IMG/VR virus record: IMGVR_UViG_3300050045_000004
Location: 1 to 36,374 of that record
Source of the DNA: a virus
DNA length: 36,374 bases
Reading direction: 5' to 3' (one strand)
Shown here: in pieces, positions 1 through 36,374 of the stretch
How the letters are laid out: each line of letters opens with the position of its first letter
Numbering within the stretch: the first letter of the stretch is position 1
The notes under the pieces: model-generated
The model's database searches: none
What the model was told of the DNA's origin: nothing
What the model saw: the letters and a program-made list of their open reading frames with translations, nothing else
Position numbers and translations under genes: made by a program

Positions 1-12
1 ACTCGCACGTAT

Positions 13-88
13 TGGTGCCGCTAGGATGAATTGAACATCCGACATCTTCCGTACCAAGGAAGCGGTCTAACCACTGGCCTATAGCGGC
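13..88 (-). tRNA. tRNA-Thr (anticodon GGU)
   Basis: Read on the minus strand this folds as a complete cloverleaf. The 7-bp acceptor stem GCCGCTA/TAGCGGC is followed by an encoded ACCA end. The anticodon stem CTTCC/GGAAG carries the 7-nt loop TTGGTAC, giving anticodon GGT, which reads ACC and ACU. The T arm is GGATG/CATCC around TTCAATT. The D stem has one mismatch. The D-arm sequence is nearly the same as in the next tRNA, suggesting duplication. It is the last of three threonine tRNAs before the window edge, and the array may continue beyond it. Confidence 0.93.
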
Positions 89-92
89 TTGT

Positions 93-167
93 TGGTGCTC
101 GGTGGAGGGATCGAACCCCCGGCATCCTCGTTACAAATGAGGCGGTCTGCCACTGGCCTAACCGAGC
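93..167 (-). tRNA. tRNA-Thr (anticodon UGU)
   Basis: A cloverleaf on the minus strand. Acceptor GCTCGGT/ACCGAGC ends in an encoded ACCA. The anticodon loop is TTTGTAA, giving anticodon TGT (reads ACA and, by wobble, ACG). The T arm is GGGGG/CCTCC-like around TTCGATC. The innermost anticodon-stem pair is a mismatch (A-C). It lies only 4 nt from the neighbouring tRNA-Thr(GGU), so the two are probably cut from one transcript. Confidence 0.93.
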
Positions 168-204
168 GTTAGTTGTCCGCGCCACTTAAGTCGCGTCTTG
201 AATT

Positions 205-280
205 TGGTGCCGATGCGAGGAGTTGAACCCCGGACCTCCCGAGTACGAAACGGTTGCTCTACCAACTGAGCTACATCGGC
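205..280 (-). tRNA. tRNA-Thr (anticodon CGU)
   Basis: A cloverleaf on the minus strand. Acceptor GCCGATG/CATCGGC is followed by ACCA. The D arm GCTC/GAGC is canonical. The anticodon loop TTCGTAC gives anticodon CGT (reads ACG). The T arm is CGGGG/CCTCG around TTCAACT. The outer and inner pairs of the anticodon stem are mismatched, so charging efficiency is uncertain, but the remaining tRNA features are intact. It is the first of the three in the direction of transcription. Confidence 0.9.
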
Positions 281-687
281 ATAGGGGATCGTTCTGCTAC
301 GCATCGCCGAAGGCGAAGGCAGTGTTACGAGTCCCCGTTTGGAGACGTTTCACGATGTCAAATATCCCGACCGCTCTTGCGAGTGATCGTCAGACAGACG
401 GATTTTTCGTTTGATTGGTCTCTGGAGACCCGTCTGCCTGTGAATTCGGCAGAGGGTGAGAAGTCCTGTGCCGTATTACGCTGTTTTATGGAAGCCTTGT
501 TCGGACTTTCGCACGCACAATAGCTGCCACCCGCGCGGAATATTCCGCGTGACGGTGGCTGGCATATCGTATGAGCTTAAAAACAACGACACGGTACTTC
601 TCCGATGCGCCGCAGACCTTGGGCAAGGTGGAGCGCGTGCCGGGGGGCATAAAGGAAGTTGGAAAGGATGTCAAGCGAAAATTTTAT
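281..687. other. Non-coding stretch with two strong hairpins
   Basis: No convincing gene lies between the last sugar gene and the tRNAs. Two inverted repeats are visible. The first pairs 391-401 with 430-440 (10 of 11 Watson-Crick plus one G-T) and encloses a second stem GGTCTC/GAGACC at 417-430. The other is the perfect 16-nt palindrome CGCGGAATATTCCGCG at 534-549, flanked by CCACC (527-531) and GGTGG (554-558). Neither is followed by a clear T run on the minus strand, so they may be processing signals or a structured RNA rather than simple terminators. Confidence 0.5.
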
Positions 688-1299
688 TCACGCCTTGCCG
701 GGCGGTTGTTCACGCCGGAACGGTCCTCTCGGTATATCAGAAAGAAGCCACATAAAGCTAGGATAACCTAATTCGGTCATCGTCCATCCGGACATGCTGC
801 GCACGTAGGGTCTAATTTCGTTCATGTGACGACGCCAGCCGCGAATAAAGCCCGTCGCAGCGTGCCACGCCTGATGCCGGAAGATGTGGTCGGCGTCTAT
901 TTCCATCGGGATGCCGCAGAGAATGACATGCGAGTGGCCGGTTTCGAGCGCGACTTTCATCATCAACATGCCCGACGATCCTTGCCAGTCACGCGTGCTG
1001 TGCGAGAAACCAACATAGTCGCGGTGGCACCAAATCTGTCCGAACGGCATAGGCAACTTGTTCTTGAGGCGTTCGCGTTGCCAGCCGTGCATCTTGTCAG
1101 GGTGCAACGTCCCGGCGTAATCGACGACATCGGGGAAGATCATGAGTGTGTCGTTACACACGAACGTCGCGACCGATTTGCCCGCAGCTTCGCACATGGC
1201 GCGAGCGGCCCCGTATTCCGACAAGGGGTCACCGCCGCCGCCGACGACGAGTGCCACGTCAGCGGGTGATCCGGAGAGTGATGTCGGGGTCGTGGGCAT
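688..1299 (-). CDS. MptE/DUF115-like protein of the sugar cluster
   Basis: A protein of about 203 residues if translation starts at the ATG at 1299. The frame stays open upstream, but that part is occupied by the preceding gene. It opens with ADVALVVGGGGDP, a Rossmann-like glycine-rich strand-loop. Later it has SSGMLMMKVALETG followed by VILCGIPM, which resembles the nucleotide-sugar binding fold of DUF115/MptE-like and sialyltransferase-like proteins that often sit in surface-sugar loci. The Shine-Dalgarno sequence is poor and translation may be coupled to the upstream gene, which it overlaps by about 40 nt. The function is inferred from the fold pattern and the cluster; no catalytic residue is assigned. 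Confidence 0.55.
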   Translation of the reverse strand: MPTTPTSLSGSPADVALVVGGGGDPLSEYGAARAMCEAAGKSVATFVCNDTLMIFPDVVDYAGTLHPDKMHGWQRERLKNKLPMPFGQIWCHRDYVGFSHSTRDWQGSSGMLMMKVALETGHSHVILCGIPMEIDADHIFRHQAWHAATGFIRGWRRHMNEIRPYVRSMSGWTMTELGYPSFMWLLSDIPRGPFRREQPPGKA

Positions 1300-1522
1300 A
1301 GTGGCATTGCTTTTTCTGGTTGATACCGACAACCCATTCGAGGCTGCAACGATTTGGTGCAACGTGTCGGTTGAAATAAGTCTGCGCGGCTCGTTTGGCA
1401 TCATCGAGGGTGCCTCCAATTTCGTCGATCTTAAAAAACGCATCCTCGCCGGGCGCGTTGTGCGTGTGCTCCCAACGGCCTTCGATCAGGTAGTAGCCGC
1501 GATTATCTGTGGTTGACAACAT
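1259..1522 (-). CDS. Small hypothetical protein of the sugar cluster
   Basis: An 87-residue protein, not recognised. It contains aromatic and charged stretches (GYYLIEGRWEHTHN, HYAHDPDITLR) and no membrane segment or signal peptide. It starts 20 nt inside the end of the fucose-synthase-like gene and ends 40 nt inside the next gene, the tight overlap style of the whole cluster. A weak GGGA stretch lies about 7 nt before the ATG. It could be a small partner of the neighbouring enzymes, but nothing in the sequence proves this. Confidence 0.6.
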   Translation of the reverse strand: MLSTTDNRGYYLIEGRWEHTHNAPGEDAFFKIDEIGGTLDDAKRAAQTYFNRHVAPNRCSLEWVVGINQKKQCHYAHDPDITLRITR

Positions 1523-2420
1523 ACCAGTCCCACGTTTCTTTCAAGCCTTGTTCAAGCGAGTATACCGGGCGAAAGCCGGTCGCGTCCAGTAAGGAAAGAT
1601 CGGCGGCGCGGTAGATTTGGCCGTTCGGTTTGGTCCCGTCCCATTTGATGTCCGTGACCCCGGTGATCTTGGAGAGTGTATCGACGACTTGCCGGATTGA
1701 GTAGACCGTCCCATCGCCGACGTTGATCGCGCCATGAACTGACTCCATCACAGTGAGCGAGAGGCGCGCCAAATCCTTGACGTACAGGAAATTGCGCCGC
1801 GCCGAACCATCGCCCCAAACAGTGACGGGGGCACCGTGAAGCCAAGCGTAATGGAATTTGCGAATGAGCGACGGCACGACATGCCCATTAACCGGGTCAA
1901 ACTTGTCGCGCGCCCCGTACAGATTGCATGATACGATGTAGGCCCAAGGGAGACTGTAGCTTTGCTCATAGGCTTCGAGCATCGCGAGCATCCCGCGCTT
2001 GGCGTGAGCGTAACCGCTCTCAGACGAGTGCGGGCGGCCGTCGAAGATGTCACGCTCGTTGAACGGAAGCTTCGGCGGGAACGGGTAGACCGCATTGGTG
2101 CCCATGACGGTGATCTTCTCGGCTTTGCACTCTTTCGCCGCGTCGATGACGTTGCAATTGATCCGCGTGTTGACGAGAAACGACTTGCCCTGATTGTTCA
2201 TATTGCCCATGATACCGAATACGCACGCGGCGGCATGAAAGATATGCTTCGGTCGAATGCCCATGAACAAGTCGTGAGTACGAGTGCCATTCGTCAGGTC
2301 GCAGTCCTCATGATAAAGCGGGACGACGTTGGCGAAGCCTTCCGTTGTGAGGTGTTCAACGACGGCGGTGCCGACGAGTCCGCCAGCGCCAGTGACGAGG
2401 ATCGTGTCATCCTTGTTCAT
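1503..2420 (-). CDS. GDP-L-fucose synthase-like SDR reductase (Fcl family)
   Basis: A 305-residue extended short-chain dehydrogenase, matching Fcl/WcaG in length and along its whole course. The NADP-binding motif GAGGLVG is at residues 11-17, the catalytic Y137-x3-K141 is in YAHAK, and conserved family segments are NLYGARDKF, H180 in GHVVPSLIRKFH, VWGDGSARRNFLYVKDLA and INVGDGTVYSI. Fcl converts GDP-4-keto-6-deoxymannose, the product of the nearby dehydratase, to GDP-L-fucose by 3,5-epimerisation and 4-reduction. Aligned by eye to E. coli Fcl, Ser107 becomes Thr108 and the epimerisation residue Cys109 becomes Ala110 (GTNAVYP instead of GSSCIYP). The enzyme may therefore reduce without epimerising. 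It overlaps the upstream glycosyltransferase gene by an ATGA. Confidence 0.9.
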   Translation of the reverse strand: MNKDDTILVTGAGGLVGTAVVEHLTTEGFANVVPLYHEDCDLTNGTRTHDLFMGIRPKHIFHAAACVFGIMGNMNNQGKSFLVNTRINCNVIDAAKECKAEKITVMGTNAVYPFPPKLPFNERDIFDGRPHSSESGYAHAKRGMLAMLEAYEQSYSLPWAYIVSCNLYGARDKFDPVNGHVVPSLIRKFHYAWLHGAPVTVWGDGSARRNFLYVKDLARLSLTVMESVHGAINVGDGTVYSIRQVVDTLSKITGVTDIKWDGTKPNGQIYRAADLSLLDATGFRPVYSLEQGLKETWDWYVVNHR

Positions 2421-3274
2421 GCTCTTACTCCTCTGCCTCGTACTTGTCCGAAGCGTGCGCGTCCAACGCGATTGATGGCTATCCGTCGCTCGATTTCGGT
2501 TTGGCGGCTTCGCGATTGATTTTGTTCATGAGACCACTGCATCGGCGGCGGCGTCGGCGGCGGCGGGAAGTATACACCCGTGAGATAAAGCTCGCGCGCT
2601 CGCATAAGAGGCCGCCAGAAGTCAGGGGACTTGACCGAATGGATCATGACCGCGCCGCGCTGGACCGCGTTCCACGCCGCGACGAAAGAGCTATGGTCGG
2701 AGGAAATCGGGCCGGTTATGCCGTCGCGAAAATTCTTCCACGGCACCCCGGAGTGAACCGCCAATTGAACCATGTAGTGATCTATGAAGGGCAGTGTCGG
2801 GTTAGCGGTAAGGTTGCCGCCCTCGACGGAAGCGACCAATCGCTCAAGCACTTTTCGACTCACGAAGTATGGTGGCTGAAAAGCGAGGCGCGGAAACCCA
2901 TTCAGGTAGTAGCCATGTTCGCGCCCCGGTATGTTATCGACGACGAGGTTTGACCATAGCGCATCCTCCGCATAAAGGTACTGCGGGATTTCCGGTGAGA
3001 GGCAAACGCTGTCCGAGTCGTGGATCAGGAAATGGTTTTCCGGGTACGACAATAGGATTTTCAGATGCTCGCGCTGACGGTCGAGCGAGTCCTGACCCGT
3101 GTACGCACGCTTGCCGCCGAAGCGGCTTTCGACGCCCGATATTTCGACCTTCGCGTCGTCCGGGGACAGAATGACGACCGGGCATTCATGGTGCATGTAA
3201 AGCTCAAGAGCCGCCGTGACCTGCGGCTGGTCCCCCGAGTAACAACACACGGCTACTCTTGTGTTCTCGTTCAT
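2417..3274 (-). CDS. GT-A-like glycosyltransferase, paralogue 1
   Basis: A 285-residue protein starting at the ATG at 3274, which has a strong Shine-Dalgarno (AGAGGAAG). The frame extends further upstream without support. It is clearly paralogous to the next gene upstream: both begin MNE-TRVAVCCY, share HHECP, ILSP, RF-GKRA, EHLKILL and YPENHF, and end their core with an MIHSVK segment. HDSDSV at residues 85-90 contains a DxD-like triad (D86-S-D88), typical of metal-dependent GT-A nucleotide-sugar transferases. After residue about 235 a Pro run (FPPPPTPPPM) and an Arg/Gln-rich tail are unique to this copy. It probably transfers a sugar from the GDP pathway encoded alongside; acceptor unknown. 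Confidence 0.65.
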   Translation of the reverse strand: MNENTRVAVCCYSGDQPQVTAALELYMHHECPVVILSPDDAKVEISGVESRFGGKRAYTGQDSLDRQREHLKILLSYPENHFLIHDSDSVCLSPEIPQYLYAEDALWSNLVVDNIPGREHGYYLNGFPRLAFQPPYFVSRKVLERLVASVEGGNLTANPTLPFIDHYMVQLAVHSGVPWKNFRDGITGPISSDHSSFVAAWNAVQRGAVMIHSVKSPDFWRPLMRARELYLTGVYFPPPPTPPPMQWSHEQNQSRSRQTEIERRIAINRVGRARFGQVRGRGVRA

Positions 3275-4053
3275 GGCTTCCTCTTGTACGCGGCCAACAA
3301 CTCTTTTGCCGCGAATGCGTTTTTCACCGAATGGATCATGCACGCGCCGTTCCGGACATATTCGAGCGCCTTCTCGAAGCTCGCGTTGTAGATTTTTCCA
3401 AGGTCAGGTTGGATAGGCGCACCGAATACACCGGCACCATCGGGGGTGAAAAATTCTCCGGTCGCTTCGTTATATCGCCCCGAGATGGGGCCAAGGTAGC
3501 GATCACGAAAACCCTTGTGCGGAAGTTTCGCCGCGTGCGTGAGTTGAACGAGATAGTTGTCCACCCACTCCAACTGAGGGATGTAAGGGATTTGCGGCGC
3601 GACCGCGACAAAAGCCTCGATTGTTTTCCGGGACAAGAACCACGGCGCTTGAAACGATAGAGGTGGGCATCCGGCCGGGAAACTACTCACGGCTTCATCC
3701 ATTGCGCGACCCTCGTTCGTCCAAACGGTGTGCGGCTCCGCATAGAGGTAGTCCGGGATTTTCGGGTCGAGGCACACGCTGTCGCTTTCGTGCATGAAGA
3801 AATGGTTTTCGGGATATGTGAGCAAGATTTTCAGATGCTCCAGATGCCGCGCGTGAGCGTCAGGACCGGAGCGGGCACGCTTTCCGGCGAACCGATTATC
3901 GACGCCAGCATAGTTTAATATCTCCGCCGGAGCGTTCTTCGGCGAGAGAATGGTGATCGGGCATTCGTGGTGCAGATAGAAGGCGATTGATTGCTCGACT
4001 TGTTGCTCGTCACCATCATAGCAACACACCGCGACTCGCGTGTCCTCATTCAT
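3271..4053 (-). CDS. GT-A-like glycosyltransferase, paralogue 2
   Basis: A 260-residue protein starting at the ATG at 4053, preceded by the Shine-Dalgarno AGAGGT. It is the tandem paralogue of the downstream gene, sharing its N-terminal half and the C-terminal MIHSVKN block. The metal-binding-like triad is E-S-D at residues 89-91 (HESDSV), so the first Asp of the DxD pattern is Glu here. A central stretch (residues 165-215) differs between the copies, which would fit a different acceptor or donor sugar. It ends with ATGA overlap into paralogue 1. The GT-A assignment rests on the motif and the cluster and is not certain. Confidence 0.65.
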   Translation of the reverse strand: MNEDTRVAVCCYDGDEQQVEQSIAFYLHHECPITILSPKNAPAEILNYAGVDNRFAGKRARSGPDAHARHLEHLKILLTYPENHFFMHESDSVCLDPKIPDYLYAEPHTVWTNEGRAMDEAVSSFPAGCPPLSFQAPWFLSRKTIEAFVAVAPQIPYIPQLEWVDNYLVQLTHAAKLPHKGFRDRYLGPISGRYNEATGEFFTPDGAGVFGAPIQPDLGKIYNASFEKALEYVRNGACMIHSVKNAFAAKELLAAYKRKP

Positions 4054-4208
4054 TTCTGTACCTCTACCAGTGCTTCGCAAATTGCTTGTTGCAGTCGGTC
4101 GGCGCGCTGACGCGGCAGGATAATCTCGCCGTTCGCACCCCGGTAGTCGGCCAAGAGGGTGCGCGCGATGTCCGCTTCCTTCGCGTGAACTTTATCAAGT
4201 GTTGCCAT
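4050..4208 (-). CDS. Small 52-residue ORF between dehydratase and glycosyltransferase
   Basis: A short reading frame, [13 protein letters not shown] through [10 protein letters not shown], starting at the ATG at 4208 inside the last codons of the GDP-mannose dehydratase gene. It ends in an ATGA-type overlap with the next gene, the same junction seen throughout the cluster. It fills exactly the only gap between two otherwise overlapping genes. The protein is predicted helical and amphipathic ([15 protein letters not shown]). The Shine-Dalgarno (GAGTG) is weak. Function unknown; it may mainly couple translation. Confidence 0.55.
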
Positions 4209-5205
4209 TCAGGTCACTCGCTACCATTTCCCGGACCAGTTCTTTGAAGCCGACTTTATGATGCCATCCAAGCTTGCGTGCCTTGGTCGGGTCGCCCAAC
4301 AGCTTATCAACTTCCGTAGGCCGAAAGTAGCGGGGATCGACGCGGACCAAGCCATTACCTTGCCACATCCCGCGCTCCTCTATGCCGCTCCCGGACCATG
4401 TGATCGGGATACCGACTTCTGCGAAGGCCAACTCGACAAACTCCCGCACGGTATGGGTCTCGCCGGTTGCGAAAACGTAATCGCCCGGCTTGGGCTGTTG
4501 CAGGAGAAGCCACATCCCTTCGACATAATCCCGAGCGTGACCCCAATCGCGCAAGGCGTCAAGATTGCCGAGGGATAGGAAGTCTTGCTCGCCCTTCGAT
4601 ATTGCGGCGACCGCCCGCGTGATCTTGCGCGTCACGAACGTCTCGCCGCGTCGCGGGGACTCATGGTTGAACAGAATGCCGTTCGAGGCGTGCATCCCGT
4701 AGGCTTCGCGGTAGTTGACGGTGATCCAGTGAGCGTAAAGCTTGGCCGCGCCGTAGGGGCTGCGCGGCCAGAACGGCGTCGTCTCGGATTGCGGCGCTGG
4801 GGCGTTACCATACATCTCGGAAGTCGAAGCCTGATAGAAACGAGGTTCATATTCAAAACCCCGCACCATTTTCAAGCCCTCAAGCATCCGCAGCGTGCCG
4901 AGGGCGTCCGCGTTGGCGGTGTACTCGGGTGTCTCGAAACTGACGTGGACGTGGCTCTGCGCGGCCAAATTATACACTTCGTTCGGAGCCACTTCATCCA
5001 GAATGCGGATGATGTTGGTGGAGTCGGTTAGATCGCCGAAGTGCAAGTGGAAATTCTCATGTCTGATAAGGTGAGTGATGCGTCCGGTATTAAAGGACGA
5101 TGACCGGCGCTTGATGCCGTGAACGTCATAGCCCTTCTCCAATAGAAATTCGGCGAGGTACGAACCATCTTGTCCTGTCACTCCCGTTATCAATGCAGTG
5201 CTCAT
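4195..5205 (-). CDS. gmd: GDP-mannose 4,6-dehydratase
   Basis: A 336-residue enzyme converting GDP-D-mannose to GDP-4-keto-6-deoxy-D-mannose, the first committed step to GDP-fucose, GDP-rhamnose and related sugars. All family landmarks are present: GVTGQDG (residues 8-14) for NADP binding, [14 protein letters not shown], the catalytic Thr/Ser-Glu segment STSEMYG (127-133), Y151-x3-K155, and [16 protein letters not shown]. It is slightly shorter than typical bacterial Gmd (about 345-370) but ends in the conserved region ([15 protein letters not shown]). The start is fixed by the ATGA overlap with the upstream gene. It supplies substrate to the Fcl-like reductase at 1503-2420. Confidence 0.97.
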
Positions 5206-6164
5206 GCTTTGACTCCGGTGTGTCGTTGGTTTAAGCGCGCACGGACCATCGGATGACGTTGCCGAATTTGCGGCAAGTGTTGAACATGATGCGGCAGGCC
5301 GACGTGGTGCGTAAGCGAACCGGGCTGCGATTGGTAATGACTGCGGCGAGTCTCATGCCGCACCGCTGCATCGTATTCCTCATGGCCGATTTCATCGCGA
5401 ACCCACGGCCACGACCGTGCCAGCAAGCTGAGCTTGGATGTTTGTTTGACAATGTATTCGTTCTGCATCACAAGCCGGGTGCGACGGAGAACTTCGTCAT
5501 GGCTGAGCGCAAGCGGCCAGTTGAAGATGTCGTGGTAGCCAAAACTCGGTGCTGATTGCGAGCGATGCGGCTCGTAGTAGTGCTCGTATGAAAATTGATG
5601 CGCCAGCGCCTCCGGTGCCCACTTCGCGCCCATCTCTCTTTCGAGTAGGTCACGACGGTCGCGGGCATACTGCATGTCGGTCATGATCTGCAATTGAGCG
5701 CGCCGTGGGTAAACGTAATCCGCCATTCGTTTTGACAGTAGCAGGAAACCGCCGTTGCCGACTGAGTGCTCGCGCCGCCCCATGCGCGCCCCTAAAATCC
5801 ACGGCGCGCCGACATAATCGTACTGGAGAAAATCATCAGTCCAGCAACCCACATCGCGAAGGCCGCCGTCCCATTCAATGAGGAGCGCGTGCGAAGTTTT
5901 GACGGCGTGCGGCGCTTCCATGTAGTAGAACGCGCCCTGCTTCCACTTGTCAGGCCAGTCCGGGACGTGGATGTATTCGGCCGGGGCCGGGATGCCGATA
6001 AGCTCCGGCTTGTCGGTGTGGATAATGATGCCGCCGAAGTTCACCTTGAGCACCATGTCGGTGAGGGTGAGCCGCATCAATTCATGGCACCGAGTCTCGG
6101 CTATGACGAGGGTGACATCGGGGAGATTGAGCACGGGAGCGGCCTCCGGGGGATACAGAGGCAT
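5202..6164 (-). CDS. DUF5672-like putative glycosyltransferase
   Basis: A protein of about 320 residues if it starts at the ATG at 6164 (MPLYPPEA), just after the upstream gene ends; the frame is open further up but overlaps that gene. It has a Rossmann-like start ([18 protein letters not shown]), [11 protein letters not shown] with an xDG metal-site-like motif, then [19 protein letters not shown] and [12 protein letters not shown]. Together these are the hallmarks of DUF5672 proteins found in glycosylation loci. The C-terminal 60 residues are His/Arg/Gln-rich and unlike the core. The Shine-Dalgarno is weak; the TGGTTAAT motif overlaps this start. Confidence 0.65.
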
Positions 6165-6186
6165 TAACCATGCCGTAGGAAGCCCG

Positions 6187-7251
6187 TCAAGCCCTAACGG
6201 GCGGCCTACGCTGCGCCAATAGAGACGGATGCCCCACGCGTACCTGCGGCGCTGTACGGGGCGCTGGACCCCGCCGTGAGGGCGGCGGATAGATGGCCGG
6301 GGCGAAGATTTCACTGACCGGGCGGCTTTCAGCGGTTGCTGAAAGCCCTAGGAATTCGGCGACTCGCTGCCGGGCGACAGGCATATCGAGCGTCTTGGCG
6401 CACATCTTCGTGCAAGCCGACGTGGCGCAGATGCACGGATTGATCGGGTCGATGCCGAGATACGGCGCGAACTTCGCACCGTCCGCGTGCCATGACGACG
6501 GCTCGAAGCCGCCTTGGATCGAGATTGTCGGCACTCGCACCGCCGGTCCGAGGATCGCCGGGAAGCCGCTGGATGTGAACACGACTGCCGCTCGCGAGAA
6601 CAGCGCCGCCATCGTCTCGAATGAAAGCTCGCCGTGATTGAGCGACACGTCGGGGATCAATTGCGGGCCGACGATCCACTCGCGGTTCGCTTCAAGGTCC
6701 GCAACTGACACAACGAAGAAGCTATCCCGTACCATAGTTATCAATTCTGCATACTGGTCAGGGTTCGCGTTGCGGAGACCGCTGCCACGCCACTCCGGCC
6801 GCATGACCAGTGGCCGATAGATCATGAGCGGCTTCGGGGTGACCGGCGGTTGCCCGATCTTGTTGGTGAGCGCATCATCCCATTCCCACGGGATCGGCAG
6901 AGTGTAGTCCGCGTCCGCGTAGTCGCCGCCGATACCAGCGGCGGTGAACATCGCTTGCAGGATCGTGCCTGAGCCGACACTCGACCGATTGTACGAGATT
7001 TGGATTGCGTTGTTGGTATGATGCGACGGCGGAGTCGGCGCGAACTTGGCCGCTTCGCGCGCTGCGTTCTTCAATTGCGTGCGCAGTGCCACCGGCTTGC
7101 GGATGAAACGAACGGGAAGATCGTGATAGACACACGGCCACGATGTCTCAAGCGCGATACTGTATTCGCGCTTGAGCAATGCCCGGATGACCGCACGTTG
7201 GTGGATGTTGTCACCGAGGCCGTGCATCCCGTGAATGAGAAGTGATTGCAC
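6187..7251 (-). CDS. Heptosyltransferase-like glycosyltransferase (GT9-like)
   Basis: A 354-residue protein initiated at a GTG at 7251, two bases after the preceding gene stops. The N-terminus LLIHGMHGLGDNIHQRAVIRALL matches the first strand and glycine loop of ADP-heptose:LPS heptosyltransferase-like (GT9, GT-B fold) proteins. The C-terminal half has the donor-domain pattern ELSFETMAALFSRAAVVFTSSGFPAILGPAVRVPTISIQGG, where such enzymes bind the nucleotide. A Cys-rich segment (NPCICATSACTKMC) near residue 275 is unusual. The last 45 residues are Pro/Arg-rich and probably disordered. Donor and acceptor are unknown. Confidence 0.7.
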   Translation of the reverse strand: MQSLLIHGMHGLGDNIHQRAVIRALLKREYSIALETSWPCVYHDLPVRFIRKPVALRTQLKNAAREAAKFAPTPPSHHTNNAIQISYNRSSVGSGTILQAMFTAAGIGGDYADADYTLPIPWEWDDALTNKIGQPPVTPKPLMIYRPLVMRPEWRGSGLRNANPDQYAELITMVRDSFFVVSVADLEANREWIVGPQLIPDVSLNHGELSFETMAALFSRAAVVFTSSGFPAILGPAVRVPTISIQGGFEPSSWHADGAKFAPYLGIDPINPCICATSACTKMCAKTLDMPVARQRVAEFLGLSATAESRPVSEIFAPAIYPPPSRRGPAPRTAPQVRVGHPSLLAQRRPPVRA

Positions 7252-7252
7252 G

Positions 7253-7636
7253 TTAGCCGTGGGTGATCGAGGCCGCAGTTATGGTCACGCTTTGACCCGC
7301 GACAATCGACGTGGACGAGAGCACGATGTCCGCAGCCGATGTAGCAACCACAAGGCCCGAGATGACGACGTGGCCGGTGCCATCTTCGACTTCGGCTTGC
7401 GTAGCGGTGCCAGTGTTAGCGGCCGACGCGTCAACAAGCGGAGTGCCCGAGAATGTCAGCACGCCGCCAGAGACGGTGCCGCAAGTCCCGCTAAAAGCAA
7501 TGACCGCGAGAAGGTTCGCGCCAGTGAAGCCACCGGCCGCGCCGAACAGAAGCGAACCCGCGCCGCCGTTGTCGATGGCCGCAACAACCGCCGTCATGCG
7601 GGTGTTTTTTAGCGTTGTGTTATAGACGACAGACAT
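7253..7636 (-). CDS. Small conserved phage structural protein, fibre-associated
   Basis: A 127-residue protein rich in Ala, Gly, Thr and Val, with almost no charged residues. The pattern NTTLKNTRMTAVVAAIDNGG, GTVSGGVLTFSGTPLVDASAANTGTA and ADIVLSSTSIVAGQSVTITAASITHG follows a short beta-rich family common beside phage tail-fibre and structural genes. The Shine-Dalgarno GGAGAAATCCC precedes the ATG at 7636. It is the last structural gene before the sugar cluster. Exact role (fibre cap, decoration) unknown. Confidence 0.6.
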   Translation of the reverse strand: MSVVYNTTLKNTRMTAVVAAIDNGGAGSLLFGAAGGFTGANLLAVIAFSGTCGTVSGGVLTFSGTPLVDASAANTGTATQAEVEDGTGHVVISGLVVATSAADIVLSSTSIVAGQSVTITAASITHG

Positions 7637-7699
7637 GGGATTTCTCCGTTGCCGCCGGATTTAAGGGGACTAAGGACCCGGGGGCGGGCGTTCGCGGGT

Positions 7700-7728
7700 T
7701 TCCTAGCATCGTGGTTAACACCTGTCAA
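7700..7728 (-). promoter_or_regulatory. Weak sigma70-like promoter candidate
   Basis: On the minus strand TTGACA (7728-7723) is followed 17 nt later by TAGGAA (7705-7700), about 64 nt before the ATG of the 7636 gene. The -35 is perfect, the -10 matches TATAAT at only three positions. The spacer holds the palindrome GTTAAC. It lies just after the stop of the upstream gene, a sensible place for a secondary promoter. Confidence 0.3.
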
Positions 7729-8013
7729 CTACCGCTTTTGGCGGTGCTGCGGGCTGTAGTCCGTAGAGTCAATAGGCAGCAAACCGTGGGGTGAGCTATC
7801 GCCATCATTGGCGAGGGCTTGCGCTGCCAGCAACCGACCGAAAATGTTGAGAGTGGTCGGTGCCCAATTCGAGCCGCCAGCCCCCGCGAAGGCGTCCGTG
7901 TATTCGACAGAGAACCACAAGCCGCCCGCCGTGCCAAGGTCGATAATGCGGATCGAACCGTCAGTCGTGACGCGGATCGAGCCATCCGTGGTTATGCGGT
8001 CATAATTAGTCAT
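7729..8013 (-). CDS. Hypothetical fibre-associated protein
   Basis: A 94-residue protein that opens with a short tandem repeat, ITTDGSIRVTTDGSIRII, and continues with FSVEYTDAFAGAGGSNW. It has no signal or membrane segment. It starts in an ATGA overlap with the end of the giant fibre gene, so translation is probably coupled. A TG/DGSIR repeat is compatible with a small beta-structured adhesin cap. Not assigned to a family. Confidence 0.6.
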   Translation of the reverse strand: MTNYDRITTDGSIRVTTDGSIRIIDLGTAGGLWFSVEYTDAFAGAGGSNWAPTTLNIFGRLLAAQALANDGDSSPHGLLPIDSTDYSPQHRQKR

Positions 8014-11000
8014 GTCACGATCAACAGTCGGCGTTTGATTGCAATCGGCGGCCGGGCCTCAAGGGGGATTTCAAAGCCCGCCGACGACAAATGATCTTTG
8101 TGCTCGACCGCGCCCATGGTGCCGGTGACCGTCGAGCGATTGCTGAATGACAGACGATCCTTATCCTCATGCGAAACGATCTGGCCGGTGATCGGGTGAT
8201 TGATAACCCATCCGTACAAACCCATCGCATCCTTGGTTTCGGTAGCCGCCATTGCAGCGTAAGCCTTGACCCATCCGAGCCATCCCGCGCCGACGCCCGG
8301 GAACGGCACTGTCTGCGGCGCGCCTGTGAAGTCGTCGGCGTGATCGGTGGAGTGCCACGCCACTTGCACCGGCACGAAACCATGCGCTGAGAAAGTATCG
8401 CGCGCTTCGGTGGACGCCCATACGCCGTTCGGCGGTTGCGGCGGTCCGACAGGGATCGCGTCACCAATCATGAGCCAGCCGTTCGGGTTCGGGTCTACAA
8501 GAAATTCTGCGGTCTCGTTCGAGGCCAATCCTTGCGAGAAGTAATACTCGAAGCCCATGTAGAGCGGCGGCGCATTCGAGAAGAATGCTGTGATCGGCTG
8601 CACCGCGTATGGCGGATCGTAAACCAGTGTGATGAACGGATCGACGTAACCCGGCTCTGGCGCACTATTGTTCGCGGTCCACGCGACCAGCAATGTCGAT
8701 GGCGTGATCGTGGACATATCGGTGGCGTTCGGTACAGGCGATGCGCCGGACGAGCTATTGATCGCGGGGAGAGAAGTGTCACCATCCCAAAACGGATCGT
8801 CAAGACCATACGAGCCGGTCGTGCCACCGAGACCCCACATCTGAGCGGCCACGATATCACCCGACGCGGTGCCCGTCGTGTTGATCGTGATCGTGTCGTT
8901 GTTTGCTACGTCCACGTTGGAATTCGGCATCCATCCCCACCAAATTTCGGTAGCGATATTACCTGCCGGTGTTGCCGTTACGGCGCGGGAGCGTCGCTCG
9001 AAGCCCGCTGATGAAAGCAAGCCCTGTCCTTCCGAGATAGATGCGACTTCGCCATCGCCGCTTACCGACTCAATCGTGACTTGAACAAGAACCATGAGAT
9101 TGTAGTTCGTCGCGGTATAATTCAGCACAAGCTCACGCGTAGTGGTCAACTGAATGATGCCGCTCGTCGCCGTGTCCAGATACCAGTAAAGTTCTCCAGC
9201 CGTGCCGGTCTCGCCCGCCGCCACGATGCTGTCGAACATGACCGTCTCGGACACGTAAACGGGACTGCCTGCGTATTCTTCGGTGAACAACACGCTCGTA
9301 GCGCGTTGCCGCTCCTCGACCACTTGATACGCAAAGCTTTGGTACGACGTGTCGCCGTCAAACTCGGATGCTGTGGCCGTCGAAACGAAAGTCCATGGTG
9401 CCGGTGCGGCTCCGTTATCAGGGTTTCCATGGATGCCGAACAGGAAAGTGTTGGCCGCGTTCGTGGTCAACTGCGACATGGCCGGATTGGACGAGATGTT
9501 GCCGATGGTATCGACGTAGCCACCGGCTTGCGAATTCGTGTCCCACGGCGTCGTGTAGTTCGCGCCCGCGACGCCGAACGCTTCGAGCGTCATGGCCCCG
9601 ACACCCGGGGCCACCGGAACAACAGTGATAACGTCAGCGGTCAGCGGAGTCGGTGCATGCGCCCACCAAATTTCCATGTCAAAGCCATGGTTGATGATCG
9701 TGCCGCCCGACTTGGTGCCGCCACGTTGCCACCGCTGATTACGCCGGTGCCATGTCAGCCCGGCGGTGTCCGTGACGCTCGCGGCCACAGCGGCATTCGA
9801 GAAGCCGCCCATCACAATCGCGAGTACGATCACATCGTCGTCCAGAGTGGTCGTAAGCGTAACGGAGCCAGTCATGATCGGACCGCCCGGCATCTGACCG
9901 ATAGCGTAGCCGTCTATCTGGAGCGGCGCAGCGGGTGGAGCGATACTATCCCAAGCCGTGAAGCCTGACGGGGCTGCGTAAGCGAACGTCGTTGCCCCGG
10001 CGTTCAACGTGGCTTTATCTTCGGCCCCCACAAGTACGGCGTAGAGATTGAGCGCGGTGCCGGTAATCCCCGAAATGTCATAGCCGTCCGTGGCGGTCGC
10101 CGGGTTTGCGCCTGAGATGCCATTCCAGTAGCCGCCATTGGTGCGGAACCAAATGAGGTTGTTCACAAAGTCGATGGCGACGCCGATATTATTTTCCAAA
10201 TTCGTCGGTGCTGGCGAAGAATTAGTTTGTTCAACGCCGTTGACCCAAATCGTAAAATTCTGAACGATCCCCGCGCCGTCCAATGCAGGACCCGGTACGC
10301 CTGCGGGGACGCCCCAATTGGCGAACGTCGCCGCAGCGTTGCCAACGCCAACACCCGACTGGCCGTTAGCAAGAAAAGTATTGAATTCAGCATAGAGCTT
10401 GCCGCTGTTGTGCGCGCTGGTTGACTTCGCACCGACCACCTCGCCGAACGCGCCCTGATTGACAACGGTTAGGTTCTCGCTCTGAAAGTCGATGCCGCCT
10501 GATGCCGTAGTCGGATCGAAGGTTGTCGCTGTTGGGCCGTCACCGATAAGCGCCGCTGTGTCGGTGTGCTCAGTGGGCGTCCACGAACCATTGACGCCAC
10601 CGTAAGACGAGAAGGCCATAACATCGGGAGCGCCGATAGAGTCCCATGAGCCACTGAGTACGCCGCCGTGAACCGACATCGTGTCGGTCGCTTCGGTCGA
10701 AGCCCAAGTGCCGTGTGAAGTGGGCGGCGCTTTGGCGAAAGCCATTGCGACGATGCCGGTGTTCGAGACGCTCGTCGCTCCGGTGTAGGTGTCTCCCGAC
10801 TGCGATGCCGAGAAGTTTTGTGCGTACACACTCGACTGCACGTTGCCAGCGGTCAAATAGCCGATGACCGCCGGGCTGAAACCGCTGCTACCATACTCGG
10901 TGCTAAAAGGTGAGCCATAGCTTGAATTGTCGCCTTGGTACGCATACTCCCAAAGAAGCATGAGAGTGTTCGCAGCGGCGGTGCTCACTCCACTGATTGC

Positions 11001-12182
11001 AAGATCGCCGCTGCCGCCCGCATAGACGAACGGCGAGCCGCCAGCATCGAACACCGGAGAGGTTTTCACGTTGTTGATCGCGACCGCTTGCAGACACGAG
11101 TAGCCGTTCACGCCACCGCCGCCTCCGAACGTCACACTGATTTCATCGTTCGAGAGCGGACTCGGCGAGACAGCCGTCCACACTTGCATGAAGCCGGTGC
11201 CGCCGTTGACTGAAATGTCGGCCGCCGTTTGGTGCGTCCAAGACAACCCGGCGGTATCGACGACGCCCGAAATGCCCGACGAGTCGGTGTGGCCGATCAT
11301 GAGGACGATAAGATCGCCGCTGCCTTGCGTCGTGAGGTAAAGGGTAGCCGGATTGCTCGGCTCGTTCCCGGTCCAACTGCTAAGACTGACACCATCAATC
11401 ACGGGGCCGGTGAGCGTGCCAGGAGACGGGCTTGCTGCGACGATGGCGTCAGTGATCCAAGTCGTACCGGCAGAGTTAGAGCCTTGGTTGTTGGTATTCG
11501 ACCCGACCGGCAAGTTCGTTTGCGCGGAAGAAACGCTCTTGTACCAAATGCCTGCGGCCAATTGGTAGTTTCCGCCGTCGTTCACGTAGGGGCCAGCCGA
11601 CCACGCCGTGCTATTGCCGTCGCTCGAAACAGTGGTGCTAGATGAAAGCGCGTTGCTGTTCATGCCGTATGCCAAGAGCATACAATCTGCATTGAGCGTG
11701 GTGATAGGATTGGCACTGCCTGCTTGGGTCGTGCTATTAAGTTGCTGGTTAGTCGCGATGCCCGGCAGCGTCGGCGACGTATCCCATGGGGCCGATGTAT
11801 CCGCGCCGTTGATTGCGATGACGTTGATAACCGTGCAACCCACAACGCCCGAAGTGAAAGTCGCGGTGATTACGTCGCCGCTCAATGCGGTTGGCGCATG
11901 CGCCCACCAAACTTCGGTCGTGCCAACTGAGTCGTTGCCCGAAATCTGCATAAAGCCGTTCGGGAAATAACCGCGTTTGGTCCATGTCAATCCGGCGGTG
12001 TCTGTGAGGGTCGCAACTGAGTTGGGCGGCTGACTGCCGTTGTTGGCATAGCTAATGTATGCCACGAGCACATCATTGGTGTCCGAGGTAGTGAGGTTTT
12101 GGTTTGAGCTTGTCGAGACGGATGACTGACCGCCACCGTCCGAGTGGCCCCATGCGCCTGAGCCGTCAATTGAAAGAGACAT
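8010..12182 (-). CDS. Giant modular tail fibre/adhesin-like protein
   Basis: A 1390-residue protein, Thr/Ser/Gly/Ala-rich and low in Lys. It is built of repeated modules. Four related beta domains lie at about residues 1-255, 258-480, 752-985 and 989-1240; each carries a strand such as VTDTAGLTW and a segment like EVWWAHAPTALSGDVIT. A SPRY/lectin-like domain (about 554-745; GKLYAEF, NIGVAIDFVNNLIWFRTNGGYW) is inserted in the middle. Short repeats of the form G-x-W-x-STE-x2-D lie around 482-550 and 1245-1370 (WASTEATDTM, WTPTEHTDTA, WASTEARDTF, AVEHKDHL). Modular repeats and position suggest a receptor-binding or side fibre. Start ATG at 12182; the Shine-Dalgarno is weak. Confidence 0.75.
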   Translation of the reverse strand: MSLSIDGSGAWGHSDGGGQSSVSTSSNQNLTTSDTNDVLVAYISYANNGSQPPNSVATLTDTAGLTWTKRGYFPNGFMQISGNDSVGTTEVWWAHAPTALSGDVITATFTSGVVGCTVINVIAINGADTSAPWDTSPTLPGIATNQQLNSTTQAGSANPITTLNADCMLLAYGMNSNALSSSTTVSSDGNSTAWSAGPYVNDGGNYQLAAGIWYKSVSSAQTNLPVGSNTNNQGSNSAGTTWITDAIVAASPSPGTLTGPVIDGVSLSSWTGNEPSNPATLYLTTQGSGDLIVLMIGHTDSSGISGVVDTAGLSWTHQTAADISVNGGTGFMQVWTAVSPSPLSNDEISVTFGGGGGVNGYSCLQAVAINNVKTSPVFDAGGSPFVYAGGSGDLAISGVSTAAANTLMLLWEYAYQGDNSSYGSPFSTEYGSSGFSPAVIGYLTAGNVQSSVYAQNFSASQSGDTYTGATSVSNTGIVAMAFAKAPPTSHGTWASTEATDTMSVHGGVLSGSWDSIGAPDVMAFSSYGGVNGSWTPTEHTDTAALIGDGPTATTFDPTTASGGIDFQSENLTVVNQGAFGEVVGAKSTSAHNSGKLYAEFNTFLANGQSGVGVGNAAATFANWGVPAGVPGPALDGAGIVQNFTIWVNGVEQTNSSPAPTNLENNIGVAIDFVNNLIWFRTNGGYWNGISGANPATATDGYDISGITGTALNLYAVLVGAEDKATLNAGATTFAYAAPSGFTAWDSIAPPAAPLQIDGYAIGQMPGGPIMTGSVTLTTTLDDDVIVLAIVMGGFSNAAVAASVTDTAGLTWHRRNQRWQRGGTKSGGTIINHGFDMEIWWAHAPTPLTADVITVVPVAPGVGAMTLEAFGVAGANYTTPWDTNSQAGGYVDTIGNISSNPAMSQLTTNAANTFLFGIHGNPDNGAAPAPWTFVSTATASEFDGDTSYQSFAYQVVEERQRATSVLFTEEYAGSPVYVSETVMFDSIVAAGETGTAGELYWYLDTATSGIIQLTTTRELVLNYTATNYNLMVLVQVTIESVSGDGEVASISEGQGLLSSAGFERRSRAVTATPAGNIATEIWWGWMPNSNVDVANNDTITINTTGTASGDIVAAQMWGLGGTTGSYGLDDPFWDGDTSLPAINSSSGASPVPNATDMSTITPSTLLVAWTANNSAPEPGYVDPFITLVYDPPYAVQPITAFFSNAPPLYMGFEYYFSQGLASNETAEFLVDPNPNGWLMIGDAIPVGPPQPPNGVWASTEARDTFSAHGFVPVQVAWHSTDHADDFTGAPQTVPFPGVGAGWLGWVKAYAAMAATETKDAMGLYGWVINHPITGQIVSHEDKDRLSFSNRSTVTGTMGAVEHKDHLSSAGFEIPLEARPPIAIKRRLLIVT

Positions 12183-12228
12183 GCTAAGCTCGTTAGTTGA
12201 GCGAGCCGACCAACGTGAATGGCCTCCG

Positions 12229-13068
12229 TTACGGAAGCACCACTTCGCCGACCAGCGTGAAGTTGATGTGCGTCAGGTGCGGATCAGGCACCGAGGGTGC
12301 TACGATAGTCAGCACATCACCCGCGTGGAATGTAATCGCGCTCGGGAATGTGAAAGTCGCGGTGTCGGTCGGCGACTCGTTGAAGTTGATGCTGCCGATG
12401 TTCGCGCCGTTCTGATAAAGCTCATACGCTTGTTCTCCAGTGCCCCAAGCGCCCGCGCTGCCCTGCGAGCCGGTGAGTCCGACCGGAAATTGCGTGCTCT
12501 CGACGAACTGATAGCGGCAGACAATTTCGAGCGGGTCCGGTGGCTCCTCGATATAGATGCCGATGGGCCGGTTGATGAAAGCCCACGCCACGCCGCCGGG
12601 GCTGTCGAGCGCGGTCCATTGCAGGACTTGACCGGGCACGCCGTCATCGGGAAGTTCGGCAGGCGGTGCCGCGAGCAAGAGGGCATAATAGTTGTGGCCT
12701 TGTCCATCGTTCGCCTGCGCGTAGAACGATGCGCCCGAATTGGTTTGCGGCCAGATGACGAGATAGACCGCGCCGTCTGCGGTGAACACGTCGTTGACGG
12801 CGTATGAGTTGGTAGCTCCCCAAACTCCACGAAAATTCCACACAGCGGTCGGGATCGTGAAGGGGCCAAAGACGTAATGGTCCGTCATCGTGATCCACAT
12901 ATTACTGCCGGTCACCGTGAAGTAAGCGATGGTATCCGGGGTCGCATCTTGCAAGGCGACGATCAGGCTGTAGAGTATCCAGAAATTCGTGTCGGCCGAA
13001 TTGGCAGTGTGTGGCGCTCCGGTGCCGGTGCCCCACGGGCCGTCAGTGACGTAGGTGACATCGCTCAT
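12229..13068 (-). CDS. Tail fibre/minor structural protein
   Basis: A 279-residue protein. Near residue 80 is VWNFRGVWGATNSYAVNDVFTADG, the W-x-GxW...Y-xxGDVV pattern of a small carbohydrate-binding-like module common in phage fibres. A C-terminal region has beta-sandwich-like strands (ATFTFPSAITFHAGDVLTIVAPS) resembling receptor-binding tips. The Shine-Dalgarno GGAG lies before the ATG at 13068. It belongs to the fibre group with its neighbours. A sugar-binding role is inferred. Confidence 0.65.
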   Translation of the reverse strand: MSDVTYVTDGPWGTGTGAPHTANSADTNFWILYSLIVALQDATPDTIAYFTVTGSNMWITMTDHYVFGPFTIPTAVWNFRGVWGATNSYAVNDVFTADGAVYLVIWPQTNSGASFYAQANDGQGHNYYALLLAAPPAELPDDGVPGQVLQWTALDSPGGVAWAFINRPIGIYIEEPPDPLEIVCRYQFVESTQFPVGLTGSQGSAGAWGTGEQAYELYQNGANIGSINFNESPTDTATFTFPSAITFHAGDVLTIVAPSVPDPHLTHINFTLVGEVVLP

Positions 13069-13116
13069 AGCGTTTCTCCGGGAGAGTTGATCCTGTAACT
13101 CATATTAACCATACGG

Positions 13117-14859
13117 TCAAGACGGCCACTTTTCGGGCGGGTTTTGGTCCGGTGACAACACCGGCTCGACGTTCCACACTTTAGGGTCAAGCTGCCCCAC
13201 GGCTATTGTCGGGAGCGTGATCGGGACCATATCCTCCGCTATAAAGGGCGGTATCCAGCCGTTCGAGAACATCTGCGCAGTCGGCACCGTGTTGCCACCG
13301 TAGGGTCGTTTCCAATCCCATCCGGGCGGCGGGACCAGCGGACCCGGGAAGTGTGTCAGCCCGGCCGGGTTAGCCGCTACCGCATCGTTGACCGCGTTCG
13401 CAACCACATTCCATTTCGTCGCGAAAGTCGTGCAGACTTGTTGCGCCAGTGCGAGACTCGGCTGCATGTGCGGGTTCGTGGTCGCGTTCCACGGCAGAGT
13501 CGTGTCCCGCAACGGCGGTTGTGTGATACCTGTTAGCTCCCAAATGTTCGGAGACGGGCCGCCGAAGTCTGTATAGACCGTGTTATCACCGGGGGCCGCG
13601 AGAATTTCGGCCGCAGTCGGTCCGGTCAAATCGAATGCACCAAACGGCATGTAAGGTTGACCGCCGGAAACTCCAAAATTTACGTCCGGGTAACCGACAC
13701 CGAACCAATTGACTGATCCTGCGAAGCCGGTAGCGGCGGTAGCAAGATCGGGCGCGCCGTAAACACCCATTGGAATGATCGGATTGTTCTCCGCCAAAAT
13801 CCAAATCACCGGATAGAATGGCAACAGAACGAAACCACGATAGGCCCACTGATATATGCCAATCGAAGCTTCACCAAAGAAGGAAGCCCCGAGCGGTTGC
13901 TGGACCGGCGAGATGTACCAGAACCACACGTTGTCCACGGCCCCGAGTGCGCGCAGCCACCAAATCGGCCCCATGTCAATCGCCGGGATCGACATTGGCC
14001 CGTTTCCCGGTACACCGCTCGCGGTGTATGGCGACGCCCCGAGGAATGGACCGCCAGTGCTCGGAGGGAAGTAGACGTAGACATTCGGATCGGTGTTTGG
14101 TGGTGGCACAAGCTGGTCAGTGGCGGGGTCCGTCACGTAGATCGTTATGTCATTCGTGTTCGCGCTCGGTGAGAGCGCGCCTTTCAGGATCGTATCCGTG
14201 TTATAGAATTGAAGAACATGCTGTTCGCCCCAATACATTCCCTCGTAATCCGTGAAGGCAACAGCGTCACCTTCTTCATTGAGATTAAATGTTATCAGCC
14301 ATGGCATTCCGTTCGTTGCCGGGGACCCTTGAAACGACATAGCATCGGTCAGAAGCGTCAGTGTATAGTCGGTCGGAATTTGTTGGCCTGTGCCAGCCGT
14401 ACCACTCCCGACTTGGTGCAATAATTTCGCGACATGCTGCGCCCGCGTTGATACCGTACTTGCGGGGGCCGCCAAGCCACTGCCGGTTTGATCGGTGATC
14501 GCCGGGATCGAGTCCGGATCGGGTGTGAAGCATTCTATGACATGCTGCGCGTTATTTGGACCGACGAGTGTGAAAGCATCACACACTTCGTAATCGAAGA
14601 ACATTTGCGAATTGGCGGTGCTCGTAACCCGCGTCATGTGCGAACCCCGCGTCGATAATAGATCGCCTGCTTTGCCGTTGCCGTCGCCGGTAAGGTCGAT
14701 GATGTTGGGCGAGACGACGTTGGTCGGCGTAATATTGTAGGCAATCTTGAAACCGTTTGGCAGGGTAAGCGAAATCGCGTCGAGAATTTCGACATCGGCA
14801 TAGAACCGCTCGTCCGCACTTTTTACACGAACGGTGTGCGTGGTGCGTGTAAAAACCAT
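13117..14859 (-). CDS. Uncharacterised virion protein of the tail-fibre region
   Basis: A 580-residue protein with no recognised domain. The first 160 residues have beta-rich repeats with TRxxHxxR (STRGSHMTRVTST, STRAQHVAKLLHQ). The centre is unusually rich in Trp, Phe, Pro and Gly (IWWLRALGAVDNVWFWYISP, YQWAYRGFVLLPFYPVIWIL), almost like a hydrophobic core or membrane-contacting segment. The C-terminus is Pro/Trp-rich. It starts at an ATG preceded directly by CCCCC and by an AGAG Shine-Dalgarno. The place between hub and fibres suggests a tail-tip or fibre-anchor protein. Confidence 0.6.
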   Translation of the reverse strand: MVFTRTTHTVRVKSADERFYADVEILDAISLTLPNGFKIAYNITPTNVVSPNIIDLTGDGNGKAGDLLSTRGSHMTRVTSTANSQMFFDYEVCDAFTLVGPNNAQHVIECFTPDPDSIPAITDQTGSGLAAPASTVSTRAQHVAKLLHQVGSGTAGTGQQIPTDYTLTLLTDAMSFQGSPATNGMPWLITFNLNEEGDAVAFTDYEGMYWGEQHVLQFYNTDTILKGALSPSANTNDITIYVTDPATDQLVPPPNTDPNVYVYFPPSTGGPFLGASPYTASGVPGNGPMSIPAIDMGPIWWLRALGAVDNVWFWYISPVQQPLGASFFGEASIGIYQWAYRGFVLLPFYPVIWILAENNPIIPMGVYGAPDLATAATGFAGSVNWFGVGYPDVNFGVSGGQPYMPFGAFDLTGPTAAEILAAPGDNTVYTDFGGPSPNIWELTGITQPPLRDTTLPWNATTNPHMQPSLALAQQVCTTFATKWNVVANAVNDAVAANPAGLTHFPGPLVPPPGWDWKRPYGGNTVPTAQMFSNGWIPPFIAEDMVPITLPTIAVGQLDPKVWNVEPVLSPDQNPPEKWPS

Positions 14860-14864
14860 GGGGG

Positions 14865-15116
14865 TTACTCTGTCGGCGTCTGCGGGTTCGCAATGACTTG
14901 TTGAATGGCGTGACTGTTCGAGGAGCTTTCCTTATGGATCGCTCCGAACTTCGTGGTTTGCTGAAAATTATAATCCCCGGTGAAAGTTGTCGTGCCGCCG
15001 ACCAAGCCGACCTGCACAAGCGCGGGCACGGATGCTTCGCCGCCCGGCGGCGCATAGGCTTCCGGGCCAACTTCCTGACCTTGAAATGGCTGGATGACTT
15101 GCTCCATCGTCGGCAT
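14865..15116 (-). CDS. Small tail-region protein
   Basis: An 83-residue protein with an N-terminal Gln/Glu/Pro-rich segment (QPFQGQEVGPEAYAPPGG), then VPALVQVGLVGGTTTF. Not recognised. It starts in a TAATG overlap with the hub gene, with a good GGAGAG Shine-Dalgarno, and ends 6 nt before the next ATG. It is probably a minor tail-tip component translated with the hub. Confidence 0.6.
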   Translation of the reverse strand: MPTMEQVIQPFQGQEVGPEAYAPPGGEASVPALVQVGLVGGTTTFTGDYNFQQTTKFGAIHKESSSNSHAIQQVIANPQTPTE

Positions 15117-17824
15117 TAGGCGTTCTCTCCTCCCGCCGACAGGTTGATACCCTGCGGCATTTCAAGCTGTGATGTTGTAACTGCGTAAGAGCCGTCGAAC
15201 GGCCCATTCGTAACCGAGTCGATTTCGCAGACCCACGCAATCGGGTAGCCCTCCATAAGCGCGGGGAGCTTTGCCGAGTCCTCCGCCACTGTCCACGCCA
15301 CGACCGGACCCATACCCGTTGTGGTACTGACATCGCCGCCCGATCCAGTCTGCGCAATCGTGACCGGCTGCGGCGGGTTCTCAAGAGCCATTGCCAGCAA
15401 CTCGGCGTGTATACCCGGTTGCAGGGCCGCGAGTTGCGTGGCAAGCGTTTCCGTGAACGAGCCGCCGTCAGTCGGGCAAGTAAGGAGCGGGAATTGCAGC
15501 CCGTCGTCGAATGCCTCGAACACCGGAGCGGTGTACGAAATGTCAGCGTTCGGCGACCCGAACGCATTGTAACCGACAGAGCATCCGATTGTGACCTTTC
15601 CACGAATTTTGCCGTTCTTCGCCGACATGCCATAGCTTGTAACCTTGCCGGTGGCAACGCCGCCGGGCAGGCGCGGGTCGTACAGCGTCGCATTCATCCG
15701 ACAGGACATGCCGAGCACCATCTCAATCGGACACTCCCACGACACATCTACAGCGCGTGCGCGCATCCGGAGCTTGGCACGAGCGCGGTTGATCGCGTAT
15801 TCGAGCGATTGCTGGCCCCGGGCAGTCGGGAAGTAGCAACGCGCCGTGACGTTAGCTGCCGAGCCGCCGACCGGAATGCCGAGAAGCGAAGGATTGGCCG
15901 GAAGCGGGATCATCTCTGCGGTCGGGTAGAACTGTTCGACGAAAACGGTTCGCAGCGCGACGCCGAAAAGAAGTTCGTCGGTGATCGTCGCAGGAGGCTC
16001 GTAGGTCTCTTGCGTCGGGATACTTGTTGTTGAAGTCGGGGCGAGCACCAAATAATAAGACGAAGATAGTGTGGGGACAAGCGCGCCTTGGTTCGGATCG
16101 AATTTTTGCTCTGTGTAATTTAAGATTGTACCGCGATTGTAGCTCGTCGCGTAGGCCATATTCTGAATGTTGTTCTGTGGCGCTTCACCGAGCGATACCC
16201 ACAACACGCCGCCATCTTGCGTGCCCACGCCCGGCGTGTCGCTGAAAACTGGTTCGACGTTGCCAGCGGTGCCACTGGAAAGCGCGATCTGATACGACAA
16301 GCCGCCCGGCGTCGTTGGGTTGTTCGGATAGATAAGCTGGCCTACTGTCACGGCCGAATTTTGGAAGTCGGTCCACGCGTCATAGATTATGATCGGCTGG
16401 CCGACTTCACCGTTCATCTTGATTAGAGCCGTGTCTTGCTGGACCGTAGGCGATGTAAGAACCGCTTGCGTATCCGCTGTCACATCGAAGTAAACAACTT
16501 CGGTGAATTCGCGCTTCGCTTTATACATGAGCGTCCACTGACAATTCAAATTCCACAGCGGGATGTAGAGGAATTTTTGTTGCAACTCCAGTGCGATGTT
16601 AGTCGGCGGAACGGAATACGGATCGCAAACACCGTCATGCGCGGACGTGATAACCGAGCCGCTAGTTGAAGGTCCGCGCAACGCGGGACCGCTTGACGAC
16701 TCATTGATTGATACCACCGCGCAGTCATAATTAACCTCGTCACCATAGAATTGCGTGTTCGTCGTGATGTGCCACGTCGGGGTATGCTTGACCATATAGG
16801 GGTCGTTGACAAAGCTTGTCTCCACTGACCAGCCCGAGCCAAGATTGTGACCCGGCTTCGGGAAGCCGTCAGCGAACGAACTGCCTGTATAGCTAGCGAC
16901 ATTCACGTCCGGGCCGTCAACGTAGCCGAGTGTCCGTTGCGTCCAGTGGACGGTCGCCTGCACTTGCACGTTGGTGAGTGGAGCCTGTCCGATCTTGACC
17001 TTAACGCTGTCGTAGATCGCGCTCGGTGGCGACGCGGGGAATACGACCGTGCCGTCCTCGCCGACCAGCACGTCACTGGCGGTGACTTCGAGCGACGTGC
17101 GATCCACATGGTACATGCTTGACCATCCTTCGAGGATACTGTCGGGATCGTCGCGTTCGGTGTTCTTCAAAAAGACCGGATCGTAGTTCGCCGGGGAAGT
17201 GCGCAACGTCTCCGCACATGCCTGCTTCCACTGAATATAGTTCATCGAACGCGCAAGGAATTTGAGTGTAATCTTCTCCGCGAACAGGTCATCGGGCACG
17301 CTGATAAGCTCGCCGAAGAAGATCGGGACCACCGTGTTGCCGTTCGTGTACGGCGGGGGAGCATCGCTGGACGGCGACGGCGACGTGCCGAGCTTCGGCG
17401 GCGCGGGGACCGGCGGAACGAGCGGGATCGTCGCGCCGTCGTAGACCTGCCAAGCGGGTGCCACCCAATCCGCCGACACCCACTCTGGAGTGCCGCCGAT
17501 AGTCGGCGGTGTGCGATTGATCGCACCGCTCGACCCGTAGCCGTTCGGAATATTCTTGAAGTCACCCGGACCGTCGAATACTCCTTCCGCGTAAGGATCG
17601 AGGTTCGGCGGCTGATACGAGAGCCACGCCCACTGGTAGCGCGAACTGTTGAGGAGGCCCGAATAAGGGTTCTTGATCGTGATCGAGAGCGTCGGGACCT
17701 GACCTTCGTCATGTTTCATTTCGATGTCGAGAATATCCACATCATTACGCATCATCGACTCGTTGAACGTGGTCTCGTCGGCGTTGACCCATGCGAACAG
17801 GAATGGCAGAATGTAGTCGTCCAT
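15116..17824 (-). CDS. Tail hub/tip protein (baseplate-hub-like)
   Basis: A 902-residue protein from the ATG at 17824, which has an excellent Shine-Dalgarno (GGAGGAAG) and a TAATG overlap with the preceding gene. The N-terminus FLFAWVNADETTFNESMMRNDVDI, then PTLSITIKNPYSGLL and YQWAWLSY, follows the opening beta-barrel of hub proteins found after the distal-tail gene in alphaproteobacterial phages. Further on, SLEYAINRARAKLRMRARAVDVSWECPIEMVLGMSCRMNA resembles the domain that closes the central tail channel. Size and position right after tape measure and distal tail gene support a tail-tip role. No lytic domain is visible. Confidence 0.72.
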   Translation of the reverse strand: MDDYILPFLFAWVNADETTFNESMMRNDVDILDIEMKHDEGQVPTLSITIKNPYSGLLNSSRYQWAWLSYQPPNLDPYAEGVFDGPGDFKNIPNGYGSSGAINRTPPTIGGTPEWVSADWVAPAWQVYDGATIPLVPPVPAPPKLGTSPSPSSDAPPPYTNGNTVVPIFFGELISVPDDLFAEKITLKFLARSMNYIQWKQACAETLRTSPANYDPVFLKNTERDDPDSILEGWSSMYHVDRTSLEVTASDVLVGEDGTVVFPASPPSAIYDSVKVKIGQAPLTNVQVQATVHWTQRTLGYVDGPDVNVASYTGSSFADGFPKPGHNLGSGWSVETSFVNDPYMVKHTPTWHITTNTQFYGDEVNYDCAVVSINESSSGPALRGPSTSGSVITSAHDGVCDPYSVPPTNIALELQQKFLYIPLWNLNCQWTLMYKAKREFTEVVYFDVTADTQAVLTSPTVQQDTALIKMNGEVGQPIIIYDAWTDFQNSAVTVGQLIYPNNPTTPGGLSYQIALSSGTAGNVEPVFSDTPGVGTQDGGVLWVSLGEAPQNNIQNMAYATSYNRGTILNYTEQKFDPNQGALVPTLSSSYYLVLAPTSTTSIPTQETYEPPATITDELLFGVALRTVFVEQFYPTAEMIPLPANPSLLGIPVGGSAANVTARCYFPTARGQQSLEYAINRARAKLRMRARAVDVSWECPIEMVLGMSCRMNATLYDPRLPGGVATGKVTSYGMSAKNGKIRGKVTIGCSVGYNAFGSPNADISYTAPVFEAFDDGLQFPLLTCPTDGGSFTETLATQLAALQPGIHAELLAMALENPPQPVTIAQTGSGGDVSTTTGMGPVVAWTVAEDSAKLPALMEGYPIAWVCEIDSVTNGPFDGSYAVTTSQLEMPQGINLSAGGENA

Positions 17825-18279
17825 TACACTTCCTCCAAGTCCAACGACCATCCGATGTCACCCTTCCATTCCTCGAAGTTTTCGGAGAACGGCTGGATCA
17901 TCATTTCAAGGACGGGCCGATAGAAAGTAAAGCTGCCTTGCGTGTAACTCGAACCGCTGACTTCGGACCGAAACGGTGAGCCGGGATTGCCGGTGGGGTA
18001 ACACAGATTGATCGCGCATTGCACGGTGACCACCATTCCCGGCCAGATGCCGTCGAGCGGCGGCGCGTCAACGTCGGTGCATGTGATCTTGCTCCGGTAC
18101 TTCCGGAAGATCGGATTGCCCAAGTTGAGGAGCACACCGTTGACCGACCGCTCAAGGTCCGCTGCCTGCGGAATGACCGAAAGCGTTTGCGTCAGACCGC
18201 GCGCCTGATATTGGAAGTTGCCCATCCCTGAGATGACAAGCAACGTGTCGGCATTCGCCGGGAGTACGTTCTCTAACAT
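17824..18279 (-). CDS. Distal-tail/minor tail protein
   Basis: A 151-residue protein taken from the ATG at 18279 (MLENVLP), in a TAATG overlap with the tape measure stop and behind GGGTGA. An in-frame ATG at 18291 is also possible. Visible segments include GNFQYQARGLTQTLSVIPQ and an aromatic-rich C-terminus ending EEWKGDIGWSLDLEEV. It occupies the place between tape measure and hub where a distal tail or hub-assembly protein is expected. The name is based on position. Confidence 0.6.
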   Translation of the reverse strand: MLENVLPANADTLLVISGMGNFQYQARGLTQTLSVIPQAADLERSVNGVLLNLGNPIFRKYRSKITCTDVDAPPLDGIWPGMVVTVQCAINLCYPTGNPGSPFRSEVSGSSYTQGSFTFYRPVLEMMIQPFSENFEEWKGDIGWSLDLEEV

Positions 18280-21089
18280 TATGTCACCCAACTAGGTTTG
18301 CGGCCGGTGGAGCCTGCCTGTTGACCGATAGCGAACTTCTTGAGTCTCTCCGCCACCGCTCCCCCTGCCGCCATCTCGAATGTCTCGCCGCCGATGTGCA
18401 AGTGCACGGGCGAGCCGCCCGCGCCGATGCCGCCACCCTCAGCGAAACGCTGGAGCGACGAACCCGGGACCATGCCGCCCATGTCAAACTTAGGCGGTGG
18501 AATTCGCATATCGTTGATGGCGTGCATGAAGCCAGCGCCGTAAGTACGAACGGCCGCTTCCTTCATGACGAATTCACCGTTGGAGAGCCGCGCAAGAATA
18601 CTGTCGCTCGTTCCGTTGCCCGGGCCACTGACGCTGCCCGTTGCAAAACCCGGAATACCGCCGCTCCACAAGAGCGGGGCCGCGCCTCCTAATCCATGGA
18701 GCTTTTCCAAATTCTGTGATGTCTCTTGATCCTTCGCTTGTTGCAACTTCAATTCGGCCATCGCAACGCGCTGTGAAAGCACCCGAGCCTGATCTGGACT
18801 TTTGGCGTTCTGCAAATCGTTCTTAGCGATGTTAAGCGCCAACTCCGCCATTTGGACTCCGCCACCGGCTGCGAAACCGGGGATACCGCCGCCCCACATC
18901 CGGATGTCGGCCCCACTTCTAAGCCGGTCCGCTTCGAGTGCATTGCGACCACCGATAGCGCGGGCCGCCGCTTCTTCCGCACTGGCACCGCCGTGAGCGT
19001 CGGCGGCGGCGACAGGCGATGCGTCAAGCAAACCAATCCCCAAGGGATTTGAAAGAACGGACCCGGTTACCCCGACAACACTTCGCGCACCAAGCTCCGC
19101 CGCTTCAAGACCAGCGTTTGCCGCCGCTTCGCCCCATCGGCCGACTCCGAGGCCGATAGCTTGGTCTCTAAGAGTGTCTTGCCAAGTGCCACCATCGGCG
19201 AAGCCCGGAATACGCACGCGACCGCCGCTAGCAAATCCACGGATCAACCCGCCGCGCCATGCCGCTCCCGGCACAGTGGCCGGTTTGTTGGTAGCAATCC
19301 CGGTAGCGGCCGACCTGATAATCTGCGCCAACTCCTGCAACACACCGCCGACTTCACTGCTGGCCGCTTTGATAGGTGCCGCCGGGTCCGCCGCTGTCGC
19401 TGGCGCGTTCACGCTCGGGGCCACGTAATCAGGATTGACCGGGCCACCGGGAGTGGGACCACGAAGTTTGGAGTTTCCCAATTCGGGGTGGTTTGGATCA
19501 GTGATGTTATCTTCGCCCGCCAGTTGTTCTCTTTTCTTTTCCGCGTCGTCGATTGCAAAGTGAGGACGCGTGACGCCCGCATCAGTGCCACCTCCGCCGC
19601 CACCCGAGCCGGTGTAAAGAAGTTTCTCCGCTCCGCTTCGGAGCATAGCCCCACGGTCAATTTCTTTTCCGTTCTCGTCTTTGCCACCTCTAATTCCGGA
19701 AACAATATCGGAGATGCCCTCACCCGCCTCCGCAATCTTTTTAACGATAGGCGTGCCGATATTAGTGGCTAGAACGGCCCCAAGCTTCTGCATGAGCGCG
19801 CTCCAAATACCAGCGGCTTCTGACACACTGGCGGCAAAGGCTTTGAAGGCGGTCGTATCTGCGGGAGTTTGCCCAAGACCAAGTTTGTTGATTGTATCCT
19901 TGCCACCTTCCGCTTCCGCGATTGGAGCCGAGCCTGACTTTTGCGCTATGCTGACAAGTTGGGCCGCGTCCAAACCTCCGAGGCCAGCGCCACTCGCTGC
20001 CCTGCCCCCCATCTGCGACTGCATCAACTCAAGAGCTTTTTGAGTGTCGATTGCGCCGCTTCCGATTAGGTCCATTTGCTTCTTGAGGACTTCAAGCGGA
20101 CTCGCCGGACCACTGCCGGTCTGCGCCATGTGCTCGATGCTCTCACGCAAAGTCTTGACACTCGCATCTTGAACATCACTCGATTGCGAACCCGCCTTGG
20201 CGCTATTCTCAAGCTCCTGCGTGATGTGCGGAATGTCTTTCAGTTCTTGTTCGTGAGTTTTGTTGTACTCCTCTTGGAGAGCGATCTGCGTTTGCTTCCG
20301 CTTGGTTTGTTCGGAGTGGAACGCTTCGTCCTGTGCGTTGATAGCGTCATCGACCGCAAGCTGATCCTTCCGTCTGTCACGGAGTTTATCCTGCGCGGCG
20401 AACGCTTCCTTCGGAACGCCATAACTCTCTTGGAGTTTTTCCTGCGCTTCCTGTAGGCGCTGAGTGGCTTGCTCTGGACCGTTACCCTCAAAGGATTTTT
20501 GAACGGCGTGTTGAGCTTCTTCTAAGCCGAGAGCGGATTTCTGCGATCTGAGATTGGACTCACTGACATTCCGCATCATGTCGGGGTAGTCAGTTGCAAC
20601 CTGCCGGGACATGCGGTTGACGAGTCGCTCAAAGCCCGCGCCGCTTACCCCCGCTTCCTCAAACGAGGATTTCATGCCCTGCATCACAGGGGCCGTCGTG
20701 CCGAATTCTTTTGCCATCGCGGCATTCTTGATACCGGCGGCGGTTTGCGTCTCCATGAAACTAAAGAGGGCTTTGCTAGCTTCGGCAACCGAACCAGCAA
20801 CCGGGCCGCCCATCAAGGTCGCGAGGCCGGTAAGATCGCCGCTCGACGCGCCGCGCGCAATTTGCGAGAACGCATTTGCGCCGGTTATGCTAAGGTCTTG
20901 GAGAGCTTTACTCAGGTCACCGACGCCAGCGCCGCCAGCGCCGCCGCTACCACCACCCGATGCGGCCTTCGCCGTCTTGGCAAGACTTTCGACAGCTTTC
21001 TCAACTCCGCCAATCTGATCCTTGGCGGCATCGGCACCCTCAGTGGTGACCTTGACGTTAACGCCTTGAACGATGTCCTCTAACGCCAT
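18279..21089 (-). CDS. Tail tape measure protein
   Basis: A 936-residue protein that sets tail length and is packed inside the tail tube. It has an N-terminal VNVKVTTEGADAAKDQIGGVEKA segment, a long central helical/charged region (about 190-300, rich in Gln, Glu, Lys) and a Gly/Ala-rich C-terminus. The family hallmark LSNGEFVMKEAAVRTYG is near residue 830. Four copies of a GG-x-IPGFA-x-GG type motif (about 625-645, 745, 815) are repeated. At roughly 0.15 nm per residue it predicts a tail near 140 nm. It starts at the ATG at 21089 behind AGGGG, one base after the preceding gene. Confidence 0.93.
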   Translation of the reverse strand: MALEDIVQGVNVKVTTEGADAAKDQIGGVEKAVESLAKTAKAASGGGSGGAGGAGVGDLSKALQDLSITGANAFSQIARGASSGDLTGLATLMGGPVAGSVAEASKALFSFMETQTAAGIKNAAMAKEFGTTAPVMQGMKSSFEEAGVSGAGFERLVNRMSRQVATDYPDMMRNVSESNLRSQKSALGLEEAQHAVQKSFEGNGPEQATQRLQEAQEKLQESYGVPKEAFAAQDKLRDRRKDQLAVDDAINAQDEAFHSEQTKRKQTQIALQEEYNKTHEQELKDIPHITQELENSAKAGSQSSDVQDASVKTLRESIEHMAQTGSGPASPLEVLKKQMDLIGSGAIDTQKALELMQSQMGGRAASGAGLGGLDAAQLVSIAQKSGSAPIAEAEGGKDTINKLGLGQTPADTTAFKAFAASVSEAAGIWSALMQKLGAVLATNIGTPIVKKIAEAGEGISDIVSGIRGGKDENGKEIDRGAMLRSGAEKLLYTGSGGGGGGTDAGVTRPHFAIDDAEKKREQLAGEDNITDPNHPELGNSKLRGPTPGGPVNPDYVAPSVNAPATAADPAAPIKAASSEVGGVLQELAQIIRSAATGIATNKPATVPGAAWRGGLIRGFASGGRVRIPGFADGGTWQDTLRDQAIGLGVGRWGEAAANAGLEAAELGARSVVGVTGSVLSNPLGIGLLDASPVAAADAHGGASAEEAAARAIGGRNALEADRLRSGADIRMWGGGIPGFAAGGGVQMAELALNIAKNDLQNAKSPDQARVLSQRVAMAELKLQQAKDQETSQNLEKLHGLGGAAPLLWSGGIPGFATGSVSGPGNGTSDSILARLSNGEFVMKEAAVRTYGAGFMHAINDMRIPPPKFDMGGMVPGSSLQRFAEGGGIGAGGSPVHLHIGGETFEMAAGGAVAERLKKFAIGQQAGSTGRKPSWVT

Positions 21090-21090
21090 C

Positions 21091-21600
21091 TTAAGCCCCT
21101 GTCATCGCCGCGCTGAAATAATCAGCGAAGTTTTGCATGACGTTCTGCACCACGCCGTCCAAATCCCACTTCTTCGGGATCGTGACACTTGCTGTGCCGA
21201 ATAGTTTGGGGGACTTATCGGTGATCGAAAGCATCAAGGGCTTGCTCGTGCCCTTAGCCGAAACCAGCTTCTCGCCTTCCGCCGGACCTGCGCCGATTGG
21301 AAGCCACAATAGCGGCGAGCCGCTGATCGTGCCGCCGGTCTCGAAAATGCCAGCGTAGGGAATGTCATGCGACATGCTGATCCGCATGTTGTCAAGAGTG
21401 ACGTGCAAGCCATCGGTCCATCGGCCGCCGAACTTGCCCGATCCTGAAATCATCGTCCGGGCTTGATCCTCAATCATCGACTGGCACATATTCATGGCCG
21501 CCGTGACCGCCGTGTTGACCTGCTCAACGGTCGCTTCGATGTTTTTGGTGACACGCTCGTTGATGCTGCCCCCGGTGATTTCGATGGTGACCTGCACCAT
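21091..21600 (-). CDS. HK97-gp10-like/minor tail assembly protein
   Basis: A 169-residue protein from the ATG at 21600, overlapping the chaperone extension stop as TAATG. Segments SMSHDIPYAGIFETGGTISGSPLLWLPIG match the conserved core of small neck or tail-completion proteins of the HK97 gp10/DUF6441-like type (IPYAxIFExGGTI). In most phages such a gene lies before the tail tube; here it sits between tail chaperone and tape measure, which is unusual. A role in tail assembly is inferred. Confidence 0.6.
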   Translation of the reverse strand: MVQVTIEITGGSINERVTKNIEATVEQVNTAVTAAMNMCQSMIEDQARTMISGSGKFGGRWTDGLHVTLDNMRISMSHDIPYAGIFETGGTISGSPLLWLPIGAGPAEGEKLVSAKGTSKPLMLSITDKSPKLFGTASVTIPKKWDLDGVVQNVMQNFADYFSAAMTGA

Positions 21601-21740
21601 TAGTCCATTTCCTTTTCCCAAGCCTGCAACTGCTTATTGAGAGTATCCTCTTTGCCGCGCGCAGCCAGTGCACCGAGCGCGAGGGTTTCGTACCGATCCC
21701 TGTCCCGCCGCCGCTCAGCCAAGAAAATATAGGCTTTTAT
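21600..21740 (-). CDS. Candidate -1 frameshift extension of tail chaperone (GT-like)
   Basis: An open frame of about 46 codons with no ATG of its own. It begins in the -1 frame at the stop of the preceding gene and ends in a TAATG overlap with the next start. It encodes IKAYIFLAERRRDRDRYETL through KQLQAWEKEMD, a helical, charged protein typical of the T part of lambda-like G/GT tail chaperones. The run CCCCCCGAAAAATAA at the junction (minus strand, 21751-21737) allows slippage: the lysine codon AAA just before the stop can re-pair perfectly one base back. This is inferred from the sequence only. Confidence 0.6.
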   Translation of the reverse strand: MKAYIFLAERRRDRDRYETLALGALAARGKEDTLNKQLQAWEKEMD

Positions 21741-22240
21741 TTTTCGGGGGGTGTAAGTCCAGAGTCGTTCTTCGTCGTGTCCGTAGGCAACGAGGGTTTC
21801 AATTCCTGCGGCAATTTCGTAGCCGGGTCCACGCCAAAATTTCCGGATTTGACTGCGGCGTCGTAGAGGGCTTGGACCCGTTTGGCGAAAGGGCCGAAGC
21901 CATTTCGGAATGTTTGTCTGTAGACCGCCTCCATCACATCCATTTGCACTTCGACCGGAAGCTCCATGGCTGTTTCTTCGGCTCCGTCATCACCCGGCTT
22001 TCCAGTTCCCGCAGCGATGATCGCCGCGACGGTATCGGGCGCTTGCACGAACACATCGGAAACCGACAAGGTTTTTCCTGCAAGCCATTTTTGTAGATCG
22101 GGAAAGCGAATGAGAAGATAGAGGACGCCTTTCGCTGAAATACCTTTCACTCGAAGCTTCTTGTCGTTACCGACTTCGACATCCTCGCCAAAGTCAGCGA
22201 TGTCGCTAAGGCTCAAGCCTTGTTCTTTCGTATCAGCCAT
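21737..22240 (-). CDS. Tail assembly chaperone (gpG-like)
   Basis: A 167-residue protein from the ATG at 22240 (MADTKEQGLSLSDIADFG). The frame is open upstream, but this ATG has GGAG behind it. The content (LRVKGISAKGVLYLLIRFPDLQKWL, then an acidic middle and FRNGFGPFAKRVQALYDAA) and the place just ahead of the tape measure fit the first tail chaperone, which coats the tape measure during tail assembly. It ends in TPPEK at the candidate slippery site, where a fraction of ribosomes would continue into the extension at 21600-21740. Confidence 0.7.
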   Translation of the reverse strand: MADTKEQGLSLSDIADFGEDVEVGNDKKLRVKGISAKGVLYLLIRFPDLQKWLAGKTLSVSDVFVQAPDTVAAIIAAGTGKPGDDGAEETAMELPVEVQMDVMEAVYRQTFRNGFGPFAKRVQALYDAAVKSGNFGVDPATKLPQELKPSLPTDTTKNDSGLTPPEK

Positions 22241-22296
22241 GTTGGGGGACTCCGGGGTACGTGCGGAGATTAGGGGGTCTAATCTCCGCAAAACTG

Positions 22297-22710
22297 TTAG
22301 CGGCCTGCGCGGTTGAAGCCGGTTGGCATCGGACGCGGCGAAGCCGGGTTCGGACGACGGCTCGCCATGGTCGCCGGTACAGTCGGCGGCATCGGCTTGA
22401 TCGAGGCCCGCGACGGCGCTGCGGCGGCAGGCTTTGCTGTGGCTGTGGCTGTGGCTGCGGTTGCGGCCGGGACCTTGACTGCGGGGGCTACGATCTTTGG
22501 CCGGGCGACTGGCGCTGGCGCTGCGGCTGTGGCTGCGGGAGCGGCTGCGGCCTTCGCGGTGGCCGCCAATGCGGCTGCGTTCAAGGCGGTAAGCTCGCCC
22601 TCCGCCGACGCGAGAAGCGGGGGAAGGTCCGTGTTCGCCGGGTCGGCTGCGATGCGGGCCTTAAGCTCGTTGATGATGCTCTCAAGCTGTGAGATGCGGG
22701 TCTCTGCCAT
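22297..22710 (-). CDS. Ala/Pro-rich small protein with N-terminal coiled coil
   Basis: A 137-residue protein from the ATG at 22710, chosen for its Shine-Dalgarno GGGAGAG; an upstream in-frame ATG at 22725 overlaps the previous stop. Residues 1-45 form a likely coiled coil (ISQLESIINELKARI). Then follows a low-complexity stretch of Ala with Thr, Pro and Lys (PAATAATATATAKPAAAA) and an Arg/Pro tail. Such linkers occur in minor virion proteins. Function unknown. Confidence 0.6.
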   Translation of the reverse strand: MAETRISQLESIINELKARIAADPANTDLPPLLASAEGELTALNAAALAATAKAAAAPAATAAAPAPVARPKIVAPAVKVPAATAATATATAKPAAAAPSRASIKPMPPTVPATMASRRPNPASPRPMPTGFNRAGR

Positions 22711-22724
22711 GTTCGTCTCTCCCA

Positions 22725-22961
22725 TTAGATTGCCGGGGGATAGCCCGGAACGACAACCTTGTTTACATCGGCCGGGTCGAGCGCGGCGAGCGCCGCTTGT
22801 GAAAATGCGATCTGTGCTTTCACCATCGCGAGATGCGCCGCCGCCGCGATCACATGCTCTTTCAGCACCTTGACCTGAGCGGCAATCGGCTTCCCGATTG
22901 TCTTACCCGTGACCACTGGCGAAAAGCTAGAGGATGCCGGAGCGACTACCTGCGGAGCCAT
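22725..22961 (-). CDS. Small helical protein downstream of tail tube gene
   Basis: A 78-residue protein, Ala/Val-rich, with a long predicted helix (QVKVLKEHVIAAAAHLAMVKAQIAFSQ starts near residue 29; read as two adjoining segments) and a Pro-ended tail (VVPGYPPAI). Not recognised. Its ATG at 22961 follows directly on an AT-rich set of overlapping inverted repeats, which could control its expression. Only a weak GGGA precedes the start. Confidence 0.5.
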   Translation of the reverse strand: MAPQVVAPASSSFSPVVTGKTIGKPIAAQVKVLKEHVIAAAAHLAMVKAQIAFSQAALAALDPADVNKVVVPGYPPAI

Positions 22962-22970
22962 ACGCGATCC

Positions 22971-23005
22971 CGTATATTACTGAAATATACGCGTTTGCGT
23001 ATATT
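22971..23005 (-). promoter_or_regulatory. Three-arm overlapping inverted repeat
   Basis: Between the tail tube stop and the next start lie three copies of one arm: CGTATATT (22971-22978), AATATACGC (22984-22992) and GCGTATATT (22997-23005). The middle arm can pair perfectly with either neighbour (9 bp with a 4-nt loop, or 8 bp with a 5-nt loop), so the two hairpins exclude each other. No T run follows. It could be an operator with three half-sites, a weak attenuator or an mRNA-processing element. Confidence 0.6.
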
Positions 23006-23008
23006 CGA

Positions 23009-23590
23009 TTAGAGAACCGTGTTCGACGGGCTTGCGGGCAGGGACGTGACCGCCGTGCCGAAGCCGCCCGTGAGTCGGTCGTACAGCACGTCGCCAATCA
23101 AGTCGATGGTGCCGTAAGCGTTGCCGATGAACGCGATGGCCTTCGAGGGCGAAATCGAGACAAGCGGGAAGTTCGTCGTCCAGATTGGACCCACGTCGTT
23201 CGCGCCGACAAACTGGACCGCGCCGTAGATAACCGGGTCGGCGAAGATGTCGATTGTGTCGGGCGACGGCGACGGGCCGCCGGTCGGCAAACCGAGAAGC
23301 GCGAGGCCCATGTTGCGTGCGGTGAATTCTTCGAGGACCATCGTCAGCGAGCCGGAGATTTCCGTGACCGCCGTGAAGTCCTTGACCTTGACGCCCGTCA
23401 TGGATGAATAGTGGTCGAGCTTCGTGACCTTCGCCATGAACTCGAATTGCGGGCTGTTGCCGCAGGGCGTGAAAACTGACTCGCCGAGCAACTGGATCGA
23501 CACAAGGCCGCGTCCAATGTAATAGTTGCCGATGTTCGGCGAACTAAGCGAGCCTTCGATGTCGAATGCCGGGTTCTGAGTGTCACCCAT
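23009..23590 (-). CDS. Major tail (tube) protein
   Basis: A 193-residue protein. The motif FEFMAKVTKLDHYSSMTGVKVKDFTA near residue 50 is the hallmark of siphophage tail tube subunits (KVxKLDHxSSxxGxxxKD). It is followed by ISGSLTMVLEEFTARNMGLALLG. Length and place, between the tail terminator and the tail chaperone, agree. It starts at the ATG at 23590 behind GGGAGACAGG. It would polymerise around the tape measure to form the tail tube. Confidence 0.82.
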   Translation of the reverse strand: MGDTQNPAFDIEGSLSSPNIGNYYIGRGLVSIQLLGESVFTPCGNSPQFEFMAKVTKLDHYSSMTGVKVKDFTAVTEISGSLTMVLEEFTARNMGLALLGLPTGGPSPSPDTIDIFADPVIYGAVQFVGANDVGPIWTTNFPLVSISPSKAIAFIGNAYGTIDLIGDVLYDRLTGGFGTAVTSLPASPSNTVL

Positions 23591-23606
23591 GGTCCTGTCT
23601 CCCGCG

Positions 23607-24152
23607 TTAGCCGCCGCTTGGAAGATTGATGCCCACGTACTCGTTCTGGATTAGCGGGTAAGTGAACGTAATCGAAATTCCAGCTTGGCCTTTCATCGTT
23701 CGGTTGCGAGCGTAGTCCGTGACACAGCCGTCGTACACAATGTTGCCAGTGCTGCCGACGATCTTCTGCAACTCTGTATCTGGTAGCACCGCTGCCAAAA
23801 TCGCGAGTCGCGCCGTGTTCAAGTCCGCTCCGCCGTTCTTGTTTGTGATACCCCGCGTATCGAGGACCACGTAAATCTCTGGCGTCATCTTCATAACGCT
23901 TGACGGGACCGCCCTTTCCATCAAGCCCCGCGCCGGTAACTGAGTGCGCGGGTCCTTAAGTTCGTCGGCGTCGAGAATGATAATCCCCGGCACCTTTTCC
24001 GCAGGAAGCTCGTTCCGATTTTGAACGATGTTTCCCGGGACAATCGAGATTGGCCCTTCGGGGCCGCCTGCAAGCGGAATAGTCAGTCCACCGAGCAGGG
24101 TATAAAGGCGGTTCAAAACAAGCTGCCGCCGGTCGTTTACCGTAAAGGCCAT
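23607..24152 (-). CDS. Tail terminator/completion protein
   Basis: A 181-residue protein from the ATG at 24152 (MAFTVNDRRQLVLNRLYTLL); the open frame above it lacks a ribosome site. A start helix with RxxxxNRLYxLL, a central PGIIILDADEL, then MTPEIYVVLDTRG and a C-terminal beta pair (ISITFTYPLIQNEYVG) fit tail terminator-like proteins that cap the tail tube. It lies just before the tail tube gene, as expected. It is the first minus-strand gene after the plus-strand insertion. Confidence 0.6.
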   Translation of the reverse strand: MAFTVNDRRQLVLNRLYTLLGGLTIPLAGGPEGPISIVPGNIVQNRNELPAEKVPGIIILDADELKDPRTQLPARGLMERAVPSSVMKMTPEIYVVLDTRGITNKNGGADLNTARLAILAAVLPDTELQKIVGSTGNIVYDGCVTDYARNRTMKGQAGISITFTYPLIQNEYVGINLPSGG

Positions 24153-24232
24153 TGGGGGACGCTCTAGCCCTAATCCTCCCCATGGAGGAGCGACCCCATT
24201 AACCATACTAGAGAGGAAAAGGCAAGCGGGGA

Positions 24233-24260
24233 TTGACAGCGGGGCCGAAACCAGTAGAAG
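24233..24260 (+). promoter_or_regulatory. Sigma70-like promoter for the plus-strand gene pair
   Basis: A perfect -35 TTGACA (24233-24238), a 16-nt spacer and a -10 TAGAAG (24255-24260; four of six match TATAAT). The ATG of the first plus-strand gene is 52 nt further on. This gives the only oppositely oriented genes of the window their own host-type promoter, independent of the late minus-strand transcript. Confidence 0.5.
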
Positions 24261-24311
24261 TAGCTACTTACGCCGCATTTCTGGCCCCTTTAGATACTCC
24301 CGGAGTCCCCC

Positions 24312-24791
24312 ATGAGTGCCGTCGAGAAAATCCATGAGCAACCGTTGACGCCGCGTGATCTTGCGTTGCAACTTTTTGGCGACGCCGTAGACCGTAATGA
24401 TGGCGACGCCGCCGAAGCGGCGCAATCCGAATGGCTCAAAGCCATGAAGGGTCGCCGTCGCGGTCTAATTGACGCGGCACTGATCGAGCTTTTTGCTTTC
24501 TATATTGACGGCAAGAAGCCGCAGACTTCAAAGAAGTTGAAACCAATGCCCCACGGTGACGCTGCCGAGAATGAAATGAAACGGCACACTAAAGCAATGC
24601 GCCGCCTTGCGTTAGAGCAACAAGCCGAAGCGATATTTGAGAAGGAAGTTGTATTGCGCATAACGACGAAATGTACGCTCAATGATCTATGGAAACTCGG
24701 CAACAAATTCGGCAAACGTGGCGACAAACGTCATGTTGTTGATGTTTATTCGGAGAGCCAACTTGCGAAAGCCCGTATCAAAGCTGACTAA
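24312..24791 (+). CDS. Hypothetical protein on the opposite strand (moron-like)
   Basis: A 159-residue protein, not recognised. It looks fully helical. The N-terminal half (LTPRDLALQLFGDAVDRNDGD, then a WLKAMKGRRRG segment) is followed by a Lys/Arg-rich linker (KKPQTSKKLKP) and a charged C-terminus. The Shine-Dalgarno GGAG is separated from the ATG by TCCCCC. Opposite orientation, own promoter and insertion between conserved head-tail genes mark it as a moron, an extra gene expressed separately from the late operon. It could be nucleic-acid binding, but that is a guess from charge. Confidence 0.7.
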   Translation: MSAVEKIHEQPLTPRDLALQLFGDAVDRNDGDAAEAAQSEWLKAMKGRRRGLIDAALIELFAFYIDGKKPQTSKKLKPMPHGDAAENEMKRHTKAMRRLALEQQAEAIFEKEVVLRITTKCTLNDLWKLGNKFGKRGDKRHVVDVYSESQLAKARIKAD

Positions 24792-25347
24792 AGAGGCCCG
24801 GGCACGCAATCTCTCGCCGTCTATAGTTCGGAACAGAATTCGCTCAGGATGGAGTAAAGAAAGGGCGTTATCAACGCCCAATTTTGGCTTTTGGTATCCC
24901 CGCAAAGGGACTGTCTCGGAAGCCGCTCGGGCAGTCGGTCTCAAACCGACCGTAGTCCTTCAACGAATACGGCGCGGACAAAAACTTACACAGAGTTTAT
25001 ACCCGCTTCACCTAAACTCGCATCAAATTATTCAAAAGTTAATCGGCGTAAAATGTCGAAAACTCGATATTTCTCCCGCTCTATTTTGGCTTCGAGTTAA
25101 GAAAGGGGCGTCAGTAGAGGGCGCTCTAGTCCCGCGAAAAACTCGCCGCTCTTACCGGCATCTTCCCCGCGCTCCGGGACTTTCAATGTCCGGCGTTTAT
25201 AAACGACTCGCCGCCGGATGGTCCTTAGCTAAAGCGATGTCTACCCCGCCAGCACCTAAAGGGTGGGGGCGCGTTTATTTACGCTACTCGGATATAGCCA
25301 TACCGCAGAAAGCGTCGCATCGTTACAATCACATCGTTACAATTTGA
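24763..25347 (+). CDS. Protein of four tandem helix-turn-helix-like repeats
   Basis: A protein of 194 residues if it starts at the TTG at 24763, which has GGAGAG five bases before it; the frame is open back to an ATG at 24682. It overlaps the previous gene's end. Four repeats of about 35-45 residues follow the pattern A-x3-GL-S-x2-VxxRIxxGWSxxxALSTP: NLSPSIVRNRIRSGWSKERAL, VGLKPTVVLQRIRRGQKLTQSL, LDISPALFWLRVKKGASVEGAL and PGLSMSGVYKRLAAGWSLAKAM. This resembles the small DNA-binding repeats (NUMOD/IENR-like) attached to phage homing endonucleases, but no HNH or GIY-YIG nuclease is present. The DNA is more AT-rich than its surroundings. Confidence 0.65.
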   Translation: MRKPVSKLTKEARARNLSPSIVRNRIRSGWSKERALSTPNFGFWYPRKGTVSEAARAVGLKPTVVLQRIRRGQKLTQSLYPLHLNSHQIIQKLIGVKCRKLDISPALFWLRVKKGASVEGALVPRKTRRSYRHLPRAPGLSMSGVYKRLAAGWSLAKAMSTPPAPKGWGRVYLRYSDIAIPQKASHRYNHIVTI

Positions 25348-25765
25348 CGTTTGTCTGGTAGAGCACGATAATCCCGCCCGGCGAGTACAGCTTAAGCGGT
25401 TGCGTGAATGACAGGATTTCGTTGATAACCGGGGGGTTTGCGGGAGGCTGGACGTAGGTCACCAACTGTTCGTTTTGCCAATCCGGAGCCAAGCCGGGGA
25501 TACTGTCAAGCCCGGCCGCGAACAGGATCGTCCGCTCGGTGGGGTTCGCGAGTTGGGTTTGGGCATCCCGTGGCATGTAATCGGAGACCACCACGGTGCA
25601 CGCTCGAAGCGCGCCTGTCTCATTGTTCCGGAGAGCCGCCATCATACCGTAGTCAGTGATTAGCTGGTCCGCGACCGCGAGCATCTCAGCATAGAATTCT
25701 TGACCGACCGCGATGTTACCGAGGCCCCCTGATCCACTGCCGCCGCTGTACTTTGCGAGTCCCAT
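25337..25765 (-). CDS. Head-tail connector-like protein
   Basis: A 142-residue protein. ADQLITDYGMMAALRNNETG, then VVVSDYMPRD, PTERTILFAAGL and YSPGGIIVLYQTNVKL match a conserved small neck protein found between head-completion and tail-terminator genes of alphaproteobacterial siphophages. It starts behind AAGGATCAGG. Its end overlaps by 11 bp, tail to tail, with the plus-strand repeat-protein gene, so the two transcripts collide here. Confidence 0.6.
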   Translation of the reverse strand: MGLAKYSGGSGSGGLGNIAVGQEFYAEMLAVADQLITDYGMMAALRNNETGALRACTVVVSDYMPRDAQTQLANPTERTILFAAGLDSIPGLAPDWQNEQLVTYVQPPANPPVINEILSFTQPLKLYSPGGIIVLYQTNVKL

Positions 25766-25775
25766 GACCTGATCC

Positions 25776-26756
25776 TTACATGATTATACTTCTGCCGCCG
25801 CCAGCGACCAACAATCCGGCGCTGCGCAAAATCCGGTCAACCTGTGGGAAGGACGCGAAGAAGCCAAGACCAATCGCGACGTTGTAGGATTTGGTCACTT
25901 TGATCGGGCCGACTTCTTGAGAGACGCTCGACAGCACGCCGCCATTACTTACGATGCTCGGATCGTAGTCCGGTTGCAGCACGACGCCATTGAGAACGCG
26001 AGCCGCAAGTTCTGCGCAGGCGTACTTGATCGCGAGCGGGACGCCGAACACGCTGTCGCCATCGTTATCGACGACACCGACGCGCGGCCATGCGCGAGCT
26101 TGAATTGTTGCGCTTGGCGTAAACCATGCTTCATAGTTCGTGCCCGGGCCGCCACCGAGAAATCCCATTTCACCGAGCCACGGATCAATGAAGCCGATGC
26201 TCGGGTCCATTGCACCGTTGCTCAAGAACTGCAATAGCTTCGTGCCACGGAAGCGATACCGCTGATCGAGATAGTCGGATGCTTGGATAATGGCTTGTTG
26301 GATTGCTTCGGCGGGGCTAGCCGGATAGGTGAAGCTGCCGCGCGCCCCAATATACTGCGCGAGGAAGTCAGGATAGATGTACGCATTCGCCATGGTCATC
26401 GCGGCGATTTCAAGCTCCTGACCTTCGTTCGCGCCAGCCGTCCACAGAACTGATCCCGCTTCCGGCCACGCCGAATTCAACAGTGAGCCGGGACCTGAGC
26501 CTTCGCCATCGAGTCGGATCGGGCCAAGCGCGGTCGTGATCCCGAAGTCACCGTTGTTGCTGTTCTCGACAAGCTGATTGACCGTGAACGGGAGCGAGAC
26601 TGTTGAACCGCTCCACGATTGGAGACCCGCATAGACGCCCGTGTCGCCGACTTCGACAGGGTTCTCCGGTCCCGGCGAGCTAACAGGTGAAAGCTGCGCC
26701 ACGGTTCCCGTGCGATCCTGCACGCCGAAGATTAGCAAGCTACCGAAATCACTCAT
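25776..26756 (-). CDS. Head-tail adaptor (DnaT-like/gp6-like)
   Basis: A 326-residue protein starting at the ATG at 26756, in an ATGA overlap with the preceding gene. From about residue 150 it has the adaptor signature PAEAIQQAIIQASDYLDQRY and later VPLAIKYACAELAARVL, as in the putative DnaT-like/head-tail adaptor family that docks under the portal. The first 140 residues are an added Gly/Ser-rich beta-like domain (GLQSWSGSTVSLPF) not needed in short adaptors. The role in the neck is inferred from family and neighbours. Confidence 0.62.
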   Translation of the reverse strand: MSDFGSLLIFGVQDRTGTVAQLSPVSSPGPENPVEVGDTGVYAGLQSWSGSTVSLPFTVNQLVENSNNGDFGITTALGPIRLDGEGSGPGSLLNSAWPEAGSVLWTAGANEGQELEIAAMTMANAYIYPDFLAQYIGARGSFTYPASPAEAIQQAIIQASDYLDQRYRFRGTKLLQFLSNGAMDPSIGFIDPWLGEMGFLGGGPGTNYEAWFTPSATIQARAWPRVGVVDNDGDSVFGVPLAIKYACAELAARVLNGVVLQPDYDPSIVSNGGVLSSVSQEVGPIKVTKSYNVAIGLGFFASFPQVDRILRSAGLLVAGGGRSIIM

Positions 26757-27046
26757 GGCGTAGGCACTCCCGTATAGAGGAATTGCAAAAGAGACATGGC
26801 ATTTACTTTCTGCCACTTCACTCCGCCGCTCTCAGCATCGCTCGCCAACAGACCTGTCGGAGAAATGCTGCCGGTCGTACCGGAATTCAAAGAGAGGTAC
26901 GCCGCCGTTCCGTTCTCAGCCGACACATACTGCCCGGCCGTCACTTCCAAATTCTCTGACCACGGCGCGAGTCCTTGCAGGACTGAATTCGCCAGCCGAC
27001 GCCGACGCGCGTAGTAAAGTGCGGCTTGTTGCTGAGGCGTAATCAT
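26753..27046 (-). CDS. Small virion protein with beta module
   Basis: A 97-residue protein. The first 25 residues form a basic helix (QQQAALYYARRRRLANSVL). After this comes a beta module with ENLEVTAGQYVSAENGTAAYLSLNSGTTG and GGVKWQKVN, similar to small binding modules on phage virion proteins. Its Shine-Dalgarno GGAGGT lies inside the right arm of the terminator hairpin at 27050-27097, so translation would require that hairpin to be open. Confidence 0.6.
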   Translation of the reverse strand: MITPQQQAALYYARRRRLANSVLQGLAPWSENLEVTAGQYVSAENGTAAYLSLNSGTTGSISPTGLLASDAESGGVKWQKVNAMSLLQFLYTGVPTP

Positions 27047-27049
27047 AAC

Positions 27050-27097
27050 AAAAAACCTCCGCCCCCATGCGGCCGTTAGGCCGCTGCGGGGCGGAGG
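27050..27097 (-). terminator. Intrinsic terminator overlapping a ribosome binding site
   Basis: On the minus strand CCTCCGCCCC (27097-27088) pairs perfectly with GGGGCGGAGG (27065-27056), with an inner GCGGCC/GGCCGC stem and a TAAC loop. A run of six T (27055-27050) follows directly. The hairpin's last GGAGG is also the Shine-Dalgarno of the gene starting at 27046, ten bases on. Confidence 0.88.
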
Positions 27098-27111
27098 CTG
27101 ATTACGATTTG

Positions 27112-27138
27112 GTTGACAGGCCCGCGTATTCTGTCAAC
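27112..27138. promoter_or_regulatory. Operator-like inverted repeat GTTGACAG-N11-CTGTCAAC
   Basis: Two perfect 8-bp half-sites (27112-27119 and 27131-27138) are separated by 11 nt, just below the stop codon at 27146 and above the terminator. The spacing, 19 bp centre to centre, is that of a dimeric protein's operator rather than a stem-loop terminator. Each half contains a TTGACA hexamer, but neither has a -10 at the right distance. Confidence 0.4.
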
Positions 27139-27145
27139 GGATGTG

Positions 27146-27913
27146 TTACGCCTTCACCGAGCCACCACGGAAAGCAACCGGGGGTGCACGACCCGCCGCC
27201 GCTGCCGATCCCGGCACAACAAGGCCAAGCGACATAGCCTCTTTGCGGCTGTAAGCTCGAACGCCACCGGGACCGCGCGATTGCGTTTGCCCATTCCAGC
27301 CCCGAGAGTTGCCGCCGTGTCTAGCCGCGTCCAACTGAGATGCCGAGCCGCGAGCCGCAACGCGCGCCGCGCGCTCCGCATTCGATGCGTCCAAGAATTC
27401 CCGGACGTTCTGCGCCTGCGTAGTCGGCGGGAAATACTTGTGGAAATTTGCCTGAGCCTTGCGAAGTTCCAGCATCGCTTCGTCGGTCATCTGTGTGCCT
27501 TGGCTGACCATCGCGCGACCGGCTCTGATCTTCTCCTCCGCGTCTTGAACTTGCTTGTTGAGCGCCCCGTGTAACTGAGCTTCGGAGACTTCAACCGTTT
27601 CCGACTCTGGAGCCGGTGCGGCTTGCGCAACTGGAGCGATTGGCTCAATCGAAGTCGTCACCACAGCGGGCGGGGCTTCCTCGAAGTCAACCGGGCGTTG
27701 CTCTTGCTGTCCGGCCGCAGCGAGTGTCGCCGATGCCCGGTCGAAACCCGGGCGTGAGTTTTGAATGTCGGAACGCTTGATTGTCTGATCGTTGGCGAGC
27801 CTCTGGACAACGCCGGTATTCGGGAGTCCATCGGTCGTCCAATGAGCGTCGTTGGCAGGATCAAGCTGCGCGAGTGCAGCGAGAACTTTGGGGGTTTCCG
27901 TTTGGCTGGACAT
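27146..27913 (-). CDS. Head-region protein with conserved N-terminal motif
   Basis: A 255-residue protein. Residues 15-60 (LDPANDAHWTTDGLPNTGVV, then RSDIQNSRPGFDR) match a short motif seen in many phage structural proteins next to the capsid gene. A Pro/Ala/Glu-rich linker follows, then a helical segment (QVQDAEEKIRAGRAMVSQG) and a Gly/Arg/Ser-rich, probably disordered tail. It may be a head decoration or capsid-completion protein. A GAGG Shine-Dalgarno precedes the ATG at 27913. Confidence 0.6.
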   Translation of the reverse strand: MSSQTETPKVLAALAQLDPANDAHWTTDGLPNTGVVQRLANDQTIKRSDIQNSRPGFDRASATLAAAGQQEQRPVDFEEAPPAVVTTSIEPIAPVAQAAPAPESETVEVSEAQLHGALNKQVQDAEEKIRAGRAMVSQGTQMTDEAMLELRKAQANFHKYFPPTTQAQNVREFLDASNAERAARVAARGSASQLDAARHGGNSRGWNGQTQSRGPGGVRAYSRKEAMSLGLVVPGSAAAAGRAPPVAFRGGSVKA

Positions 27914-27979
27914 GGTAGCCTCGTTTGCTTGGGGGATACGCCCCGATGCCCATGCAACGGGGAAGCTTAGATTATGTTA

Positions 27980-28013
27980 GCGGCGGGGGCGGCTTTCGCC
28001 GATCCCCCGCCGC
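27980..28013. other. Very stable symmetric hairpin
   Basis: GCGGCGGGGG (27980-27989) pairs with CCCCCGCCGC (28004-28013), and inside it CGGC/GCCG pairs around a TTTC loop, with AT as a two-base bulge. It sits in the gap between two small head genes and lacks a T run on either strand. It may slow or process the transcript. Confidence 0.55.
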
Positions 28014-28059
28014 CGATCAGTATCCGCCGGAAGTCCCCCCTCTGGACGGACACCGAAGG

Positions 28060-28275
28060 TTATAGCGCAGCGAGGTTTGCGGCCCCTCTGATCTGCCCGG
28101 CGGTGTAGCTGTCGAGCAAATGAAAGATGTTCGCCGTGGTCGTTCCGAGTCGGAGCGCCTCTACGGAGAGAAACTCAAGCTCTTGCTTGCTGTGATTGAG
28201 TCGCGAGAAGTTCGCGTAGCGTTGATGGCGCTTGTGCAAACGAGCCGAGGCGTGGGTGTCAAAGGGATCAGCCAT
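28060..28275 (-). CDS. Small basic helical protein after the capsid gene
   Basis: A 71-residue protein rich in His, Arg and Leu (ARLHKRHQRYANFSRLNHSK), helical, with no domain recognised. AAGGA precedes its ATG at 28275. It lies between the capsid terminator and the stable hairpin and so probably depends on read-through. Confidence 0.6.
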   Translation of the reverse strand: MADPFDTHASARLHKRHQRYANFSRLNHSKQELEFLSVEALRLGTTTANIFHLLDSYTAGQIRGAANLAAL

Positions 28276-28293
28276 GTACGTGCATCCTTGGTT

Positions 28294-28333
28294 TGAAAAA
28301 CGAACCGCACGTCAAGTCTTAGTTGACGTGCGG
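28294..28333 (-). terminator. Intrinsic terminator after the major capsid gene
   Basis: On the minus strand an 11-bp perfect stem, CCGCACGTCAA (28333-28323) with TTGACGTGCGG (28315-28305), has a 7-nt loop and is followed by TTCGTTTTTC. It begins 27 nt after the capsid stop codon. Confidence 0.88.
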
Positions 28334-28360
28334 CGTATCTCTTAAACCCGCCGCGTTAGA

Positions 28361-29548
28361 TTACGGACCCTCGTACAGGTTCACCTGAGACGAACCCGGA
28401 GGAACGGTCGAATTCGGTCCGCCCTTGCTGTCCCATGCCGTTGACGGGTTAGCCGCGCTCTCGCGAGTAATCAGGCGAGCGAGCTTAATCTGCTTGCGTT
28501 CCGGGAACACGCGGACGAACGAACCGCTGCCCGAAAGCTGAGCATTGGTCGGGCCGCCTTCGTAGACCGGCGACGAGCCGACCCATGCGTGACCGACCGG
28601 GTGAATTGACCACTCGACGCGGTTGAACAGAACGTCCGAGCCTGCGCCGTTGCCGCGAGACGGGTAACGGAACACTTCGGTCGGGACAACCGGGGTGCCG
28701 ACACCGAGTCGGAACGAGGCCGGGCCAACGAGCCAAGTGTGGTACAGGCCGGAGCCTTGACCAGTGTTGGCGTTGTTGGCGGTGTCGCCCGCCGGGTTTG
28801 GCATACCGTCGTCAACGATGACGCGCCGTCCCAAGAACACCGGAATGCTGATGTGGCCTTCCGCGTCCGGGATGAAGTCGATCAGGTTGTTCTTCTGCGC
28901 CTTCGAGTAGACGATGGAGTGCATAAAGCAGGCGGTGACATCTTCCGCCGCGTCACCGAGCAACGTCGCGGTGTCGATGAACGACTCCGCTTGGAAGTCC
29001 GTGACGCCAGCCGAAAAGCCCGAAGCTGCGATGCTGTTGGTCAGGTCGGCCTGAGTGCCGAATGCGGCGCTAAGACCAGTCTTGCCCGCGCGACCAAGGG
29101 TCGGGTCGGACAATTCGTTCGTGGTGAACACGCCGTTTGCTACGGCGACGAATGCGCGCTGTAGACGACGGACCCAATAGTCGGAGACGCGCGATGCGAT
29201 GGACTGCATCGGGTCGGCACCGGCCAGCGCCGTCGCAAGGCGCATCGTGCTCCATGAACTGTTGCGGGAAAGTCGAACGGCAACTTCGCCCGAGGTTCCG
29301 GTGACGTTCGGCGTCGAGTCGGCGTTCGCGTCGTCACTCGACACGTTTTCCGCCGGGTCGCCGATGTCCTGCCAAGACGGGACCGTGAAGGTCAAGCCGC
29401 CGCCAGCGAGGAGGTTGTCAAGGAAGTCGTCGCGTGCCGCGATACCCGACTGGATGATGGCTGTCTTTTCCATCGTCAACTGTTGGGTGTAAGGCGTGAA
29501 GATCGCGGGGACGATAACGTCTGCGATGGTGGTTGACACGTTGGTCAT
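28361..29548 (-). CDS. Major capsid protein (Gp13-like family)
   Basis: A 395-residue protein from the ATG at 29548 with Shine-Dalgarno GGAGAG; a TTG just upstream is in frame but unnecessary. IFTPYTQQLTMEKTAIIQSG, then FLDNLLAGGGLTFTVPSWQD, and a central ATALAGADPMQSIASRVSDYW match the Gp13-like major capsid proteins. Later segments (SKAQKNNLIDFIPDAEG, GRRVIVDDGMP) are conserved as well. It follows the scaffold gene, as usual. Strong terminators on both sides make it a separate transcription unit, sensible for the most abundant virion protein. Confidence 0.85.
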   Translation of the reverse strand: MTNVSTTIADVIVPAIFTPYTQQLTMEKTAIIQSGIAARDDFLDNLLAGGGLTFTVPSWQDIGDPAENVSSDDANADSTPNVTGTSGEVAVRLSRNSSWSTMRLATALAGADPMQSIASRVSDYWVRRLQRAFVAVANGVFTTNELSDPTLGRAGKTGLSAAFGTQADLTNSIAASGFSAGVTDFQAESFIDTATLLGDAAEDVTACFMHSIVYSKAQKNNLIDFIPDAEGHISIPVFLGRRVIVDDGMPNPAGDTANNANTGQGSGLYHTWLVGPASFRLGVGTPVVPTEVFRYPSRGNGAGSDVLFNRVEWSIHPVGHAWVGSSPVYEGGPTNAQLSGSGSFVRVFPERKQIKLARLITRESAANPSTAWDSKGGPNSTVPPGSSQVNLYEGP

Positions 29549-29840
29549 GATACTCTCCAAAAGTGGAAACTGGATTGCTCCGGTTCCTCACCCATGTGAG
29601 GCATCGCGGGCTTTTCGTCCCGGGGTTCTCAGTCGAGCCACTCCCATGAGCGCATCGGAGACTGAGGGAATATCCCATTTAAGAAGCGTATGGTTAACGC
29701 GTTTTTGCGGGCGAAGCAACCCGGTATTTCTTTTTCGTATTTTGCACGGGATAAATGCGAAGAAACGCTTTGTTATTCAGCGTTTGCGCGATATTTGCTG
29801 GACAGCAAATTTGAACAATGTAGCCCTAACACTTAAATCT

Positions 29841-29910
29841 AGGGGGCGCGGACCTGCTTTTTGCAACGTGGCTCGACACATCACGCGAGCAGCGGGCGCC
29901 CGCGCCCCCT
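29841..29910. repeat. 11-bp inverted repeat enclosing inner hairpin
   Basis: AGGGGGCGCGG at 29841-29851 is the exact reverse complement of the sequence at 29900-29910. The 48-nt interior contains GCTCG (29871-29875) with CGAGC (29886-29890) and CTGCT (29854-29858) with AGCAG (29888-29892), which compete for the same bases. A multi-branched RNA in the capsid gene's leader is likely. Confidence 0.6.
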
Positions 29911-29943
29911 CAAAAACAACAATGCCGCCCGAAGGCGGCATTG
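29911..29943 (-). terminator. Intrinsic terminator after the scaffold gene
   Basis: On the minus strand CAATGCCGCC (29943-29934) and GGCGGCATTG (29929-29920) form a perfect 10-bp stem closed by a TTCG tetraloop and followed by TTGTTTTTG. It begins about 42 nt past the scaffold stop codon. Confidence 0.9.
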
Positions 29944-29985
29944 TCAAGTTGTGATCTGATAAACCGGGTAAGGCTATGACCTGAT

Positions 29986-30861
29986 TTACGCGGCGGCCTT
30001 GTTCTTCGCGGGATGGATCGCGCCGATCTTGACTCCGGCGCGCTGCGCCATCTGCGCGGCCTTCTCGGGACTTTCCTTGTAGAGCCGCCCCTGTTCGGTG
30101 ACGTTCCAGTTGTCGGCCAGCCACGGGTTGTCCTTGTTGGACATGCCACCACCGCCCTTGCCACCTTGCGAACCGCCGCCGACGCTTGCGGCCCACCAAT
30201 GGGGCCTACGCTCCATCATATCCTTCGTCCACTCTGCCGGGCTGAGACCCGGGGTCATACCGCCGTCATCCTTGGTGACGAGCTTGCCATCGACAAACTC
30301 GAACATCTTTTCACCAATGACCACCGCGTCATCGACGGCGGTCGAGAGAACCGGAAACTTGCCGAGCGTCACAGCGTCGCGAATTTGCGTGCGGATACGC
30401 TCTTGCTGTTGCTCTTGCTTGACGCCTGCGATTTCGGCTTCCTTATCGGCAATATTTTTCGTCGCCACTTCGAGTCGCCGGGTCAGGCTTTCCTTGTCAC
30501 GATTGATCGGGCCGACCGCGCGAGCGATAGCCGCGTCGATCTGAGTTTGCACCTTGCCCTCGTCGAGCTTACCCTCCGCCGTCAGCGTGTCGAGCTTCGC
30601 CTTGGCTTCGGTCAATTCTTCTTGGAGAGCGGGAAGCGATGCAGGATCGACATCGCCGAATAATTGAAGCTTCTCACGAACGATCTTGTGATCGTTGCGT
30701 TCTTTGGTGAGCGCGGACTGGACACGATCCACGTCGGCCGGAGTCTTGACACCCTCGACGGCGGTCAACTCGAACTTCTCGCCTTTTTGAGTGTAAAGAT
30801 CACCGAAGCCTTCGGGGATGTCCTCTTGCTTGTCGTAAATGGTTTTGAGCTTTACCTGCAT
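29986..30861 (-). CDS. Capsid scaffolding protein
   Basis: A 291-residue protein from the ATG at 30861 with Shine-Dalgarno GAGGAG. The N-terminus has KTIYDKQEDIPEGFGDLY and FELTAVEGVKTPADVDRVQ. A long charged coiled coil follows (ALTKERNDHKIVREKLQLFG to about residue 170), the shape and composition of GP20-like phage scaffolds, which fill the procapsid and leave or are degraded before DNA packaging. A Trp/Gly-rich C-terminal part (RRPHWWAASVGGG) and a basic end (HPAKNKAAA) would contact the shell. It sits directly before the capsid gene. Confidence 0.82.
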   Translation of the reverse strand: MQVKLKTIYDKQEDIPEGFGDLYTQKGEKFELTAVEGVKTPADVDRVQSALTKERNDHKIVREKLQLFGDVDPASLPALQEELTEAKAKLDTLTAEGKLDEGKVQTQIDAAIARAVGPINRDKESLTRRLEVATKNIADKEAEIAGVKQEQQQERIRTQIRDAVTLGKFPVLSTAVDDAVVIGEKMFEFVDGKLVTKDDGGMTPGLSPAEWTKDMMERRPHWWAASVGGGSQGGKGGGGMSNKDNPWLADNWNVTEQGRLYKESPEKAAQMAQRAGVKIGAIHPAKNKAAA

Positions 30862-30921
30862 CGTCGTTACTCCTCGATTTCTTCCGCGAGCCATCTCGCT
30901 AAAGCGATCCCATGATCCTTT

Positions 30922-31278
30922 TTATTTCAAACAAGCACGCAATGCCGAAAGCTGATCGGGGGATGCCCCATACCCTTCGGCTGCGGAAACAATTTGGTCC
31001 TTAGAGTAGGTACGCTCGACTTCGGGCACCCAATCGCAATTCATCGTTGGCACCGTGCGAAACTTAAGCGGCGGCTTTACCTCCGGGACAGGCTTCGGAG
31101 GCGGCACAAGCACGGGCTTCAACACGACTGCCGGTGCGGGCGCGGGTACAACCTTTGATACTACGGAGGGTAAGGGGGCGGGGGCTGGAGTCTGCCGGGG
31201 CAGACCGAAATAGAACAGCGCCGCAAGAGCGACGACAGCGACCGCGCCACCGATGACATTGACTGAGGGGGACTGCAT
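30922..31278 (-). CDS. Membrane-anchored Pro-rich protein
   Basis: A 118-residue protein with one N-terminal membrane segment (about residues 9-26, VIGGAVAVVALAALFYFGL). A Pro/Val/Lys linker (VPPPKPVPEVKPP) and a small C-terminal domain with two Cys (NCDWVPEVER ... LRACLK) follow. This looks like an inner-membrane protein with a periplasmic reach, the general design of an inner spanin or another lysis helper. No partner outer-membrane lipoprotein is visible nearby, so the role is open. The TTGACC/TTAATG promoter-like pair lies just upstream (31335-31307). Confidence 0.55.
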   Translation of the reverse strand: MQSPSVNVIGGAVAVVALAALFYFGLPRQTPAPAPLPSVVSKVVPAPAPAVVLKPVLVPPPKPVPEVKPPLKFRTVPTMNCDWVPEVERTYSKDQIVSAAEGYGASPDQLSALRACLK

Positions 31279-31306
31279 AGTGGCTCCCGGGGGGTTGATC
31301 CCGAGG

Positions 31307-31335
31307 CATTAACCACGTTTGACCGCTCAGGTCAA
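31307..31335 (-). promoter_or_regulatory. Promoter/operator candidate with TGGTTAAT motif
   Basis: On the minus strand TTGACC (31335-31330) is followed after 17 nt by TTAATG (31312-31307), inside the recurrent motif TGGTTAAT (31315-31308). TTGACC also pairs as an inverted repeat with its copy on the plus strand (31319-31324 with 31330-31335, 5-nt spacer). The next start codon is 29 nt further. The -10 match to sigma70 is poor. Confidence 0.3.
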
Positions 31336-31703
31336 GGGGTTCTTTTTCTGGAATTGTGGATCAACGCCATGGTGCCGATTTGCTGGTCGTTATAGCCGAA
31401 CCGACGTTTCAGCGTGCGGCGATGCTTTTCGGCTTCCTTGATGGCGACGGCAAAACCATGAACGGCCGCATTATGCGGAGTCAGCCGCTTGCGCCGAACC
31501 GGGATCATGATCGGATAGAGTTGGTGATCGCTGATGCGATCCAGACGCGCCTTGGTCACCGCGCTCATAGGTATGCGTTGACGAGGATGCTTCGCCTCCC
31601 ATAGCGCGCGGTGCTTGGCACGGATGCCAGCGCGTCCGCCTTTGCCTTCGAGAGAAAGCCAGTGCGGGCCTCCGTTGTGCCCTATGTCGATGTCAAAAGT
31701 CAT
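31332..31703 (-). CDS. Conserved hypothetical with IGHNGGP motif
   Basis: A 123-residue basic protein. It begins TFDIDIGHNGGPHWLSLEG; IGHNGGP is a short motif repeatedly seen at ends of phage and rhizobial proteins. The remainder is Arg/Lys/His-rich (RRKRLTPHNAAVHGF, KHRRTLKRRFGYNDQQIG), suggesting nucleic-acid contact. ATGA overlap with the upstream gene couples translation. Function unknown. Confidence 0.6.
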   Translation of the reverse strand: MTFDIDIGHNGGPHWLSLEGKGGRAGIRAKHRALWEAKHPRQRIPMSAVTKARLDRISDHQLYPIMIPVRRKRLTPHNAAVHGFAVAIKEAEKHRRTLKRRFGYNDQQIGTMALIHNSRKRTP

Positions 31704-34327
31704 AGCTGTTGACTCTTAGGAATTGTTTTCTTGTACTTCGCAACGATGTCTTGGTCCGCCTTCCACTTATCTATGCCAGCTTGTTGCTCAGGTGTTACGT
31801 TGACTTTGAGCGTGTGTGTTGACCAATCGTATGCCTCATTCGCCGCTGTATCAATTGCCTTCAAATCGGTTGGCGTTTGCGGCTTGTCGGCAAACGTCGA
31901 AATCGTTTGACCGGGCATCGGGACCTCTGAGAATTTCGGGGACTGACCTGACCACGCGTCCCATCCTTTCCAGCCGCCCCCCGTGACGACAACCTCACGC
32001 TCCGAGTGCACATTGATCCCATAAGCCGGAACCGAGAGCACCGCAGTGCGCGGCAATTCGGCGCGAAGCACGATGCGGCTGACCTGCGGCCTATTTGTTA
32101 TCTTAGTAGGTTCGTTGCCCTGTCCCGACTTGATGATGGTCCCCACTCCTCCGGTGGCCTCTAGGCCAAAAAGTTTCTTCGCGTTCTCAGTGGAGCCATA
32201 AGCCTTTTGCACGGCCGCCACATCCGGTCCTTTCAAATTCATACCAATCTTGATCTTGGCTTCGGCGAGTGATAGGGGGCCGTTCACTTTTGCATCCGCA
32301 AGATGGCTATGCAAATCTACGGGCGAACCGTACTTACTAGATAGTGCGGCTTCTTCCTCTGGATTAAGGTTCGCACTATTAGCAGACGTATCTGCGGAAA
32401 CGGCATCTGCTATCTTGGCTTCTCCAACAGCTACGTTCTCAGCATAGGCCGCACCTTTGAGAACTGGAGTCTTACCCGCGCCCGCAATCGAGTGCGCCAT
32501 CGAAATTCCGCGATAGGCTTGTACAATCGGCATCTCCGCACGGTCGAGTAAATACTGAGTCGTCTCCCACTTCGCCCGGATCGCCGCTTTGACGCCTTCG
32601 TAGCCGCCGATGCTCGCGAAATTTTCGTTAGCTTCCGCAACCGCTTCCTCGCGTGTGATCTGCGCTGCCTTGAGAGGCGTACCCGACCATCCATTCGCTA
32701 CGCCGTGATCGAGCGTCATCGACGCTGCACCGTTGCGCAGGATATTCACGTCTGGCAAGCGAGTAAATTCCTGATGATCCCCGACTGTGACCGTTTCACC
32801 TTTGAGAACCTGCGATCCTACTCTCTCCAGAATTATTTGAGCTTGCTGTTTTTGCTCATACGACATATCGGGATCGTACTTGACGGCATTCGCCATGCCA
32901 ATCGGATCGCTACTCGACTTCAATGCGCCGAGAAATTCATCCAAGGTGCCATCTTTCGCAACATCGCTTTTCACGAACGCCTTATACTCGTCTGAGTTTA
33001 CTGCGGATGACATTCCGGGCTTAAGCTCGCTGCGAAGGCGACCACCAAGTTCGTCGGCGGCGGCGACTTGCAGGATGCGGCCCTCATTGCCGGTCGAGCT
33101 TCCCTTCCAGCCGGACCACAGCTTGTCATCAACGTGCTGAATATCCGCGAGAGACGGGTTCACTTTTGGCGGCACTTCGCTGAGTGTACCCTGCGCGATT
33201 TTAGGATTAGGGATGACTATTCCGCGCTGTGCCATAATTTGTGCGGCGCGATGATCAGATAAGTATTTCGCGAGCCGTTGCGTGTCCTTGTAGTTCTGGC
33301 CGCTGGTCTCGTTCATCGGATCGAATTTGGAAGGCATCTGCATCGGGCCGAGCGCCTCCTCGCCCTTGGTCTTTCCGCTCTCCGCCTTCTCATAGTTTTC
33401 AAGAATGCTCATGTCGTTCTTCACGTAATCAAACTTATATTCGTCGCTCATGTCATTCCAACCCGATGACACGTATTCCTTGGCTGACTCCTCAAGATAA
33501 TCCGGTGGCTCGGGGGACTTCTTGTCCGCCTCCTCCCAAAATTCAGTACGCATCCAATCCGAGATGTCATCACGCATTTCTTGGGTGAGCGCGGCGGCCG
33601 GGTTCTTTTCCTCGATACCGGGGAAGGTCATTTGATCTTTGGAAACAACTCCCCCTGTCGGCTCTTGCAGCTTGTCATCGTCGAACGTGATACCGAGATA
33701 CTTATCACTCTCCTCTTTCGCCTTCTCGTCAACTTTCTGCATAGCCGATAATGAAGAACCTAACGCATTGTCGCGGTCAAAGTTGAGACTTATCGCGTCG
33801 TGTAATTGCTGTGCCGTGTAGGGAATGCGATCCTCTCCGTTCTTGATCCGCTCCGCGAGATAATCCGTCAACTGTTCGGCTTTCCAATCGTCATCCTCTG
33901 CAACTAATTGCGCGGCTTCGGCCGGACCATCGTTTTTTAACCAGTTATCTTTCTCACTCTCCAATTCGGAGTCTATATGACTATCTTTGTAATGTTCTGC
34001 CGCAGCCTCTTGATCGCTGTTCGAGAGAGCATCCCATTCGTCGGGGACCGACTCTTGTTCTTCGTCGTCCTCGTCTGGCTCCTGTCCCTCCTCGTTGTCC
34101 TCGTCCGATTTTACCCCTTCCGGAGCGCCCACCGCAGCCTGCACAAGCTTGTCAAGGTCCGGCCGCACCGCCGCATACTCGTTCTCAAGCCGAATGGCGG
34201 TTTGCTTATTCCACTCGTCGCCGCCGACAGCCGTCACACGAGGATCGACAACCGGCTCAACCTTGCCGCCCGCACCAACCGTCCAGCGGCCGTGTGGGTC
34301 GCGGGCCTCACCCGATACGTCAGCCAA
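31700..34327 (-). CDS. Large acidic virion-type protein with ADP-ribosyltransferase-like motifs
   Basis: An 875-residue protein initiated at a TTG (34327) behind GAGGAT, overlapping the previous gene. Residues 7-15 (EARDPHGRWT) carry the RDP-x-GRW motif often seen in phage minor head proteins. Residues 74-160 are extremely acidic (EDNEEGQEPDEDDEEQE). The long middle is helical and charged. From about 570 on there are YRGIS (Arg606) and HSEREVVVTGG with E776-x-E778, followed by a Gly/Trp stretch, the Arg and ExE positions of phage and bacterial ADP-ribosyltransferases. The spacing is long and the STS motif unclear. It could be a head-packaged effector injected with DNA. Confidence 0.6.
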   Translation of the reverse strand: MADVSGEARDPHGRWTVGAGGKVEPVVDPRVTAVGGDEWNKQTAIRLENEYAAVRPDLDKLVQAAVGAPEGVKSDEDNEEGQEPDEDDEEQESVPDEWDALSNSDQEAAAEHYKDSHIDSELESEKDNWLKNDGPAEAAQLVAEDDDWKAEQLTDYLAERIKNGEDRIPYTAQQLHDAISLNFDRDNALGSSLSAMQKVDEKAKEESDKYLGITFDDDKLQEPTGGVVSKDQMTFPGIEEKNPAAALTQEMRDDISDWMRTEFWEEADKKSPEPPDYLEESAKEYVSSGWNDMSDEYKFDYVKNDMSILENYEKAESGKTKGEEALGPMQMPSKFDPMNETSGQNYKDTQRLAKYLSDHRAAQIMAQRGIVIPNPKIAQGTLSEVPPKVNPSLADIQHVDDKLWSGWKGSSTGNEGRILQVAAADELGGRLRSELKPGMSSAVNSDEYKAFVKSDVAKDGTLDEFLGALKSSSDPIGMANAVKYDPDMSYEQKQQAQIILERVGSQVLKGETVTVGDHQEFTRLPDVNILRNGAASMTLDHGVANGWSGTPLKAAQITREEAVAEANENFASIGGYEGVKAAIRAKWETTQYLLDRAEMPIVQAYRGISMAHSIAGAGKTPVLKGAAYAENVAVGEAKIADAVSADTSANSANLNPEEEAALSSKYGSPVDLHSHLADAKVNGPLSLAEAKIKIGMNLKGPDVAAVQKAYGSTENAKKLFGLEATGGVGTIIKSGQGNEPTKITNRPQVSRIVLRAELPRTAVLSVPAYGINVHSEREVVVTGGGWKGWDAWSGQSPKFSEVPMPGQTISTFADKPQTPTDLKAIDTAANEAYDWSTHTLKVNVTPEQQAGIDKWKADQDIVAKYKKTIPKSQQL

Positions 34328-34532
34328 GTTCGTGATCCTCGCCGTCGAAACTTAGAACCATGCGATCTACCTTGAGCACGCCACGCTTGAACAGTTTTTT
34401 GATCGTCGGGTTTGCCATAAGCAACGCAACCTCGTCCCTATCTTTTGTCAACGCCGCGACTTGCAGCTTAGTCGCCAAGGTATTCTCTGCCTTGGTAACA
34501 CGCTTCGTAAGATCGAATATGAGAGATGCCAT
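34320..34532 (-). CDS. Small helical hypothetical protein
   Basis: A 70-residue protein with an N-terminal coiled-coil-like helix (IFDLTKRVTKAENTLATKL) and a basic C-terminal half (IKKLFKRGVLKVDR). GAGG precedes the ATG at 34532. It follows the glycosyltransferase gene by 8 nt and overlaps the large acidic protein gene by 8 nt, whose TTG start it probably feeds by coupled translation. Not recognised. Confidence 0.65.
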   Translation of the reverse strand: MASLIFDLTKRVTKAENTLATKLQVAALTKDRDEVALLMANPTIKKLFKRGVLKVDRMVLSFDGEDHELG

Positions 34533-34540
34533 GGCTGGCC

Positions 34541-35653
34541 TCAGTTGGTGACGTGGAGAGATGTCCGGTCGGGACGCTCTGTGTACCAGCCCTTCCCGCT
34601 GATGACATCCTGCACCGACGTGAGATACTCAGTGTAGCGCGGCGCAATTTTCTCTAGCGAGAAATTCACGCCCCATGCTCGGCACGAGTCGGGGTAGATT
34701 TTTTCAATGTTCTTTGCGGCCCAAATAAAGTGCTCGAATGTCCTGCAACGATACCCGGTCTGACCGTGGATATTGTACTCCGCAAATGCTCCCCAATCGG
34801 ACGAGATAACCGGAGTGCCTGAGAGCATCGCCTCGATCTGCACGCCGCAGAACGGCTCAAGGAAAGTCGAAGGACACAGGACGGCTTTCGCTTTGGACAA
34901 GAGTTGCTGCCGCAGTTCCGGTCCGACAACGCCCGCCATGACGGCGTGCTTGCACCCTTTGAAGAACGAATAGTCTCCAGCGCCCGCCACCACGATGTTA
35001 CTGTTGGTCGCGTCGGCTAGTTGTCTCACTATATGCGCGCCCTTGCCGCCGTTGATGCGGCCCAAAAACAAGAAGTAATCTTCCTTCTTTTGCTGAAACT
35101 TGAATTGCTTTAGGTCGAAACTGTTGGGGATCACCGCATCGTACCAAAAACTGTTGCTGGCATTTTCGATTGCCTTCTGGCCCTGATACGCGTGCAGGAC
35201 CGCATACGACTCGAAAACCCGGTACTTGGCGAAGGGCTCACTTGGATACCCGATGCCCGGCTCGACGGCCGTCAATGTGGGGATCGCATCGGCGACCGGC
35301 TGATGCAAATTCCCGAACGAGCAAAGAAGCATATCGCCCGGCTTCTGCCGCTCTTTGATAGCGGCAATCGCGTTCTTGTAGAAGATCGCGTAGACCGGAT
35401 CGGATTGCTGGAACGGCGGCCAACCCATCTTCTTCCAATCGTGCTCGCCGTAGGAAGCTTTAAGATCGGCATCAGTCGTCACTGTAACACTCTCGGTACA
35501 TTCGACCTTCGACTCCGCGTGCCCATAGTGGATGACTTCGTGGCCCTCCCCGTAAAGCATTGTACAGAGCTTCACAACTTTCTGCGTGAAGGCGCAAGTG
35601 GAATACTCCGGCGTGGTGACCGTATGGGGGATGCCGAGCACATGGAAACGCAT
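34541..35653 (-). CDS. Glycosyltransferase (GT4-like, GT-B fold)
   Basis: A 370-residue retaining-type glycosyltransferase. The C-terminal donor domain carries FLFLGRINGGKGAHIVRQL, VVGPELRQQLLSKAKAVLCPS and the E-x7-E motif (E266 to E274 in LEPFCGVQIEAMLSGTPVI), followed by the GQTGY segment, all typical of family 4. The N-terminus is short for a GT4 acceptor domain. It has a strong Shine-Dalgarno (AAAGGAAG) followed by TCCCCA before the ATG. It lies among head genes, 27 kb from the main sugar cluster, which raises the possibility that it modifies a virion protein. Confidence 0.85.
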   Translation of the reverse strand: MRFHVLGIPHTVTTPEYSTCAFTQKVVKLCTMLYGEGHEVIHYGHAESKVECTESVTVTTDADLKASYGEHDWKKMGWPPFQQSDPVYAIFYKNAIAAIKERQKPGDMLLCSFGNLHQPVADAIPTLTAVEPGIGYPSEPFAKYRVFESYAVLHAYQGQKAIENASNSFWYDAVIPNSFDLKQFKFQQKKEDYFLFLGRINGGKGAHIVRQLADATNSNIVVAGAGDYSFFKGCKHAVMAGVVGPELRQQLLSKAKAVLCPSTFLEPFCGVQIEAMLSGTPVISSDWGAFAEYNIHGQTGYRCRTFEHFIWAAKNIEKIYPDSCRAWGVNFSLEKIAPRYTEYLTSVQDVISGKGWYTERPDRTSLHVTN

Positions 35654-35665
35654 TGGGGACTTCCT

Positions 35666-35867
35666 TTATGACACTGTGAACTTGACCTGACCGGCCGCAC
35701 CGAGAGTTGGAGCATTTGCCGCGCCCCATGTAAAGGTCTTATGGGGCGTAATGTTCGGTTATTTTAATCATTCCATATCCGCCCGAACCTCTACGGACCA
35801 GCCATAGCAGATTACTTCCCGGCGCTTGCGCCCTTCTTGCCGACCTTCATGAGGACTTTCCCTTTGA
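35666..35867 (-). pseudogene. Broken protein-like frames between fibre and glycosyltransferase
   Basis: No intact gene, but three short protein-like pieces follow each other in different frames on the minus strand. First is a 12-codon ORF MKVGKKGASAGK (35850-35812). Then a frame with APGSNLLWLVRRGSGGYGMI and ITEHYAP. Last, after a TAA, is NITPHKTFTWGAANAPTL and GAAGQVKFTVS ending at 35666. The composition resembles a small beta-rich structural protein cut by two frame changes. It could be a decayed gene, or one gene split by read errors. The 12-codon ORF alone may be translated, as GGGAAAG precedes its ATG. Confidence 0.4.
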
Positions 35868-36374
35868 TTAATAACCAATTGCGTGCCAGTATATATTGTT
35901 CGATGCTCCTGACAATGCCTTAAATCCACTTGTTGTGACACTTTGAGGAGAGACGATAGCCGTTACGTTGGAGTACGAACTTGCGGTAACGCCAAAACAA
36001 GCATTCGGAAACGCTATTGGAAATGTGATAGAGACGCCCGCACTGCTGGCTGTAGCAGTCCCCCACTGGACGATGACACCCGTGGTGCCATTTTTCAGAT
36101 AGCCGTTCGTACTAAGCGAAGCCGTATCGGCAGTACCCGGGCCAGCAGGTCCCTGTATACCTTGTGGCCCTTGGGCACCAGCCGCACCAGCCGCACCAGC
36201 CGCACCAGCCGCACCAGCCGCACCGACTGCGCCCGTTGCGCCCGCTGCGCCGCTCGCGCCGGTCGGTCCGGTTGCACCCGTTGCGCCTGTCGGTCCCGTT
36301 GCGCCTGTCGGTCCCGTTGCACCCGTTGGGCCGCCGCTCGGTCCGGTTGCGCCCGTTGTGCCGATTGATCCCGT
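35868..36374 (-). CDS. Collagen-like tail fibre, C-terminal part (5' end outside)
   Basis: 168 residues up to the stop at 35868; the gene enters from beyond 36374, so no start is visible. Residues 1-80 are Gly-x-y triplets (GAT GPT GAT type, then five GAA in a row, then [15 protein letters not shown]), a collagen-like triple helix with one phase break near residue 16. Residues 85-168 ([41 protein letters not shown]) match the gp53-like receptor-binding tip common at fibre ends. The fibre would be a trimer used to bind the host surface. Thr in ACG, ACC and ACA codons is abundant. Confidence 0.85.
36175..36224. repeat. 9-bp tandem repeat in the fibre gene
   Basis: Five perfect copies of GCACCAGCC (plus strand) and a partial sixth, coding GAA repeats in the collagen-like part. 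Perfect DNA identity, unlike the varied codons nearby, marks a recent expansion prone to slippage. Confidence 0.85.

Follow-up and report, generated by a model that had tools for sequence, protein, structure and literature searches.

A nuclease-free array of predicted helix-turn-helix repeats in a two-gene cassette inserted between phage structural genes

Described relatives of the repeat array

In T4-like phages, free-standing homing endonucleases are found in the spacers that separate conserved genes, and they can also act in trans to mobilise partners that are defective (PMC2988022). The gene described here lies in a virus record of 36,374 bases, which was taken whole (hereafter the window) and may be a fragment of the viral genome. 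Like free-standing homing endonuclease genes, it is inserted between conserved genes and absent in close relatives, but its protein lacks the catalytic domain of the free-standing HNH and GIY-YIG enzymes. Its repeats are of the same family as those of phage HNH homing endonucleases (phrog_3377/phrog_374), which combine an HNH domain with one or two repeats, whereas in the window protein four repeats occur with no nuclease. One such HNH gene, in a sister phage (L007:1127-1750), resembles the window cassette: it too is inserted between structural genes on the opposite strand, at a site that is empty in a close relative.

Stand-alone arrays are already known as sequences, in phrog_1065. The proteins of that family have, like the window array, several repeats of the family in a row and no nuclease; unlike the window cassette, their genes are ordinary phage genes among early and replication genes. 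The examples that we examined have no partner gene of the kind described below (ORF A) alongside and carry three repeats, against four in the window and seven in a related phage, G013. No function for stand-alone arrays was described in the material searched.

TALE-type arrays are built of near-identical units in tandem, each of 30-odd residues and variable mainly at the positions that read the bases. The G013 array is similar in that its repeats vary mainly in the recognition helix. In contrast to the superhelical hairpins of TALEs, the units are predicted helix-turn-helix (HTH) modules, few in number and with no known code, and we claim no sequence relationship.

A parallel in mode of action is CapR, a transcriptional repressor encoded by the Vibrio cholerae PLE satellite and related to the DNA-binding domains of phage T5orf172 homing enzymes; modular repeats and recombination between them are described for CapR-related homing enzymes (PMC10448857). 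CapR too corresponds to the DNA-binding part of a homing-endonuclease family without the nuclease, encoded by a mobile element. However, CapR belongs to the zinc fingers and carries a CxxC...CxC motif (PMC10448857), whereas the window protein is a predicted HTH protein with a single cysteine and without this motif.

The array gene and its repeat family

The array gene and the elements within it are the following.

24763-25347, plus strand: array gene, 194 aa, TTG start, four predicted HTH repeats, no nuclease
24752-24757, plus strand: Shine-Dalgarno-like GGAGAG before the TTG start, read from the sequence
24781-24879, plus strand: repeat 1, residues 7-39, predicted recognition helix at about residues 18-28
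24910-25008, plus strand: repeat 2, from repeat scoring, HMM and AlphaFold2, with a sub-threshold Pfam HTH_AsnC-type match (E = 0.0014)
25039-25137, plus strand: repeat 3, from repeat scoring, HMM and AlphaFold2
25150-25248, plus strand: repeat 4, from repeat scoring, HMM and AlphaFold2

The reading frame is intact, and its last codons and stop lie inside the 3' end of a convergent structural gene (25337-25765). The TTG start is reasonable because it is preceded by GGAGAG, while no Shine-Dalgarno-like motif was read ahead of the in-frame ATG at 24682. The repeats are about 33 aa each, with spacings of 43, 43 and 37 aa. This four-repeat pattern is far beyond chance: the best four 25-residue windows reached a joint score of 206, against -75 +/- 43 for 100 shuffles, with a maximum of 23. 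A repeat HMM that left out the window and drew on 16 repeats from other phages recovered all four units, the whole reading frame scoring E = 8.8e-24. An earlier note on this DNA had described a TTG-initiated gene for four tandem HTH repeats without a nuclease and had proposed an HMM search; the location of the reading frame, the shuffles and the HMM bear out the gene and its four repeats. The consensus that it gave for the repeats fits repeat 1 best and repeat 4 loosely, whereas repeats 2 (GLKPTVVLQRIRRGQKLTQSLYP) and 3 (DISPALFWLRVKKGASVEGALVP) have clearly diverged from it.

AlphaFold2, run with a 6-row alignment, predicted one three-helix unit per repeat, four in all, with pLDDT of about 70-90 (helices 7-14, 19-27 and 32-37, then three further such units); packing between units was not confidently predicted (pTM 0.29). 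The HTH fold that had been proposed for the repeats is thus predicted, although Pfam HTH matches to the array were sub-threshold and Foldseek and VIA-align searches gave no significant structural match, PDB folds included. A comparison of the repeat profile with the PDB returned the designed toroid k-cTRP5, over a 15-residue stretch, and weak matches to HTH proteins such as AsnC, which were not used.

By profile comparison, the window repeats belong to the family found at the C terminus of phage HNH and GIY-YIG homing endonucleases, where it serves in DNA binding. The array matched phrog_3377 (HNH endonuclease) with E = 4e-10, only over the repeat half of that profile (positions 108-190 of 196). 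It also matched phrog_1065, a family of unknown function, in two stretches (E = 6e-10), and against the phrog_1065 profile it scored 4e-9 over positions 9-143 of 192, spanning several repeats. The kinship to homing-endonuclease repeats that the earlier note had pointed to thus finds support in phrog_3377 and in the independent HMM. None of the NUMOD/IENR Pfam profiles matched the window protein at E up to 1, nor did they match its relatives L118, L134, L164, L179, L123-L125, L153 and L007. A nuclease domain in or near the array frame, which would have made the gene a decayed homing gene, was sought: the insert's remaining open frames gave no family match and no nuclease trace in any frame, and HNH (phrog_374) and GIY-YIG profiles found nothing in the whole record.

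Carriers of the repeat motif fall into three architectures. An HNH domain is followed by one or more repeats in L124, L125, L153 and L157; a GIY-YIG domain is flanked by repeats on both sides in L123; and the arrays stand alone in L118 and L164, as well as in L134 and L179, whose reading frames start at the contig edge. The phrog_1065 profile covers nearly the whole length of the arrays of L118, L134 and L164. Most matches of the DNA-pattern scan were an unrelated phage protein (RRKGWSRPSALPTP) that carries the motif by chance. Stand-alone arrays also occur in Paenibacillus, Geobacillus, Acetoanaerobium and Pectobacterium phages. Two of them are annotated as 'HNH endonuclease' (NC_054985.1 and PP197248.1), and here the match is explained without any nuclease domain. 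Outside the recognition helices, two ortholog sets of stand-alone arrays, from Paenibacillus and Geobacillus phages, have pN/pS values of 0.23 and 0.14, and this purifying selection argues that stand-alone arrays are genes and not debris. Changes in these sets occur in particular helices and not in others, a pattern that is suggestive only, as substitutions are few and the third Geobacillus helix was missed by the motif used to locate the helices.

Peptide-pattern scans of viral and genome contigs found no close relatives of the array gene or of ORF A, and neither did tblastn against phages and plasmids. Among phages related to the window, G020 carries a three-repeat stand-alone array adjoining a helicase-like gene, with no ORF A beside it (L212:1477-1956, minus strand). 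A 184-aa reading frame of G013 (L214:11997-12551), near a DNA polymerase region, contains by eye one such unit (GMQYVTALNRARKGMSVADALAMPV).

The repeat family also circulates within mobile HNH genes of this phage group, as two sister phages indicate. The gene in L007, whose capsid protein is 92% identical to that of the window, encodes an HNH domain and, after it, two repeats from the array family, and L018 carries another HNH-plus-repeat gene.

L007:1127-1750, minus strand: HNH enzyme with two repeats, opposite-strand insertion upstream of the capsid gene

L006 does not have this gene, and its flanks are 98% identical on both sides (L007 1107|1807 against L006 4160|4337), which makes the two a clean filled and empty pair at this site.

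The two-gene insertion and its recurrence

The array gene is, from comparison with related phages, the second gene of a two-gene cassette inserted between nearly adjacent structural genes.

24208-25336: inserted cassette, outer bounds, between two structural genes, net gain about 1.10 kb
25337-25765, minus strand: flanking structural gene, intact, 77-85% identical in the closest relatives
23607-24152, minus strand: flanking structural gene, intact, 84-85% identical in the closest relatives
24312-24791, plus strand: ORF A, 159 aa, upstream of the array gene with a 29-nt overlap
24242-24289, plus strand: inverted repeat with an inner 12-nt palindrome (AAGTAGCTACTT), ahead of ORF A, read from the sequence

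The tail and capsid genes of the record are on the minus strand, and the cassette genes are on the opposite strand. We fetched 80 relatives by their major capsid protein, 44 of which have both genes that flank the cassette. The spacer between these genes is at most 101 nt in 43 of the 44 and 1,184 nt in the window. The remaining relative, L044, has a spacer of 415 nt at the same site, between homologues of the two flanking genes. The closest relatives (L004, L005 and L022, with flanking proteins 84-85% identical) have about 75-76 nt and L012-L015 have 16 nt. A 13-nt exact piece of the old spacer, as found in L004, L005 and L022, is kept at 24195-24207. The short spacers and the surviving piece together place a net insertion of about 1.10 kb within 24208-25336. 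The earlier note had missed both that the array gene is one half of a two-gene insertion with a partner and that the site is empty in relatives, points that follow from these alignments.

The insert has a GC content of 0.52 (24165-25334) against 0.58 for the whole record, and the difference is clearest at third codon positions of the array gene (0.46 versus 0.60-0.82). No target-site duplication was identified at the insertion in the window. At the array-side edge only, a 14-nt tandem near-duplicate (TCGCATCGTTACAA and TCACATCGTTACAA) lies at 25315-25342 and includes the end of the convergent gene. The inverted repeat ahead of ORF A is a possible, weak candidate for an operator; folded as a DNA hairpin it has z = -1.46, with 12 of 200 shuffles folding equally well.

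Elsewhere in the record, resemblance in sequence points to a GDP-mannose dehydratase-like gene (4195-5205, minus strand) and an NAD-epimerase-like gene (1503-2420, minus strand), with several glycosyltransferase-like genes nearby, and the phage might produce or attach a special sugar. A frame at 35870-36374 (minus strand), open at the end of the record, encodes collagen-like Gly-X-Y repeats and, after them, a C-terminal domain, and is likely to specify a tail-fibre tip.

ORF A is preceded by GGAG at 24302-24305 and has phage-like codon usage in its frame, and the array gene lies in one cassette with it, the two probably being translated jointly. Pfam, PHROGs, NCBIfam and PADLOC gave no family match for ORF A, and neither an HNH nor a GIY-YIG motif was found in it. 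A match to the P1 ParB profile was not significant (E = 0.15), and the structure model from the single sequence was unusable (pLDDT 53). A homologue was found in G013 (L204:1327-1842; E = 6.3e-11, 36% identity over residues 49-155), and the two proteins have in common the C-terminal block ITxxxTxxxLWxxxGxKxGKxGDKxxVVDxYxxxQLAKA. A scan with the alignment of the two sequences found no further members, and a scan of all viral contigs for the signature motif, with the window's own record excluded, returned G013 alone. Both members found belong to one phage group.

G013 is a record of 126.8 kb whose capsid protein is 80% identical to that of the window. There the ORF A homologue is followed, with a 4-nt overlap, by a gene for 357 aa with seven repeats and no nuclease (L204:1839-2912), so that the ORF A and array genes overlap in both known pairs (29 nt in the window). 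The G013 insertion is about 2.35 kb long and also contains an HNH_3 gene. In its place G016 has 53 nt, homology breaking at 4720|7453 and resuming at 7074|7507 (G013|G016), and it is absent from the same site in G009 and G008, which have 94 and 104 nt. This site, between a PAP2-family gene and the gene for an Enc34-type ssDNA-binding protein, is unrelated to that in the window. As judged from these comparisons, the ORF A and array pair has entered two related phages, at sites unrelated to each other.

The seven-repeat array gave a view of how the repeats differ. Among six similar G013 repeats, pN/pS was 0.88 in the recognition helix; for the scaffold, which showed many synonymous changes, it was 0.14. 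In the recognition-helix segment 10 of 11 columns varied, and of the 22 columns outside it 6 did (Fisher p = 0.0008, for a segment chosen after seeing the data); with helix limits taken from the structure model of the window protein (columns 13-21), p was 0.007. Two of the repeats (5 and 7) are near-identical duplicates that are not fully independent, and the effective number of repeats is therefore below six. The result is that of the sibling array, the window's own four repeats being too diverged for this comparison. Duplication followed by re-aiming of the DNA contacts would give such a pattern; relaxed constraint on the recognition helix would likewise fit a ratio near 0.9.

Interpretation of the cassette

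We found no description of an ORF A and array cassette, of the double empty-site evidence or of the helix pattern in a limited search of the open-access literature. The insertion as a two-gene cassette, its recurrence at a second site and the concentration of differences in the recognition helix are, within that search, new.

The combination of a missing cutter, a paired gene and unrelated insertion sites suggests a movable DNA-recognition module that probably has a job other than simple homing. Our preferred reading, to which we assign a probability of about 0.5, is that the window protein is a nuclease-free modular DNA-recognition array in a mobile two-gene cassette, which would act with ORF A, most likely by site occupancy as CapR does. 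Each HTH unit would present its own recognition helix, and the whole string of repeats would read one long specific DNA site. Occupancy of that site by the array and the ORF A protein would alter transcription or replication there, on DNA that could be the carrier's own, a rival phage's or a satellite's. The effect would be comparable to that of CapR, which without a nuclease represses the capsid operon of phage ICP1. We infer the DNA binding, the partnership of the two proteins and the effect of site occupancy.

The mobility of the cassette, seen from the empty sites in relatives of both the window and G013, would also suit a split homing element. In such an element ORF A would be a nuclease or recombination effector that has escaped recognition, targeted by the array as its subunit, and the two would move jointly. 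The order of the genes, ORF A and then the array, mirrors that of nuclease and repeats in the fused enzymes, and the overlap of the genes in both cases agrees with it. Mobility does not prove self-homing, though, given that defective partners can be mobilised in trans (PMC2988022), and the separate HNH gene in the G013 insertion could account for mobility there. ORF A itself matches no nuclease family and has no HNH or GIY-YIG motif, and we regard a split homing element as rather unlikely. The HNH gene that travels with the G013 copy fits as well with passive cargo of the 'moron' type, which either regulates only its own cassette or is merely tolerated, and which owes its movement to illegitimate recombination or to homing endonuclease genes nearby. 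The lower GC content, the position on the strand opposite the late genes and the inverted repeat ahead of ORF A are in line with this explanation, but it leaves unaccounted for the diversification of the recognition helices in G013 and the difference in repeat number between the cassettes (four versus seven), and we consider it unlikely.

Decay of a homing endonuclease, with loss of the nuclease domain and the array as what is left, seems very improbable, even though HNH enzymes, including those of sister phages, have the same repeat family. No frame of the insert retains a nuclease trace, the array frame is intact and has a ribosome-binding site, arrays of this family recur and are elsewhere under purifying selection, and G013 has a homologous pair of partner and array. 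A 'remnant of a homing enzyme', which the earlier note had listed, is therefore not retained as a main reading. A more far-reaching version of the preferred reading, which we put forward tentatively and hold to be possible, is that the pair is a previously undescribed two-component mobile module. It would consist of ORF A and an HTH array able to evolve by duplication of its units and divergence of their recognition helices, with the pair retargeted repeat by repeat to new DNA sites, a natural HTH counterpart of TALE arrays with no fused nuclease or with ORF A as the effector.

If the preferred reading is true, labels of 'HNH endonuclease' on such arrays, as in NC_054985.1 and PP197248.1, would be wrong and call for caution. 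Such arrays might be a source of small modular DNA-binding domains. Their near-identical units, which differ mainly in the recognition helix, would offer a testable system for the re-aiming of recognition modules. For the phages themselves, it would mean that the targeting part of homing enzymes has been released from them more than once and made, together with a partner, into a movable and modular device for DNA recognition.
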